Made by a program: the position numbers and the translations under genes
NCBI RefSeq assembly: GCF_900088535.1
Contig: NZ_LT578417.1
Span: 1,984,001-2,048,000, forward strand
Reading direction: 5' to 3'
Length of the DNA: 64,000 nt
DNA from: Cyanobium sp. NIES-981
GTDB taxonomy: Bacteria > Cyanobacteriota > Cyanobacteriia > PCC-6307 > Cyanobiaceae
Part shown: piece by piece, positions 1-64,000 of the stretch
Position numbering within the stretch: position 1 is the first letter of the stretch
How the letters are laid out: each line of letters begins with the position of its first letter
Notes under the pieces: model-generated
The model's input: only the letters and a program-made list of their open reading frames with translations
What the model was told of the DNA's origin: nothing
Databases searched by the model: none

Positions 1-11
1 ACTGCCGGGGC

Positions 12-2420
<2,409 letters not shown>

Positions 2421-2504
2421 GCATCCCTGCGGAGTCACCCAATCGTATGCAGGCACGGCAACCAAGGGGCCGTTGTCGGCGCCTGCGGACCCAAGCTGGC
2501 CGTC

Positions 2505-4100
2505 ATGACTGATCCCGTGCTGCGCCTCACGGACCTGGTGGTCCGCTACCCCCAGGCCGAGGGCCCCACCCTCGACGGGCTCAACCTGGAGCTCAGGGCG
2601 GGGGAAACGCTGGCGCTGGTGGGCCCTTCGGGCTGTGGCAAGAGCACCGTGGCCCGGGCGGCGCTGCAGCTGCTGCCGGCGGGGAGCGTCTGCGCCGGGG
2701 GCCTGCTGCTGGGGGGCTCCGATCCCCGCCTCCTGAGCCGCCCGGCCCTGCGACGCCTGCGCGGCGAGGCGGTGGGTCTGGTGTTCCAGGACCCGATGAC
2801 CCGCCTCAATCCCCTGCTGACGGTGGGCGCCCACCTCACCGACACCCTGCAGGCCCACCGCCCGCGCTGGCGTCGGCCCCAGCTGCGGGCGCGGGCCCTG
2901 GATCTGCTGGCGCGGGTGGGGATCACGGCGGAGCGCTTCGGCAGCTACCCCCATGAGTTCAGCGGCGGCATGCGGCAGCGGCTGGCCATCGCCCTGGCCA
3001 TGGCACTGCGGCCACCGCTGGTGATCGCCGACGAACCCACCACCAGTCTGGACGTGGCGGTGGCGGGCCAGGTGATGGCCGAGCTCAGTGACCTCTGCCG
3101 GGAGGTGGGCAGCGCCCTGCTGCTGATCAGCCACGACCTGGCCATGGCCGGCCGCTGGTGCGATCAGATCGCCGTGCTGGATCAGGGCCGGCTGATCGAG
3201 CAGGCACCGGCCCGCCAGCTGCTGCTCACGCCGCGCTCACCGCTGGCCCAGCGGCTGGTGGCCCGCGCCAGGGAGCGGGAAGCCAGCGGCGGGCCGCCGC
3301 CGCAGCAGCAGGAGCCCCTGCTCGAGATCGACGCCCTGCGCTGCTGGCACCCGCTGCCGTCCCCCCCCTGGCGGCCACGCTTCCTCAAGGCCGTGGACGG
3401 CGTGAGCCTGCAGGTGCACCGCGGCGAGACGGTGGGGATCGTGGGGGCCTCGGGCTGCGGCAAGAGCACCCTCTGCCGGGCCCTGATGGGGCTGACGCCC
3501 GTGCGGGGCGGTGCCGTGCGGCTGAACGGCGTTGACCTGCAGCAGCTGCGCGGAGCAAGCCTGCGCCAGGCGCGACGGGGCCTCCAGATGGTGTTCCAGG
3601 ACCCGCTGGCCTGCCTGAACCCCCAGATGCGCGTGGGCGACGCCGTGGCCGATCCGCTGCGGATCCATGGCCTGGCCAGCCGGGCGGAGGCGCGCCAGCG
3701 GGCCCGCGCCCTGCTCGACGCCGTGGGGCTCACGCCCCCGGAGGCGTTTGAGCAACGCCTGCCCCGGCAGCTCTCGGGCGGCCAGCAGCAGCGGGTGGCG
3801 ATCGCCCGGGCGCTGATCCTCGAGCCGCAGCTGCTGCTCTGCGATGAGAGCGTGAGCATGCTGGACGCGGAGGTGCAGGCCGATGTGCTGGCCCTGCTGC
3901 GCCGGCTGCAGGAGCGGCTGGGGCTGGGGATGCTGTTCGTGACCCACGACCTGGCCGTGGCCGGCGGCTTCTGCCACCGGGTGCTCGTGCTGGAGGGTGG
4001 CCAGGTGGTGGAGGAGGGCCCGGGCCGGGAACTGCTGCGCCATCCCCAGGCAGCGATCACCCGCGCCCTGGTGGAGGCGTGTCCCCGACTGCCGGAGTGA
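2505..4100 (+). CDS. ABC transporter ATP-binding protein with two fused ATPase domains (peptide/nickel type)
   Basis: Cytoplasmic protein of 531 aa with two complete nucleotide-binding domains of the oligopeptide/dipeptide/nickel importer class (DppD-DppF, YejF or GsiA style). Domain 1 has Walker A at residues 40-48 (GPSGCGKST), signature SGGMRQR and Walker B with DEPTTSLD. Domain 2 has Walker A at 314-322 (GASGCGKST), signature SGGQQQR and Walker B with DESVSMLD, so the catalytic Glu is kept although the usual Pro is replaced. No permease or substrate-binding protein gene is adjacent, so the substrate cannot be named. The ATG at 2505 is the first start after the divergent intergenic region. 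Confidence 0.9.
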   Translation: MTDPVLRLTDLVVRYPQAEGPTLDGLNLELRAGETLALVGPSGCGKSTVARAALQLLPAGSVCAGGLLLGGSDPRLLSRPALRRLRGEAVGLVFQDPMTRLNPLLTVGAHLTDTLQAHRPRWRRPQLRARALDLLARVGITAERFGSYPHEFSGGMRQRLAIALAMALRPPLVIADEPTTSLDVAVAGQVMAELSDLCREVGSALLLISHDLAMAGRWCDQIAVLDQGRLIEQAPARQLLLTPRSPLAQRLVARAREREASGGPPPQQQEPLLEIDALRCWHPLPSPPWRPRFLKAVDGVSLQVHRGETVGIVGASGCGKSTLCRALMGLTPVRGGAVRLNGVDLQQLRGASLRQARRGLQMVFQDPLACLNPQMRVGDAVADPLRIHGLASRAEARQRARALLDAVGLTPPEAFEQRLPRQLSGGQQQRVAIARALILEPQLLLCDESVSMLDAEVQADVLALLRRLQERLGLGMLFVTHDLAVAGGFCHRVLVLEGGQVVEEGPGRELLRHPQAAITRALVEACPRLPE

Positions 4101-4313
4101 GTCCAACCAGCCCGAATCCGGCCCGCCGGGGCCTCGCAGCAACCGTGCAGCTGGGGGGCCCAGAGGCAGAGGCCCAGCGGGAAAGGCCACGGCGGTGGAA
4201 GTGACCATCCCCGGGTTGCCCCATGGCCTGGCCCTGATACAAAAGCGCTTCGGGCCTTCTCCTCAGGAGCAGGCCCGGGCATTCAGCGGCCGATCCAACC
4301 TCAGAGCGGGACC
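4101..4313. promoter_or_regulatory. Intergenic region with candidate sigma70-type promoter
   Basis: This 213-bp gap precedes the polysaccharide-lyase-like gene. A possible -35 (TTGCCC, 4216-4221) and -10 (TACAAA, 4238-4243) with 16-nt spacing lie about 70 bp before the ATG at 4314. This is a visual match in GC-rich DNA. No clear terminator for the upstream ABC gene was seen. Confidence 0.3.
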
Positions 4314-5126
4314 ATGGGGCTCAGACAGAGCAAGCGCAGAATCGGCACATGGCGGGCCACCCGTCGCATCCGCGTGCCCAAGGCGGCCACCATCCGGGTC
4401 ACGGGCGAGGGGAGCATTCTCGATTACAACCCCACCTTCACAAGGGTGGGCGGTGGGCCCAGCGCCCGGCTCGGCAGTGGTGGCAACTACGTGGAGGAGG
4501 GTTCCGGCGATCTGCTCGGCAAATACCAGGGGGCCTTCATTCCACTGCGCATCGGTGAGGAGCCCGGCAACCGGTTTCTGAGCTTCTCGGTGGCCGGCAG
4601 CGGGCCCGGGGCCAAGGACCGGGCCGAACTCACCCAGAAGGGCTACTACAAAGCCGGAAAGGTGCTGCAGGCCAATTTCAGGCTCCGCATCCCGGAGGGC
4701 AGCGCCATCTCCAACAATTCCTTCTACCTGATGCAGTTGTGGCAACTGGGAGGAAAGAATCCCTTTGCCGGCATCCGCATGCGCCGGAACGAATCCCACA
4801 AGGTTGATTTCATCACAAAGAATGTGAGTGGCAATGGCCGAAGACTCAACAGGCTGGCGAACTTCGAGCTCACTCCAGGCCAGTGGCACAGCTTCGCGAT
4901 GCGCTTCACCTTCAGGCCAGGCGGGGATAGCCGCATGACGGTGGTCGCCGACGGCCGGCAGCTGGCCAGCTGGTCCGGCAAGGCAGGCACCGCCCCTGTT
5001 CAGCCCATTCCCAACCGCGGCCCCACGCCCTACTACCGCTTCAAGTTCGGCATCTACAAGCGCAACGAACCGGCGGCGGGCGCCTTCAGCGCCCACTTCG
5101 ATGACATGGTGGTGGGGCACCTCTAG
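4314..5126 (+). CDS. Polysaccharide lyase-like protein (heparin lyase I-like jelly-roll fold)
   Basis: Protein of 270 aa resembling the Polysacc_lyase family (heparin lyase I/alginate lyase-like beta jelly roll). Family-like features are an RAEL stretch in the first half, a WHSFAMRF strand, the RMTVVADGRQLASW strand and a C-terminal YYRFKFGIYKR strand. No signal peptide is evident: the N-terminus is Arg/Lys-rich (MGLRQSKRR). It would therefore need another export route or act inside the cell. Substrate is unknown. A non-catalytic carbohydrate-binding role is possible because no catalytic residue can be assigned by eye. Its 3' end overlaps the convergent rluD by 4 nt. Confidence 0.6.
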   Translation: MGLRQSKRRIGTWRATRRIRVPKAATIRVTGEGSILDYNPTFTRVGGGPSARLGSGGNYVEEGSGDLLGKYQGAFIPLRIGEEPGNRFLSFSVAGSGPGAKDRAELTQKGYYKAGKVLQANFRLRIPEGSAISNNSFYLMQLWQLGGKNPFAGIRMRRNESHKVDFITKNVSGNGRRLNRLANFELTPGQWHSFAMRFTFRPGGDSRMTVVADGRQLASWSGKAGTAPVQPIPNRGPTPYYRFKFGIYKRNEPAAGAFSAHFDDMVVGHL

Positions 5127-6085
5127 GCGCCGACCTTCGCCACCCTGGTGCGCAGCCGCTGCAGAAGGGCTTCCAACACCGCCGGCAGGGGCGCCTCCAG
5201 CACCAGGCGCTCGCCCGTGATCGGATGATCCAGCCCGAGCCGCATCGCATGCAGGGCTTGGCCAGGCAGGGCCAGGGGCAGACGCCGGCACCGGGAGTAC
5301 ACCGGATCCCCCACGATCGGATGGCCCATGTGGGCGCTGTGCACCCGGATCTGGTGGGTGCGGCCCGTGTCGAGTTTGTAGCGCAGCAGGGCGAAGTCGC
5401 CGAGGCGCTCCTGCACCTGCCAGTGGGTGCAGGCATGGCGGCCGCTGGCATCACTCACCACGGCGTACTTCTTGCGATCGGCCGGATGCCGGCCGATCGC
5501 GCCGATCACCGTGCCGTGATCGGCACCGGGCTGGCCGTGCACCACCCCGAGATAGTCGCGGGAAGCGATGCGCTTCTGGATCTGCACCTGCAGCTTCACC
5601 AGCGCCTCCTGGCTCTTGGCCACCACGATGCAGCCGGTGGTGTCCTTGTCGAGGCGATGCACGATGCCGGGGCGCAGCTCACCGCCGATGCCCGGCAGAT
5701 CGGGACAGTGGTGCAACAGACCATTGACCAGCGTGCCGTCCTTGTTGCCGGGCGCCGGATGCACGGTGAGCCCCGCCGGCTTGTTGAGCACGATCAGGTG
5801 GGCGTCCTCGAAGAGCACATCGAGGGGCATCGCCTGGGGCACCAGATAGGGCAGGGGTTCCGGCGGCGGCATCCACAGCTCCACCTGATCGCCCTGGCGC
5901 AGGGGCGTCTTGGCTCGGCCGGTGACGCCATTCACCCGCACGTAGCCGGCATCGATGAACTTCTGGATCCGGGCCCGGCTCTGCTCCGGCCGCTGGGCCA
6001 CCAGCCAGCGGTCCAGCCGCATCGGCAGCGGCTTCGGGTAGGTGAGCCGCAGCAACTCGCCCTCGCCCTCGCCGAATCCCGCCAT
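5123..6085 (-). CDS. rluD: RluA-family rRNA pseudouridine synthase (RluD-like)
   Basis: Converts specific 23S rRNA uridines to pseudouridine. The 320-aa protein has an N-terminal S4 RNA-binding domain (about residues 20-75, MRLDRWLVAQ then YVRVNG) and a catalytic domain with HRLDKDTTG at 143-151, Asp146 being the catalytic residue. RTHQIRVH is the conserved C-terminal motif. The ATG at 6085 overlaps the rbgA stop (TGATG), implying translational coupling; a GTG three bases upstream is an alternative. It is the last gene of the usp-rbgA-rluD unit. Confidence 0.92.
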   Translation of the reverse strand: MAGFGEGEGELLRLTYPKPLPMRLDRWLVAQRPEQSRARIQKFIDAGYVRVNGVTGRAKTPLRQGDQVELWMPPPEPLPYLVPQAMPLDVLFEDAHLIVLNKPAGLTVHPAPGNKDGTLVNGLLHHCPDLPGIGGELRPGIVHRLDKDTTGCIVVAKSQEALVKLQVQIQKRIASRDYLGVVHGQPGADHGTVIGAIGRHPADRKKYAVVSDASGRHACTHWQVQERLGDFALLRYKLDTGRTHQIRVHSAHMGHPIVGDPVYSRCRRLPLALPGQALHAMRLGLDHPITGERLVLEAPLPAVLEALLQRLRTRVAKVGA

Positions 6086-7098
6086 CACCCGACCCCGGGC
6101 ACAGGCCGTGGCGTGGCAGGCCGTGGTGGCGTGGCAGGCCGTGGTGGCGTGGCAGGCAGTGGCGAGGCAGGCAGCTGGGGCAGCTCCAGCGCCAGCACCC
6201 CGAGCCGTGAACAGCGGAAATCATCCAGCAGCTTGGTGGCCATCCGCAGGGTGTCGCCGCTGGTGTGGCGCTCCGAGGCGGCCTGCAGCCAACCCTCCCC
6301 GTCCGGTGCGCCGTCCGCAAGCCGCCCCAGCGCCAGCCCGTAGCGGCGCTCGAGCAGATCGCCCGGCACCCCAGCAGCCGGAACGGCCTGCAACAGCAGC
6401 AGCAGCTGCAGGAACGCCACGGCGGCGGCTTCGTTGTCGTAGGCGGCCTGGCCGATGTCATCGCAGAGGGCCAGCCGCAGGGCGGCCTGCTGGTCGTCGA
6501 GCCGGGGCGGCAGCACCCCGGGAGCATCGAGCAGGTCGAGGTCCTGCCCCAGCCGCACCCAGCGCAGGCTGCGGGTCACGCCGGCCCGACGGGCGCTGTC
6601 CACCACCTTCTGGCGCACCAGCCGGTTGATCAGGGCCGACTTGCCCACGTTGGGAAAGCCCAGCATCAGCGCCCGCACCGGCCGGGGCCGCATGCCGCGG
6701 CCGGTGCGGCGCTGGTTGAGGGCGGCGCCCGCCCGGATCGCCGCCTGCTGCAGCTGCTTCACCCCGGTGCCGGCCTTGGCGTCGCACCACCACACCACCT
6801 GGCCCTGCTGCTTGAACCAGGTGCTCCAGGCCTCCCGCGCCTCCCGGGGGATCATGTCCACCCGGTTGAGGGCCAGCAGGTGGGGCTTGCTGCCGATCCA
6901 GCGCTGCAGGCGGGGATGGCCCGTGGCCAGGGGGATGCGGGCATCGCGCACCTCGATCACCAGATCCACCTTGGCGAGGGCGGCACTGAGCGCCTTCTCC
7001 GCCTTGGCGATGTGGCCCGGATACCACTGAATGGCTGGGGCGTTGACGCTGAGCTGGATCGTCTGGGCGGAGGCGGCACCGGTGGTGGATGGCGGCAT
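6085..7098 (-). CDS. rbgA: Ribosome biogenesis GTPase RbgA/YlqF
   Basis: Circularly permuted GTPase of 337 aa that assists late maturation of the large ribosomal subunit. The permuted order is visible: G4 NRVD at 78-81, then G1 GFPNVGKS at 147-154, then G3 DAPG at 191-194. The N-terminal IQWYPGHIAKAEK is the family hallmark. The C-terminus ends in a Pro/Ala/Thr/Arg tail encoded by a tandem DNA repeat, absent from typical RbgA. The start ATG at 7098 overlaps the stop of usp by one base (TGATG) and its own stop overlaps the rluD start in the same way. Confidence 0.92.
   Translation of the reverse strand: MPPSTTGAASAQTIQLSVNAPAIQWYPGHIAKAEKALSAALAKVDLVIEVRDARIPLATGHPRLQRWIGSKPHLLALNRVDMIPREAREAWSTWFKQQGQVVWWCDAKAGTGVKQLQQAAIRAGAALNQRRTGRGMRPRPVRALMLGFPNVGKSALINRLVRQKVVDSARRAGVTRSLRWVRLGQDLDLLDAPGVLPPRLDDQQAALRLALCDDIGQAAYDNEAAAVAFLQLLLLLQAVPAAGVPGDLLERRYGLALGRLADGAPDGEGWLQAASERHTSGDTLRMATKLLDDFRCSRLGVLALELPQLPASPLPATPPRPATPPRPATPRPVPGVG
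6103..6168. repeat. Tandem repeat in the 3' end of rbgA (units 15/18/18/15 bp)
   Basis: Four head-to-tail units lie at 6103-6117, 6118-6135, 6136-6153 and 6154-6168. The two central 18-bp units are identical; the outer ones lack three bases. All units are multiples of three, so copy-number change keeps the frame. On the minus strand they encode the PATPPR-type tail of RbgA. Confidence 0.9.
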
Positions 7099-7469
7099 CA
7101 GGGCACCACCAGCACCGGGCACGGCGCCAGCTGAATCACCCGGGCCGCGGTGCTCTGCTGATCGCTCTCGAGGGCGATGCCACGGGTGCCCATCACGATC
7201 ACATCGGCGTTGATCTCGTCGGCCACATCGCCGATCACGAAGGCGGGCTTGCCCTCCCGCTCGATCACCTGGCAGCTCACCCCGGCCTGCTCGAAGCTGC
7301 CCCTGGCCTCCTCCAGCAGCTGGGCCACGGCAGCCGGGTCGTCCTCCGCTTCCACCACCGAGAGCAGCACCAGCCGGCTGCCGTGCTGCTGCACCAGCCG
7401 CAGCGCCACGGCAGCGGTGTCGAGGGCCTGGCGGCTGCGATCGATCGGGAAGAGAACGGTGTCGAACAT
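7098..7469 (-). CDS. Universal stress protein (UspA family)
   Basis: Single-domain UspA-like protein of 123 aa with an adenine-nucleotide-binding fold. The N-terminus (MFDTVLFPIDRS) holds the first strand and nucleotide-contacting Asp. The glycine signature is seen late as VMGTRGIALES, a slightly altered G-x2-G-x(9)-G/S motif, followed by CPVLVVP. It is the first gene of a unit with rbgA and rluD, joined by a TGATG overlap, and is divergent from pgk. Confidence 0.9.
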   Translation of the reverse strand: MFDTVLFPIDRSRQALDTAAVALRLVQQHGSRLVLLSVVEAEDDPAAVAQLLEEARGSFEQAGVSCQVIEREGKPAFVIGDVADEINADVIVMGTRGIALESDQQSTAARVIQLAPCPVLVVP

Positions 7470-7637
7470 GGGTCGGGGTCCCCTGTAAGGGCAGTCTGAA
7501 TCGCGGTGATGCCACTGGCCAGAACTCCCGGGGGCGGGCCCATGGCAGAGATCCGCTCCGGGGGCGGGCCCGGGAGGTGGTAGAGAACGCGGGGAGCTAA
7601 GCTCCCGCCCGTTTATCCACCACCACGAGCGCACTCC
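7470..7637. promoter_or_regulatory. Divergent usp/pgk control region with direct repeats and a palindrome
   Basis: This 168-bp gap must carry promoters for usp (leftward) and pgk (rightward). It holds two copies of a 14-bp GC-rich sequence at 7528-7541 and 7558-7571, start to start exactly 30 bp apart. It also holds a perfect palindrome GGGAGCT-A-AGCTCCC at 7592-7606, 31 bp before the pgk ATG. Candidate operators; no known regulator site was recognised. Confidence 0.45.
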
Positions 7638-8843
7638 ATGGCGAAGCGATCCCTGGCCAGCCTTTCCGCCGACGAACTGCGCGGCAAGCGCGTGCTGGTG
7701 CGGGTCGACTTCAACGTACCGCTCGATGAGGCCGGCGCCATCACCGACGACACCCGCATCCGTGCCGCCCTGCCCACCATCAACGATCTGGTGGGCAAGG
7801 GGGCCCGCGTGATCCTGGCGGCCCACTTCGGCCGGCCGAAGGGCCAGGTGAACGAGGGCATGCGCCTCACCCCGGTGGCCGCGCGCCTGGGTGAGCTGCT
7901 CGGCAAGAGCGTGGTGAAGACCGAGAGCTGCATCGGCCCCGACGCCGAGGCCAAGGTGGGCGCGATGGCCGACGGCGATGTGGTGCTGCTCGAGAACGTG
8001 CGCTTCTTCGCCGAGGAGGAGAAGAACGACCCCGCCTTCGCCGCCAAGCTCGCCGCCCTGGCCGACGTGTATGTGAACGACGCCTTCGGCGCCGCCCACC
8101 GCGCCCACGCCTCCACCGAGGGCGTGACCAAGGCCCTCAGCCCCAGCGTGGCCGGCTACCTGATGGAGAAGGAACTGCAGTATCTGCAGGGCGCCGTGGA
8201 CGAACCCAAGCGGCCCCTGGCGGCGATCGTGGGCGGCTCCAAGGTGAGTTCCAAGATCGGTGTGCTCGAAGCCCTGATCGACAAGTGCGACAAGGTGCTG
8301 ATCGGCGGGGGCATGATCTTCACCTTCTACAAGGCCCGGGGCCTGGCCGTGGGCAAGAGCCTGGTGGAGGAAGACAAGCTCGACCTGGCCCGGGAACTGG
8401 AGGCCAAGGCCAAGGCCAAGGGCGTGGAACTGCTGCTGCCCACCGATGTGGTGCTGGCCGACAACTTCGCCCCCGACGCCAAGACCCTGACCACGTCGGT
8501 GAATGTGATCCCCGACGGCTGGATGGGCCTCGACATCGGCCCCGATTCGGTCAAGGCCTTCCAGGCGGCCCTGGCCGACTGCAAGACCGTGATCTGGAAC
8601 GGCCCCATGGGCGTGTTCGAGTTCGACAAGTTCGCCGCCGGCACCAACGGCATCGCCCACACCCTTGCCGACCTGAGCGCCAAGGGCTGCTGCACGATCA
8701 TCGGCGGCGGTGACTCCGTGGCCGCTGTGGAGAAGGTGGGCGTGGCCGACAAGATGAGCCACATCTCCACCGGCGGCGGCGCCAGCCTCGAGCTGCTCGA
8801 GGGCAAGGTGCTGCCCGGCGTGGCCGCGCTGGATGAGGCCTGA
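7638..8843 (+). CDS. pgk: Phosphoglycerate kinase
   Basis: Interconverts 1,3-bisphosphoglycerate and 3-phosphoglycerate with ADP/ATP in glycolysis and the Calvin cycle. The 401-aa length is normal. Visible motifs are VRVDFNVPL near the N-terminus, HFGRPKG, the hinge [12 protein letters not shown], and the nucleotide-binding GGGDSVAAV and [13 protein letters not shown] at the C-terminus. It is preceded by a 168-bp divergent region with repeats, and its 3' end overlaps the following dehydrogenase gene by 11 nt. Confidence 0.97.
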
Positions 8844-9771
8844 ATCCAGGCCCCCCAGGGGCGCTGATCCCCCCAGCGGCCCCCTGCCCCGCACGGCCTT
8901 TCTCGGCCTCGGGGCTCTGGGGGCCCCGATGGCGGCCAACCTGCTGCAGGCCGGCTTTCCCCTCAGCCTCTACAACCGCTCCCCGGGCCGGGACGCCGCC
9001 GTGGCGGCCCTGGCCGGAAGCGATCCCGGCGGCGGGTCCGAGCCCCTGGAGGCGACCTCCGACCCGGCGGCCGCCGTGGCCGGGGCCGAGGTGGTCTGCC
9101 TCTGCCTCAGCGACGACCGCGCCGTACGCGCGGTGGTGGAGGCCGGCGTGATCGACGCCATGCCCAGGGGCGGTCTGGTGGTGGACTTCTCCACGATCGC
9201 CCCGGCCACCAGCCGGCACCTCGCCGCAACCCTGCACGCCCGGGGGCTCGACTACATCGATGCCCCGGTGACCGGCGGCACGGAAGGCGCCCGCCGCGGC
9301 ACCCTCTCGGTGCTGGTGGGGGGAGAGGCCGCCGCCGTGGCCAGGGCGCGCCGTCACCTGGAGGTGGTGGGCAGCCGGATCACCCACCTGGGGCCCGTGG
9401 GGGCGGGCCAGGAAGCCAAGGCCGTGAACCAGGTGCTGGTGGCCGGCAGTTACGCCGCCGTGGCGGAGGCGATGGCCCTGGGCAGCCGGCTGGGCCTGCC
9501 GATGGAGCAGGTGGTGGAGGCCCTCAAGGCGGGTGCGGCCGGATCCTGGGCGCTGGAGCACCGCGCCCAGCAGATGCTGGAGAACCGCTACCCGCTCGGC
9601 TTCCGGCTGGCGCTGCACCGCAAGGATCTGGCCATCGCGCTGCAGACCGCCGGGGCCGTGCAGCTGACCCTGCCGATCACCAGCCAGGTGGCGGCCCTGG
9701 AGGACAGCCTCATCGCCGCGGGCCATGGCGATGAGGACGTGTCGGCGCTGGCGCGCTGGTTCAGAGCCTGA
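8833..9771 (+). CDS. NAD(P)-dependent beta-hydroxyacid dehydrogenase (3-hydroxyisobutyrate dehydrogenase family)
   Basis: Member (312 aa) of the 6-phosphogluconate/3-hydroxyisobutyrate dehydrogenase superfamily, including tartronate semialdehyde and glyoxylate/succinic semialdehyde reductases. The Rossmann motif is [10 protein letters not shown] near residue 26. The substrate loop is [16 protein letters not shown], and the catalytic lysine lies in [13 protein letters not shown]. The exact substrate cannot be told from sequence. A reductase acting on photorespiratory semialdehydes is plausible but is inference. The ATG at 8833 lies inside the pgk 3' end, and the first 20 residues are Pro/Arg-rich, so translation may begin slightly later. 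Confidence 0.85.
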
Positions 9772-10609
9772 GCTGGCCCTTGTCCGCCACCACGCGCACC
9801 CGCTTGGTGGCGCTCACGATGCCCTCGGGATGCACCAGCAGCACCGCCCAGGTCTGCTCGCCAGGGCTGAAGGGGGCCTGGACGGTCTTGAACAGGCCGC
9901 CACCGCCGAGGGCTCCCAGCTGCAGCTCCGGGTTGTCCAGGGCGGCCACCTGATCGCCGCTGAGGGCCACGATGCCGCCGGCGGCGATGGCCCCATCCAG
10001 CGGATTGTCGAAGATCACGTCCACGTCGTAGCGCTGGCCGGTGAGCACGGCATCGGGGATGAGCAGGCTCACGGGCAGCTCGGTTTCGCCGCTGCGCAGC
10101 ACCGACTGCTCACGGATCACGGTCTGACCGGTGATGCGGCGGCCATCACTCTCGAGGGCGAGCTGCTGTTCGGCCTTCAGCCGGTAGGTGGTGGGCCCGT
10201 CCTGACGTGTGCCGGTCACCTGCAGCTTCACGGTGCTGCGGCCGTCGCGCAGGGTTTCGCCCGCGGACAGCTGCCAGCGCGCGTCAGGAAACTGACGCAG
10301 CAGGGTGGTGCGCCGCCGCATCACCAGGGCCGGATCCAGACCGGGGCCCTGGCTGAGGATCGACGCCAGGTCGCCCTTGCCGTTCAGGGCCGCCTCCAGG
10401 CTCTGCAGCTGGCCGCGGCTGGGCTCGGCGGCCTGCACCGCCAGGACACCGGCACCGCTGATCGACAGCGCCGGCAGCAGGGCTGCCGCGGAGAGCAGGG
10501 ACGCCAGCAGCAGGCGCCGCCCAGCGCCCGCGGCAGGGCGCTGGAGCCTGGGCCGCGGCCGGGTACTGGGCCGGGTCAACGGCCGGGAACGGGGCCTGGA
10601 CAAGAGCAT
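9761..10609 (-). CDS. Conserved exported protein of unknown function
   Basis: Protein of 282 aa, family not recognised. An Arg-rich N-terminus (residues 1-32) is followed by a hydrophobic segment (about 33-60, LLLASLLSAAALLPAL) ending near AVQAAEP, as in a long signal peptide or single anchor. The mature part is rich in beta-strand-like sequence with an immunoglobulin-like character toward the C-terminus (VSLLIPDAVLTGQRYDVDV, TWAVLLVHP). It probably acts in the periplasm. The 3' end overlaps the convergent dehydrogenase gene by 11 nt, and it is divergent from murG across 49 bp. Confidence 0.75.
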   Translation of the reverse strand: MLLSRPRSRPLTRPSTRPRPRLQRPAAGAGRRLLLASLLSAAALLPALSISGAGVLAVQAAEPSRGQLQSLEAALNGKGDLASILSQGPGLDPALVMRRRTTLLRQFPDARWQLSAGETLRDGRSTVKLQVTGTRQDGPTTYRLKAEQQLALESDGRRITGQTVIREQSVLRSGETELPVSLLIPDAVLTGQRYDVDVIFDNPLDGAIAAGGIVALSGDQVAALDNPELQLGALGGGGLFKTVQAPFSPGEQTWAVLLVHPEGIVSATKRVRVVADKGQLRL

Positions 10610-10658
10610 GCCGGAGCTGGAGTGGCTTTTAAGTTAGGCACCGATTCCGGGATCGGCC

Positions 10659-11774
10659 ATGCCCAGGCTCCTGATCGCCGCCAGTGGCACAGGTGGGCAC
10701 CTGTTCCCGGCGCTGGCCGTGGCCGAGGCCCTGCCCTCCAGCTGGGACGTGTGCTGGCTCGGCGTGCCGGACCGGCTGGAGCGGGAGCTGGTGCCGCGCC
10801 GCTATCCCCTCCACACGGTGCGGGCGGGGGGATTGCAGGGCAGGGGCCTGCGCAGGTTGCTCAACCTGCTGCACCTGGTGCTGGCCATCGGCAGCGTGCG
10901 GCGGCTGATCCGGCGCGAGCGGATCGATGTGGTGTTCAGCAGCGGCGGCTACATCGCCGCCCCGGCGATCCTGGCGGCCCGCTGGTGTGGGGTGCCCGTG
11001 GTGCTGCACGACAGCAACGCCATCCCCGGCCGGGTCACCCGCCTGCTGGGTCGCTTCTGCACCCGGCTGGCGGTGGGGCTGCCCCAGGCCCTCAAGCGGC
11101 TGCCGCGGCACTCCACCCTGGTGACCGGCACACCGGTGCGTCCGGAGTTCCTCACCACCGCCGCTCCTCCCGACTGGCTGCCGCCAGGGGACGGCCCCCT
11201 GCTGCTGGTGATGGGGGGAAGCCAGGGGGCCCTGGGTCTCAACCGCATGGTGCGGCCCCTGCTGGGCGAGCTGGGCGCCGCGGGGATCCGGGTGGTGCAC
11301 CTCACGGGCCACAACGACCCTGAAGCCGGTGGCGTGCTGCCCGCCGGTGTGGTGGAGCGCCCCTTCAGCGACGAGATGCCGGCCCTGCTGCAGGCGGCAG
11401 CCCTGGCGATCAGCCGCTCCGGGGCGGGAGCCCTGAGTGAGCTGGCCGCCTGCGGCACCCCGGCCATCCTCGTTCCCTACCCCGCGGCGGCCGACCGGCA
11501 CCAGGACGCCAATGCCCAGGCGGCCGCCAGCCTCGGGGCCGCCGTGATCGTGGAGCAGCACCCCCCCACCGCGCCCACGCTGGCCCGCTGCGTGTGGCGG
11601 CTGCTCGGGCCCCGCCTGCGCCAGGCCCCCCCCGAGGCGGATCCCCTGGTGGCCATGGGCGCGGGCATGGCCCGGCTGGCGGTGCCCGATGCGGATCGCC
11701 AGCTGGCGGCCCTGCTCATCCGGCTGGCGGAGGAGGCGATGGGGCAACATCCAGCGCGGCGCGGAGCCGGCTGA
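10659..11774 (+). CDS. murG: UDP-N-acetylglucosamine--N-acetylmuramyl-(pentapeptide) pyrophosphoryl-undecaprenol N-acetylglucosamine transferase
   Basis: Adds GlcNAc to lipid I to make lipid II at the cytoplasmic face of the membrane in peptidoglycan synthesis. The 371-aa protein has the glycine loop [17 protein letters not shown] at residues 9-25, a second loop [26 protein letters not shown], and in the C-terminal domain [11 protein letters not shown] and [24 protein letters not shown]. The ATG at 10659 has no strong Shine-Dalgarno. Its 3' end overlaps the convergent APH-like kinase gene by 59 nt. Confidence 0.95.
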
Positions 11775-12657
11775 GCAGGCGGCGCAGCAGCCGCCCCTCC
11801 CGCCGCCGTGGCAGCGCCGGTTCCTGCAGCCTCACCTGCCGCCAGAGACCGGCGGAGTGCACCAGGGCGAACCAGAGACAGCCCAGCCGCAGGCTGAGCG
11901 GGTCGTCGCCGCTCAGGGTGGCGTAGTGATCGATGGCGTGCTGCCATACGGGCGGGCCGCCGCCGCCCAGCAGCGACTGGCGCAGCGCCCCGTGGAACTC
12001 GGCGCCGGCCAGGTTCCAGCCGGCCCGGCCCAGGTCGATCAGCTGCTGGCCGGCCGGGACGCCACCGGCCGGGAGCCTGATGTTGCTCCAGTGCAGGTCG
12101 TTGTGGGCGAGCACCGGACGCTGCGCAGCAAGGCGGAGCGCCAGCCGCTCCACCAGGTCGGTGACCGCCGGGGGGTCCAGGCCCTCGGCATCGCCGGCAG
12201 CATCGAGGCGGCGCCGCTGACGCTGCAGCAGGGCGGGCAGCGGCGGCGGCGGCCCGGGGATCACCGCGGCCATGGTGCCGTGGAAACGGAAGGCCAGATC
12301 CGCCAGCAGCCGGCCGGCCTGGCATGGATCCTCCGGGGCCGGCATGGCCTCGGGCACGTAGGCCTGAAACAGCCGCCAGCCCTGCGCTCCGTCGGGCAGC
12401 ACCCCGTACACCCGCGGCAGCAGGCCGGCTTCCGGATGCCGCTGCTGCCAGCGCAGCAGCCGGCGGTACAGCCGCGCCTCCGCCCGATGGCGGCTGCGCT
12501 TCTCGATCACGAGCCGGGGTGTGCCCTCCCCGCCGGCCAGCAGGCGGTGCAGCACCACACCCTGGTTGTTGCGCCCGCCAGCCAGAACCCGGGCCTGCGG
12601 CGCTGGCGCCGGGGAAGAGGCCAGGGTCTCGAGCCAGGCCGGCAGCCGCTCAGCCAT
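11716..12657 (-). CDS. APH-fold phosphotransferase (small-molecule kinase-like)
   Basis: Protein of 313 aa with the aminoglycoside phosphotransferase/choline kinase fold. The catalytic loop is [14 protein letters not shown] (HxDxxxxN pattern) and the magnesium-binding segment is LIDLGRAGW in place of the kinase DFG. The N-lobe has [19 protein letters not shown], which supplies a likely Lys and Glu pair. Its ATG at 12657 overlaps the end of the upstream cobD-like gene by 8 nt, so the two are probably co-translated. This suggests, but does not prove, a substrate linked to the CobD reaction such as threonine. Resistance kinase activity is unlikely in this setting. Confidence 0.8.
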
Positions 12658-13750
12658 GGGGGGGCAGCTCCCGGGCGAGGGCCGCCAGCAGCCGGCGATG
12701 GCCGCGGCGGTGCTGCAGCCCGATCCGCAACCAGCACTCCCCCAGGCCCACGAACGAGCGGCAGTCGCGCACCAGGATGCCGTGACGCCGCTCCAGCGCT
12801 TGCCGCAGCGGCACCAGGCTGGCCTCGCTGCGCACCAGCAGGAAGTTGGCCGCCGAAGGCATGGGGGTGAGCTGGGGCCACTGTGCGAGCCGCCGCCGCA
12901 GCCAGGGCTCTTCCCGGGCCACCCAGGCCTGCACCCGCCCGATCCAGCGCCCGAAGCCGGCCTCGTCGGCCAGCAGCCGCTCGGCCGCCGCCAGGGCGAG
13001 CCCGTTCACCGGCCAGGGATCGCGCCAGGCCGCCCAGCGCCGCAACCGCTCGGCGTCCCCCAGGGCATAGCCGAGGCGCAGCCCCGCACAGGCCAGCAGC
13101 TTGGTGAGGCTGCGGATCACCACCAGGTTGGGGTGGCGGGCCAGCAGCGGCACCAGCGACTGGGCCTCGCCACCGGGCACCAGCGGCAGGAAGGCCTCAT
13201 CGCACACCACCAGGGCGAAGCGCTCCAGCAGCGGCTCCAGCGAAGCCCGGCTCCAGAGCTGCCCCGTGGGGTTGTGGGGGTTGCAGAGCCAGAGCACCTC
13301 GGCGGGCAGCGTCGCCGGGAAGGGCTGGGGGAAGGCCGGGCCCCACTGCAGGGGCAGCGGGCCGAGCACATGGGCGGCCTGCCAGCAGGCCAGAGCCCGG
13401 GCGTAGTCGGCGAAGCCGGGCGCCGGCAGCAGGCTCACCCCCGCCGCCGCCGCATCCCGCGCCGCCCAGGTGAACAGCTCGGCGGCCCCGTTGCCCGGCA
13501 GCACCTGGCTGTGCTCGAGGCCGTGGCGCCGGGCCAGCACGCGCCGCAGGCGGGCCCAGCCCCGATCCGGATAGGCCCGCAACGCCGGGGAGAACACCGC
13601 CTCCAGCAGCGCACGCCGCAGGGCCCAGGGCGGCCCGAACGGCACCAGCGAAGCACTCGCATCGAGCAGGCGCTGCGGTGGGCAGCCCAGACGCTCGGCC
13701 GCCGCGGCGAGATTGCCCCCGTGACGCTCGCCCGATTCCACCCTCCGCAT
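12650..13750 (-). CDS. cobD: Threonine-phosphate decarboxylase-like PLP enzyme (CobD/CobC family)
   Basis: PLP-dependent fold-type I enzyme of 366 aa. CobD decarboxylates L-threonine O-3-phosphate to (R)-1-amino-2-propanol O-2-phosphate for the cobamide nucleotide loop. The N-terminus HGGNLAAAAERLG is typical. The cofactor pocket shows NPHNPTGQLW, VVCDEAFLPLVP, and the Schiff-base lysine in SLTKLLACAGLRLGYA. Histidinol-phosphate aminotransferase is the main alternative, but the N-terminal HGGN and the short length favour CobD. It is transcribed before the overlapping APH-fold kinase gene and is divergent from the MoxR operon by 65 bp. Confidence 0.85.
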   Translation of the reverse strand: MRRVESGERHGGNLAAAAERLGCPPQRLLDASASLVPFGPPWALRRALLEAVFSPALRAYPDRGWARLRRVLARRHGLEHSQVLPGNGAAELFTWAARDAAAAGVSLLPAPGFADYARALACWQAAHVLGPLPLQWGPAFPQPFPATLPAEVLWLCNPHNPTGQLWSRASLEPLLERFALVVCDEAFLPLVPGGEAQSLVPLLARHPNLVVIRSLTKLLACAGLRLGYALGDAERLRRWAAWRDPWPVNGLALAAAERLLADEAGFGRWIGRVQAWVAREEPWLRRRLAQWPQLTPMPSAANFLLVRSEASLVPLRQALERRHGILVRDCRSFVGLGECWLRIGLQHRRGHRRLLAALARELPPHG

Positions 13751-13815
13751 GGGCGAACCCTAGGTGTGGGATCAGCACCGACACCGCCAGAATCCAGAGG
13801 ACCGGAGACGCACCG

Positions 13816-14754
13816 ATGACGAGCCCGGCGGGGCAGCTGGAGGCTGATGGGGCCCTGGCCGGCCTGATCGCCGCGATCGGCAGGGTGCTGCTCGGCAAGG
13901 AGCACCAGATCCGCCTCGCGGTGGCGGGCCTGCTGGCCCGCGGCCACCTGTTGCTGGAGGATCTGCCGGGCACCGGCAAGACCACGCTGGCGGAGGCCCT
14001 GGCGCGGGGCTTCGGTCTGGGGTTCAAGCGGGTGAGCTTCACCAGCGACCTTCTGCCCGCCGACCTCACCGGCATCAATGTGCTCGATCCTGGCTCCGGC
14101 ACCTTCCGCTTCCAGGGCGGGCCTCTCTTCACCCAGGTCCTGCTGGCCGACGAGATCAACCGGGCCAGCCCCCGCACCCAGAGCGCCCTGCTGGAGGCCA
14201 TGGCCGCGGGGCGGGTGAGCATCGACGGCACCAGCCACGACCTGCCGCGCCCCTTCGTGGTGATCGCCACCCAGAACGGCCTGGACCAGATCGGCACCGC
14301 ACCCCTGCCCGAGTCCCAGCTCGACCGCTTCCTGATGCGCCTCTCCCTCGGCTTCCCCGAGCGGGCCGCCGAGCGGGCCCTGCTGGCCGGCGAGGCCCTG
14401 GGGCTCGACACCTTTCTCGGCGCCCAGGGGCCGATGAACCTGCCCGGGCTCCACCTGCCTGCGCTGCAGCAGCGCTGCAGCCGGCAGCACTGTTCCCCCG
14501 CCCTGTTCGACTACGTGCTCGACCTGGTGGCCCTCAGCCGCCGGGGGGATCAACCCGGTGCCCCCCTCTCCCCCCGGGCCTCCCAGGGCCTGGTGGCGGC
14601 GGCACGGGCCTGGTCGCTGCTGGAGGGCCGCGCCTTCGTGACCCCCGCCGACGTGCAGGCCGTGTTTCCCTCCGTGGCGGAACACCGCCTCGAACCGAGC
14701 AGTGCCGGAGGCCTGAGCGAGCGGCTGCTGGAGCAGGTGAATGCGCTTCGGTAG
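13816..14754 (+). CDS. MoxR-type AAA+ ATPase
   Basis: MoxR chaperone-like ATPase of 312 aa. Walker A is PGTGKT at residues 51-56, Walker B is LLADEINRASP, and sensor 1 lies in VIATQNGLDQIGTAPLPESQLDRF, all diagnostic of MoxR. It heads a classic MoxR-DUF58-transglutaminase operon; the next start codon lies 14 nt inside its 3' end. Such ATPases are thought to assist assembly or metal loading of secreted or membrane proteins. The target here is unknown. The ATG at 13816 gives the usual family N-terminus. Confidence 0.92.
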   Translation: MTSPAGQLEADGALAGLIAAIGRVLLGKEHQIRLAVAGLLARGHLLLEDLPGTGKTTLAEALARGFGLGFKRVSFTSDLLPADLTGINVLDPGSGTFRFQGGPLFTQVLLADEINRASPRTQSALLEAMAAGRVSIDGTSHDLPRPFVVIATQNGLDQIGTAPLPESQLDRFLMRLSLGFPERAAERALLAGEALGLDTFLGAQGPMNLPGLHLPALQQRCSRQHCSPALFDYVLDLVALSRRGDQPGAPLSPRASQGLVAAARAWSLLEGRAFVTPADVQAVFPSVAEHRLEPSSAGGLSERLLEQVNALR

Positions 14755-15676
14755 GGCCCAGCGGGGCGAGCAGCTGCAGCTGGGGCTGGGGAACCTCTAC
14801 ATCCTCCCCACCCGTTTCGGCTGGCTGTGGCTGACCGGCACGGCTCTGCTGTACGCGGTGGGGATCCAGACCCTGCGCAACGGCCCCCTGCTGCTCAGCC
14901 ACGTGATGCTGGCGCTGCTGCTGCTGGCGCTGCTGCTCACCCACTTCAACCTGCAGGGCCTGGAACTGCGTTGCGGCAGGCCGGCACCGGGCTTCGCCGG
15001 CCAGCGGCTGCGCTACCCCATCCACGCCCTCAGCACACTCCCGCGGGAAGGGATCACGCTGCAGCGGCTGAACGGCGCCCGCGGGGAGTCCTGCGGGGAG
15101 CCTGGGGCCGAGCCCCGGCGGATCCCGGCAGGCAGCGCCCGCCTGGAGCTGCTCTGGACGCCCCGGCAGCGGGGGAGCCACACCCCGGGCCGGCTGCTGC
15201 TCAGCAGCACGGCCCCGCTGGGGTTGTTCGTGTGCTGGACCCTCTGGGATCCGCCGGTGCCGCAGCTCATCTATCCCACGCGGCTGGCGGGGCCGGTGGC
15301 GTGGGCCGCCGGCAGCCCCGGGGAGGATCCCCGGGCCGCTGCGGCGGACAGCGGGGCCGAGGGCAGCGCCGCCTGGCACGACCTGCGCCCCCACCGGCCC
15401 GAGGACGGCCAGGCGCGGCTGGCCTGGAAGGCCCTGGCCCAGGGCCGCGGCCGCCTGAGCAAGGTGTTCCGCGATCCCGGCGGTGATCCCCACCTGCTCA
15501 GGCCGGCGCCGGAGGTGGACAAGGAGCGGGCGCTCCAGCACCTGAGCCACCGCGTCTGGCAGGGCAGCCAGCGGGGCGAGACCTACGGCCTGGTGCTGCC
15601 CCACGTGCGGATCCCCCCTGGGCAGGGCCGCCAGCAGCGCGACCGCTGTCTTGAGGCCCTGGCCCTGGCTCCATGA
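14741..15676 (+). CDS. DUF58 domain-containing membrane protein
   Basis: Protein of 311 aa with two hydrophobic segments near the N-terminus (about residues 24-43 and 50-68) and a cytoplasmic part. The segment WHDLRPHRPEDGQARLAWKALAQG corresponds to the conserved DUF58 core (DLRPYQPGD-like, then W), with a short C-terminal part compared with full vWA-like DUF58 proteins. It sits between MoxR and TgpA-like genes and overlaps both, the usual operon. Function is inferred only by association with the MoxR ATPase and the transglutaminase. Confidence 0.85.
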   Translation: MRFGRAQRGEQLQLGLGNLYILPTRFGWLWLTGTALLYAVGIQTLRNGPLLLSHVMLALLLLALLLTHFNLQGLELRCGRPAPGFAGQRLRYPIHALSTLPREGITLQRLNGARGESCGEPGAEPRRIPAGSARLELLWTPRQRGSHTPGRLLLSSTAPLGLFVCWTLWDPPVPQLIYPTRLAGPVAWAAGSPGEDPRAAAADSGAEGSAAWHDLRPHRPEDGQARLAWKALAQGRGRLSKVFRDPGGDPHLLRPAPEVDKERALQHLSHRVWQGSQRGETYGLVLPHVRIPPGQGRQQRDRCLEALALAP

Positions 15677-17495
15677 ACCGCCTGCCCCCCGCCGGCTGCA
15701 GTGGTGGGCCCAGGCCAGCCTGGCCCTGGGCTGCATCGGGCTGGATCCCGGCTGGTTGCTGAGCTGGTTCACCCTCGCCCTGGTGCTGGCGGGGGCCCTC
15801 AAGCTCCTGGAGGCGCGCAGCCGGCCCAGCCGGCGCCTGGTGGCCCTGGTGCAGCTGATCGCCTGCGGCCTGCTGGCCGCCCAGCAGCCCGGCCTGCTGC
15901 CCAGCCTGCAGCAGTTGGTAACCACGGTGCTGGCCCTGGCCGGCCTGCTCAGCCTGGAGGCGGACCTGGAGCTGCCCTGGGGCCAGCTGCTGGGCCGCAG
16001 CCTGAGGGTGCTGGCGGCCAGCCTGCCCTTCGCCCTGGTGCTGTTCCTGCTGGTGCCGCGCCTGGGGCCCTTCGGCCAGGCGGACGGGCGGCAGGGCCCG
16101 CGCGCCAGCACGGGGCTGAGCGGCAGCCTGGATCCGGGCAGCATCGCCGAACTGGCCTCCGACGACGCCGCGGCGGCCCGGGTGGCATTCACGGACGACC
16201 GGCCGCCATCCGTCGGGGAGCGCTACTGGCGGGTGCTGGTGCATCCCAACTTTGACGGCCGCCGCTGGAACCACGAAGAGCAGAGCTTCGGCGAGCTGCC
16301 CGCCGGGCCGCGGGCCGCGCGGGCTGGGCAGCTGTGGCTGGTGGAGCCCAGCCGCTTCCAGGCCGTTCCCTGGGATGGCCGCAGCTTCCCCCTGAGTGGG
16401 CAGCTGCGCAGCGATGCCCGCGGCGAGCTGCTGGAGAACCGGCCCGCGGGCCAGACCCGGGCCTACCAGCTCGGCCCTGGGCGGGGCGAGCCCGCCTGGC
16501 CCAGCCAGCCGCCCAGCCTCGATGATCTGCTGCTGCCCGCGGCGGGACACCCCCGTCTGCGGGCCCTGGCCCGGGGCTGGGCCGCGCTGCCGGAGCCACG
16601 TCAGCGGCTGGAGGCGGCCCGGGCCTGGTTCCTGGCCGGCGGCTTCCGCTACGACACCCGGCCGGGCCAGCTGCCCGAGCGGGATGGGCTGGACGCGTTT
16701 CTCTTCGAAACCCGCACGGGGTTCTGCGGGCACTACGCCAGCGCCTTCTCGGCCCTGATGCGCGCCGCCGGGGTGCCGGCCCGGGTGGTGACGGGCTACC
16801 TGGGGGGCGAATGGGTGGTGCCGCTGGGGGGCACCCCGTTTCTGGAGGTGCGCCAGAGCGATGCCCATGCCTGGAGCGAGGTGTGGCTGCCGGGTGCAGG
16901 CTGGCAACGGGTGGACCCGAGCAGCTGGGCGGTGGGGAGCCCCGGCTCCGAGGCCACGGCGGCGGAAGCCCGGGCCCGGCAGAACCTGGCGCAATGGCTG
17001 CAGCGCCAGTGGTGGGGCATGGACGTGGCCTGGAGGCGCTGGTGGCTGGGCTTCGACCAGGCGGGCCAGGAGGCCCTGCTGCAACGGCTGTTCGCCGACC
17101 AGCGCGGCTGGCTCGGTGCGGTGGTGCTCGTCGCGCTGGCCGCGGCCCTGGCGCTGGGCCTGGCGCTGCTGCGGCGCAGTGCCGGGGCGACGGCAGGCCA
17201 GGACTGGCTGGGCCACGACCTGGAGACGGTGCTGCGGGTGCTGCGGCGCCACGGGATCACGCCATTGCCGGGCGAGAGCCTGAGCGACCTCTGCACGCGG
17301 GCCGCCGTCCAGCGGCCCGGACTGGCCGAGCCGCTGCGAAACCTGGCCGCCCAGCACAGCCTGCTGCGCTTCGCGGCCCTGCCGGCCGGGGGGAGGGGAG
17401 CCGGGCGGGCCCGGCAGCTGTGGAAGCTGGCCCTGCGGCAGCTGAAGCGCTCCTCCAGGGGCGCTATAAGGCAGCCAGGAAGGTCCACGCCATGA
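15651..17495 (+). CDS. Transglutaminase-like membrane protein (TgpA family)
   Basis: Membrane protein of about 614 aa. Several hydrophobic segments fill the first 150 residues, a periplasmic transglutaminase-like domain follows, and a late transmembrane segment lies near residue 490. The catalytic triad is visible as Cys359 (TGFCGHYASAF), His406 (SDAHAWSEVW) and Asp422 (VDPSSW). Reaction is unknown; peptide cleavage or cross-linking at the cell envelope is possible. The reading frame extends only to a TTG at 15651. The expected ATGA-overlap start at 15673 is out of frame by one base next to a run of six C, so the start is uncertain and a one-base deletion or read error is possible. Confidence 0.85.
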   Translation: MRPWPWLHEPPAPRRLQWWAQASLALGCIGLDPGWLLSWFTLALVLAGALKLLEARSRPSRRLVALVQLIACGLLAAQQPGLLPSLQQLVTTVLALAGLLSLEADLELPWGQLLGRSLRVLAASLPFALVLFLLVPRLGPFGQADGRQGPRASTGLSGSLDPGSIAELASDDAAAARVAFTDDRPPSVGERYWRVLVHPNFDGRRWNHEEQSFGELPAGPRAARAGQLWLVEPSRFQAVPWDGRSFPLSGQLRSDARGELLENRPAGQTRAYQLGPGRGEPAWPSQPPSLDDLLLPAAGHPRLRALARGWAALPEPRQRLEAARAWFLAGGFRYDTRPGQLPERDGLDAFLFETRTGFCGHYASAFSALMRAAGVPARVVTGYLGGEWVVPLGGTPFLEVRQSDAHAWSEVWLPGAGWQRVDPSSWAVGSPGSEATAAEARARQNLAQWLQRQWWGMDVAWRRWWLGFDQAGQEALLQRLFADQRGWLGAVVLVALAAALALGLALLRRSAGATAGQDWLGHDLETVLRVLRRHGITPLPGESLSDLCTRAAVQRPGLAEPLRNLAAQHSLLRFAALPAGGRGAGRARQLWKLALRQLKRSSRGAIRQPGRSTP

Positions 17496-18319
17496 CGCAC
17501 CCCCGGTTGTGGAATCCCCGTGTGGTCCTTGCCGCCGCCGGCGTTGCCGTTCTGGGCACCAGCGCCGCCGGCCTGCCCGCCGCTGCCACCTCCTACGACG
17601 ATCTGCTGCGGCTGATGGAGCAGCGGCAGTGCCCCCGCTGCGATCTCGCCGGCGCCGATCTGGTGCACGCGAAGCTGGAAGATGTGGACCTGCGCCAGGC
17701 CCGCCTGCAGCGGGCCAACCTGGGGCAGGCGCGGCTGGATGGCGCCCGGCTGAGCGGCGCCGACCTCAGCTTCACCACCCTGCAGGGCGCCTCCCTGCGC
17801 GGCGCCGATCTGCGCGGCGCCAGGCTGGAGGGCACCGACCTGCGCCAGGCCGATCTGGCCGGAGCCCTGCTCGATCCCGGTGCCCTGTCCCGGGCCCACT
17901 GGCAGGGGGCGCGGGGTGTCGACCATGGCCAGCTCAGCTTCGGGGAACTGCACAACGCCGGGGTGCTGGCCGCCCAGCAGGGGCGCTATCCCGAGGCGGA
18001 GGCCTACTTCAGTTCGGCCATCCGCCGCCAGCCCACCGCCGCGGTGAGCTGGGTGGCCCGGGGCCTCACCAGGAGCGAGCTGGGCCAGACCCAGCAGGCC
18101 GCCAGCGACTTCGACTACGCCGCAAGCCTCTATGCCGCCGGCGGCGAAGAGGCCCAGGCCGCCCAGCTGCGCCAGGCGGCCCAGCAGGTGAGTGCGGCCC
18201 CCAACGACCCCCAGGGCGGGGGCAGCGGCATCGGCTCAGCGGTGGTGGGTGGCGCCCTGGGGGCGCTGCAGTTCCTGCTGCCGCTGGCGGCCAAGGCCTT
18301 CATGCCCCTGCCCTTCTAG
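17492..18319 (+). CDS. Exported pentapeptide-repeat and TPR-like protein
   Basis: Protein of 275 aa. A signal peptide or anchor occupies about residues 8-32 (VVLAAAGVAVLG to AAAT). A CxxC pair (QCPRC) precedes roughly fifteen pentapeptide repeats of A(D/N)Lxx type at about 51-125, which form a right-handed beta helix. A TPR-like helical pair follows at about 150-225 (HNAGVLAAQQGRYPEAEAYFSSAI). The C-terminus ends in a hydrophobic, Gly-rich stretch. The ATG overlaps the transglutaminase stop (ATGA), so it belongs to the MoxR operon, probably as a scaffold in the lumen or periplasm. Confidence 0.82.
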   Translation: MTHPRLWNPRVVLAAAGVAVLGTSAAGLPAAATSYDDLLRLMEQRQCPRCDLAGADLVHAKLEDVDLRQARLQRANLGQARLDGARLSGADLSFTTLQGASLRGADLRGARLEGTDLRQADLAGALLDPGALSRAHWQGARGVDHGQLSFGELHNAGVLAAQQGRYPEAEAYFSSAIRRQPTAAVSWVARGLTRSELGQTQQAASDFDYAASLYAAGGEEAQAAQLRQAAQQVSAAPNDPQGGGSGIGSAVVGGALGALQFLLPLAAKAFMPLPF

Positions 18320-18348
18320 GCCGCTGCCTGCGGCCGCCTCCCCCTGCC

Positions 18349-20538
18349 ATGCCGAACCCAGGCCCCGCCGGCCATCTTGTGCTCGCCGGTGGAGGCCATA
18401 CCCATGCCCTGCTGCTGTACCGCTTGGCGATGGGCCGGGGCCGGCGCCCCCGCCCGGGCGAGGTGAGTCTGGTGAGCCGCCACAGCACGGCCCTCTACTC
18501 CGGCATGGTGCCGGGCCTGGTGGCCGGGCTCTACGGCGAGCACGAGGCCGCCATCGACCTGCGGCAGCTCTGCCTGCGCGCCGGTGTGGGATTCATCCGG
18601 GCGGAGATCGTGGGGCTCGATGCCGGGAAGCGCACGCTGCTGCTGGAGGGGAGGCCGTCCCTGCACTGGGACTGGCTGAGCCTGGATGTGGGATCGGTCA
18701 CCGCCACCCCCGACCCTCCGGCCGGGGCGCCCCAGGCCCTGGCCGTGAAGCCCCTCGAACCCTTCCTGGCCTGGGCAGAGCAGCTCGACGGCGCCTCCCT
18801 GCGCGGGGCTCCCGTCCGGATCCGGGGGGGTGGCGCCGCGGCGGTGGAACTGGCCCTGGCCCTGCGCCGCCGCGCTGTGGCGGTGAGCCTTCTGCTGCGG
18901 GGCGAGCGGCTGCACCTGGGCTCGACCGCCGCCAACCGCGCCGGTGAATCCCTGCTCCAGGCCGCCGGGGTGGAGGTGCACCGCGGGGTGCGCGGCGACG
19001 AACGGGCCGATCTGGCCTGCACCGGCAGCCGCGCCCCCGCCTGGCTGGCGGCCGCCGGGTTGCCCGCTGATCCACGGGGCCGTGTTCTCACCGAGACGAG
19101 CCTGCAGGTGCGCGGGCATCCCCAGCTGTTCGCCTGCGGCGACTGCGGCGTGATCGCCGAGGCTCCCCGTCCCCCTTCCGGCGTCTGGGCGGTGCGGGCC
19201 GCGCCCACCCTCGCCGTCAACCTGGAGCGCTGCCTGGAGGCCGGTCCGGCGGGGGTGCCCCGCCGGCTGCTCCCCTGGCGGCCGCAGCGGTGGGCGCTGC
19301 AGCTGCTGGGCGATGCCGGCACGGGCAGCGGGGCTCCCGGCCCCCCACGGGCGATCGCCCTGTGGGGCCCGCTGGCTCTGGGACCCAGCCGGCTGCTGTG
19401 GCGCTGGAAAGACCACATCGACCGGCGCTTCATGCGGCGCTTCCAGCCCGGCGCCGCAATGGCCGCAGCCCAGCGGCCCGCTGCGGGAGGCGCTGGGGCA
19501 GGCGGCGGTGGGGCGGGCGGCCGCCCGATGGCCTGCCGGGGCTGCGCCGCCAAGCTGCCCGCCAGCCCCCTGCTTGCGGCGCTGAGCGCCAGCGGCCAGA
19601 GCGCCGGCGCCGAGGACGCCGCCCTGGTGGGTCCGATGGAGGGCGGCGTCCTGCTGCTGCAGAGCGTGGATGGCTTTCCCGCCCTGGTGGACGATCCCTG
19701 GCTCAATGCCCGCCTCACCGCCCTGCACGCCTGCAGCGACCTGTGGGCCAGCGGCGCCCGGCTGCACAGCGCCCTGGCGGTCGTCACCGTGCCCGAGGCG
19801 GCGGCGGCGCTGCAGCAGGACCTGCTGCACCAGACCCTGGCCGGGATCCGCTCGGTGCTGGACGCCCACGGCGCCCCGCTGCTCGGGGGCCACACGCTGG
19901 AAGGCCGGGATGGTGGTGGCCTGGTGGTGACCCTCAGCGTCAACGGGGTGGTGGCACCGCAGCAGCACTGGCCGAAGGGCCCGCTGCGGCCGGGGGACGC
20001 CCTGCTGCTCAGCCGGCCGCTGGGCACGGGGGTGCTGTTCGCCGCGGCCATGGCCGCGGCGGCGGAAGCCCGGTGGCTCGATCAGGCCCTCGCCCAGATG
20101 CAGCAGAGCCAGGCGCCGCTGGTGCCCCTGCTGCAGCGGCACGGCTGCACGGCCTGCACCGACGTGACGGGCTTCGGGCTGCTCGGCCACCTGGGCGAGA
20201 TGGTCGCCGCGAGCTCCCCAGGGCTCGAGGTTGAACTCGATGCGGCCGCCATTCCCGCCCTGCCCGGAGCACTGCGGCTGCTGGCCGCTGGCCACGCCAG
20301 CAGCCTGGCCCCCGCCAATGCCGCGGCCCTGGCCCTGCTGGAAGGACCGATCCGGCTGGCGGGCACGGCGGCCAGCCCGCTTCCGGGTCTGTTGATCGAC
20401 CCGCAGACCTGCGGCCCCCTGCTGGCTGCGGTGCCTGCCGCGGCCGCCCCCGCGGCCCTGTCCAGCCTGCACCGGGCCGGCTTCACCAGGGCCGCCCTGG
20501 TGGCACGGGTGCGGGCCGGGGAGGGGCTGGAAGAATGA
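18349..20538 (+). CDS. selD: Selenide, water dikinase fused to N-terminal FAD/NAD(P)H dehydrogenase domain
   Basis: SelD makes selenophosphate from selenide and ATP. The 729-aa protein has an N-terminal pyridine-nucleotide-disulfide-oxidoreductase-like domain (about 8-370; LVLAGGGHTHALLL near residue 10, RGGGAAAVELALAL and FACGDCGVI). A Gly-rich linker follows, then the SelD domain from about residue 393. Cys398 and Lys401 (GCAAK) match the catalytic Cys-x2-Lys pair of known SelD; the residue is Cys, not Sec. The fusion is known in cyanobacteria and may couple reductive selenium supply to activation. It is 29 bp after the pentapeptide gene, and kdsD starts on its stop (ATGA). Confidence 0.92.
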   Translation: MPNPGPAGHLVLAGGGHTHALLLYRLAMGRGRRPRPGEVSLVSRHSTALYSGMVPGLVAGLYGEHEAAIDLRQLCLRAGVGFIRAEIVGLDAGKRTLLLEGRPSLHWDWLSLDVGSVTATPDPPAGAPQALAVKPLEPFLAWAEQLDGASLRGAPVRIRGGGAAAVELALALRRRAVAVSLLLRGERLHLGSTAANRAGESLLQAAGVEVHRGVRGDERADLACTGSRAPAWLAAAGLPADPRGRVLTETSLQVRGHPQLFACGDCGVIAEAPRPPSGVWAVRAAPTLAVNLERCLEAGPAGVPRRLLPWRPQRWALQLLGDAGTGSGAPGPPRAIALWGPLALGPSRLLWRWKDHIDRRFMRRFQPGAAMAAAQRPAAGGAGAGGGGAGGRPMACRGCAAKLPASPLLAALSASGQSAGAEDAALVGPMEGGVLLLQSVDGFPALVDDPWLNARLTALHACSDLWASGARLHSALAVVTVPEAAAALQQDLLHQTLAGIRSVLDAHGAPLLGGHTLEGRDGGGLVVTLSVNGVVAPQQHWPKGPLRPGDALLLSRPLGTGVLFAAAMAAAAEARWLDQALAQMQQSQAPLVPLLQRHGCTACTDVTGFGLLGHLGEMVAASSPGLEVELDAAAIPALPGALRLLAAGHASSLAPANAAALALLEGPIRLAGTAASPLPGLLIDPQTCGPLLAAVPAAAAPAALSSLHRAGFTRAALVARVRAGEGLEE

Positions 20539-21584
20539 CGCCACTCCCGGTGCTGCCCTTGTCCGCCCTCACCCGCTGCCTGCAGGAGGAGGCCTCCGCC
20601 ATCGCCGCGGCCGCCGAACGCCTCGATCCCCAGCAGGTGGAAGCCTCCCTGGAACTGCTGGAGAGCTGCCGGCAGCGGCGCGCCAAGCTGGTGGTGACCG
20701 GCGTGGGCAAGAGCGGCATCGTGGCGCGCAAGATCGCCGCCACCTTTTCCTCGATCGGCCTCACGGCGGTGTTTCTCAACCCCGTGGACGCCCTGCACGG
20801 CGACCTGGGCATCGTGGCTGCCGACGACGTGACGCTGCTGCTCTCCAACAGCGGCGAGACCGAGGAGCTGCTCGCCATCCTTCCCCACCTGAAGCGGCGC
20901 GGCACCAGCCGCATCGCCCTGGTGGGCCGGGTGGATTCGAGCCTGGCCCGCGGCTGCGACCTGGTGCTCGACGCCGCCGTGGACCGGGAGGTGTGTCCGC
21001 TCAACCTGGCCCCCACCGCCAGCACCGCGGTGGCGATGGCGATCGGGGATGCCCTGGCGGCGGTGTGGATGGAGCGGGCCGGCATCTCCCCCTTCGATTT
21101 CGCCATCAACCACCCCGCCGGTTCCCTCGGCCGCCGCCTCACCCTCACCGTGGGGGATCTGATGGTGCCCGCCGGCGAGATCGAACCGCTCCACCCCGAG
21201 GCCCGCCTGCCGGTGGTGATCGCCCACCTCACCCAGGGCAGCCCCGGCCGCGGCAGCCTCGGCGCCAGCTGGGTGCACGGCAGCGATCCCTCCCAGCTGG
21301 CCGGGCTGATCACCGACGGCGACCTGCGCCGCACCCTGCAGCGCCATGGGCCGGGCGACTGGGACCGGATCACCGCCGCCGAGATGGCCACCGCCGATCC
21401 GATCACCGTGACCCCCGATGTGCTCGCCGCCGAGGCGCTGGAGCTGATGGAGCGCAACCGCCGCCAGGCGATCTCGGTGATGCCGGTGGTGTCGCCGGAC
21501 GACCCCCTGCGGCTGGAGGGGCTGCTGCGCCTGCATGATCTGGTGCAGGCCGGCTTCAGCGCCTCGGTGGCCTCCCCCAGCTGA
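20535..21584 (+). CDS. kdsD: D-arabinose 5-phosphate isomerase
   Basis: KpsF/GutQ/KdsD family enzyme (349 aa) that turns ribulose 5-phosphate into arabinose 5-phosphate, the first step of Kdo synthesis. The SIS domain (about 45-190) shows [19 protein letters not shown] and [11 protein letters not shown]. Two CBS domains follow (about 215-340; [12 protein letters not shown] and [14 protein letters not shown]). The ATG at 20535 overlaps the selD stop by 4 nt. kdsA follows after 34 bp and then kdsC, giving a Kdo operon. Confidence 0.92.
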
Positions 21585-21618
21585 GCCGATTCTCCCCAGC
21601 CCCCCTGACATCCCCCCC

Positions 21619-22440
21619 ATGACCTTCCGCCTGATCGCCGGACCCTGCGTGATCGAGAGCCGCGATCTGGTGCTGCAGGTGGCGGAGCGGGTGAGCGGCC
21701 TGTGCCGTGAGCTGGGCATCACTTATGTGTTCAAGGCCAGCTTCGACAAGGCCAACCGCAGCTCCGGCAAGTCGTTCCGGGGGCCGGGCCCCGACGAGGG
21801 CTTGCGCATCCTGCAGGAGGTGCGCGAGCAACTGGGCATCCCCGTGCTCACCGACATCCACGAAAGCCACCAGGCCGCCGCGGCCGCTGAAGCGGTGGAC
21901 GTGCTGCAGATCCCGGCCTTCCTCTGCCGCCAGACCGACCTGGTGGAGGCCGCCGCCCGGGCCGTGGCCGGCACCGACAAGGTGGTGAACGTGAAAAAGG
22001 GCCAGTTCCTGGCACCCTGGGACATGGCCCAGGTGGTGAACAAGCTGCGGGAATGCGGCCTGGAACCGGAAAGCGGCCGCCTCTGGCTCACCGAGCGGGG
22101 CTCGAGCTTCGGTTACAACACCCTGGTGGTGGATTACCGCGGCCTGCCCCAGATGCAGGCGCTGGGCTGTCCGGTGATCTTCGATGCCACCCACGCCGTG
22201 CAGCAGCCGGGCGGGCAGGGAACCACCTCGGGGGGCCAGCGGGAATTCGTGGCGCCCCTGGCGCGGGCGGCCGTGGCGGTGGGGGCCGACGGACTGTTCA
22301 TGGAGGTGCACCCCGATCCCACCGTGGCCCTCAGCGACGGGCCGAACATGGTGCCGCTGCACCGGCTGGAGGCCCTGCTGCGCCAGCTGATGGCGCTGCG
22401 GGCCGTGGTGGAGCATGGCCTGGCCGTGAGCACCCTCTGA
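21619..22440 (+). CDS. kdsA: 3-deoxy-D-manno-octulosonate 8-phosphate synthase
   Basis: Condenses phosphoenolpyruvate with arabinose 5-phosphate to Kdo 8-phosphate. The 273-aa length is normal. Signature segments are [11 protein letters not shown] at the N-terminus, [49 protein letters not shown] and FMEVHPDP. A Cys in the N-terminal GPCVIES segment and the downstream His/Asp ligands may indicate the metal-dependent class, but this was not proved. The gene lies between kdsD and kdsC on the same strand. Confidence 0.95.
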
Positions 22441-22460
22441 GATGGGCAGGAGCTAGCGCC

Positions 22461-23036
22461 ATGGCTGCCCCCTTCCCCGCGCTGCGCTCACGGCTGCAGC
22501 GCCTGGCCGCCGGCCGCCGGCTGGCGGCGGTGCAGCTGCTGGTGTGCGACGTGGACGGCGTGCTCACCGACGGCGGCCTCCACTACGACGCCGCCGGCCA
22601 GGTGGTGAAACGCTTCAACGTGCGTGACGGGCTGGCGATCCGGATGCTGCAGCGCGCCGGCATCGAGGTGGCCCTGCTCAGCGGCGGCCGCAGCGGCGCC
22701 ATCGAGCAGCGGGCCCACCACCTCCACATCCAGCACTGCCGGGTGGGGGTGGGCGACAAGCTGGCGGGGCTGCAGCAGCTGCAGACCGAGGTGGGCGCCA
22801 CGCCCGCCCACACCGCCTTCATCGGCGACGACCTCAACGACCTGGCGGTGCGGCCGGCCACGGCCCTGCTGGTGGCCCCGGCGGATGCCGCCCGGGCCCT
22901 GCGCCGCCGGGCCGACTGGGTGCTGCGCAGCCCGGGCGGCCATGGCGCCGTGCGGGAACTGGCGGAGGCTCTGCTGCAGAGCCGGGGAGCCCTGGCGGCG
23001 CTGCACAGCGGCGGCTGGCGCGAGGGCAACGGCTGA
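22461..23036 (+). CDS. kdsC: 3-deoxy-D-manno-octulosonate 8-phosphate phosphatase (HAD family)
   Basis: KdsC-type HAD phosphatase of 191 aa that removes the phosphate from Kdo 8-phosphate. Motif I is CDVDGVLTDGGL at about residues 28-39, with the nucleophile Asp first. Motif II is LLSGGRSGAI, and motif III/IV lie around VGDKLAGL and FIGDDLNDLAV. No cap domain is present, as usual for the family. It lies 20 bp after kdsA, and its stop is 3 bp from the stop of the convergent kdsB gene. Confidence 0.92.
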   Translation: MAAPFPALRSRLQRLAAGRRLAAVQLLVCDVDGVLTDGGLHYDAAGQVVKRFNVRDGLAIRMLQRAGIEVALLSGGRSGAIEQRAHHLHIQHCRVGVGDKLAGLQQLQTEVGATPAHTAFIGDDLNDLAVRPATALLVAPADAARALRRRADWVLRSPGGHGAVRELAEALLQSRGALAALHSGGWREGNG

Positions 23037-23039
23037 GGA

Positions 23040-23840
23040 TCAGGCCGCGGCCGCCACCAGGCGACGGGCCTGCTCCAGCTGCTCCGGGGTGTCCACCGAG
23101 AGGGAGTCGCCCTCCACCACGAAGGTGGTGATCGGCACGCCCGCGTCGATCAGGCGCAGCTGCTCCAGCTTCTCCAGATCCTCCAGGGAGGAGTGGGGCA
23201 GGCTGTGCCAGCCCGCCAGCACATCCCCCCGGTAGCCATAGAGGCCCACGTGGCCCCAGTAGGTGGTGCGGGTGGTCCAGAGCTCCGGGGCCAGATCGCG
23301 CACGTGGGGCAGGGCGCTGCGCGAGAAGGTGATCGCCCGGCCGTCAGCAGCCAGGAGCACCTTCACCACATTGGGATCGTGCACTTTTCCGGCGGGCAGG
23401 GCGTACACCGGGGTGAGCACCGCCGGCCGGCCCAGGGCGGCGAAGCGCTCCACCATCGCCTCGATGATCGCCGGATCCAGCAGCGGCTGATCGCCCTGCA
23501 CGTTGATCACGAGCGTCTGGTCGGCAGCGCCCCCACCAGCCTCCAGCAGGGCCGGGATCACCGCCGCCAGCCGCTCACTGCCGCTGCTGCAGCTGGCCGG
23601 CGTGATCAGAACCTGCACGCCCCAGCCGCCGGCCGCCGCCGCCACCTCGGGGCTGTCGGTGCAGACCACCAGCGCATCCACCCCCCGCGCCAGCCGGCAC
23701 CGCTCCACCACGTGCTGCAGCATCGGCCGGCCGGCGATGTCGGCCAGCACCTTGCCGGGCAGGCGGGAGGAGGCCAGCCGCGCCGGCACGGCCACCACCA
23801 CGCGAGAAGGGGAGCCAGAGGCAGCCAGGACTGGGTCCAT
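23040..23840 (-). CDS. kdsB: 3-deoxy-manno-octulosonate cytidylyltransferase (CMP-Kdo synthetase)
   Basis: Activates Kdo with CTP to CMP-Kdo, the donor for Kdo transferases. Visible motifs are VVAVPARLASSRLPGKVLADI, the QGDQPLLDP substrate-binding loop and the C-terminal SVDTPEQLEQAR. The ATG at 23840 gives 266 aa, close to the family's usual length; an upstream ATG at 23891 would add a 17-residue non-conserved leader. Neither start has a clear Shine-Dalgarno. It is convergent with kdsC, completing the set of four CMP-Kdo genes. Confidence 0.93.
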   Translation of the reverse strand: MDPVLAASGSPSRVVVAVPARLASSRLPGKVLADIAGRPMLQHVVERCRLARGVDALVVCTDSPEVAAAAGGWGVQVLITPASCSSGSERLAAVIPALLEAGGGAADQTLVINVQGDQPLLDPAIIEAMVERFAALGRPAVLTPVYALPAGKVHDPNVVKVLLAADGRAITFSRSALPHVRDLAPELWTTRTTYWGHVGLYGYRGDVLAGWHSLPHSSLEDLEKLEQLRLIDAGVPITTFVVEGDSLSVDTPEQLEQARRLVAAAA

Positions 23841-23989
23841 CGGGCGGGCTTCGGTCAAGGGCTGGGCAGCGCTGGGCGGATCCTCGCGCATGTGCAGATT
23901 TCGGAAGGGCCCTCAACGAAATGGGAAGCGGGCGGCCTGCCATTCCCTGCCGCATCACAAACTGAAGATGGATCTTGCTGAGGCTGGCC

Positions 23990-25897
23990 ATGCCGAAGTG
24001 TTCTTCGTGGGCCTGCCCACCACAGCGGCCACGTGGGCAGCGTTCCGCAGCCCTCCAGCGCTTCGGAGGGGCTTCGCTGGCCCTCGGGCTGGCGCTGGCG
24101 CCCATTCCCCTGTTGCAAGGCCCCGCCGCAGCCAAGACCTCGGCTCCGCTGCCGAAGAACGCCTACTTCGGCGAGAGCCATCTCCATACCGCCTATTCCC
24201 TCGATGCCTACATCGGCGGTGCGCGGCTCACGCCCGACGGCGCCTATCGCTTCGCCAAGGGGGAGATGGTAGAGGTGAGCGGCCAGCGCTTCCGCCTCAA
24301 GCGTCCGCTCGACTGGGCCGCCGTGACCGACCACGCCGAATACATCGGTGAGATGTACAGCACGCTCGTTCCTGGCGCGCCCGGCCACAACCAGCCCCTG
24401 ATCCAGCAACTGCGGGCCCTGCAGACCTACGAGGAGCGGGAGAACTGGTTCCTGGAGATGGTGGTCAAGAGCAACCGCGGCAGCACCCCCAGCCATCCGC
24501 CCTTCTATGCCGGTGAGGCCACCGAGCGCAGCGGCTGGCAGGAGATCCTCGCCGCCACCGAGCGGCACTACAGCCCCGGCCGCTTCACCACCATCCCGGC
24601 CTACGAGTGGAGCGCCGCCCCCGGCGGCGGCAACCTCCACCGCAATGTCTTTTTCCGGGACATGAACGTGCCCGACAAAGTGATGAGCTACATCGACATC
24701 AACCGGGAAACCGGGCTCTGGGCCTGGTTCCAGGGGCTGGAGCGGCAGGGGATGCGGGTGCTCGCCATTCCCCACAACTCCAATGCCAGCAAGGGCACGA
24801 TGTTCGCGGCCACCAAGCCCGATGGGGCACCGATCGACAGCGCCTACGCCGACCTCCGCAGCCATTTCGAGCCCCTGATCGAGATGATGCAGATCAAGGG
24901 CAACTCCGAGGTGCACCGTGCCTTCTGGGGGGCGGATGAATTCGCCGGCTTCGAGAATGCCGATTCGATTCAGGACTACAGCGGCCGCACCTTCAGCAAG
25001 GGCAACTTCGTGCGCGACGGGGTGATCCAGGGCCTGGCCCAGGAGCAGCGGCTGGGGGTGAACCCCTTCAAGTACGGCTTCGTCGGCGGCACCGACAGCC
25101 ACAACGGCACCCCCGGCAACACCGCCGAGGACAACTTCATGGCCGGCAGCCATGGGGCCGCCGACGGCACGGTGGCCCGGCGCCGCGATGGCGAGGTGGG
25201 CGGCTGGATCAAGGGCCGCGATCTCAACCCCGGTGCGCTCACCGGCGTGTGGGCCGCCGCCAACACCCGCGGCGCCATCTGGGATGCGATGCAGCGCCGG
25301 GAGACCTTCGCCACCAGTGGCACCCGCCTCAAGGTGCGCTTCTTCGCCGGCTGGAGCTATCCCCGGGATCTGGACGAGCGTCGCGACATGGTCGAGCTGG
25401 CCTACCGCCAGGGGGTGCCGATGGGTGGGGATCTGCCGGCCGCCAAAGGCCGGGGAGCGGGCTCGCCCACGTTTCTGGTCTGGGCGTTGAAGGATCCCGA
25501 TGGCGCCCATCTCGATCGGATCCAGATCATCAAGGGCTGGGTGGATGCCCAGGGGAACACCCACGAGCGCATCCACGACGTGGCCTGGGCCGGCCAGCGC
25601 AGCCCGGGCGCCGATGGCCGCGTGCCGGCGATCGGCAGCACGGTGGATCTGAAGCGGGCCAGCTACACCAACAGCCTCGGAGCCCCGGTGCTGGCGGCCA
25701 CCTGGCGGGATCCGAATTTCGACCCATCCGTGCGGGCCCTCTATTACGTGCGGGTGCTGGAGATTCCCACCCCCCGCTGGAGCACCTACGACGCCGTGCG
25801 CGCCGGGCTGCCGCTGCTGCAGGGGGTGCCCGCCACCGTGCAGGAGCGCGCCTGGAGTTCACCGATCTGGCTGGCTCCGGCGCCGCAGCGAAGCTGA
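23990..25897 (+). CDS. Exported DUF3604 protein 1 (PHP-like metallohydrolase candidate)
   Basis: First of three DUF3604 paralogues (635 aa). A signal-peptide-like segment (about residues 28-52, GGASLALGLALAPIPLLQ to AAAK) follows a basic N-terminus containing two Cys. Metal-ligand-like motifs resembling PHP phosphoesterases are His64-x-His66 (ESHLHTAYS), Asp114-His115 (VTDHAEY), His262 (IPHN) and Asp369-x-His371 (GTDSHN). Reaction and substrate are unknown. The ATG at 23990 is preferred to an in-frame TTG at 23975. A region of about 150 bp separates it from the divergent kdsB. The second paralogue follows after 53 bp. Confidence 0.85.
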   Translation: MPKCSSWACPPQRPRGQRSAALQRFGGASLALGLALAPIPLLQGPAAAKTSAPLPKNAYFGESHLHTAYSLDAYIGGARLTPDGAYRFAKGEMVEVSGQRFRLKRPLDWAAVTDHAEYIGEMYSTLVPGAPGHNQPLIQQLRALQTYEERENWFLEMVVKSNRGSTPSHPPFYAGEATERSGWQEILAATERHYSPGRFTTIPAYEWSAAPGGGNLHRNVFFRDMNVPDKVMSYIDINRETGLWAWFQGLERQGMRVLAIPHNSNASKGTMFAATKPDGAPIDSAYADLRSHFEPLIEMMQIKGNSEVHRAFWGADEFAGFENADSIQDYSGRTFSKGNFVRDGVIQGLAQEQRLGVNPFKYGFVGGTDSHNGTPGNTAEDNFMAGSHGAADGTVARRRDGEVGGWIKGRDLNPGALTGVWAAANTRGAIWDAMQRRETFATSGTRLKVRFFAGWSYPRDLDERRDMVELAYRQGVPMGGDLPAAKGRGAGSPTFLVWALKDPDGAHLDRIQIIKGWVDAQGNTHERIHDVAWAGQRSPGADGRVPAIGSTVDLKRASYTNSLGAPVLAATWRDPNFDPSVRALYYVRVLEIPTPRWSTYDAVRAGLPLLQGVPATVQERAWSSPIWLAPAPQRS

Positions 25898-25950
25898 TCC
25901 GCCGAGCACCCCTCCCCCGTTTTTTGTTCCCTAGTTCGCCCCGTTTCTCG

Positions 25951-27954
25951 ATGGCCAACCGACCCCTCTCCTGGATCACCCTGGCGCTGGGCGCCACGCT
26001 GGTGGGGGCCGCGGCCCTGGCGGGCAGCGGCGCGCAGACCGAGGAGGCGATCCCGGTGCGCGGCTTGGTGGATCACACCGACACGCTGGACGGGGCCCAG
26101 GGAGAGGGGGCGCCTGAGGCCCGGCCCGGCGCCAAGGCCAAGGGCTATTCGCCCTATGCCGGCCGAACCACTCCCACTCGGGTGTACTTCGGCGACACGC
26201 ACCACCACACCTCCAACTCCGGCGACGCCTTCATGGGCGGCAACCGGCTCACCCCCGAGCAGGCCTACCGCTTCGCCCGCGGCGAGGAGGTGGTGTCGTC
26301 GACGGGGCTGCCGGTGAAACTCTCGCGGCCGCTCGATTTTCTGGTGATCTCCGACCACGCCGAGGGGCTTGGGGTGATCGAGCAGGTGGCGGCGGGCAAC
26401 CCGGCCCTCAGTGCTGATCCCACCCTCAAGCGCTGGGGTGAGGCCCTCAAGGCCGGCGGCAAGCCGCAGCAGGACGCCATGAACGAGCTGGTGTCGGCCC
26501 AGGCCCAGGGCACGCTGCCGCCGCCGGTGAAGGATCCGGCGGTGGTGGTGCCGATCATGCGCTCGGTGTGGCAGGCCTACACCGCCACGGCCGAGCGTTA
26601 CAACGAGCCGGGCCGCTTCACCGCGATGATCGGCTACGAGTGGACCTCGGTGCCGGGCGGCAACAACCTGCACCGCAATGTGCTCTTTCGCGACGGCAAG
26701 GCCCGCGCCGATCAGGTCCTGCCCTTCTCGGCCTGGCAGAGCGAAGACCCCGAGAAACTCTGGGACTGGATGGCCCGCTACGAAGCGAAAACCGGCGGCA
26801 GGTTGCTGGCGATTCCCCACAACGGCAATCTCTCCAATGGCCGTATGTTCGAGCTGGTGGATTTCGGTGGAGCGCCCCTCAGCCGCGGCTATGCCGAGCG
26901 GCGCTCCCGCTGGGAACCCCTGCAGGAGATGATGCAGACCAAGGGATCCAGCGAAACCCATCCGTCCCTCTCGCCCAACGACGAATTCGCCAACTTCGGC
27001 ATCGCCGGCTGGGAGTACGGCAATCTCACCCTCGAAGACAAGCCGGAATCCCCCGAGATGCGGCCCTTCATGTACCTGCGCGGTGGTCTGGCCCAGGGGC
27101 TGCTCCAGGAGCAGAAGCTGGGGGTGAATCCGTTCAGGTTCGGCTTCATCGGCGGCACCGATGTGCACAACTCGCTCACGGCGATCGAGGAGGAGAACTT
27201 CTTTGGCAAGCACGTGAACCAGGAACCCCGTCCTGATCGCTGGAAGCATGTGTCGAAGCAGGGGTTCGGCAAGACCCGCTACACCTGGCAGTACGAGGCG
27301 GCCGGCTATGCGGCGGTGTGGGCCACCGCCAACAGCCGCGAGGCCCTCTGGGACGCGATGAAGCGCCGCGAAACCTATGCCACCTCCGGCACCCGCATGA
27401 CCGTGCGCTTCTTCGGCGGCTGGGCCTTCAAACCCGAGGATGCCCGCAGCCGCACCCTGGCTGATGCGGGCTACCGCAAGGGCGTGCCCATGGGCGGTGA
27501 TCTGGCCCAGGCCGGCAGGGATCCCGGCAGCGCCCCCACCTTCCTGGTGGCTGCCCTGAAGGATCCGATCGGCGCCAACCTCGATCGTATCCAGGTGATC
27601 AAGATCTGGAGCGACCGCAGCGGCAAACCCCAGGAACGCATCTTCGATGTGGTCTGGGCGGGCGACCGGCGGCCCGGTGCCGATGGCAAGCTGCCGCCGG
27701 TGGGCGACACCGTGGACGTGGCCACCGCCAGCTGGACGAACACGATCGGCGCTCCGGAGCTGGCTGCCGTCTGGCGCGATCCCCAGTTCGATCCCTCCCA
27801 GCGGGCCGTGTATTACGCCCGGGTGATCGAAATCCCCACCCCCCGCTGGACGGCCTACGACGCCTACCGCTTCGGGATCACCATGGCGCCGGAGGTGCCG
27901 ATGAAACACCAGGAGCGCGCCTGGACTTCACCCATCTGGTATTCACCGTCGTGA
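25951..27954 (+). CDS. Exported DUF3604 protein 2 (PHP-like metallohydrolase candidate)
   Basis: Second DUF3604 paralogue, 667 aa. The N-terminus has a signal-peptide-like stretch (about 8-30, ITLALGATLVGAAALAGSGAQ). The first metal motif is a His triplet, His84-85-86 (GDTHHHTSNS), where paralogues 1 and 3 have HLH. Asp135-His136 (ISDHAEG), an IPHNGN motif and a DVH in GGTDVHN follow. It has a longer linker after the signal and extra loops around the PPPVKDP region. It ends like the others with PRW(S/T)xYD and WTSPIWYSPS. It probably forms a transcription unit with paralogue 1. Confidence 0.87.
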   Translation: MANRPLSWITLALGATLVGAAALAGSGAQTEEAIPVRGLVDHTDTLDGAQGEGAPEARPGAKAKGYSPYAGRTTPTRVYFGDTHHHTSNSGDAFMGGNRLTPEQAYRFARGEEVVSSTGLPVKLSRPLDFLVISDHAEGLGVIEQVAAGNPALSADPTLKRWGEALKAGGKPQQDAMNELVSAQAQGTLPPPVKDPAVVVPIMRSVWQAYTATAERYNEPGRFTAMIGYEWTSVPGGNNLHRNVLFRDGKARADQVLPFSAWQSEDPEKLWDWMARYEAKTGGRLLAIPHNGNLSNGRMFELVDFGGAPLSRGYAERRSRWEPLQEMMQTKGSSETHPSLSPNDEFANFGIAGWEYGNLTLEDKPESPEMRPFMYLRGGLAQGLLQEQKLGVNPFRFGFIGGTDVHNSLTAIEEENFFGKHVNQEPRPDRWKHVSKQGFGKTRYTWQYEAAGYAAVWATANSREALWDAMKRRETYATSGTRMTVRFFGGWAFKPEDARSRTLADAGYRKGVPMGGDLAQAGRDPGSAPTFLVAALKDPIGANLDRIQVIKIWSDRSGKPQERIFDVVWAGDRRPGADGKLPPVGDTVDVATASWTNTIGAPELAAVWRDPQFDPSQRAVYYARVIEIPTPRWTAYDAYRFGITMAPEVPMKHQERAWTSPIWYSPS

Positions 27955-27987
27955 ATGAAGTCGGGGGGGAGCGCGCTCAACCTTCCG

Positions 27988-29385
27988 TCAGGCCCTCACC
28001 AGCGGCGGCGGACTCCAGCCGCCGTCGAGCACGGCAGGCCGAGGCCCATACAGCCGCATCGTGACCCCGATCGGACCCTGAGGGCTGGGGAGCCAGTTGG
28101 CCCGTCGGTCCTCACCAGGATCGCTGTGCTGGATGTAAAGATCCAGCGAGCCATCGTCGTTGTAGCGAAGCGGGGAGCGATCCCCGATCGCGTAGCGCTC
28201 CAAGTTGTTGGGAACAGGGAATCCCTCTCCGTCGTACATCGTCAACGACCAGAACGCGTCGGCCGGTGGCAGGGCATCGGCATCGAAGTGCAGGACGTAG
28301 TTGTTGCTGCCGTTGGGAATCACCCCATCCCCATCGCGGTAGGCGACCGGATAGATCGCATCCTCGGGAAGATTGGCCCCGAGACCGATCTTGGCGATCA
28401 CGGCGCGGAACAGATAGTTGGTTCCGTAGACCCCGATGCCGGATCGGGCCATACCCCACCCATTCACAACCGGATTGAGCCGGGGCTCGACCTCCCGGAA
28501 GTGCGCCAGGGCTGCGGCCGGAGCCGCCGCCACAGCTGCCGCGGCATCGGCATCCAACTCGGCGGCAAGGAACGGCTGGCCCGGCTTCACCCCCAGGCGT
28601 GCCATGCGCGCCAGGATGGGCTGGTCGACGAGGTGGGGCGGATGGGTGCCCATCAGCTCGGCCCCGTAGGCGAAGAAGTCTGCCCCGGCCATGGCCAGCA
28701 CCTGATCCAGCGGGGCGGTGCCCATGGCGACACTGGGGTCCAGGGCCGGCGCCGGGGTTTTCGCCGGGCCTGGCCACTGCGACAGTGGCGTGGCGAGGAA
28801 GCCGTCCTGCAGGGCGTTCACACTGGCGTAGTCCGCCGGGCCGTTGGTCTGGGTTCTACCGATGATCCAGCCGATCGGTGTCGGTGCCTCGATGCGCTCG
28901 AGTCCGGCAGGCAGATCACCGCTCCAGCCTGGACCGACAAGCGCGTAGTGACCGGCCTGCGTTCCCGTCGTGCGTGAGCCCACAACCGCGAACACGTCGG
29001 TCCACATGTCGAGCATCGGCAGCATGTAGTACCGGCCCTGCGTGTCCGGCGCCGAGATCACCACGGGTTCAGCGCGGAGATCGAACCAGAGAATCGAATA
29101 GAGGGTGTCGAAGTTGGGGCGGACCACCTCCTTGAAGTTGCCTGGCGGGAAGGACCGCAGATGGGTGAAGAGGTTGGCCGGCCCGAAGCCTGGCTTGGCC
29201 CCTGCCGGTACGTTCGTGGTGACGCGCCGTGTCACGTCCATCAGCGCCAGGGGAAAGAGATAGGTGTAAGCCTCAACGGCGATCTCGGCCAACTCTTCCC
29301 CTTGAGCACCATGCACACTGCCGTTGGCAGTGTCGTTGATGCTGCTGTTGATGTTGATGTTGATGTTGCTGTTGCTGTTGTTCAT
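27988..29385 (-). CDS. DUF1254/DUF1214 domain protein
   Basis: Protein of 465 aa. The DUF1254 part (about 30-160: AYTYLFPLALMDVTRR, FDTLYSILWFDLRAEPVVI, RYYMLPMLDMWTDVF) precedes a DUF1214 part (about 350-460: NGSNNYVLHFDADALPPADAFWSLTMYD, then LYIQHSDPG). Function is unknown in this family. No signal peptide is seen, though relatives are often exported. Instead the N-terminus is an Asn/Ser/Ile run encoded by a trinucleotide-type repeat. It lies on the opposite strand between the second and third DUF3604 genes. Confidence 0.88.
   Translation of the reverse strand: MNNSNSNINININSSINDTANGSVHGAQGEELAEIAVEAYTYLFPLALMDVTRRVTTNVPAGAKPGFGPANLFTHLRSFPPGNFKEVVRPNFDTLYSILWFDLRAEPVVISAPDTQGRYYMLPMLDMWTDVFAVVGSRTTGTQAGHYALVGPGWSGDLPAGLERIEAPTPIGWIIGRTQTNGPADYASVNALQDGFLATPLSQWPGPAKTPAPALDPSVAMGTAPLDQVLAMAGADFFAYGAELMGTHPPHLVDQPILARMARLGVKPGQPFLAAELDADAAAAVAAAPAAALAHFREVEPRLNPVVNGWGMARSGIGVYGTNYLFRAVIAKIGLGANLPEDAIYPVAYRDGDGVIPNGSNNYVLHFDADALPPADAFWSLTMYDGEGFPVPNNLERYAIGDRSPLRYNDDGSLDLYIQHSDPGEDRRANWLPSPQGPIGVTMRLYGPRPAVLDGGWSPPPLVRA
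29334..29385. repeat. Triplet/hexamer microsatellite at the start of the DUF1254 gene
   Basis: On the plus strand the bases run as repeats of GTTGAT and GTTGCT up to the start codon. They encode alternating Asn with Ser or Ile in the first 15 or so residues. Changes in copy number would keep frame. Confidence 0.85.
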
Positions 29386-29799
29386 CTCTCACTCTCACCT
29401 GCATGACCGACCCTCAGACTAATCAGCTCCCATCCCCTTGAGCACACCAACCATCAGGCGCATTACATTGCAACACCAGGCAGCAGAATGTCACAGAAGA
29501 GTCTGTAAAGCAGATCGTGCATCAAAGCCCTCCTCCCAGGACATCCCAGGCCTATAGCTCCCTAGCAGGAATGATCGGGGTCAGTTCCGTTCACGGGGGT
29601 GCTTGCCGATCAGTCCGAGGGAATGGTGTTGCCAGAGCAGGTTCACAAGCCCACGACAGGAACTCAAACCCCAGGAATCCCCTGCATGAAGCGTCGTGCA
29701 CCGCACCGACCCCTGCCGCATGGGGCCTGTGTCCATTACCTGTGACAGATCCCCTCAACCCCTGAGTTCCTTGGCGATTCCCAGCATCCCGCGTCCGCC
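29386..29799. other. 414-bp intergenic region, lower GC
   Basis: Between the divergent DUF1254 and third DUF3604 genes. Base composition is visibly less GC-rich than the flanks. No convincing gene, RNA or repeat was seen. It presumably carries both promoters. A short rightward open frame (29517-29765) has no recognisable features. Confidence 0.5.
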
Positions 29800-31749
29800 A
29801 TGGCTAGGGATGAGAGGAGCGTGACTGCATCCATGGCACGAGTCCCCTCCTGGCGAGCCTCAGCCCTCGGCGCCGTGGTGGGTTTGCTGGCCGTTTCCAC
29901 CGCCTCGGCGCAGATCTCCGACATCCCCTCAACGCCGCCCGGCAACCGCCGTTACTCCCCCTATCCGGCGCAGACCTTTCCCAACCAGGTGCTCTTCGGC
30001 GACACCCACCTGCACACCTCCTATTCGACCGACGCCGGCATGATCGGCAACCGGCTGGGACCCGAGGCGGCCTACCGCTTTGCCCGCGGCGAAACCGTGA
30101 CCTCGAGCACAGGCGTGAAGGCCCGCCTGGCCCGCCCCCTCGACTTTCTGGTGATCGCCGACCATGCCGAGAACCTCGGGCTGGCGCCGGCGATTGCCGC
30201 CTCCAATCCGGAACTCCTGAAGAACCCCTGGGGGCGCATGGAGCACGACCTGGTGCAGAAGGGGGACATTGCGTCGGTGACCAAGGCCTACGACAACTGG
30301 ATGGCCCAGATGGGAGCCCGCACGGACCCCCTCAAGGAGCAGACGGCGCTGGCCCGCACGATGTGGCAGCAGCTCACCGCGGCGGCGGAGCAGTTCAATG
30401 CTCCGGGCCGGTTCACGGCTCTGATCGGTTTCGAGTGGACCTCCAACCCCGACGGAAACAATCTGCACCGCAATGTGGTGTTCCGCGACGGCAAGGCCAG
30501 GGCCGACACGATCGTGCCCTTCTCGCAGTACGACAGCGTGGATCCGGAGGATCTCTGGGCCTGGATGGACACCTACGAACGTCGCAGCGGCGGCCGACTG
30601 CTGGCGATCCCCCACAACGGCAACCTCTCGAACGGCCTGATGTTCGATGACGTGACCCTCACCTCACGCCAGCCGTTCGACCGGGATTACGCCAGCCGCC
30701 GCCAGCGATGGGAACCGCTCTTCGAGGTGACGCAGATGAAGGGCGATGGCGAAACCCATCCCCTCCTCTCCAGCCGCGATGAATTCGCCGACTTCGAGAC
30801 CTGGGACAAGGCCAGCTTCGGCCCCCAGCCCAAGACCACGGCGATGCTGCCGAAGGAGTACGCCCGTCAGGCCTTGCAACGGGGCCTGGCCTATGAGGCG
30901 GCGCTAGGGGTGAATCCGTTCAAGTTCGGCATGATCGGCTCGAGCGATTCCCACACCTCCCTCTCCACCACCCAGGAGAACAACTTCTTCGGCAAAGTGA
31001 CGGTGCTGGAGCCATCCGCCGATCCGATCCGCTTCGAGGAGGTGATCGCCGGCAGACCCGCCCCGAAGGGCCATCAGATCTATGCCCGCCAGACCAGCGC
31101 CTCCGGCCTGGCCGCTGTCTGGGCCCGCGAGAACACCCGCGAGGCGATCTGGGACGCCATGGCCCGCAAGGAGGTGTACGCCACCACCGGCACGCGGATG
31201 CGGGTGAGGGTGTTCGCCGGCTACGGCTTCAGCCGCTCCGATCTCAGCCGCTCCGACTTCGCCGCCCACGGCTATGCCAAGGGGGTGCCCATGGGCGGCG
31301 ACCTGAAGGCCTCACCGGCCGGCAAGGCGCCCACGCTGCTGGTGGTGGCGCTGCGGGATCCCGATGGGGCCAATCTCGATCGCCTCCAGATCGTGAAGGG
31401 CTGGCTCGATGCCTCCGGCACGCCCAAGGAGCAGGTGTTCGACGCGGCCTGGTCCGGAAGCCGCAAGCCTGGGCCCGGCGGCAAGCTGCCGCCGGTGGGC
31501 AACACCGTGAACGTGAAGGAGGCGAGCTACAGCAATGCCATCGGGGCGCCCTACCTCGCCACCGCCTGGACGGATCCGGCCTTTGATCCGAAGCAGAAGG
31601 CCTTCTACTACGTGCGGGTGCTCGAGATTCCCACCCCCCGCTGGACCACCTACGACGCCAGGTTCTTCGGTGTGGCGCTGCCCAAGGATGTGCCCGCCAG
31701 CCTGCAGGAGCGGGCCTACACCTCGCCGATCTGGTATTCCCCCAGCTGA
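29800..31749 (+). CDS. Exported DUF3604 protein 3 (PHP-like metallohydrolase candidate)
   Basis: Third DUF3604 paralogue, 649 aa. A signal peptide is clear (about 12-38, MARVPSWRASALGAVVGLLA then STASAQ). Metal-ligand-like motifs are His70-x-His72 (GDTHLHTSYS), the ADHAEN motif, IPHNGN, and DSH in GSSDSHTS. Start options are ATG 29800, GTG 29821 and ATG 29833; an AGGAG at 29815-29819 fits none perfectly, and ATG 29833 gives the tidiest signal peptide. Its stop overlaps the start of the PpiC-like gene (TGATG). This ties the enzyme to a foldase and HupE-type membrane proteins. Confidence 0.87.
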   Translation: MARDERSVTASMARVPSWRASALGAVVGLLAVSTASAQISDIPSTPPGNRRYSPYPAQTFPNQVLFGDTHLHTSYSTDAGMIGNRLGPEAAYRFARGETVTSSTGVKARLARPLDFLVIADHAENLGLAPAIAASNPELLKNPWGRMEHDLVQKGDIASVTKAYDNWMAQMGARTDPLKEQTALARTMWQQLTAAAEQFNAPGRFTALIGFEWTSNPDGNNLHRNVVFRDGKARADTIVPFSQYDSVDPEDLWAWMDTYERRSGGRLLAIPHNGNLSNGLMFDDVTLTSRQPFDRDYASRRQRWEPLFEVTQMKGDGETHPLLSSRDEFADFETWDKASFGPQPKTTAMLPKEYARQALQRGLAYEAALGVNPFKFGMIGSSDSHTSLSTTQENNFFGKVTVLEPSADPIRFEEVIAGRPAPKGHQIYARQTSASGLAAVWARENTREAIWDAMARKEVYATTGTRMRVRVFAGYGFSRSDLSRSDFAAHGYAKGVPMGGDLKASPAGKAPTLLVVALRDPDGANLDRLQIVKGWLDASGTPKEQVFDAAWSGSRKPGPGGKLPPVGNTVNVKEASYSNAIGAPYLATAWTDPAFDPKQKAFYYVRVLEIPTPRWTTYDARFFGVALPKDVPASLQERAYTSPIWYSPS

Positions 31750-32705
31750 TGACCAGCACCAGCGGAGACCAGACCCCACTCCAGGGGCGGCTGCAGGATC
31801 TGCGCCGGCGCCTCGGCCGCTCGACAGGCCAGCTGCCCGATCCCGTGCGCAGGGCCGCGCGGGAGCCGCTCGTGCGGTTCCTGGCGCTCGGCGGGGCGAT
31901 CTTCCTGCTCCATGGCCTGATGCGTCCGCCGGGCGCGGCGCCGGGGGGCGAGCTCGTGGTGAGCGAGGCCCGGGCCGGGGCCCTGGCCGCCGCCTTCACC
32001 CGCACCTGGCAGCGCCCCCCCAGCCGCAGCGAGCTGGAGGCACTGATCGAGGATCACATCCGCACCGAGGTGCTGGTGCGGGAAGCCCAGGCCCTCGGCC
32101 TCGACCGCGACGACACGATCATCCGCCGCCGGCTGCGGCAGAAGATGGAGTTCTTCGCCGACGACCAGACCTCCCAGGGCCAGCCGAGCGACCAGGAGCT
32201 GCGGGCGTTCCTGAAGGCCCATCCGGAGCGGTTCCGCATCGAGCCCCAGATCGGCTTCCGTCAGATCTTCCTGGATCCGCAGAGGCGCGGTGAGGGCCTG
32301 GCCGCCGACGCCCAGCGGCTCCTGGAGCGCCTGAATGGGCCGGAGCCGCCAGCGGATGGGGCCTCCCTCGGCGATCCCCTGCTGCTCCAGCCCACGCAGG
32401 TGACAGCCATGCCGAAGGGCGAGGTGGCCGGCCTGTTCGGCACCGACTTCGCCGACGCCCTGGTGAAGCAGGCCCGGGGCCGCTGGGTGGGGCCGATTCC
32501 GTCGGGCTATGGCCAGCATCTGGTGAGGGTGGACACGCTGGAGCCCGGCGCGCTGCCGCCGCTCGAGCAGATCCGGCAGCAGGTGGAGCGGGAGTGGCGG
32601 GCCGCCCGCAGCCAGGAACGGCAGCAGGCCCTCTACCGCCAGCTTCTCGGCAAATACCGGGTGTCGCGGCCCGAGCTTCCGGGCGCCGGCCCCCAGGCGC
32701 CATGA
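31749..32705 (+). CDS. PpiC/SurA-like peptidylprolyl isomerase, membrane-anchored
   Basis: Protein of 318 aa. One transmembrane segment near residues 41-57 (LVRFLALGGAIFLLHGLM) would anchor a periplasmic part. An N-terminal chaperone-like helical region follows (SELEALIEDHIRTEVLVREAQALGLDRDDTIIRRRLRQKMEF), as in SurA/PpiD. A parvulin-like region comes next (about 165-275; IGFRQIFLDP ... GPIPSGYGQHLVRVD). Catalytic parvulin residues are not clear, so it may work mainly as a chaperone. It overlaps the DUF3604 gene upstream (TGATG) and the HupE-like gene downstream (ATGA), suggesting it folds the exported DUF3604 products. Confidence 0.82.
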   Translation: MTSTSGDQTPLQGRLQDLRRRLGRSTGQLPDPVRRAAREPLVRFLALGGAIFLLHGLMRPPGAAPGGELVVSEARAGALAAAFTRTWQRPPSRSELEALIEDHIRTEVLVREAQALGLDRDDTIIRRRLRQKMEFFADDQTSQGQPSDQELRAFLKAHPERFRIEPQIGFRQIFLDPQRRGEGLAADAQRLLERLNGPEPPADGASLGDPLLLQPTQVTAMPKGEVAGLFGTDFADALVKQARGRWVGPIPSGYGQHLVRVDTLEPGALPPLEQIRQQVEREWRAARSQERQQALYRQLLGKYRVSRPELPGAGPQAP

Positions 32706-33724
32706 GGCGCCTCCGAGCCGTCCTGGCGGCCGTGCTGTGCGGCCTGGCCCTGGTGCTCCCCCAGGCCCTGCACGCCCATGAACTGCTGCCGGGCTACCTG
32801 GAGCTCACCGAGCAGACCTCCGGCAACGGCTCCGCCAGCTATGCGGTGCTCTGGAAGCTGCCGCTGCAGCAGGGCGTGCAGCTGCCGATCGCACCCCGCT
32901 TCCCCGAGGGCTGCCGCCAGCAGGGGCAGCTGGGCAGCGAACGGCAGGCCACGGCCTGGATCTACCGCTCCACCCTCACCTGCTCCCCGCCGTTGGTGGG
33001 GCAGCCCCTGGCCGTCGATGGCCTCGAGGCGGTGGACACCGATGTGCTGGTGCGCTTCCAGCCCCTCGGCGCCGAGCTGGAGACCCACCTGCTCAAAGCC
33101 GAGCAGCCCTCGGTGGTGCTCGGTGCCCGCGACGGTGGTCCCCGCGGCGCCCTCGCCTACCTGCGGCTCGGCATCGAACACATCCTGCTGGGGGTCGACC
33201 ACCTGCTCTTCGTGCTCGGTCTGCTGCTGATCGTGCAGGACGGCTGGACGCTACTGAAAACCGTGCTGGCCTTCACCATCGCGAACAGCCTCACGCTCAC
33301 GGCCGCGGCGCTCGGTGTCGTGAGGGTGCCGGGCCCGCCGCTGAATGTGGCCATCGCGCTCTCGATCCTGTTCATGGGGCTGGAGATCGCCAGATCGTGG
33401 CGCGGTGAAACGAGCTTCACGATCCGCCGGCCCTGGGTGATCGCCTTCGTCTTCGGGCTGCTGCACGGCTTCGGCTATGCCAGCGGCCTCTCGGTGCTGG
33501 GCCTGCCCCGCGGCGAGCTGATGGTGGCGCTGCTGATGTTCAACATCGGCATCGAGATCGGCCAGGACCTCTTCGTGCTGCTGGTGCTGGCCCTGAAGCG
33601 CGCGTTCACGCAGCTCGCCATTCCCTTCCCCCTCTGGGCGCGCCATCTGCCGGGCACGGCCGTGGGCACCGCCGGGGCCTACTGGACGCTGAAATACACC
33701 TCAGGGCTGCTGTTCCCATTCTGA
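32702..33724 (+). CDS. HupE/UreJ-2 type membrane protein with extracytoplasmic domain
   Basis: Protein of 340 aa. A signal peptide (about 1-25, ending LHAHE) is followed by an exported beta-rich domain (about 26-145). A HupE/UreJ-2 membrane domain follows, starting with LGIEHILLGVDHLLFVLGLLLI, the H-x(4)-G-x-DH motif of this family. About six transmembrane segments are seen, with FGLLHGFGYASGL in the middle. HupE/UreJ proteins are linked to nickel or other metal uptake for metalloenzymes. The metal here is unknown. Its start overlaps the PpiC-like gene by 4 nt. Confidence 0.85.
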   Translation: MRRLRAVLAAVLCGLALVLPQALHAHELLPGYLELTEQTSGNGSASYAVLWKLPLQQGVQLPIAPRFPEGCRQQGQLGSERQATAWIYRSTLTCSPPLVGQPLAVDGLEAVDTDVLVRFQPLGAELETHLLKAEQPSVVLGARDGGPRGALAYLRLGIEHILLGVDHLLFVLGLLLIVQDGWTLLKTVLAFTIANSLTLTAAALGVVRVPGPPLNVAIALSILFMGLEIARSWRGETSFTIRRPWVIAFVFGLLHGFGYASGLSVLGLPRGELMVALLMFNIGIEIGQDLFVLLVLALKRAFTQLAIPFPLWARHLPGTAVGTAGAYWTLKYTSGLLFPF

Positions 33725-33727
33725 GCC

Positions 33728-34357
33728 ATGCCCCCGATCCCCCCTCGCTCCCTGCGTCGCCGCTCCTTCCTCACCGCCGCGGTGCCCTGGCTGGTGCTGG
33801 CCATGGCCCTGCTGCCCCAGGCCGCCCAAGCCCATGTGGAAGGGGGCCAGGCCAGCGGCCTTGCCGCCGGGCTGCTCCACCCCCTGTCGGGGCCCGATCA
33901 CATGGTGGCGATGGTGGCGGTGGGGCTCTGGGGGGCCGTGCTGGGCCCGCCGGCGATCTGGGTGCTGCCGGTGGCCTTCCCGCTGGTGATGGCCTTCGGA
34001 GGCCTGCTCGGTCTGCTGGGCGTGCCCGTGCCCGCTGTGGAGGTGGGCATCGCCGTGTCCGGGGTGGTGATGGGGCTGATGGTGCTGCTGGAGCAGCGGC
34101 CGCCGCTCTGGCTCGCCGCCACGATCGTGGCGGTGTTCGCGGTGTTCCACGGCCACGCCCATGGCACCGAGCTGCCGGCTGGCGGCAATGCCCTGCTCTA
34201 CAGCCTGGGATTCGTGGTGGCCACGGGGCTGCTCCACCTGCTCGGCATCCTGCTGGGGGAACTGCGCCGCTGGCCAGGGGGGCGGCGCCTGGTGCAGGCC
34301 GCCGGCGCCGGCGTGGCCCTCACCGGCCTGATGTTTCTGGTGCGGGCGGTGGCATGA
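33728..34357 (+). CDS. hupE: HupE/UreJ family metal permease
   Basis: Compact HupE/UreJ protein of 209 aa with a signal peptide (residues about 10-37, ending QAAQAHVEG) and about six transmembrane segments. The family metal motif is HPLSGPDHMVAMVAVGLWG, and a His-rich loop FHGHAHGTE follows in segment four. Characterised relatives support nickel uptake for hydrogenase or urease. No hydrogenase or urease gene is present in the window, so the client enzyme may be a neighbour such as the DUF3604 protein. It lies 3 bp after the HupE-2-like gene. Confidence 0.88.
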   Translation: MPPIPPRSLRRRSFLTAAVPWLVLAMALLPQAAQAHVEGGQASGLAAGLLHPLSGPDHMVAMVAVGLWGAVLGPPAIWVLPVAFPLVMAFGGLLGLLGVPVPAVEVGIAVSGVVMGLMVLLEQRPPLWLAATIVAVFAVFHGHAHGTELPAGGNALLYSLGFVVATGLLHLLGILLGELRRWPGGRRLVQAAGAGVALTGLMFLVRAVA

Positions 34358-35004
34358 GCAGCGTGGGGAGGGCCGCACGGGCCGGGCTCCGGCGGGGCCT
34401 GATCGCCACACGGCTGCTGGCCGCGCTGGTGGCCGCCCCGCTGGCCGCGCTGCTGCTTGCGCCTGCGCCGGCGCAGGCGCACCTGGCGGAGACCGGTTTC
34501 GGCGGCTATTACGACGGGCTGGCGCATCTGGTGCTCACCCCGGCCGATCTGCTGCTGGTGCTGGCCCTGGGCCTGTGGGCCGTGCAGCAGGGGCCCGCGG
34601 CCTGCCGGTGGGCGCTGGCCGTGGTGCCCGGGGCCTGGCTCCTGGGGGGATGGATCGGCCTGGGGCTGCCGGAAACGGGCGACATGGCGCTGGTGGCCAA
34701 CCTGGGCTTCATGGTCTGCGGGCTGCTGGTGGCCCTGCGGGTGCGCCTGCACCCGCAGGGGTGGCTGGGCGTGGCGGGCGTCCTGAGCCTGCTGCAGGGC
34801 AGCACCAACGGCGCCACGATGAGCCACGGCGGGGGCCTGCTCGCCCTGGCCGGCGCGGCGTCCGGGGTGGCCGTGATCCTGGCGCTGCTCTGCGGCCAGC
34901 TGCTCACGATCCAGCGCCCCTGGCTGGCGATCGGCCAACGGGTGCTCGGCAGCTGGATCGCGGCGGCCGGGATGCTGATGCTGGGCTGGGCGGCCCGGGG
35001 CTAA
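34354..35004 (+). CDS. HupE-like membrane protein, divergent
   Basis: Protein of 216 aa with an Ala-rich signal peptide ending QAHLAE and about six hydrophobic segments. It resembles HupE in layout: a His just after the signal cleavage site, then YYDGLAHLVLTPADLLLVLALGLWAVQQG. The usual P-x-DH metal motif is degraded to TPADL. A late GATMSHGGG may take its place. It may be a non-transporting partner of the preceding HupE. The ATG overlaps the hupE stop (ATGA), and the 3' end overlaps the convergent cca gene by 4 nt. Confidence 0.75.
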   Translation: MSSVGRAARAGLRRGLIATRLLAALVAAPLAALLLAPAPAQAHLAETGFGGYYDGLAHLVLTPADLLLVLALGLWAVQQGPAACRWALAVVPGAWLLGGWIGLGLPETGDMALVANLGFMVCGLLVALRVRLHPQGWLGVAGVLSLLQGSTNGATMSHGGGLLALAGAASGVAVILALLCGQLLTIQRPWLAIGQRVLGSWIAAAGMLMLGWAARG

Positions 35005-36245
35005 GGGCGCTCCTGCCCCAGCCGCACCTCCCGCAGGCGCCGCAGCTCTGCCCCCAGGGCCGGACCGGGCCGCACCCCCCGGGCGATCAGGTCGGCCGCC
35101 GCCTCCGGGGCCTGCAGGTGGCGCCAGCGCAGCCACCAGCGCAGCAGCGGCCGGCGCGGACCGCTGCCGGTGATCAGGGCCAGCAGCACCGCTTCCGGCG
35201 AACCACCCGGGGCCTCCAGGGCTCCGCACCAGGCCGCCACTGAGGGGGGCTCGGCATCGTTCCCGGCCCCGGCCTTCAGGCCAGCCAGCCGGTCCCGCAG
35301 CTCCAGCCACTGGGCCAGCAGGCGGTGCTGGCGATGGGGCAGCTGCAGCCGCTCCGCCAGGGCGAGGGGATCGGCGGCTCCCGCCACCAGGGCCACCAGC
35401 AGGGGCAGGCCGGACCGCTGGGCCCAGCGCAGGCGGCGGCGCCAGTGGCGATCAGCCTGAAGGCGGGCATCCAGCAGGGCCAGGCCGCCCCACTCCTGCA
35501 GGATCGCCAGCGCCACCGGCCAGGGCTCCCGCAACAGCAGCAGCTCGAACTCCATCCGCAGCCGGGTGCCCAGGGCCGCCGGCGCCTGGCCCGGCCGCTC
35601 GCCGGAGTGCCAGGCCCAGGGCCAGGCTGCCAGGGTGCGGCGGGCCTGCTCGCGGCTGCCGGGCTCCAGCCGGAAGCCGAGCCGGGCCGCGTAGCGGGCA
35701 CCGCGCACCAGGCGGCTGGGATCGTCGCGCAGGCTGTGGGGATGCAGCAGCCGCAGCTCCCGCCGCTGCAGGTCGGCCTGGCCGCCGTGGGGATCGAGCA
35801 GCTCGCCACTGGCCAGATCCAGGGCGATGGCATTGATGGTGAAGTCGCGGCGGGCCAGATCATCCGCGAGAACGCCCGGCACCACCTTCGGGTTCTCGCC
35901 CGGCTGCGGATAGGTCTCGCGGCGGGCGGTGGCCACATCCAGCAGCACCGTCTGCCCGTCGATCCGCAGCTCCACCTCCACGGTGCCGTAGGCCCCGTGC
36001 TCCTGGGCGCTCCGCAGCGACCCCGGTGGCAGCAGCGCCTCCAGCCGTCGCACCAGGGCGATGGCGGAGTCATCCGCCACCAGATCCAGATCGGGCACCC
36101 CGCGCCAGGGATCGTTGTGCACCCGGTGCAGCAGCAGATCGCGCACGGCCCCGCCCACCAGGGCCAGCCGCTGGGCCGGGCCGCCAGCGCGCGCCGCCGC
36201 CACCAGGGCGGCCGAGAGGGCCGGGGGAACGCCGGGAACGTCCAA
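35001..36245 (-). CDS. cca: CCA tRNA nucleotidyltransferase / poly(A) polymerase family
   Basis: Class II nucleotidyltransferase of 414 aa that adds or repairs the 3' CCA of tRNAs, or only part of it when paired with a second enzyme. The head domain shows LVGGAVRDLLL and the catalytic PDLDLVADD (DxD). RRDFTINAIALDL and RDDPSRLVRGARYAARLGF follow, then the helical body. In some bacteria CC-adding and A-adding enzymes are separate; which this is cannot be decided by eye. It lies 9 bp downstream of the pcrA-like gene on the same strand. Confidence 0.9.
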   Translation of the reverse strand: MDVPGVPPALSAALVAAARAGGPAQRLALVGGAVRDLLLHRVHNDPWRGVPDLDLVADDSAIALVRRLEALLPPGSLRSAQEHGAYGTVEVELRIDGQTVLLDVATARRETYPQPGENPKVVPGVLADDLARRDFTINAIALDLASGELLDPHGGQADLQRRELRLLHPHSLRDDPSRLVRGARYAARLGFRLEPGSREQARRTLAAWPWAWHSGERPGQAPAALGTRLRMEFELLLLREPWPVALAILQEWGGLALLDARLQADRHWRRRLRWAQRSGLPLLVALVAGAADPLALAERLQLPHRQHRLLAQWLELRDRLAGLKAGAGNDAEPPSVAAWCGALEAPGGSPEAVLLALITGSGPRRPLLRWWLRWRHLQAPEAAADLIARGVRPGPALGAELRRLREVRLGQERP

Positions 36246-36254
36246 GCCGCCGCC

Positions 36255-38657
36255 TCAGAGCGGCTCGATCGGCGCCAGGCGCGGATCGAGGATCTTGGGG
36301 CCCATGCCCTCGAACTTCACGGCGATCGAGATCTTCTCGCCGCTGCCGAACAGGTGGGTCACATGGCCTTCGCCGAAGGCGCTGTGGCGCAGGCGATCCC
36401 CCACCGCCCAGGTCCTGGCGGCACCGGCACCCCGGCGGCGCACGGCGTTGGCAGGCGCGCCGCCCACCCCCCCCGCCGCCACGCGCCGGCTGTCCTCCCG
36501 ATCCACCCGGGTGAGCCGGTCGAGCCGCTGCTCCCGCCGGATGGCGGCACCGCCGCTGCGGGGGATGTCCCCCTGCACCAGCTCCTCGGGCAGCTCGCCG
36601 AGGAACACCGACGGCACTGCCGGTTCACGCATGCCGCCCCACAGCCGCCGCTCGCTGGCGTGGGAGAGGAACAGGCGCTCCTTGGCGCGGGTGATGCCCA
36701 CGTAGCAGAGGCGCCGCTCCTCCTCCATGGCGGCCGGATCCTCCAGGGAGCGGTAGCTGGGGAACAGCCCCTGCTCCATCCCCACCAGGAACACCACCGG
36801 AAACTCCAACCCCTTGCTGGCGTGCAGGGTCATCAGGGTCACCCGGTCCTGCTCGGTGTCCTTGCTGTCGGCATCGCTCGCCAGGGCGGCGGAGGCGAGG
36901 AAATCCTCGAGCGAACCCTCCTCGTTCTCCTCCTGGTACTGCAGGGCGGCGTTCACCAGCTCGTTGAGGTTGCGGCGACGGTCTTCGGCCTCGTCGGTGC
37001 CGTCGGCGATCAGCTCGGCCAGGTAGCCGCTCTGCTCCATCACCCGCTGCACCAGCTCCGAAGGGGGGGCGTCCTGGCTGCGGGCCTGCAGATCACCGAG
37101 CAACTCACGGAACTGCAGCAGCCCCTTGGCCGAGCGGCCCCCCAGGGAGCGCACGGCTTCGGCATCGCTCACCACCTCCCAGAGCGGGATGCCCAGCTGG
37201 TTGGCCGCGTCGGTGAGGCGCTCGATCGTGGTCTTGCCGATGCCCCGCTTGGGCGTGTTCAGCACCCGCAGCAGGCTCACCGTGTCGGCCGGATTCACCA
37301 GCAGCTTCAGGTAGGCGAGCATGTCCTTGATCTCGCGCCGGTCGTAGAAGCGCAGGCCGCCCACCACGATGTAGGGAATGCCCCAGCGCACCAGCGATTC
37401 CTCCATGGCGCGGCTCTGGGCATTGGTGCGGTAAAGCACCGCCATGTCGCCCCAGCGCAGTTCGCCGTGGGCGGCCTCGAGCATGCGCATGCGGTGCACC
37501 ACCGCCTCGGCCTCGGCGATCTCGTCGTCGCAGCGGGTGAGGGTGATGGGCTCACCTTCGCCCCGGGTGGGACGCAGCACCTTGTCGATGCGCTCGGTGT
37601 TGTGGGCGATCAGGGCGTTGGCCGCCTCCAGGATCGTGGCGGTGGAGCGGTAGTTCTCCTCCAGCTTCACCATCGTGCGGGTGGCCTCATCGGCGGCGCC
37701 GTCGCCGAAGTCGTCCTGGAAGCCCATCAGGATCGTGAAGTCGGCCGCCCGGAAGCTGTAGATGCTCTGGTCGGCGTCGCCCACCACGAACACCGAGCGG
37801 CCACTCCAGTTGTCATAGGCCTCGGGATCCTGGCCGTCGGTCACCAGCAGCTTGATCAGCTCGTACTGGGTGCGGTTGGTGTCCTGGTACTCGTCCACCA
37901 GCACGTGGCGGAAGCGGCGGTGCCAGTAGTGGCGGATCTGGTCGTTCTGGCGCAGCAGCTGCACGGGCAGCAGCAGCAGGTCGTCGAAGTCGAGGGCGTT
38001 GTTGGCGGCCAGGGCGCGGCGGTAGCGCCGGTAGGTTTCGGCCATCAGCCTGCCCCGCTGGCCGCCGGCGTCGGCTTCCAGCTGCTCGGGCATCCAGCCC
38101 TGGTTCTTGGCGTTGCTGATCGCCCAGCGCACCTTCTTGGGCTCGAAGCGCTTGGGGTCGAGGCCCAGCTCCTGGGTCACGATCTCCTTCACCAGGCTCT
38201 GGGCGTCGCCCTCGTCGTAGATGGAGAACTGCCGCGTCCAGCTCAGGCCCTCGGGGTCGCGGAACTTGTCGATGTCGAAGCGCAGCAGCCGGGCGAACAG
38301 GGCGTGGAAGGTGCCGATCCAGAGGTCCTTGATGACCTCGCGGTAGATGCGGCTGCGCAGCTGGCGCTGCTCCAGCAGCGGCAGGGTGCTCCAGGGCTGG
38401 CCGAACTGGCTCTGGGCCAGCTTCTGGGCCAGCAGCAGCTCCAGCCGCTCCTTCATCTCCCGGGCGGCCTTGTTGGTGAAGGTCACGGCCAGCAGCTCGG
38501 CCGGATCGGCGCCGTGGTGGCCGATCAGGTGGGCGATGCGGTGGGTGAGGGCCCGCGTCTTGCCGCTGCCGGCCCCGGCCACCACCAGCAGCGGACCGGT
38601 GTGGTGGTCCACCGCCTTGCGCTGGGCTTCATTGAGGCCGGCCAGGAAGGCGCTCAT
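36255..38657 (-). CDS. pcrA: ATP-dependent 3'-5' DNA helicase, UvrD/PcrA type
   Basis: Superfamily 1A helicase of 800 aa acting in repair and removal of protein-DNA blocks. Walker A is GAGSGKT at residues 28-34. LAVTFTNKAAREMKER (motif Ia), VLVDEYQDTNRTQYELI (Walker B/II), VGDADQSIYSFRAADF (III), LEENYRST (IV) and VTLMTLHASKGLEFPVVF (V) are all present, with YVGITRAKERL (VI). The C-terminus holds the Tudor-like segment RTWAVGDRLRHSAFGEGHVTHL typical of PcrA. It precedes cca on the minus strand. Confidence 0.95.
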   Translation of the reverse strand: MSAFLAGLNEAQRKAVDHHTGPLLVVAGAGSGKTRALTHRIAHLIGHHGADPAELLAVTFTNKAAREMKERLELLLAQKLAQSQFGQPWSTLPLLEQRQLRSRIYREVIKDLWIGTFHALFARLLRFDIDKFRDPEGLSWTRQFSIYDEGDAQSLVKEIVTQELGLDPKRFEPKKVRWAISNAKNQGWMPEQLEADAGGQRGRLMAETYRRYRRALAANNALDFDDLLLLPVQLLRQNDQIRHYWHRRFRHVLVDEYQDTNRTQYELIKLLVTDGQDPEAYDNWSGRSVFVVGDADQSIYSFRAADFTILMGFQDDFGDGAADEATRTMVKLEENYRSTATILEAANALIAHNTERIDKVLRPTRGEGEPITLTRCDDEIAEAEAVVHRMRMLEAAHGELRWGDMAVLYRTNAQSRAMEESLVRWGIPYIVVGGLRFYDRREIKDMLAYLKLLVNPADTVSLLRVLNTPKRGIGKTTIERLTDAANQLGIPLWEVVSDAEAVRSLGGRSAKGLLQFRELLGDLQARSQDAPPSELVQRVMEQSGYLAELIADGTDEAEDRRRNLNELVNAALQYQEENEEGSLEDFLASAALASDADSKDTEQDRVTLMTLHASKGLEFPVVFLVGMEQGLFPSYRSLEDPAAMEEERRLCYVGITRAKERLFLSHASERRLWGGMREPAVPSVFLGELPEELVQGDIPRSGGAAIRREQRLDRLTRVDREDSRRVAAGGVGGAPANAVRRRGAGAARTWAVGDRLRHSAFGEGHVTHLFGSGEKISIAVKFEGMGPKILDPRLAPIEPL

Positions 38658-38684
38658 CCACGGGCCAGGAATGCGCTTTGCACC

Positions 38685-39740
38685 CTAGGCACCGCGCCGC
38701 GCCAGCACCCGCTGCAGCCGCCTGCACCAGCGCCGGGCCCGCAGCCGCCACAGCGGCGGGGCCTGCAGCGGCGGCTCCCCGGCCAGCAGGCGGTCCCAGT
38801 GGTCGTTCACGCGGGTGAGGGCCTGGCGCCAGCGCTCCAGCTGGGCCGCCTCGCTGCTGGCCGCCAGCAGGGCATCCAGCTCGGCGGCCGGGGCGCGCCA
38901 GGCGGCCGGAGCGGCCACGGCGGCGCTGATCCGCTCCAGGTCGGCGCTGAGGGTGCCGGCGCCGAGCTGGTGGCCGAGGCGGCCGGGGTCGAGGCTGTCG
39001 GCCAGGGCGTGGTTGAGGCTGCTGAACACCACGCAGCCGCAGGCCAGCGCCTCCAGGGGCGGCAGGCCGAAGCCCTCGCTCACGCCGCTCCCCCGCCAGT
39101 GGTCAGCCGAGTCGTAGAGCACCACGGCGGCGCTGTTGAACAGGTCCACCAGGTCGTCGACCCAGCCGGCCTGCACCTCCACCCGCAGGCCCCGGCGCCG
39201 CAGGGCCGGCACCAGCACCTCCAGCAGGTAGGCGCTGCTCTTGCGCTGCTGCACCAGCACGTCGATGGGCCGCTCGCCGGAGCCGTCGCGGCGGCCCCGC
39301 TCGAGCCACTTCGGATCGAGGGCATTGGGCACCAGGGCCAGGGGGTTGCGGCTGGCCCACTGGCCCCAGTAGCCGAGGGTGTTGCGGCTCACCGCCAGCA
39401 CCGGCACGCCGGCCGGCAGGGCGAAGCCGTAGCCGCTGCTGTGGGCGTGGTAGGCCACGGGGCGGCCGCGCAGGGCCCGCAGCTGGCGCGGCACATCGAA
39501 GCCCCAGCTCACGATCCAGAGCGCCCGGGCGGCGGCGGGATCCCGCCGCGGCTCGGCCCGCAGCAGATCGGCCAGGAAGGGGTGCTCCGGCTCCCGCCGC
39601 CGGTAGGTGACCACCTCGGTGGGCACCAGCTGCTGCAGCAGCCGGGCTGTCTGCAGCTCCACCAGCAGGCCGCCGCCGCGCAGGCGGCCGCCGGTGCCGG
39701 GCACGAGAACACGAAGCGGTCGCAAGGGCCGGGGGCACAC
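38685..39740 (-). CDS. Family 1-like glycosyltransferase
   Basis: Protein of 351 aa with a GT-B layout. The N-terminal half starts RPLRVLVPGTGGRLRGGG. The C-terminal half shows SEGFGLPPLEALACGCVVF, the E-x7-E motif of GT4-type retaining transferases. ALVPNALDP marks the domain junction. The sugar donor and acceptor are unknown; envelope or exopolysaccharide synthesis is likely. The frame begins with a GTG at 39740. It is 27 bp from the start of pcrA, with a short direct repeat upstream of its own start. Confidence 0.82.
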   Translation of the reverse strand: MCPRPLRPLRVLVPGTGGRLRGGGLLVELQTARLLQQLVPTEVVTYRRREPEHPFLADLLRAEPRRDPAAARALWIVSWGFDVPRQLRALRGRPVAYHAHSSGYGFALPAGVPVLAVSRNTLGYWGQWASRNPLALVPNALDPKWLERGRRDGSGERPIDVLVQQRKSSAYLLEVLVPALRRRGLRVEVQAGWVDDLVDLFNSAAVVLYDSADHWRGSGVSEGFGLPPLEALACGCVVFSSLNHALADSLDPGRLGHQLGAGTLSADLERISAAVAAPAAWRAPAAELDALLAASSEAAQLERWRQALTRVNDHWDRLLAGEPPLQAPPLWRLRARRWCRRLQRVLARRGA

Positions 39741-39769
39741 GCCACCCGACTCTGACGCAGCCTGGAACG

Positions 39770-39796
39770 CTGTCAGGTGGACCCTGTCAGATGGAC
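39770..39796. repeat. Short direct repeat upstream of the glycosyltransferase gene
   Basis: Two 13-bp units, CTGTCAGGTGGAC at 39770-39782 and CTGTCAGATGGAC at 39784-39796, differ by one base and are spaced 14 bp apart. They lie in the 60-bp gap between the end of ho1 and the start of the glycosyltransferase gene. They may be an operator or chance. Confidence 0.55.
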
Positions 39797-39800
39797 GGGC

Positions 39801-40514
39801 TCAGGCCGCCACGGCCTCGGTGCTGCCGGTGCGCTGGCGGCGGGTGAGGAAGCCGAAGAGCACCTTGCCGATGGCGGCGATCAGGTTGCCTTCCAGCTCC
39901 TGGAACATCTTCATGTTCAGGTGGAAGGCATGGTTGGCCTCCGCCACGATCCGGTCGGCCGTGGCCTGGTCGATCGGCAGCTGGTCGAGCGTGGCCCGGT
40001 AGTTCACCTTGAAGGCCTTCTCATCCGGAATGGCATCGAACTCGTAGAAGCGCAGGCCATCGTGATCGCCGAGGTTCATCGCCTTCTGGGCGATGTTCTT
40101 GAGGATCTGGCCGCCGGAGAGATCGCCGATGTAGCGGGTGTAGTGGTGGCCCACCAGCAGCTCGGGGCTCTCGCTGGCCACCTGGTGCAGCCGCGCCACG
40201 TACTCCTGGGCGGCGGGGGTGGCCTTCACGGCACTGCGCCAGTCGGGGCCGAAGTAGAAGGCGAGATCCTGCTCGAGGCTCTCGCGGCGGTTGAGCTCGG
40301 GGAAGGCCACCGGACCCACCACCGGGTGGCTGCGCAGCCTGGCGAACTCCTCCTCCATGGCGGAGTACACGAAGTAGAGGTCGGCCACCAGGGTGCGGTA
40401 GCTGGCCTTGTCCACCACCCCCTTGAGGAAGCAGCTCACGAAGCCGGTGTTCTCGGCCATGGTGTGGGCCTTCTTGGTGCCTTCACGCAACTGGGAGGCG
40501 AGAGCAACGGACAT
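39801..40514 (-). CDS. ho1: Heme oxygenase
   Basis: Opens heme to biliverdin IX-alpha with ferredoxin, releasing iron and CO; this starts phycobilin synthesis for phycobilisomes and phytochromes. The 237-aa length matches cyanobacterial HO1. Proximal His17 is in KKAHTMAEN. The distal helix is YIGDLSGGQILKN, and HHYTRYIGD precedes it. The ATG at 40514 gives the usual N-terminus SVALASQLREGTKKAH. The gene is monocistronic or co-transcribed with the small gene upstream (78-bp gap). Confidence 0.96.
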   Translation of the reverse strand: MSVALASQLREGTKKAHTMAENTGFVSCFLKGVVDKASYRTLVADLYFVYSAMEEEFARLRSHPVVGPVAFPELNRRESLEQDLAFYFGPDWRSAVKATPAAQEYVARLHQVASESPELLVGHHYTRYIGDLSGGQILKNIAQKAMNLGDHDGLRFYEFDAIPDEKAFKVNYRATLDQLPIDQATADRIVAEANHAFHLNMKMFQELEGNLIAAIGKVLFGFLTRRQRTGSTEAVAA

Positions 40515-40592
40515 GACCTGGCGGCAGCGCGACACGGGCAGGGGCCACCGTAGGCGTGGCGTTTGCTGCGGCGCTGTCAAGATTGCGAAGGG

Positions 40593-41054
40593 TTACGCGG
40601 CGCAGGCGCCGTTCACCTCGAACAGATCGAAGAGGTCGCGGCAGAACTGCTGCAGCTTGGCCACCGCGGCGGCGTCGGGCAGATGGCTGCCGGTGGGGTG
40701 CCAGTCGCCCACGGTGGCGAGCCGCCAGCGCTCCGATTCATAGGTGAGGCCGCGGATCAGCACGCCGAGCAGCCGCGGCCGCCCGGCCGCCCCCGCGCCG
40801 GAGCCGTGGCGGACCGGCGCGCAGTCGAGCCGCAGCTGCACCAGAAACGAGCGGCACTGGCTGCGGGGGCTCCAGCCGGGCAGGTGGAAGGAGAGGTCCA
40901 CGCTCTCGGTGTCGGCGAACTCGCGGGTGCAGGGATCGTCGCGCCAGGGCGTGAGGTTGGCGCGGGCATCGGGGAACTGGGCCCGGAACAGGGCCGCCGC
41001 CGAGGCGATCGCCTGGGCCAGTTCCAGATTTCTGGCCTGGTCGGCGGCGTTCAT
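40593..41054 (-). CDS. Conserved hypothetical protein between ho1 and icd
   Basis: Soluble protein of 153 aa without recognisable domain. It has no signal peptide and no membrane segment. Features are an acidic/aromatic centre (FADTESVDLSFHLPGWSPRSQCRSFLVQLRLD) and a C-terminal helix with Cys (LQQFCRDLFDLFEVNGACAA). Codon use and GC match the core genes, so it looks native. It starts 68 bp from icd, in divergent orientation, and lies upstream of ho1 on the same strand. Confidence 0.7.
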   Translation of the reverse strand: MNAADQARNLELAQAIASAAALFRAQFPDARANLTPWRDDPCTREFADTESVDLSFHLPGWSPRSQCRSFLVQLRLDCAPVRHGSGAGAAGRPRLLGVLIRGLTYESERWRLATVGDWHPTGSHLPDAAAVAKLQQFCRDLFDLFEVNGACAA

Positions 41055-41122
41055 GCCGTTTCCCCTGAGCAGAACCGCACTGAGTCAAAACCTAGGCTCG
41101 CCGCACCTCCAGTGCCGCAGGA

Positions 41123-42577
<1,455 letters not shown>

Positions 42578-42595
42578 GCGGGGCAGACTCGCCTG

Positions 42596-43966
42596 ATGAC
42601 AGCCACCGGCTCCCCGGCTCCCTCCCCCGCGGCTCCGCCCCTGGCGGCGCTCTCCGCCACCGACCCCTGCGTGCACTGCGGCTTCTGTCTGCCCAGCTGC
42701 GCCAGCTACCGGGTGCTGGGCACGGAGATGGATTCGCCGCGGGGCCGCATCCATGCCCTCAAGGCGATCGAGGCCGGTGAGCTGGAGCTCGATGCCACGG
42801 TGGCCCGGCACTTCGACAGCTGCCTGGGCTGCCTGGCCTGCGTCACGGCCTGCCCCTCGGGGGTGCGCTACGACCAGCTGATCGAGGCCACCCGCCCCAA
42901 GCTCAACGCGCCGGAGCTGCGCAGCCCGGCGGCGAACGCCTTCCGCAGGCTGCTGTTCGCCCTGCTGCCCTACCCCCGGCGCCTGCGCGCCGCCCTCACG
43001 CCGCTGCGGGCCTACGCCGGCACGCCGCTGCAGGGGCTGGCGCGCCGCAGCGGCCTCACCCGCCTGCTCGGCCCCCAGCTGGAGGCGATGGAGCGGCTGC
43101 TGCCGCCCCTGGCCCCCGAGGCGTTCATCGACGGCTTCCCGGTGGTGGTGCCGGCCCGGGGCGAACGCCGCGCCCGGGTGGGGCTGGTGCTGGGCTGCGT
43201 GCAGCGGCTGTTCGACCCCGAAGTGAATGCCGCGGCGGTGCGGGTGCTGAGCGCCAACGGCGTCGAGGTGGTGATCCCACCGGCGCAGGGCTGCTGCGGC
43301 GCCGTGACCCACCACCAGGGCGAGGAGGCCCACACCCGGGCCCTGGCCGATGCCCTGGTGGCCAGCTTCACGGCGGTGCTGGGGCCGGAGCGGCCGGCTG
43401 GGGCCGAGCCGCTCGATGCGGTGCTGGTGGCGGCTTCGGGCTGCGGCCACACGATGAAGGCCTACGGGCGGCTGGCCAGCGGTGATTTTCCAGCGCCGGT
43501 GGCCGACATCCATGAATTTCTGGCGCAGCTGGGGCTCAGCGAGGGTTTCCGCGCTCAGCTGCAACCGCTGGCCCACCCCAATGGCACGCCGGCCAGCGCC
43601 GAGCGGCCGCTCACGGTGGCCTTCCACGACGCCTGCCACATGCTCCACGGCCAGGGCATCAGCGCCGAGCCGCGCGCTCTGCTGCGGGCGATCCCCCACC
43701 TGCGGTTGGTGGAGGCCATGGAGGCGGGGGTGTGCTGCGGCAGCGCCGGCATCTACAACCTGGTGCAGCCCGAGGAGGCGGCGGAGCTGGGACGGATCAA
43801 GGCGGCCGACCTGGCCGGCACGGGCGCAGAGCTGGTGAGCAGCGCCAACATCGGCTGCACGATGCAGCTGCGCCGCCACCTCGATGGCGAGGCAGGCGCG
43901 GCGCTGCCGGTGCTGCACCCGATCCAGCTGCTGGATCAAAGCTGGCAGGCCGGAGCGCAAGCATGA
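42596..43966 (+). CDS. glcF: Glycolate dehydrogenase iron-sulfur subunit GlcF
   Basis: Electron-transfer subunit of glycolate dehydrogenase, which oxidises photorespiratory glycolate to glyoxylate. The 456-aa protein has two N-terminal [4Fe-4S] motifs, CVHCGFCLPSC and CLGCLACVTACP. CCG-type motifs follow later, PPAQGCCGAVTHHQG and AGVCCGSAGIYNLVQP, which bind another cluster in this family. Its FAD partner glcE lies 15 kb away at 59268, and glcD is not in the window. The next gene starts on its stop codon (ATGA). Confidence 0.93.
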   Translation: MTATGSPAPSPAAPPLAALSATDPCVHCGFCLPSCASYRVLGTEMDSPRGRIHALKAIEAGELELDATVARHFDSCLGCLACVTACPSGVRYDQLIEATRPKLNAPELRSPAANAFRRLLFALLPYPRRLRAALTPLRAYAGTPLQGLARRSGLTRLLGPQLEAMERLLPPLAPEAFIDGFPVVVPARGERRARVGLVLGCVQRLFDPEVNAAAVRVLSANGVEVVIPPAQGCCGAVTHHQGEEAHTRALADALVASFTAVLGPERPAGAEPLDAVLVAASGCGHTMKAYGRLASGDFPAPVADIHEFLAQLGLSEGFRAQLQPLAHPNGTPASAERPLTVAFHDACHMLHGQGISAEPRALLRAIPHLRLVEAMEAGVCCGSAGIYNLVQPEEAAELGRIKAADLAGTGAELVSSANIGCTMQLRRHLDGEAGAALPVLHPIQLLDQSWQAGAQA

Positions 43967-44697
43967 GCCGCGAGGCGCCGAACCTGGCGGTGCTGATCGA
44001 TTCCGACAACGCCCAGGCGGCGGTGATCAGCGACCTGCTGGCGGAGGTGTCCCAGGTGGGCACCGCCACGGTGAAACGGGCCTATGGCGACTGGACCACG
44101 CCACAGCTGAGCAGCTGGAAGGAGGTGCTGAACGTGCACGCGATCCAGCCGGTGCAGCAGTTCAGCTACACGAGCGGCAAGAACGCCACCGATTCAGCCC
44201 TGATCATCGATGCGATGGACCTGCTGCACGGCGGCCGGGTGGACGGCTTCTGCCTGGTGTCCTCCGACAGCGACTTCACCCGGCTGGCCACCCGCATCCG
44301 CGAGGAGGGGCTGCTGGTGATCGGCTTCGGCGAGCGGAAAACGCCGAAGGCGTTCGTGGCCGCCTGCGATCGCTTCCTCTATACCGACATCCTCAAACGC
44401 TCGGGCAGCAGCACCGGCTCAGGCGGCGGCGGCCGCCAGAGCGACAACGACGCACCGCCGCTGAAGCCGTTCCTGTGCGAAGCGATCACGGCCGTGACCC
44501 AGGACGACGGCTGGGCGCCGTTGGGCATGGTGGGCAGCCTGCTGCAGAAGAACGACCCATCCTTTGATGCCCGCAACTACGGCTTCCGCAAACTGAGCGA
44601 ACTGGTGAAGGCCCAGAACTACCTCACCGTGAAGGAAGTGCCGGTGAGCCCGGGCAGCTCCCAGATGCACCTCTCAGTGCGGCTGCGCGGGGGCTGA
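43963..44697 (+). CDS. NYN domain protein with LOTUS-like C-terminus (LabA/DUF88 family)
   Basis: Protein of 244 aa. The PIN-like NYN nuclease domain is seen at about 8-145: VLIDSDNAQ with the first acidic residues, GKNATDSALIIDAMDLL, and FCLVSSDSDFTRLATRIRE, supplying the metal-binding Asp residues. A short Gly/Ser linker follows, then an OST-HTH/LOTUS-like domain (about 165-240; LCEAITAVTQDDGWAPLGMVGSLLQ and LSELVKAQNYLTV). RNA cleavage or binding is likely. In Synechococcus elongatus LabA affects clock output, but this cannot be assumed here. It overlaps glcF by 4 nt. Confidence 0.88.
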   Translation: MSREAPNLAVLIDSDNAQAAVISDLLAEVSQVGTATVKRAYGDWTTPQLSSWKEVLNVHAIQPVQQFSYTSGKNATDSALIIDAMDLLHGGRVDGFCLVSSDSDFTRLATRIREEGLLVIGFGERKTPKAFVAACDRFLYTDILKRSGSSTGSGGGGRQSDNDAPPLKPFLCEAITAVTQDDGWAPLGMVGSLLQKNDPSFDARNYGFRKLSELVKAQNYLTVKEVPVSPGSSQMHLSVRLRGG

Positions 44698-44951
44698 GGC
44701 CATGGGCGCTATGCACAAGGTAAATGCATCGACCGCCAGTAGTTCACTATGAACATGTGGATACCAGACCCGTGAACCACCGCTGGGATTTCACTGGATC
44801 CATCGAAAGCGAAGTGGTGGACGGGGATCAGACGGGTAACGCGCGGGCCTCTGGCAGATGTTTGCGGAAAGGGAGGCCGGATCGGGAGTGGTTCACGGAA
44901 CTGTCCGATGACCAACTGGGCATAACAAACAGGAATGCTGCATTTTAGAAG
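44698..44951. other. 254-bp intergenic stretch at the island's left edge
   Basis: No gene could be supported. A rightward open frame (44724-44948) has no recognisable content. The last four bases (GAAG, 44948-44951) are the left target-site copy of the outer IS3-family element. Confidence 0.5.
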
Positions 44952-45025
44952 TGACGTGGACCCCAACAGTCGGTCCAGGTTGAATGAGAGTCTTCAGCCG
45001 GCCAGACTGGGCCGGGGACTCCACC

Positions 45026-45304
45026 ATGAAACGCACCAGGCACACAGCGGAGCAGATCATCCGCAAGCTCAAGACCGCCGAGCAGCTGATCGCCTAGGGC
45101 AAGACCGTCGCCGACGTCTGCCGTGTCATAGAGGTGACGCAGCCGACGTACCACCGCTGGCGCCAGCAGTACGGGGGCATGCAGGCCGATGAGGCCCGGC
45201 GGCTGACCCAGCTGGAGAAGGAGAACGCCCGACTCAAGAAGTTGCTGGCAGAAGCCGAGTTGGAGAAGGCGATGCTCAAGGACCTCGCCGAGGGAAACTT
45301 CTGA
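45026..45304 (+). pseudogene. orfA of the outer IS3-family element, amber at codon 24
   Basis: Same length (279 nt) and nearly the same sequence as the inner orfA, a helix-turn-helix protein that binds IS ends. Codon 24 is TAG (45095-45097) where the inner copy has CAG. No frameshift is seen. The slippery GGGAAAC site is still present at 45292-45298. Confidence 0.93.
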
Positions 45305-45403
45305 GCCCGGAACGCCGCCGCAGGGCTGTTGACGTGGACCCCGGGAATTGGTCCAGGGTGAATGAGAGTCCTCAGCCGGCCAGACTGGGCCGGGGACTTC
45401 ACC

Positions 45404-45682
45404 ATGAAACGCACCAGGCACACAGCGGAGCAGATCATCCGCAAGCTCAAGACCGCCGACCAGCTGATTGCCCAGGGCAAGACCGTCGCCGATGTCTGCC
45501 GCGTCATCGAGGTGACACAGCCGACCTATCACCGCTGGAAGCAGCAGTACGGCGGGATGCAGGCCGAGGAGGCCCGCCGGCTGACGCAGCTGGAGAAGGA
45601 GAACGCCCGGCTCAAGAAGTTGTTGGCAGAAGCCGAGTTGGAGAAGGCGATGCTCAAGGACCTTGCGGAGGGAAACTTCTGA
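45404..45682 (+). CDS. IS3-family transposase OrfA
   Basis: HTH protein of 92 aa. It starts [16 protein letters not shown] and has the helix-turn-helix [21 protein letters not shown], then a leucine-zipper-like coil ([25 protein letters not shown]) typical of IS3 OrfA. An upstream in-frame ATG at 45362 would add 14 residues. A slippery GGGAAAC ends just before its stop, allowing OrfAB fusion by -1 frameshift. Confidence 0.95.
45670..45676 (+). other. Candidate -1 ribosomal frameshift site GGGAAAC
   Basis: The heptamer reads G GGA AAC in the orfA frame (X XXY YYZ), two codons before the orfA stop. orfB lies in the -1 frame with no good AUG nearby. Slippage would give an OrfAB transposase of about 371 aa. 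Confidence 0.65.
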
Positions 45683-46518
45683 GCCCGGAACGCCGTCGCA
45701 GGGCCGTCACGGTCCTGCAGGAGCGTTACCGGGCATCAGAGCGCCAGGCCTGCCGTGTTGTGGGGCAGCACCGCAGCACCCAGCGCCATTGCGGGAAGGT
45801 CGTCGACCTGGAGGAGACCAAGCTTCGGCACCGCCTGAGGGAGATTGCAGCTGAGCACATCCGCTGGGGCCGCCGCATGGCCTACCGCCTGCTGCGTCGG
45901 GAGGGCTGGACCGTGAACCACAAGCGGGTGCAACGGCTCTGGCGGGAGGAGGGGCTGCAGCGGCCCACTCCCAGGAAGCGGAAGCGGGCACGGCCCGCCG
46001 ACGGCTCGGTGAGGCGTCACCGGGCCCAGCATCCCCACCAGGTGTGGGCCATGGATTTCCAGTTCGATGCCACCGCCGATGGCCGCAGACTCAAGTTCCT
46101 GAACGTGATCGACGAGCACAGCCGCCTCTGCCTGGCGATCCGGGTGGGCAGGCGGTGCAAGGCCAAAGACGTGGTGACTGTGCTGGAGGAACTCACCAGC
46201 CTCTACCCGGCGCCAGCGTTCATCCGATCGGACAACGGCCCTGAGTTCATTGCCCAGGCTCTACGGGACTGGTGTGAGACCAGTACCACCACCAGCACGG
46301 CCTACATCGAGCCAGGATCCCCGTGGGAGAACGGTTTTGCCGAGTCGTTCAACGGCCGGTTCCGGGATGAGTTCCTCAACACCGAGTTGTTCACCACAGC
46401 CCCGGAGGCTCAGATCCTGGCCGATCGCTGGCGATGGGAGTACAACACGCTCAGGCCACACTCGGCCCTCCAAGGGCGTACGCCCATGGAGGCAGCTCAA
46501 CAAGGAGCTGCAGCATGA
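45679..46518 (+). CDS. IS3-family transposase OrfB (DDE integrase core)
   Basis: Catalytic part of the transposase, about 279 aa counted from the CTG at 45679 that overlaps the orfA stop. The HTH_21-like segment is [25 protein letters not shown]. The rve-type DDE core has Asp in VWAMDFQFD, Asp in IRSDNGPEF and Glu in [27 protein letters not shown] is near the end. Expression probably needs frameshifting from orfA. Part of it (46000-46274) is identical to the outer copy. Confidence 0.93.
46000..46274 (+). repeat. 275-bp tract identical to 46866-47140 (inner IS copy)
   Basis: Base-by-base reading shows no difference from the outer copy over 275 bp, whereas flanking parts of the two orfB genes differ at many, mainly synonymous, sites. 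This suggests gene conversion. Confidence 0.9.
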
Positions 46519-46573
46519 CCATGACCACCCACTCTCATAAGCCCTGGACCGATAAAGGGGGTCACGTCACTGT

Positions 46574-47381
46574 CACGGTCTTGCAGGAGCGTTACCGGGC
46601 TTCTGAACGCCTCGTCTGCCGGGTGGTGGGCCAGCACCGCAGCACCCAGCGCCAGGGCGGCAAGGTCATCGACCTGGAGGAGGCCAAACTCCGCCATCGC
46701 CTCCGCGAAATCGCAGCGGAGCACATCCGCTGGGGCCGCCGGATGGCCTACCGGCTGCTCAGGCGGGAGGGCTGGACCGTCAATCACAAGCGCATGCAAC
46801 GACTCTGGCGGGAGGAAGGCCTGCAGCGGCCGACTCCCAGAAACCGAAAGCGGGCACGGCCGGCAGACGGCTCGGTGAGGCGTCACCGGGCCCAGCATCC
46901 CCACCAGGTGTGGGCCATGGATTTCCAGTTCGATGCCACCGCCGATGGCCGCAGACTCAAGTTCCTGAACGTGATCGACGAGCACAGCCGCCTCTGCCTG
47001 GCGATCCGGGTGGGCAGGCGGTGCAAGGCCAAAGACGTGGTGACTGTGCTGGAGGAACTCACCAGCCTCTACCCGGCGCCAGCGTTCATCCGATCGGACA
47101 ACGGCCCTGAGTTCATTGCCCAGGCTCTACGGGACTGGTGCGAGGCCAGTGGCACCGCCACGGCGTACATCGAGCTGGGTTCACCAAGGGAGAACGGCTT
47201 TGCCGAGTCGTTCAACGACCGCTTCCGCGATGAGTTCCTCAACACGGAGCTGTTCACCACAGCTCCGTAGGCGCAGATCCTGGCCGATCGCTAGCGCTGG
47301 GAGTACAACACGCTCAGGCCGCACTCGGCCCTCCAGGGGCTGACGCCCCTGGAGGCAGTTCAACAGGGAGCTGCCGCATGA
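46574..47381 (+). pseudogene. 3' part of orfB from the outer IS3-family element
   Basis: Continues the outer orfB whose first 29 nt lie at 45301-45329. Rejoined after removing the inner IS, it reads in frame from CTG AGC CCG GAA through to a TGA at 47379-47381. Two amber codons interrupt it: TAG at 47268-47270, where the inner copy has GAG, and TAG at 47292-47294, where it has TGG. The DDE residues are still present, but the C-terminal 37 codons are cut off. Confidence 0.93.
46866..47140 (+). repeat. 275-bp tract identical to 46000-46274 (outer IS copy)
   Basis: Second member of the identical pair inside orfB; sequence divergence resumes immediately on both sides. Confidence 0.9.
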
Positions 47382-47448
47382 CCACACCCATCCACTCTCA
47401 TAAGGCCTGGGCCGATAAAGGGAGTCACGTCAGAAGATGTAAATAATT

Positions 47449-48945
47449 ATGACTCCCAAGCGCCCTTGCGTTTTCGGAATTAATATTAGTGGAACTCATT
47501 TACTGTTTATGGTTAGGACACCGTTTCGAGCTGGTGCGAGGGTAAGGGTTACGCAGGGAGACGAGACCACTAACCATTCTGGGTTCCCCGGAATGATTGC
47601 ATACGACCTAGTAGCATCAGGAGATACAACAATTACCAGCGCTACCGATGGGGTTGTGCTCTTTGCCGGGCTCAATGGATCAGAGACTTCTGGATATGGG
47701 TATACAGTAGTAATTCGACATAGCACAGGTGTCGATATTTATGGTCATCTACTAAAAAATACATTCAGAGTCGCAACAGGACAATCAGTAAGCGCAGGTC
47801 AAGCGCTAGGTCTTATGGGTAGCTCAGGGAACTCAACAGCAGCTCATTTACACTTTGAACGAAGACAGGGTTCAGTAAGTGTACGACAGACTAGTCAGTT
47901 GAACAACACGTGGACAATATCAGGAGGCACTTCCGCTAGAATTGACTTTACAGATGACCTTTCTATTGGCACCTTTAAGGGGGAAACATGGACATCTACC
48001 AATTCAGGCAGCAACTGGAATGTGGACCCCGTTCTTTTCAGCCCTGTTGCCGATATTTCGAAAGTCAATGGAGTGAGTGGTCAGAGTGAGGTGATTTTCA
48101 GGCCGGGGAATGGAGATGTTCGCGCATTTCTAGCTAATTCATCGGGACTGGCGTTCCTTTACCACAAGATTGGATCTACTGGAACCGAGCAAAAGCTTAT
48201 TGGCTCTGGCAATATCTCAGGATCTACCCAGTCGAACGACGAACTGATTTTTCGGACGCCGCAGAGTGAGATTTACGGATTTAGACTTGGCGAGGATGGT
48301 GTAGCAACTCAATGGTATCGCGTTGGAGGGGTTGGCTCAGATCAGCAAGTTCAAGGAATTGGGGACATCACAGGTGATGGCAAAGATGAGATTATATTCC
48401 GGTCTAGAGGCTCCATTGGAGCGTTTCACACGGACATGAATGGCGTTGCGACTACATTTAGAAATGTTGGGTCTGTCGGAATGGACAGACAAGTGATTGG
48501 GGTTGGCGATATAACAGGAGACGGTAAAGATGAAATTATTTTTGGCGGATTAGACGGAAATATTGGAGCATTTAACACTAGCTCATCCGGCGTCGCCCTT
48601 AACTATTTTTCAGTTGGCTGGGCAGATCCAAGCATGCGAGTCATAGGCCCTGCCGATATTAATGGCGACAATAGAGATGAAATTATCTTTAGGGCAAACA
48701 ACGGGGACGTCGGCGCCTTCAGGATCAACAGCTCAGGCGTTGCGGTGCAATATTATAAGGTCGGCTGGGCAGATCCAACTCACAAACTCATCGGCTTTGG
48801 AAATGTGAATGTAAATTCGCCAGGGGAAGAAATCCTATTTCGCAGTCCAAATGGTGATTTAAATGCCTTTTTTATGAATAGTAGCGGGGTTGCTAGTTCA
48901 TGGAACAAACTTGGATGGGCAGATCCCGGCGTGCCCACAATGTGA
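47449..48945 (+). CDS. M23 peptidase domain fused to FG-GAP/VCBS-like propeller repeats
   Basis: Protein of 498 aa. The LytM/M23 domain (about 25-180) has His43 and Asp53 (NHSGFPGMIAYDL), YGHLL, and His133-x-His135 (AAHLHFER), matching the zinc site of peptidoglycan-cleaving endopeptidases. Six repeats of about 50 residues follow (about 200-498), each with a G-x-GDITGDGKDEIIFR-type Asp-rich loop and SGVA, as in calcium-binding beta-propellers. Composition is near 48% GC against roughly 70% around it, and codon use differs, suggesting transfer. No signal peptide is seen, and the start lies 13 bp from the IS scar, so an upstream exported start may have been lost. Confidence 0.85.
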   Translation: MTPKRPCVFGINISGTHLLFMVRTPFRAGARVRVTQGDETTNHSGFPGMIAYDLVASGDTTITSATDGVVLFAGLNGSETSGYGYTVVIRHSTGVDIYGHLLKNTFRVATGQSVSAGQALGLMGSSGNSTAAHLHFERRQGSVSVRQTSQLNNTWTISGGTSARIDFTDDLSIGTFKGETWTSTNSGSNWNVDPVLFSPVADISKVNGVSGQSEVIFRPGNGDVRAFLANSSGLAFLYHKIGSTGTEQKLIGSGNISGSTQSNDELIFRTPQSEIYGFRLGEDGVATQWYRVGGVGSDQQVQGIGDITGDGKDEIIFRSRGSIGAFHTDMNGVATTFRNVGSVGMDRQVIGVGDITGDGKDEIIFGGLDGNIGAFNTSSSGVALNYFSVGWADPSMRVIGPADINGDNRDEIIFRANNGDVGAFRINSSGVAVQYYKVGWADPTHKLIGFGNVNVNSPGEEILFRSPNGDLNAFFMNSSGVASSWNKLGWADPGVPTM

Positions 48946-49418
48946 CTTACTGGCCAACAAACCCCTATGGTGGACAAGCCACCACCAAACACTCTTTCTT
49001 TGCTTCTCCAGCTCATTACCAACCACTCAGGGGTTGCGTTGGCATGGGCAGTCGAAGCAAGACCAACATGCCATGTCTCCCATAGGCAGGCAGGAAAACC
49101 TGCCTGTCCATCAACCCTGGCTCTGGCTATGTATCGCTTAGTGCAAAGCCTAATCGGGCTCAAGAACTCTTTGTCCTGCTAACCAATATAGGGATCTCGC
49201 ATAGGACAGAAGCTCCCCGCCAGCCATGCGCTGGTTAACCCAGACGCCGCCCAGGAAAAAGCAACTCTTGGCCATCGCCACAGAAGTCCAGCGTCCCCTC
49301 AGAACAACAGACAACGGTCATGAGGTGAACGTCTGATAACTTGTGTGTATGGAACGTTGACATCTTGGCGGGGCTGTTCAGGCTTCAGGTATTCAGTTTC
49401 ATACCTTCATGGGGCAGC
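48946..49418. other. 473-bp intergenic region with hairpins
   Basis: No gene could be supported. A perfect hairpin with 8-bp arms and an AAAA loop lies at 49087-49106 (CAGGCAGG/CCTGCCTG), without a following T-run. A smaller one is at 48969-48983 (GGTGG/CCACC), followed by a weak T-rich stretch, and may act as terminator for the M23 gene. Confidence 0.4.
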
Positions 49419-49925
49419 ATGATGGCAGAACAACAGCAGGATCCAGGCGCAGTAACGCAGCCGGCTGAGTCCCACTCCGACATGGGGGATTCTTCGCTCC
49501 CAGGCCCTGGACGCTTTTACTGTGGATTGATTGAAAGACCCACACGGGTCTTTGACCCGGGCGTATCCGCTGAGCGTGTTCGCCTCATCAATCTGTTCGG
49601 CAACAAGTGGGTGAGCGGAACGGTGCTTCGCTATTACTTTTTCGACCGGAACACCGACGGCCAGAACGTGCTGCTCTCTGATGGCACCAGTGAATGGCGA
49701 AGCTGGGTGGGTGCCGAAGAGCAGAAGGCCGTGGTGCGCCGCGGCTTCGAAGCCTGGAAGACGGTGGGGATCGGCATCGAGTTTCAGGAAGTGAGTGAAC
49801 GCGAGGAGGCAGAGATTCGCATTGGTTTCATGCGTGGAGACGGTGCCTGGTCTTGGCTGGGCCGGGACATCCTCGAGCATGGACCGAATGAGCGCACGAT
49901 GAACTTCGGCTGGGATCTGACTAGG

Positions 49926-50971
49926 TGTGTAGTCCCACCACGTTGTTCAGCTGACGATTGGGTGTGAGGTCGCCAGGGTCGGGGTGTCACCGCCCATCCC
50001 AAGACCTCACACCCCATGCATAGCCACCCCAATGCCCGACTGACGCCGATCAGTCGGGAACGCCTGATTCGTCGGCACCTCAATGAGGGCGTGCCGCTCA
50101 AGGCCCTTGCGGCACAAGCCGGGATCAGCCTGCGCAGCGCCTACAAGTGGCTGGCGCGTTTCCGTGATGGCGGCGTAACGGCACTGGCGGATCGACGGAG
50201 TGTTCGCCGCACCCAGCGGCGGACGCTCGATCCGCAGCAACTGCAGCAGGCTGTGGATCTACGGCACCAGCGCTGCACTCTCCGGCGCATCGCCAGGGCC
50301 GTCAAGGCGCCCCTCTCGACCGTCGGACGTGTGATGAATGCCCTGGGGCTGGGACGGCTCAGAAATCTTGAACCCAAGGTTCCAGTTCGCCGCTACCAGT
50401 GGGAGCGGCCTGGCGACATGATCCATGTCGACACCAAACAGCTGGCCAGGTTTGAGCGGGTCGGTCACCGGATCACCGGTGACCGTCGTCAAGGCTCTTC
50501 CCGAGGCGCCGGCTACGAGAAGGTGCACGTCGCCATCGACGACGCCACCCGCCTGGCGTATGTGGAGGTGCTGGCCGACGAGCAGAGGGCAACGACTGTT
50601 GGATTCCTGGCCCGTGCAGTCGGTTGGTTCTCGGAGCAGGGGATCACCTGCCGGAGGATCCTGTCGGATAACGGCTCCGCCTACCGCTCAGGGGATTGGC
50701 GAAAAGCCTGCCGGGCATTGGATCTGAAACCCATCCGCACCAAGCCCTATACGCCGCAAACCAACGGCAAGGCCGAGCGGTTTATCAAAACGATCCTGGC
50801 GGAATGGGCCTACGTGATCGCCTACCAGACATCAGAGGAACGCAACCGCTGGCTACGTCGCTATCTGGCCATCTATAACGGCAACAGGTGCCACATGGCT
50901 CTCGGTGGCCTCACGCCTCAGCAGTCCCTCCAGCGATTGCTGATCGCTGAATGACCTGGTGAGAAAACACA
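49926..50971 (+). mobile_element. IS481-family insertion sequence
   Basis: It is 1046 bp, with imperfect inverted ends TGTGTAGTCCCACCA (left) and a right end that reads TGTGTTTTCTCACCA on the other strand. It is flanked by a 6-bp target duplication ACTAGG at 49920-49925 and 50972-50977. One intact transposase gene fills it. It split a zinc protease gene eight codons before the zinc-binding motif. Confidence 0.93.
50016..50954 (+). CDS. IS481-family transposase
   Basis: Transposase of 312 aa with an N-terminal helix-turn-helix (about 15-60; GVPLKALAAQAGISLRSAYKWLARF) and an rve-type DDE core. The catalytic residues lie in MIHVDTKQL, RILSDNGSAY and TNGKAERFIKT. The C-terminus has YNGNRCHMALGGLTPQQSLQ, typical of IS481. 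Full-length and without interruption, so the element may be active. Confidence 0.95.
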   Translation: MHSHPNARLTPISRERLIRRHLNEGVPLKALAAQAGISLRSAYKWLARFRDGGVTALADRRSVRRTQRRTLDPQQLQQAVDLRHQRCTLRRIARAVKAPLSTVGRVMNALGLGRLRNLEPKVPVRRYQWERPGDMIHVDTKQLARFERVGHRITGDRRQGSSRGAGYEKVHVAIDDATRLAYVEVLADEQRATTVGFLARAVGWFSEQGITCRRILSDNGSAYRSGDWRKACRALDLKPIRTKPYTPQTNGKAERFIKTILAEWAYVIAYQTSEERNRWLRRYLAIYNGNRCHMALGGLTPQQSLQRLLIAE

Positions 50972-51756
50972 ACTAGGCCGGGTGAAATCGACACCGCGAT
51001 CCATGAGATCGGCCACACCCTTGGCTTTCCGCACGAACACCAGAATCCAAAGGCAGGAATTGAATGGAACGAAGAAGCCGTCTACGCCGCCCTGGCCCAA
51101 CCTCCGAATGGCTGGGATCGCCAGACGACATTCTGGAACATCATCCGCAAACTCTCCCCCAATGAAGTGGAGGGCACCACGTGGGATCCAGACTCCGTGA
51201 TGCACTATCCATTCGGGCCGGGGCTCATCAGGAAGCCGGAGCAGTATGCCAGCGGTTTGCAGCCGGCAGGAGGCCTCTCGGCCAAAGACAATGCCTGGGT
51301 CAGGTCTCTGTACCCACCCGCGCAGCAGGAGGAGGAGACGTTACGCCCCTCGCAATCTGTACTGCTCCATATTGCAGCCGGTGAGCAGCGCCACTTCAGG
51401 GTGAGTTCAAACGAGTCTCGCTATTACCAGTTCCAGACCTTTGGCACCTCAGACACCGTGATGGTGTTGTTCGAGGAAGATCATGGGCAGCTCCGCTACC
51501 GCATAGGAGCCGATGACAGCGGGGAGGATCTCAATGCTTCCTTCCGGTACAAGCTGATCCGGGGCAGAAACTACGTGCTCAGAGTTCGCCTCTACTACGC
51601 CGACAGACCAGGAGAAACAGCCGTGATGATGTGGTAACCCGTGTGATCCACTGTGATATGGCCTGCTGGACCATGGAGCAGACGCATGGGGAGGAGCAGC
51701 CATCAAGGGCCTCAGCAGCCTCATTCACCTGAAATCGACATTGGAGGGAAGCCACG

Positions 51757-52632
51757 ATGGGCAGCAGGAAGCTTGAACTCATTCGTGAGGAGAAACTCCA
51801 TAAGCTGCTGCCCGGCAAGAACCCACGGAGCAGACTTGAAGCTAGTGGGGTTTATGCGATCAACGAATCGACCTGCTATGTGATCTTTGACAACCTCAAC
51901 GAAGTGGCCCTGATTGACACTTCATTGAAAAGCAAGAGCCAGAATCGCATCATCCCTGTTCTTAACGTGGGCACAGGCTTTGAGGACATCACCTATGACC
52001 CACACAAGGAAATCTTTTATCTCATCATTGAAGCCCTGAAGGATGCCAACGGTGATTTCCATGGGCTTGCAGGGGAGTACAAGCGCGACCTCACATTCTG
52101 CAGCTGCAGGCTGCTGGATGTCGCCTTCGCCAAGAAGAACAAGGGCTTCGAAGGGGTGGAGCACCTGTGGCGCGATGGCAACGAATACCTTGTGGGCCTG
52201 TGGGAGGACGCGTTGAATCAGGACGATCAACGCCAAGGCACGGGCCTGCTGCATCTCTTCCTGAAGGCTGACGACGGCGCCTGGACAAAAGAATTTGCCA
52301 TTGAATTACCTTCAACAGCGCAATTCAAGGATTACGCTGCCATTGCCAAGCGTGGCAATCAGGTTACCGTGCTCTCCCAGTCGTCGCGAAGGATCTGGAT
52401 CGGAAAGCTGAACGAAGCCGCAGACGGCTTTGCTGCTGACGCGGGCATAGTCTATCGTTTTCCCTCAAAGCACTATGCCAACGTTGAAGGGGTGTCCTGG
52501 CTGAGCGACAACGAACTTGTCATGGTGTCCGATCGACGCAAGAACGATCACAACAAGAAAGACCAGAGCAAGGGCGACGCATCAAAGGATCAGTCGATCC
52601 ACATTTTCCGCATCCCAGCCGATCATGCTTAG
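51757..52632 (+). CDS. Propeller-like protein, possibly SdiA-regulated/phytase-like
   Basis: Protein of 291 aa with repeated beta-strand-like blocks (SGVYAINESTCYVIFDNLNEVALID, GFEDITYDPHKEIFYLIIEA, GFEGVEHLWRDGNEYLVGLWE, NVEGVSWLSDNELVMVSDR). The FED(I)TYD and FEGVE segments resemble SdiA-regulated and esterase-like phytase propellers, in which such acidic loops bind calcium. There is no signal peptide. Function is unknown. Its composition is lower in GC than the core genes. It lies 119 bp after the interrupted protease gene. Confidence 0.7.
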   Translation: MGSRKLELIREEKLHKLLPGKNPRSRLEASGVYAINESTCYVIFDNLNEVALIDTSLKSKSQNRIIPVLNVGTGFEDITYDPHKEIFYLIIEALKDANGDFHGLAGEYKRDLTFCSCRLLDVAFAKKNKGFEGVEHLWRDGNEYLVGLWEDALNQDDQRQGTGLLHLFLKADDGAWTKEFAIELPSTAQFKDYAAIAKRGNQVTVLSQSSRRIWIGKLNEAADGFAADAGIVYRFPSKHYANVEGVSWLSDNELVMVSDRRKNDHNKKDQSKGDASKDQSIHIFRIPADHA

Positions 52633-53046
52633 AGGCAACGCCTCGATCTGAACGACCGCTCGGAAGGCTGAAGCTGACCGCTGAAGATGAGCCTTGAAGA
52701 TGATCGTTGAAGAAGACAACACTGCCTGGCCAGCTCCATCACAACCGGTGTGAGCTCTGCGCGCGACGACGTGTAGGAACAACCAACGCAGCGCTCTCGT
52801 CCTCTGCCATGGAGGCGGCCTGCTGCCGCTTGCTGGCGATCAAGCCCACGCTGAGCTGGTGCCATGCCTGACGGGAACCGCTGCATCAATCAGGCGGCCG
52901 TCCAGGCGGCCTTCGGCCATCAGCGCTCTGGGGCAGGGCGTGCTGATCGCAGGATCCAGCGCGGCCGTTGACCGCCTGCGGTGCCGCTTGCCATTTCGCC
53001 TCTCCCTCACCAGTCTGGCCATGGCCGTGCCAGGACGATCCGGTCC
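52633..53046. other. 414-bp intergenic region
   Basis: No gene was recognised. The first part (52668-52716) has several imperfect TGAAGATGA-like units. GC rises toward the GMC oxidoreductase gene, marking the right edge of the accessory island. An in-frame GTG at 52981 would extend the next gene by 22 codons. Confidence 0.45.
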
Positions 53047-54795
53047 ATGCCCTGTCTCCCCAGCCTGAGCAGCCTCGCGGATTACCAGCTGGTGGTGGTG
53101 GGGTCAGGCAACGGCGCCTGCGGCTTCCTCGACCAGGTGCTGCGGGGGAACGCGCCACCACGGGTGCTCGTGCTCGAGGAGGGCGACAACTTCTTCGAAA
53201 CCAGCGACATCACCCACCAGCGCAACTGGAGCCGCTCCTACGCCGAGGGCGACATCTTTCGCCTGCACCACGCCCTCACCGCCGATGGGCTGCCGGTGCT
53301 CTGCGGCCGCGCCTGCACGATGGGCGGCGGGGGCTCGATCAATTACACGATGATCTTCGAGTCGCCCGCATGGCTGCAGGACCATGTCGGCCACGAGCCT
53401 GCCTACTGGCAGGACTGCATGCAGGAGCTGGTGGCGGCCCTGCAGCCACGGGACCCCGTGCTCACGCCCCTCGCGGAGCATGTGCTCGGCAGGCTGCAGG
53501 AGGCTGGCTACACGCTGAACCCTGATCGGGTGGGTCCGGTGCCTGTGCTGCCGGAGCAGCATCAGCCCCTGATCCACCCCTTCCCCACCCCGTTCGATGC
53601 CTTTGGCCAGCGCGTGCACAGCGGCGTTTCCCTGCTCGAGTGGGAGGGCAACCCGCAGCTGGATTTCTGCACGGGCCAGCGCGTCAGCAAGCTGCTGCTG
53701 GAGCCTGGCCCCGACGGGCAACGCTGCGTGGGTCTGGAGCTCTGGGAGCCTGCCAGCGGTCGGCGGCGCGAGCTGCCGCTTGCGGCCGAGGCCCGGCTGA
53801 TCCTCTGCGCCGGGGCTGGCTCACCCGCCCTGTTGCTGGAGCACCGCGACGACCTCGGCAATCCGGCGATCGGCCTTGAGGTGAACGACCACATCCTGCT
53901 GCCGTTCGGCATCTATCTGCTGCCGTGCGATCAGCCGGTGTCGCTGAAGGATCAGTACGTGGGGCTGATGGCCACCGACTGGCCAGGCGATCCCACCGCC
54001 TCGGGCGACGATCCGCTCGCCCAGCCGCCGGTGGTGGCCAATCTCGACTTCTTCGCCGGGGAGCTCGGCACCCTGCTCAACCTGCTGGCCCACCTGCTGA
54101 TCGCCTTCTGGCTGCCCAATGCCTGGAAGCGCTGGATGGTGCGCTGGCCACCACTGTTCACGCTGCTCAAAACCCTCAGCCTCGCGCTCGTGGCCCTGTT
54201 CGACAGGCTCGATCAGCTGGTGCGCCTGCTGCACCATCCCTTCGGCGCCCGGCGTGAGCCCCGCACCGTGATCGCCGCCATTCTCAAATTCAACATGGCC
54301 CGCCCCGGGCAGTACCGCAGCCCCGGCGCGCCCCGAAACCCCGACCGCCCAGACCCCCAGCCCCTGCCGATCAGCCTGAACTGCTTCGCGCCGGGCACCG
54401 CCGATGCCGCGGTGGCGGAGGCGGTGATCGACCGGCACCTGCCCCTGATGAACTCCCTCGGGGTGCCCCCCCATCCGCTGGTGCAGCGTCTGATCCGCCT
54501 GCTGGCCCCCCTGCCCTACCGGCCTGATCAGGTGAAGGGCTACGTGAACCACTACCGTCGCCACGACCTGCTCACCGAGCAGCACCTTTCCGGTGGCTGC
54601 CTGTTCGGCACAGCCCTCGACCGGGGCCTGGAGGATCCCGCCCGCACGGGGCTGGTGCTGGGTTCCAGCAACATCCACGTGGCTGATCTGTCCGCAGCAC
54701 CGCTACCCCGCGTCAGCCCCCAGATGACCGCCTACCTGATCGGCCACCACGTGGGCCGCCAGATGCGCCTGGCCCGCCAGGCCCGCGGCGCCTGA
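53047..54795 (+). CDS. GMC-family FAD oxidoreductase
   Basis: Protein of 582 aa related to glucose-methanol-choline oxidoreductases. The dinucleotide-binding motif is VVVGSGNGACGFL near residue 15, followed by VLVLEEGDNFFE. The FAD-contacting segment is GRACTMGGGGSINYTMIF, the GMC signature. The C-terminal GMC_oxred_C-like part ends GLVLGSSNIHVADLSAAPLPRVSPQMTAYLIG, where the usual Asn/His active pair may be N-H. A hydrophobic stretch at about 335-400 is unusual for soluble GMC enzymes and may bind the membrane. Substrate is unknown. The ATG at 53047 removes a non-conserved leader. Confidence 0.88.
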   Translation: MPCLPSLSSLADYQLVVVGSGNGACGFLDQVLRGNAPPRVLVLEEGDNFFETSDITHQRNWSRSYAEGDIFRLHHALTADGLPVLCGRACTMGGGGSINYTMIFESPAWLQDHVGHEPAYWQDCMQELVAALQPRDPVLTPLAEHVLGRLQEAGYTLNPDRVGPVPVLPEQHQPLIHPFPTPFDAFGQRVHSGVSLLEWEGNPQLDFCTGQRVSKLLLEPGPDGQRCVGLELWEPASGRRRELPLAAEARLILCAGAGSPALLLEHRDDLGNPAIGLEVNDHILLPFGIYLLPCDQPVSLKDQYVGLMATDWPGDPTASGDDPLAQPPVVANLDFFAGELGTLLNLLAHLLIAFWLPNAWKRWMVRWPPLFTLLKTLSLALVALFDRLDQLVRLLHHPFGARREPRTVIAAILKFNMARPGQYRSPGAPRNPDRPDPQPLPISLNCFAPGTADAAVAEAVIDRHLPLMNSLGVPPHPLVQRLIRLLAPLPYRPDQVKGYVNHYRRHDLLTEQHLSGGCLFGTALDRGLEDPARTGLVLGSSNIHVADLSAAPLPRVSPQMTAYLIGHHVGRQMRLARQARGA

Positions 54796-54847
54796 TCACC
54801 CGACCATTCCCCTGCGTCAGCCGTCGCTGCGTCAGCCATCCCCTCCC

Positions 54848-55426
54848 ATGCCCCTCCCCACCGCTTCGCCCCTGCCGCCCGCCCCAGCCCTTGGGGCCCT
54901 GCTGGTGGGACTGATGCTGGCCGCCGCCGCCCCGGCCCCGGCCGCTCCCCTGCCTCCCGAGGCCCGCGACATGCAGCGCTTCTGCCAGGGCGAAGCGGCC
55001 TCGGCCTTCAGGGTGAGCCCCAGGGCCATCCGCACCCTGCCGGTGGAGCGCAGGCTCGGCAGTGGCTACGTGGTGTACGGCCAGACCCCGGCGGATGGCG
55101 AGTCGGCCCTGTTCTTCGTGTGCAGCTTCGACAACGGCCGCCGCTTCACCGGCGTACGCACCACCGCCGACCAGCGCGCCAGCGGCGCTGGGCGCTCCGA
55201 GCCGATGCCGGTGTCGGAGATGCCCCGCTTCTGCCGCGGCATGGTGGCCGAGGAGTTCAGGCTCAACCCCCGCGCCATCTCCGTTCTGGACGCTGAGAAA
55301 CAGCCGAACGGCAGCTACACCGTGCAGGCCATCGCCCGCCCCACCTCCGCCAACACCACCGAAGTGTTCGAGTGCCGCTTCGGCTCCAAGGGCCGCTACA
55401 AGCGGGTGGAGCGCCCCAGGAACTGA
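54848..55426 (+). CDS. Small exported protein with two tandem repeats of one domain
   Basis: Protein of 192 aa. A signal peptide (about 12-34, ALGALLVGLMLAAAAPAPAAP) is followed by two related units at about 38-105 and 123-190. Each has FC-x-G, F-x-x-x-P-R-A-I, a (S/T)Y-V strand, an FxC pair and a closing G-R-x(3)-V. The Cys positions suggest one disulfide per unit. No known domain was recognised. It lies 52 bp after the GMC gene and overlaps the next small exported gene. Confidence 0.78.
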   Translation: MPLPTASPLPPAPALGALLVGLMLAAAAPAPAAPLPPEARDMQRFCQGEAASAFRVSPRAIRTLPVERRLGSGYVVYGQTPADGESALFFVCSFDNGRRFTGVRTTADQRASGAGRSEPMPVSEMPRFCRGMVAEEFRLNPRAISVLDAEKQPNGSYTVQAIARPTSANTTEVFECRFGSKGRYKRVERPRN

Positions 55427-55701
55427 GCCTCTATCTGCTCGACCTGCGGGTGCCAGTGCTGCTGCTGGTGCTGCTGCTGCAACCGGCGGCCAGCGGGGCC
55501 GACAACGACCTCAACCCCGACATCGAGACCATGTGCGAGGGCCTGGCCGTGATCAACCGGGAGCTGGGCGCCACCGCCGCCCCCGGCTCACCGATGGGAC
55601 GGCGCATGCAGCAGGAACTCTCGGTGAGTGCCGCCCAGTACGACGCCCTCTGGACGCTGATGAAGCTCACCCCCACGCCCACCTGCACGGAGCTCCACTG
55701 A
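55372..55701 (+). CDS. Small exported protein, function unknown
   Basis: Open frame up to 109 aa. The likely real protein starts later, at a GTG at 55450, giving about 83 aa with a hydrophobic leader (VPVLLLVLLLQPAASGA) then a mature helical part with Cys residues (IETMCEGLAVINRELG and PTPTCTELH). A GTG at 55372 lies inside the previous gene. It overlaps or directly follows the repeat-domain protein, so the pair may be co-expressed. The family was not recognised. Confidence 0.55.
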   Translation: MPLRLQGPLQAGGAPQELSLYLLDLRVPVLLLVLLLQPAASGADNDLNPDIETMCEGLAVINRELGATAAPGSPMGRRMQQELSVSAAQYDALWTLMKLTPTPTCTELH

Positions 55702-55720
55702 GCGCTCTACTGGGCGCCCC

Positions 55721-56428
55721 TCATCCCTGGCCGAGCGTGATCACCGTGAGGTGGTGCAGGCCCTCGATGCCCTCCCAGCCCAGGTACAGCCCCAGCACCA
55801 GCGCCAGCACCCCCACCAGCCACTCCGCCCGGTGGATCAGCCAGTCGTTCAGGGCGGTGAACAGGTGGCGCACCCTGCCGCCGCTCAGCCACCAGGCCAG
55901 CGGCGGCAGCAGCAGCAGCGAGGTGGTGACGGCCACGAACACCGCGCCCACTTCCAGATCCCCCCACAGGCTGGTGTGGTTGGTCAGCAGCATCCCCCCT
56001 TCCTTGAGGTAGAAAACCAGGTTCTCCGGGCTCACCAGGGCGCAGCCCGCCCCGAGCCCCAGCAGCGGCAGCCACTCCAGCTCCGGCAGCTGGGCCATCA
56101 GCTGCATCGCCCAGTTCTCCTCCCCCAGGGTCACGGCGGGGGTGAGCTGGAACAGCCCCAGCCCCAGCAGCGCACCGGCGCTCAGCAGATCCAGCTGCAC
56201 CTGGGCCCTGGTGCCCAGATGCAACGCCCAGCTGAAGCGGCTGCCGATCAGCACCACCGCGCCGAGGGCGCCGCCGTTGGCCAGCACCCATCCCCCCAGG
56301 TAGGTGGCGCAGCGCCGCAGCGGCTGCCGGCCCAGCATCAGCAGGGCCACCAGGGCGATGTTGATCGGACTGAACGCGATGCCGAGCCCGTAGGCGAGCG
56401 TCTGGGTAAGCCAGTGAAAGGGGAGCAT
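55721..56428 (-). CDS. GAP family membrane protein
   Basis: Membrane protein of 235 aa with six hydrophobic segments, arranged as two repeats of three. It resembles the GAP (Sap, sulfolipid-1-addressing) family, related to LysE-type exporters: the N-terminus has GLGIAFSPINIALVALLMLG and the repeat has GAGCALVSPENLVFYLKEGG, each with the SP(E/I)N signature. Export of a small metabolite or lipid is possible. The ATG at 56428 lies 49 bp from the divergent APC permease gene. Confidence 0.8.
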   Translation of the reverse strand: MLPFHWLTQTLAYGLGIAFSPINIALVALLMLGRQPLRRCATYLGGWVLANGGALGAVVLIGSRFSWALHLGTRAQVQLDLLSAGALLGLGLFQLTPAVTLGEENWAMQLMAQLPELEWLPLLGLGAGCALVSPENLVFYLKEGGMLLTNHTSLWGDLEVGAVFVAVTTSLLLLPPLAWWLSGGRVRHLFTALNDWLIHRAEWLVGVLALVLGLYLGWEGIEGLHHLTVITLGQG

Positions 56429-56477
56429 CGCTTGGAAATCCGGGCGAGAACCTACCAGAACCCGCCAGACTCCGCCC

Positions 56478-57905
56478 ATGAGCTCCCCCGCCCCCGGCAA
56501 GCTGCAGCAGGTGCTGGGCCTGGGGTTCGGGCTGGCCGGCGCCGTGGGCGGCACCATCGGCGCCGGCATCCTGGTGACCCCCGGCCTGGTGGCCGCCCAG
56601 CTGGCCGCGCCCTGGCTGATCCTGGCCGCCTGGCTGCTGGGCGGGCTCTATGCCGTGCTCGGAGCCCTGTGCGTGGCCGAGCTGGCCAGCAGCCTGCCCC
56701 GGGCCGGCGGCTGGTACGTGTACGCCGAGCGGGCCTTCGGCCTGCGGGCCGGCGGCCTGGTGGGGTGGACCGACTGGCTCGCCCACTGCATCGGCCTGGC
56801 CTGGGTGGCCACCACCACCGGCGAGCTGGTGGCCCTGCTGCTGCCCGCTGCCGCCCTGCCACCGCAGCTGATCAGCCTGCTCGCCATCGCCGCCTTCGGC
56901 CTGATCCAGTGGCGCGGCGTGAAGGCCGGCAGCGCCAGCCAGGAGCTGCTCAGCCTGGCCAAGGCGGCGGCCTTCCTCGCCCTGGTGCTGGCCTGCTTCC
57001 TGCTGCCTGTCGAGGCCGGCCTCGACGCCGGCCTCGACGCCGCCACCGCGCCGGACCTGGCGCCACCGCCGCTGGCCTGGGGCGGCCTCAGCCTGGCCCT
57101 GCTGGCCGCCCTGCAGCCGGTGATCACCACCTACGACGGCTGGGCCAGCCCCATCTACTTCTCCGAGGAGTTCACCGATCCCGCCCACGACCTGCCCCGC
57201 TCCCTGATCGGCGGCGTGCTGGCCGTGCTGGCGCTCTACCTGCTGATCAACGCCGCCCTGCTGCACGTGCTCTCCCCGGCCCAGCTGGCGGACTCGCCCC
57301 TGCCTGCGGCCGATGCCGCCAAGCTGCTGGCCGGCGCCGGCGGCGGGGTGCTGATCACCGGGGTGGCCCTGGTGGCCCTGCTGGGGCTGATCAACACCGT
57401 GGTGATGGCCGCCCCCCGCATCCTCTACGGCCTCAGCCGCGACGGTCTCTTCCCCGCCACCGCCCTGGCGGTGAACGCCGGCGGCACCCCCACCGGCGCC
57501 CTCGGCCTCACCCTGGCCCTCACCGCCGTGCTGGTGCTGGCCGGCTCGTTCGAGCACCTGCTGGCCATGGCCGCCTTCCTCTACGTGGGCCTGCCCCTGG
57601 TGGGCATCGCCGCCCTGATCACCCTGCGGCTCAGGGAACCCGGGCTGGCGCGGCCGTTCCGGCTGCCCGCCTACCCGCTGGCGCCGCTGCTGATCGCCCT
57701 GGTGTCCACAGCGTTCCTGACCGCGGCCCTGCTGCAGGACACCACCAACAGCCTCGCCGCCCTGGCGCTGGCCGCCGTGGGGCTGCTCATTCCGCGGCGG
57801 CAGGCGGAAGCCCCTCCTGCCGCTGCCGGTCCTGCCGCTGCCCCTCCATCAGCTGCCAAGCCTGCCGCAGGGTGCCCGCCTCCCCCAGATTGCCCGGAAA
57901 GGTGA
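56478..57905 (+). CDS. APC-family amino acid permease
   Basis: Permease of 475 aa with about 12 transmembrane segments. The first unwound helix shows GAVGGTIGAGILVTPG, the APC substrate-binding motif. The sixth has YDGWASPIYFSEEF, typical of LAT-like APC members, followed by DLPRSLIGG. The C-terminal 50 residues are Pro/Ala-rich and cytoplasmic. Substrate is likely an amino acid or amine. The last 119 nt overlap the convergent kinase-like gene. Confidence 0.85.
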   Translation: MSSPAPGKLQQVLGLGFGLAGAVGGTIGAGILVTPGLVAAQLAAPWLILAAWLLGGLYAVLGALCVAELASSLPRAGGWYVYAERAFGLRAGGLVGWTDWLAHCIGLAWVATTTGELVALLLPAAALPPQLISLLAIAAFGLIQWRGVKAGSASQELLSLAKAAAFLALVLACFLLPVEAGLDAGLDAATAPDLAPPPLAWGGLSLALLAALQPVITTYDGWASPIYFSEEFTDPAHDLPRSLIGGVLAVLALYLLINAALLHVLSPAQLADSPLPAADAAKLLAGAGGGVLITGVALVALLGLINTVVMAAPRILYGLSRDGLFPATALAVNAGGTPTGALGLTLALTAVLVLAGSFEHLLAMAAFLYVGLPLVGIAALITLRLREPGLARPFRLPAYPLAPLLIALVSTAFLTAALLQDTTNSLAALALAAVGLLIPRRQAEAPPAAAGPAAAPPSAAKPAAGCPPPPDCPER

Positions 57906-59253
57906 GCACCGGCAGCCGCGGCACCGGGGGGCCATCGGGCGTGAGCACCAGCGAGAGGCCGGGCAGCAGCTGCCCCTGCAGCTCCACCGCCGCCAGATCC
58001 AGCCCCTCGCTCAGCAGCGCCTGGGTGGTGATGCCCCCCTTGCTGATCACGTAGCCCAGCCGCGGCGCCAGGGCCCCGGCCAGGCGCGCCATCAGGGACG
58101 CCAGACCCTCCCCCAGCCGCCGCCGCTCGGCGGGGCTGGCGCAGCGCAGCTCGCCGCGGCTGGTGTGCAGCACCGGGGTGAGGCCGTCGGCAAGGCAGGT
58201 CAGCAGCTGCCCGCGCCAGGCCTGCTCCAGCGAGGCCAGCAGCTCCGCCGGCAGGGGCCCCTCCAGCACCCGGGCCAGGCGCGCCACCGGCAGCTCCACC
58301 GCCCGGCAGCCCGGCTCGGCCAGCAGCGCCGCCAGCTGGGCATCGGCCAGGGGCACATGGGAGCCCACCAGCACCAGGCCCGGCAGCGGCCCTTGGGGTC
58401 CGCGTCGCCGCAGGCCCGCCAGGCCGGCGGCATCGAGGGGCTGGCTCGGCAGCGCCACCAAGCCGTTGAGCAGGCTGGCGGCCGACTGGAACAGGAACCG
58501 CCGCGGCCGGCCCCAGCGCTCAGCCGCGGCTGGCGCCGTGAGCTCCCGCACCGCGGCTCCCAGGGCCGCCAGCTGCCGCGGCCGCTCCGCATCCACCGCC
58601 ACCAGCCGGTTGCCCTCCAGCGCCGCCAGCCGGGCGCAGAGCGCCGCGTGGCCCTCGGCCGAGGCCGCCGCCGCATCCAGCTCGACCAGCCCCAGCCTCT
58701 CCACGCTGGCCGCCGCGATCCGGCCGCCGCTCCTCTCCTCGGCCCACTCCGCCAGATCGCTGCTGCCGTAGCCGAACAGGCCGTCGCGGGCGAAGGGGGT
58801 GGTGTGCACCGGCTCCCCGTTCAGCAGATGCACGCCGTGCACGGTGGTGCGGCCCCCCGGCAGGAACGCCGGCGCCAGGAACGTGGCCTCGAAGCCCTGC
58901 GATGGCCCACCGCCCGCGCCCCCCTCCCCGCCCAGCTCCGCGGCAATCACGTCGCACTCCAGCGGGAAGTGGCTGCGCAGGGTGGAGTCTCCCCGGCTCA
59001 CGATCAGCCAGTGGCGGCAGCGGCCCTCGGCCTGCTCCGCCGCCACGGCCCGGCGCAGGGCGCGGCAGATCTCCGCCACCCGCTCCGCCGCCGCCGCCGG
59101 CGCCAGGGCGCGGGTGTTGGCCAGCACGAACAGCAGCGGCGAGGGGTGGGCCAGACCCCGCCGCAGGGTGGCCGGATCCCAGCGCAGCAGCAGCGGGCAG
59201 CCGTGCACCGTCTGCGATCCGGTGGGGTCGTCGTCGAGCACCACAACCTTCAT
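57787..59253 (-). CDS. Four-carbon acid sugar kinase family protein (DUF1537-like)
   Basis: Protein of 488 aa resembling four-carbon acid sugar kinases (OtnK/DtnK). The N-terminal domain has VVLDDDPTGSQTVHG, ANTRAL and VSRGDSTLRSHFPLE, which bind the sugar acid. The C-terminal nucleotide-binding domain has LVLVGSHVPLADAQLAALL and GYVISKGGITTQALL and ends with an FPGNLG segment. Known members phosphorylate D-erythronate or D-threonate. It is divergent from glcE with only 14 bp between starts, hinting at a link to photorespiratory acids. The 3' end overlaps the permease gene by 119 nt. Confidence 0.85.
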   Translation of the reverse strand: MKVVVLDDDPTGSQTVHGCPLLLRWDPATLRRGLAHPSPLLFVLANTRALAPAAAAERVAEICRALRRAVAAEQAEGRCRHWLIVSRGDSTLRSHFPLECDVIAAELGGEGGAGGGPSQGFEATFLAPAFLPGGRTTVHGVHLLNGEPVHTTPFARDGLFGYGSSDLAEWAEERSGGRIAAASVERLGLVELDAAAASAEGHAALCARLAALEGNRLVAVDAERPRQLAALGAAVRELTAPAAAERWGRPRRFLFQSAASLLNGLVALPSQPLDAAGLAGLRRRGPQGPLPGLVLVGSHVPLADAQLAALLAEPGCRAVELPVARLARVLEGPLPAELLASLEQAWRGQLLTCLADGLTPVLHTSRGELRCASPAERRRLGEGLASLMARLAGALAPRLGYVISKGGITTQALLSEGLDLAAVELQGQLLPGLSLVLTPDGPPVPRLPVLTFPGNLGEAGTLRQAWQLMEGQRQDRQRQEGLPPAAAE

Positions 59254-59267
59254 GGCACCATCGTGCC

Positions 59268-60527
59268 GTGATCACCCCCGAGCCCCGCGAGCTGCCGCAC
59301 CTGGTGCAGGACCTGCACCAGCGCAACCGGCCGTGGCTGCCCGCCGGGCTGGCCAGCCGGCTGGACTGGGGGCCGCCGGTGGCCCGGCCCCACACGGTGC
59401 TGAGCTGCGCCCGGCTGAACCGGATCCTGGAGCACAACCCCGGCGACTTCACCATCACGGTGGAGGCCGGTACACCATTGGTAGCAGTGCAGCAGGCGCT
59501 TCAACCCCACGGGCAGTGGCTGCCGCTGGACTGGCCCTGGGGCAGCGGCCCGGCCGGCGAGGGCTCCGGCTCCATCGGCGGCCTGGTGGCCCGCGGCCAG
59601 GCCGGCGGCTACCGCCAGCGCTACCTGGGCGTGCGCGACCAGATGATCGGCATCCACCTGCTGCGCAGCGACGGCGTGGCCGCCCGCGCCGGCGGCAAGG
59701 TGGTGAAGAACGTGGCCGGCTACGACCTGATGCGGCTGCTGTGCGGCAGCTGGGGCTCCCTCGCCCTGATCACCGCCGTGACCCTGCGCACCCAGCCGAT
59801 CCCGCCCCACCGCCAGGGGCTGCGGCTGCAGGGCCCCACCGCCGCCCTGGCGGCCTTCAGCCGCTGGCTGCTCGGCTCCAGCCTCAGCCCCGAGCGGATC
59901 GACTGGCAGCGGCTGGGCGCCGCCGGCTCAGGCGCCGGGCCCGGCGCCGACACCCTGCTGATCAGCCTGGCCAGCATCAGCGCCCAGACCCTCCAGGAGC
60001 AGATCGCCTGCATCGAGGAGAAGGCTGGGGCGGCCCCCGGCGCAGCGGCGGGGGCCGACAGCGGGTCCCTCCTTGTCCACCGCCTGGCGGCGGACGAGCT
60101 GGCAGCGGCGGAGGCCCCCAGCCCCGGCGCTGGCCCCGGCGCGGGCAGCGACGCTGCTGCCGGCGCCGCCTGGCTGCTGCGGCTCGGCGTGCGCCCCGAG
60201 CGGGTGCCCGACCTGCTCACCACCCCGGCCCTGGCCGGCCTGGAGCTGGTGCTGGGCGCCGGCAGCGGCCTCGGCCATGCCTGGGGGAGCGCCGCCGTGC
60301 CGGTCCACCGCGTGGAGGCCCTGCGCCGCCACTGCCGTGAGGCCGGGGGCATGGTCACGGTGCTGCGGCAGCCGGGCGGGAGCAGCATCCCCGCCTGGCT
60401 GGATGCACCATCGCGGCCCCTGATCGAGGCCGTCAAGCGGCAGTTCGATCCGAAGCAGCAGCTGGCACGGGGTCGGCTGCCGGGGGTGGAGCCGCCTGGG
60501 GTTGCGGAGCCGCCGCCGGCTGGCTGA
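59268..60527 (+). CDS. glcE: Glycolate dehydrogenase FAD-binding subunit GlcE
   Basis: FAD-binding subunit (419 aa) of glycolate dehydrogenase. The FAD_binding_4 fold shows ITVEAGTPLVAVQQAL, GEGSGSIGGLVARGQAGGYRQRYLGVRDQMIG and the GlcE hallmark GGKVVKNVAGYDLMRLLCGSWG. The C-terminus ends with IEAVKRQFDPKQQLARGRLPG. A GTG at 59268 is the probable start, 14 bp from the divergent kinase-like gene. Its partner glcF is at 42596. The last 95 nt overlap the convergent hydrolase gene. Confidence 0.92.
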   Translation: MITPEPRELPHLVQDLHQRNRPWLPAGLASRLDWGPPVARPHTVLSCARLNRILEHNPGDFTITVEAGTPLVAVQQALQPHGQWLPLDWPWGSGPAGEGSGSIGGLVARGQAGGYRQRYLGVRDQMIGIHLLRSDGVAARAGGKVVKNVAGYDLMRLLCGSWGSLALITAVTLRTQPIPPHRQGLRLQGPTAALAAFSRWLLGSSLSPERIDWQRLGAAGSGAGPGADTLLISLASISAQTLQEQIACIEEKAGAAPGAAAGADSGSLLVHRLAADELAAAEAPSPGAGPGAGSDAAAGAAWLLRLGVRPERVPDLLTTPALAGLELVLGAGSGLGHAWGSAAVPVHRVEALRRHCREAGGMVTVLRQPGGSSIPAWLDAPSRPLIEAVKRQFDPKQQLARGRLPGVEPPGVAEPPPAG

Positions 60528-61401
60528 GGCCCGCCAGCCACTGCAGCAGGGCGGTGTTCACCTGGTCGGGCACCTCGTCGTGGGGACAGTGGCCCGCCTC
60601 CAGCACCACCTCCGTGGTGGCCGCCGGGGCGTGGCGCTGGAAGGCGGCGCGGCGGCCGGCGGCGTTGATCCAGGGATCGCGGATGCCCCAGAGCAGCAGC
60701 AGCGGGCAGCCCAGCTGGGCGAACAGTTCATCGAGGGGCTGGCCCCGGGGGATGTCGAACACGGTGCGGAACACCCCGAAGGCGCCCGGATCGAGGGAAG
60801 GCCGCCGGATCGCCTCCACCAGCGCGTCATCCACGTTGGTGCGGTCGATGTACACCTGGTTCAGGGTGCGGCGGATCGTGGCCGGGCGCCGCAGGTTCTC
60901 GAACAGCAGCCGCTGCAGCACAGGGCTTCTCAGCAGGGCGGAGCCGATCGTCTGCCGCGTGATCGCCCCCCAGCCCCGGGGCGGGGCCTGCTCATCACTG
61001 AACGGACCGGCCGCGTTGAGCAGGGCCACCCCCGCCGCCTGCTCCCCCAGGGCCGCCCCGGCCGCCAGGGAGGCGAAGCCGCCGAGCGAGTTGCCCACCA
61101 GCACCACGGGCCGGCCGATCCGCTCCTGCACGTAGGCCAGAAGCTGATCCCGCCACAGGGCGCCGCCGTAGGCCAGCCCCGCCGGCTTGGCGCTGCGGCC
61201 GAAGCCCAGCAGATCCACAGCATGCACCTCATGGGTGGCGGCCAGGGCGGGGATGTTGTGGCGCCAGTGGTCCGTGGAGGCGCCGAAGCCATGCACCAGC
61301 AGCACCGCTGGCCCCTCGGGGTTCTCGGGCCCCGCCACCACGGCGTGCACGGGGTGGCCCTGGTAGCTCCAGGGCTGGGCAATCGGCTGATCAGGCACCA
61401 C
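60433..61401 (-). CDS. Alpha/beta-fold hydrolase
   Basis: Protein of 322 aa with the alpha/beta hydrolase fold. VLLVHGFGASTDHWRHNIPAL has the oxyanion-hole HGF. The nucleophile Ser is in VVLVGNSLGGFASL, the acid Asp in LLLLWGIRDPWIN and the His in LEAGHCPHDEVPDQV. Cyanobacterial relatives include chlorophyll-associated and epoxide-hydrolase-like proteins; the substrate here is unknown. The 30 C-terminal residues are Pro/Ala-rich and overlap glcE on the other strand, so they may be poorly conserved. Confidence 0.85.
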   Translation of the reverse strand: MVPDQPIAQPWSYQGHPVHAVVAGPENPEGPAVLLVHGFGASTDHWRHNIPALAATHEVHAVDLLGFGRSAKPAGLAYGGALWRDQLLAYVQERIGRPVVLVGNSLGGFASLAAGAALGEQAAGVALLNAAGPFSDEQAPPRGWGAITRQTIGSALLRSPVLQRLLFENLRRPATIRRTLNQVYIDRTNVDDALVEAIRRPSLDPGAFGVFRTVFDIPRGQPLDELFAQLGCPLLLLWGIRDPWINAAGRRAAFQRHAPAATTEVVLEAGHCPHDEVPDQVNTALLQWLAGLSQPAAAPQPQAAPPPAADPVPAAASDRTAA

Positions 61402-61446
61402 GGGCCGGCGGGGAGGGTCGATGCTAGGGAGCCCCGCCGGTTCCCC

Positions 61447-61761
61447 TTGCCCTACGCCAGCCTCGACTGGATCGCCCTGGCCCCGGGCATCGCCCTCTGG
61501 GCCCTGGCCCTCTACCTGCCCCTCAGCCTGCCCCTGGCGCGCCTGGAGGAGGTGCTGGCGGCCGGCTCCCTGCCGGAAGGCGTGCAGCAGCTGCTGCTGG
61601 TGGTGGCCAGCCTGGCCCTGGCCCTGGCGCTCGGCACTCTCACCGAGCTGGGGCTGGGCCTGGCGCTGGGGCCCGGCTGGGCCTCCAGCCTCGGCCTGAT
61701 CGCCGTGGTGTGGGGCCTGTTCACAGCGTTCGCCAGTCGAGCCAGGGAAGACGAGGAATGA
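61447..61761 (+). CDS. Small membrane protein, function unknown
   Basis: Hydrophobic protein of about 104 aa starting at a TTG (61447), the only suitable start in a frame otherwise antisense to the hydrolase gene. Three hydrophobic segments are seen (IALAPGIALWALALYLPL, LLLVVASLALALALGTL, SLGLIAVVWGLFTAF), with a charged C-terminus (SRAREDEE). No domain was recognised. Its 3' end overlaps the convergent ICMT-like gene by 41 nt. It lies 45 bp from the divergent hydrolase start. Confidence 0.6.
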   Translation: MPYASLDWIALAPGIALWALALYLPLSLPLARLEEVLAAGSLPEGVQQLLLVVASLALALALGTLTELGLGLALGPGWASSLGLIAVVWGLFTAFASRAREDEE

Positions 61762-62293
61762 TCGCCGGCGTGGCGGCGCGGTAGGCGGCGTAGGTCGGAT
61801 GCACGGCGGCCAGGGCCCGCTCCTCGCGGCGGGCCTTGCCCCCCAGCACCCCCGCCAGGGCCAGCAGCAGGGCCAGATGCAGCAGGCTGCCCAGGGCCAG
61901 GGTCACCCCCAGGGAGCAGAGCAGCACCGCCTGGTACAGGGGGTGGCGGCAGCGGCCATAGGCACCGCTGGTGACCAGCGCGGCGCCGGGCATGGGCTCG
62001 GGCAGGGGGGTGAGGCTGGGGCCCAGGTTCAGGAACCCCTGCAGCGCCAGCCCCAGGCCCACCAGGAAGAGCGCCACCCCGCCGATCGCCACGGGCAGGG
62101 GCCAGGCGTAGCCCCAGGCCCCGGGCGCCGGCCAGGGCGGCAGCAGGTGGGCGGCGATCAGCAGCAGCTGGGCCAGCAGCCACCACTCACCGCGGCGGTT
62201 GTCGCGCCAGCCCGCCCAGGTGAGGCCCCAGCGCTGCAGCAGCTTGCCTGGGGCCGGGGAGCGCTCAGGTGGGGATTTCGGCGAGGGGGTCAA
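61721..62293 (-). CDS. Isoprenylcysteine carboxyl methyltransferase-like membrane protein
   Basis: Membrane protein of about 190 aa of the ICMT/PEMT superfamily. The first part has three hydrophobic segments. The SAM-binding region is seen as TSGAYGRCRHPLYQAVLL (the RHPxY motif) and KARREERALAAVHPTYAAYRA (EE-x2-L and Y-x2-Y). Bacteria lack prenylated CAAX proteins, so the substrate is probably another lipid or small molecule. The start is uncertain: a TTG at 62293 lies inside the antiporter gene's 3' end. The two genes are probably co-transcribed. Confidence 0.78.
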   Translation of the reverse strand: MTPSPKSPPERSPAPGKLLQRWGLTWAGWRDNRRGEWWLLAQLLLIAAHLLPPWPAPGAWGYAWPLPVAIGGVALFLVGLGLALQGFLNLGPSLTPLPEPMPGAALVTSGAYGRCRHPLYQAVLLCSLGVTLALGSLLHLALLLALAGVLGGKARREERALAAVHPTYAAYRAATPAIIPRLPWLDWRTL

Positions 62294-63620
62294 GGTCTGG
62301 TCCTCCGGATTGGCCGCCCAGCACCAGTCTGAGCAGCACCGGGGCCAGGAAGGTGGTGCCGATCACCATCAGCAGGATCGCCGCCTCCAGGGGCTTGCTC
62401 AGCAGGCCGGCCTGGCTGCCCAGGCCCAGGAAGATCAGGCCCACCTCGCCGCGGGGCATCATCCCCAGCCCCACCACCAGCCGGTTGGTCTTCTCCTTGC
62501 TGAGGTAGCTCCAGCCGGCCGCCACCTTGCCCAGGATCGCCACCGTGAGCAGGAAGCCGGCGATGATCAGGCCCTCGCGGTTGGCGGGATCGAGCGGGTT
62601 CAGCACCGAGAGGTCCATGCCGGTGCCGATCAGCACGAAGAAGATCGTGGCGAACAGCGCCACCAGGGGCTGCACCGTGCCCTGGATGGCATGGTTGTGC
62701 TTCGAGCCGCTGAGGATCAGCCCCGCGGCGAAGGCCCCCAGCGCCGCCTCCAGGCCGATCGCCTGGGCGGCGAAGCAGGAGAGCGACAGCACCACGAAGG
62801 AGGCCACCACCACTTCGCCCGGGGCCTTGAGCCGATCCAGCACCCAGTCGAAGGCGGGGGCGGCGGTGCGGCTCAGGAACAGGGCCGCGGCCACGAACAC
62901 CCCGGCGGCCACCACCAGGCTGAGGATCGGGCCGAAGCTGAAGCCGCCGCCCCCCGCCAGGCTCACCACCACCGCCAGGATCACGATGCCGAGGATGTCG
63001 TCGAGCACCGCGGCGCCGATCACGGTCTGCCCCTCCCGGGTCTTGAGGAACTTCAGTTCGCCGAACACGCTGGCCGTGATGCCGATGGAGGTGGCGGTCA
63101 TGGCCGCGCCGGCGAACACCGCCGGGATCAAGGGCACATCGAACAGGTAGTAGAGCCCCAGGGTGCCCATCGCGAAGGGCAGCACCACGCCGGTCACCGC
63201 CACGGTGGTGGCCTGGGCCCCCACCGCCACCAGCTCGTCGAGCTCACTCTCGAGGCCGGTGAGGAAGAGCAGGGCGTAGAGCCCGATCTCCGACACCGAC
63301 TGGAGATTCGGGAAGGTTTCCTCATAGAGCCCCTGCACCGCCTGGGGGGTGAGATCGGAGAGGGAGCCCAGCAGCCCCAGGCCCCAGCTGCTCAGCTGCG
63401 CCTGGGTGTCGGGCGGCACGATCAGGTGCAGACCCGACACGCCGATCAGCACGCCGGCCACCAGTTCCCCGAGGATCGTGGGCAGCTGGATGCGCACCAT
63501 CAGCTCCGCAAGGATGCGGGCCGCCACGAAGATCACCAGGAATTCGCCGACGGAGATCAGGGTCTCGGCCACCTCGAGCTGGTGGCTGCCCACCTCGAGC
63601 AACAGGGCTGGCAAGGTCAT
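62265..63620 (-). CDS. nhaS3: Cation:proton antiporter, CPA2 family (NhaS3/NapA-like)
   Basis: Membrane antiporter of 451 aa with about 12-13 transmembrane segments. Length and motifs fit Synechocystis NhaS3, an Na+(K+)/H+ antiporter found in the thylakoid membrane. The N-terminus has LPTILGELVAGVLIG, and AVLDDILGIVILAVV carries the Asp-Asp ion-binding pair. GLEAALGAFAAGLILSG and GMMPRGEVGLIFLGLG are other family segments. There is no RCK/TrkA-N domain, unlike KefB/KefC. It probably controls lumen or cytoplasm ion balance. Confidence 0.9.
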   Translation of the reverse strand: MTLPALLLEVGSHQLEVAETLISVGEFLVIFVAARILAELMVRIQLPTILGELVAGVLIGVSGLHLIVPPDTQAQLSSWGLGLLGSLSDLTPQAVQGLYEETFPNLQSVSEIGLYALLFLTGLESELDELVAVGAQATTVAVTGVVLPFAMGTLGLYYLFDVPLIPAVFAGAAMTATSIGITASVFGELKFLKTREGQTVIGAAVLDDILGIVILAVVVSLAGGGGFSFGPILSLVVAAGVFVAAALFLSRTAAPAFDWVLDRLKAPGEVVVASFVVLSLSCFAAQAIGLEAALGAFAAGLILSGSKHNHAIQGTVQPLVALFATIFFVLIGTGMDLSVLNPLDPANREGLIIAGFLLTVAILGKVAAGWSYLSKEKTNRLVVGLGMMPRGEVGLIFLGLGSQAGLLSKPLEAAILLMVIGTTFLAPVLLRLVLGGQSGGPDLDPLAEIPT

Positions 63621-63751
63621 GAAGGTCTGCTGATGGCGCCGACGGTACCGCCGGTGCCGATGTTCGGACGCAGATCTCTAGGCAGTCACGCCCTGCGCCC
63701 GTGGCCACCATCGCTACCGTCCGACTAGGCCATTGCCGGCAGCTGAACGCG

Positions 63752-64000
63752 ATGGGAGCGATTCTCGACACCACGATCCCCTGCCTCGCCAGCCCCCTCC
63801 CCCCGCTGGCCTCCGGCCCTTCGGATCAGCACCTCGCCCTGATCGACCGCTGGTGGCGCGCCGCCAACTACCTGGCGGTGGGCATGATCTATCTGCAGGA
63901 CAATCCCCTGCTCCAGGAGCCGCTCCAACCGCATCACATCAAGAACCGCCTGCTCGGCCACTGGGGGTCGAGTCCTGGCCAGAGCTTCATCTGGGCCCAC
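63752..64000 (+). CDS. xfp: Phosphoketolase, N-terminal part (cut by window end)
   Basis: The first 83 codons of a phosphoketolase, which splits xylulose 5-phosphate or fructose 6-phosphate to acetyl-phosphate and an aldose phosphate using thiamine diphosphate. The segment [22 protein letters not shown], then [27 protein letters not shown], matches the conserved N-terminus of the family (LGHWG-x2-PG). Start ATG at 63752. The rest lies beyond the window, so it is not known to be intact. It is divergent from the antiporter gene by 131 bp. Confidence 0.88.

Follow-up and report, generated by a model that had tools for sequence, protein, structure and literature searches.

An IS481-family insertion within a predicted AbsR1/myroilysin-like metzincin gene of Cyanobium sp. 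NIES-981

We are confident that an intact, probably horizontally acquired metzincin gene of Cyanobium sp. NIES-981 was entered and inactivated by an IS481-family insertion sequence that has recently multiplied in this genome. The window analyzed is a stretch of 64,000 nucleotides, whose positions are used throughout and whose relevant features are collected in Table 1; the genome comprises 3,021,545 bp in one contig. The course of events that we favor would begin with an ancestor of NIES-981, which probably acquired the gene horizontally. The gene product would have been a zinc metzincin of the type represented by SCO6992/AbsR1 (ZnMc MMP-like 3, cd04327), in which a short N-terminal segment with a single invariant cysteine precedes a catalytic domain resembling that of myroilysin and a PPC-like domain at the C-terminus. 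The recently multiplied IS481-family element would have entered the intact gene at a CTAG site (ACTAGG), an event that would have duplicated 6 bp and inactivated the gene. IS481-type insertions are common and this one is ordinary, in a gene of modest interest; it appears to be a clean natural knock-out, and it points to the recent activity of an IS481-type element in a small marine Cyanobium. Of broader relevance is the little-studied family to which the gene belongs; one study underlies its annotation as beta-glucuronidase, whereas sequence, zinc motif and predicted fold speak for a metzincin peptidase. This conflict of annotation can be tested directly with the intact cyanobacterial homologues and through the invariant cysteine.

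Table 1. Coordinates of the interrupted gene, the element and their surroundings in the window
Feature	Position	Strand	Evidence
Low-G+C tract (0.46-0.65 per 500 bp, highest within the IS, vs ~0.70 beyond 53 kb)	47449..52632	.	
5' piece: N-terminal segment and N-terminal lobe of metzincin domain; 169 codons, ending ...NFGWDLTR	49419..49925	+	NF050131, L094
Cysteine codon (GRFYC), the family's only invariant cysteine; proposed cysteine-switch residue	49521..49523	+	18/18 members and window piece
Target-site duplication, left copy ACTAGG	49920..49925	+	sequence
IS481-family insertion sequence	49926..50971	+	1,046 bp; 100% identical full copy elsewhere in genome (L002)
Read-through tail of 5' piece into the element (CVVPPRCSADDWV, then TGA)	49926..49967	+	ORF 49341..49967
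IS481-family transposase, 312 aa, intact frame	50016..50954	+	NF033577; PF13011, PF00665, PF13683
In-element TGA, in frame with 3' piece, cutting it off from upstream translation	50960..50962	+	sequence; stop-to-stop frame from 50963
Target-site duplication, right copy ACTAGG	50972..50977	+	sequence
3' piece: active-site helix, Met-turn, PPC-like C-terminal domain; 219 codons and natural stop TAA	50978..51637	+	NF050131, L094, ORF list
Zinc-binding motif HEIGHTLGFPHE	51002..51037	+	translation; three H and E invariant in 18/18 family members
Met-turn SVMHY	51194..51208	+	translation, alignment

The element and its copies

The element begins with TGTGTAG and ends with AACACA, and its terminal inverted repeats are imperfect (21 of 31 positions match). 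The perfect 6-bp duplication ACTAGG abuts both of its ends. The transposase scores 268.8 bits against the NCBIfam model transpos_IS481 (NF033577), above the cut-off of 224, and also matches Pfam LZ_Tnp_IS481. The element thus has the traits of the IS481 family, namely a transposase over the cut-off, inverted TGT...ACA ends, a length of about 1 kb and a 6-bp duplication of the NCTAGN type. It resembles in these respects the IS481-family element ISLxc2, for which a passage of the published account prints NCTAGN as the target (PMC2516522). The one departure, a minor one, is that two of the six exact duplications found in this genome are CCTAAC or CCTAAT, and not NCTAGN.

Eight copies of the element are present in NIES-981 at 99.8-100% identity. 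Four of these are full, including that of the window; one is without its first 5 bp, and three are broken by other insertions. A ninth copy (L007) is full and 82% identical, and four weaker partial matches (68-80% identity; L015, L016 and L017 among them) were excluded from the count. Exact 6-bp flanks surround six of the nine copies (ACTAGG, GCTAGC, GCTAGG, CCTAGG, CCTAAC and CCTAAT, four of which contain CTAG), while the other three comprise one with its left end lost and two with flanks that agree at 5 of 6 bases. The duplication abutting both ends in the window, together with identical 6-bp flanks at six of the nine copies, rules out a chance origin of the element and its duplication. The presence of eight near-identical copies at different sites argues for transposition activity in the recent past of NIES-981. 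The insertion into the gene is itself likely to be recent, as the first-pass annotation had proposed, since sister copies in the genome are identical. Among the 13 genomes of the genus that were scanned, 10 match the element somewhere, and the best full-length match outside NIES-981 is 82% identical.

A repeated element is the kind of sequence that could be misplaced into an intact gene during assembly. We give almost no credence to such an artefact, because the window copy carries a duplication of its own that differs from those of the other copies. The NIES-981 assembly is, furthermore, a single PacBio contig from a 20-kb library at ~220x (PMC4966465).

Other copies and traces of the element show features of their own. 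The identical copy L002 (L002:910-4046; G000:C1:1449272-1450317 and flanks), with a GCTAGC duplication, also splits a long frame, which is open for at least 500 codons on the left and 195 on the right; its left piece contains DEAD/Helicase_C domains, so that the split gene is helicase-like. The three interrupted copies (L006 and L008-L014; G000:C1:799714-804968, 2372382-2374672 and 2756556-2759323), one of them broken three times, show short overlaps of 4-7 bp at the breaks, resembling the duplications made by other elements. On a contig of Cyanobium CH-040, 30 bp from the right end of an IS481 element survive as a relic (L019:918-947), 93% identical and followed by CCTAGA. The relic lies ~120 bp upstream of an intact homologue of the interrupted gene and directly behind a gene that we take from its sequence to be msrB-like, indicating that an IS481 relative formerly adjoined the same gene in another Cyanobium. 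The tetranucleotide CTAG, the core of the target of the element, occurs 27 times in window positions 1-64000, compared to ~63 expected from trinucleotide counts.

The interrupted gene

Only the two outer segments of 49419-51637 belong to the gene, and they constitute one interrupted reading frame. The left flank is open from the ATG at 49419 and the right flank is open to the TAA at 51635-51637. The insertion with one duplication amounts to 1,052 bp (2 mod 3), such that the frame is shifted as the sequence stands. Once the element and one ACTAGG are removed, the flanks join in frame as ...NFGWDLTR-PGEIDTAIHEIGH..., in keeping with the earlier statement that this removal restores the frame. The 5' piece matches positions 5-140 of the profile NF050131 (E 1.8e-45) and the 3' piece positions 142-361 (E 4.9e-83). 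The decisive evidence for a single gene comes from the intact homologue L094 (genome G562, from another cyanobacterial family), a protein of 387 residues to which the two halves align ungapped and end to end; residues 1-168 are 74% identical to the left piece and 169-387 are 82% identical to the right piece, and L094 reads DLTRPGE across the junction. The gapless fit led us to reject the two halves as separate genes. With the transposase above its cut-off and ACTAGG on both sides, the same fit bears out the first-pass annotation in its view that an IS481 element splits one gene. That annotation also placed the split correctly at eight codons before the zinc site, as the stretch from the junction to the first zinc histidine comprises eight residues (PGEIDTAI). 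At the DNA level the window gene is no more than ~76-77% identical to its nearest intact homologue, and we infer the ancestral uninterrupted site from homologues at most 80% identical.

The gene might already have been decaying when the element arrived, so that the insertion hit a pseudogene. This has a small probability in our judgment. In its favor, the gene is rare (5 of 400 genomes of its taxonomic family), and one Paenibacillus and two Okeania loci within the protein family look broken or cut. The two window pieces nevertheless keep 79 of the 80 positions conserved in at least 90% of the 18 intact family members, and all 54 of the invariant ones; in a leave-one-out benchmark, each of the 18 members keeps 82% to 100% of the conserved positions. 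Neither half has a stop, frameshift or indel relative to L094 over the 387 residues. The dN/dS ratios to L094 are 0.10 for the left and 0.07 for the right piece, at a dS of ~1.7 that is saturated. In light of the conserved positions and the low dN/dS, damage beyond the insertion is not apparent, and the earlier claim to this effect stands. We favor the insertion of the element into an intact gene.

The reading frame of the 5' piece continues for 13 codons inside the element, up to the TGA at 49965-49967, and lacks the zinc site. The first ATG, GTG or TTG within the 3' piece is at 51167, past the zinc motif. With a 5' piece that lacks the zinc site and a 3' piece that lacks a start codon before it, the insertion looks like a null allele, and we infer loss of function. 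Searches of the NIES-981 genome revealed no further copy of the gene. That the two pieces still form a working split enzyme is very unlikely; both frames are open up to the element, but the missing start codon before 51167 and the in-frame TGA at 50960-50962 argue against such an enzyme.

The first-pass annotation went further in suggesting that the insertion may be reversible. A gene made phase-variable by precise excision at a useful rate would be consistent with the perfect duplication and with flanks that join in frame. Precise removal of any insertion flanked by an intact duplication would, however, restore the frame automatically, so that this property gives no indication of excision, and nothing in the window shows that excision occurs. 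Related elements of the IS3 type move by copying, with the donor copy staying behind, which counts against such a switch. Precise excision that depends on the transposase and is aided by a host protein has been described for IS629, of the IS3 family, in passages of one account (PMC9330008); the literature passages on IS481 and precise excision contain no report of it for an IS481 element. We regard the reversible switch as decidedly unlikely and retain the reading of a plain inactivating insertion.

The encoded protein and its family

SCO6992/AbsR1 of Streptomyces coelicolor, the named member of the family, is described in passages of its study as a protein that binds zinc, has no protease activity and displays beta-glucuronidase activity (PMC9705864), and this study alone turned up for cd04327 in the literature searched. 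The profile built under that name, NF050131 (beta-glucuronidase AbsR1), matches the window gene end to end and far more strongly than does Pfam Astacin. The likeness of SCO6992 to the window gene and its intact homologues lies in the whole-length profile match, in a similar length (359 vs 361-387 residues), and in the C-terminal TAVM-x-W and N-terminal Y-C that can be read from the printed reverse and forward primers of SCO6992 (PMC9705864, in part). The difference is one of degree and of reported function. Intact homologues score 354-462 bits against NF050131, all under the equivalog cut-off of 650, and this cut-off is reached in none of 400 genomes of the taxonomic family and in none of 386 of the phylum; beta-glucuronidase activity is reported for SCO6992 only. 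As no scanned homologue reaches the cut-off (462 bits at best), the reaction of SCO6992 is not transferable to the window gene. The uidA product of E. coli itself is a possible contaminant behind a glucuronidase activity. SCO6992 was produced in E. coli JM109 as a full-length MBP fusion and purified in a buffer that contained EDTA and mercaptoethanol, and the lysate of the empty vector gave no active band, according to the relevant passages (PMC9705864).

The motifs of the window gene are those of a metzincin. The HEXXHXXGXXH signature followed by glutamate, an astacin trait, is present as HEIGHTLGFPHE, and the SIMHY-type Met-turn, also an astacin trait, takes the form SVMHY. The Pfam Astacin model (gathering threshold 22.5) gives 21.7 for the 3' piece alone and 33.0-38.8 for five intact homologues. 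The classical astacins (crayfish astacin, meprins, BMP1) share with this family HEXXHXXGXXHE, the S-x-MHY Met-turn and the fold. They differ in the EXXRXDRD motif after the third histidine, given as an astacin trait in a passage of PMC9848320; the motif is absent from the window gene and nearly all of its family, which have HEHQNPKAG instead, and for this reason we do not file the gene with the classical astacins.

Two intact homologues were modeled with AlphaFold2 (L049, pLDDT 81.8; L046, pLDDT 82.6). The best structural match of both models is mature myroilysin (Z 23.0 over 198 residues at 2.1 Angstrom, and Z 21.7 over 196 residues at 2.2 Angstrom), followed by meprins and other astacins at Z ~15-16, in match lists where the absence of other families carries no meaning. 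The last 100 residues of the models match collagen-binding domains of collagenase and PPC domains (Z ~13, 91-102 residues). Sequence comparison likewise ranks myroilysin, an M12A enzyme from Myroides, first among the relatives of solved structure (profile E 4e-43), and this enzyme shares HEXXHXXGXXHEHQ with the window family. In contrast to myroilysin, the window family has the extra PPC-like C-terminal domain, and no N-terminal signal peptide is apparent by eye from 49419. The product has the sequence and predicted fold of a metzincin peptidase, followed by a tail that resembles PPC domains. The earlier designation as an astacin-like protease holds for the astacin/myroilysin-like fold and the zinc signature; it does not hold for the missing EXXRXDRD, nor does it accord with the SCO6992 account, whose passages report beta-glucuronidase and no protease (PMC9705864). 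In place of astacin-like protease, we suggest the designation AbsR1/myroilysin-like metzincin, with its activity in dispute.

The N-terminal segment offers a possible resolution of the dispute. Its cysteine is invariant, and no other column of the alignment has cysteine in more than 6 of the 18 members. In many members it is followed by x-[LVM]-P, a sequence that resembles the PRCGxPD of the MMP switch. In both models the confidence is low in this N-terminal stretch and climbs above 50 near the invariant cysteine. The low-confidence stretch from about Cys20/Cys10 overlays pro-MMP-9 from residue 100-101 and the myroilysin proenzyme from residue 29; the pro-MMP-9 overlay is presumably some two residues off from the number of the MMP cysteine, and this offset, like the low confidence of the stretch, counts against a switch. 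The printed forward primer of SCO6992 encodes a cysteine as well, in M-T-A-R-Y-C (PMC9705864, in part). Myroilysin is a cysteine-switch zymogen, described in a passage of PMC9848320 as the one astacin relative with a proven switch, whereas for the window family the switch is only proposed; a pappalysin is also known, from part of PMC6949598, with a short pro-segment and a zinc-binding cysteine. The lone invariant N-terminal cysteine suggests, as a hypothesis, a zymogen of the cysteine-switch type, which could explain the negative protease result. We tentatively propose, and consider somewhat doubtful, that the whole SCO6992/AbsR1 family, the window gene included, consists of latent metzincin peptidases in which this cysteine would cap the zinc. 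The protease-negative SCO6992 would then have been an unactivated zymogen, and the name beta-glucuronidase, which genome annotation is now propagating, would be incomplete or wrong.

Distribution and origin of the gene

The gene is uncommon in picocyanobacteria, as the first-pass annotation had stated. At E<=1e-20, the family profile finds it in 5 of 400 genomes of the taxonomic family (own included, and two only partial) and in 4 of 386 of the phylum (own included). With the 3' piece as query, 20 of the 400 match at E<=0.001, mostly by short and weak matches. In the genus, the same query matches in 2 of 13 genomes (own included), leaving 11 of the 12 others without a match. Absence from related genomes had been named beforehand as counting against the interruption of an astacin-like gene. 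Such absence is largely what we found; it speaks for horizontal acquisition, and not against the insertion.

Two peptide patterns and searches of whole genomes supplied the homologues for a tree of 21 rows (18 of 45 loci, with L094, L095 and the window gene), the loci left out being broken, partial or distant (~32% identity). The window gene pairs with L094 (support 87/79) inside a group with Pontibacter and two Massilia sequences (100/100). The copies of Cyanobium CH-040 and CZS48M are elsewhere in the tree, and a single clade of the three is rejected (AU test, p 8e-131). No shared neighbors beyond the gene itself were seen around the homologues in CH-040, CZS48M, G562 and G690. The gene sits in the low-G+C tract together with an upstream M23/FG-GAP gene and a downstream SdiA-regulated-like gene (Pfam), a tract that is probably foreign DNA. 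The scattered positions in the tree, the low G+C content and the lack of shared neighbors thus point to a horizontal origin, and the simplest reading of this small sample suggests that three picocyanobacteria acquired the gene separately from other bacteria. The alternative, on a tree of 21 rows, is an old paralogy with losses in place of separate acquisitions.

Frameshifts or truncations seem to affect the homologues L057, L058 and L060, which come from Paenibacillus terrae and from two genomes of Okeania, so that repeated losses of the gene may have taken place, with sequencing errors as the alternative. An operon of the gene with the M23/FG-GAP and SdiA-regulated-like genes was considered and found no support. 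The M23 peptidase with FG-GAP repeats (47449-48945, 498 aa) has 47% G+C, ~20 points under the genome, and is probably foreign. Two tandem transposase genes of the IS3 type are at 45334-47343, upstream of the low-G+C tract. At 19299-19397 of the window, a tRNA-Gly (ccc) was called at the unusual length of 99 bases.
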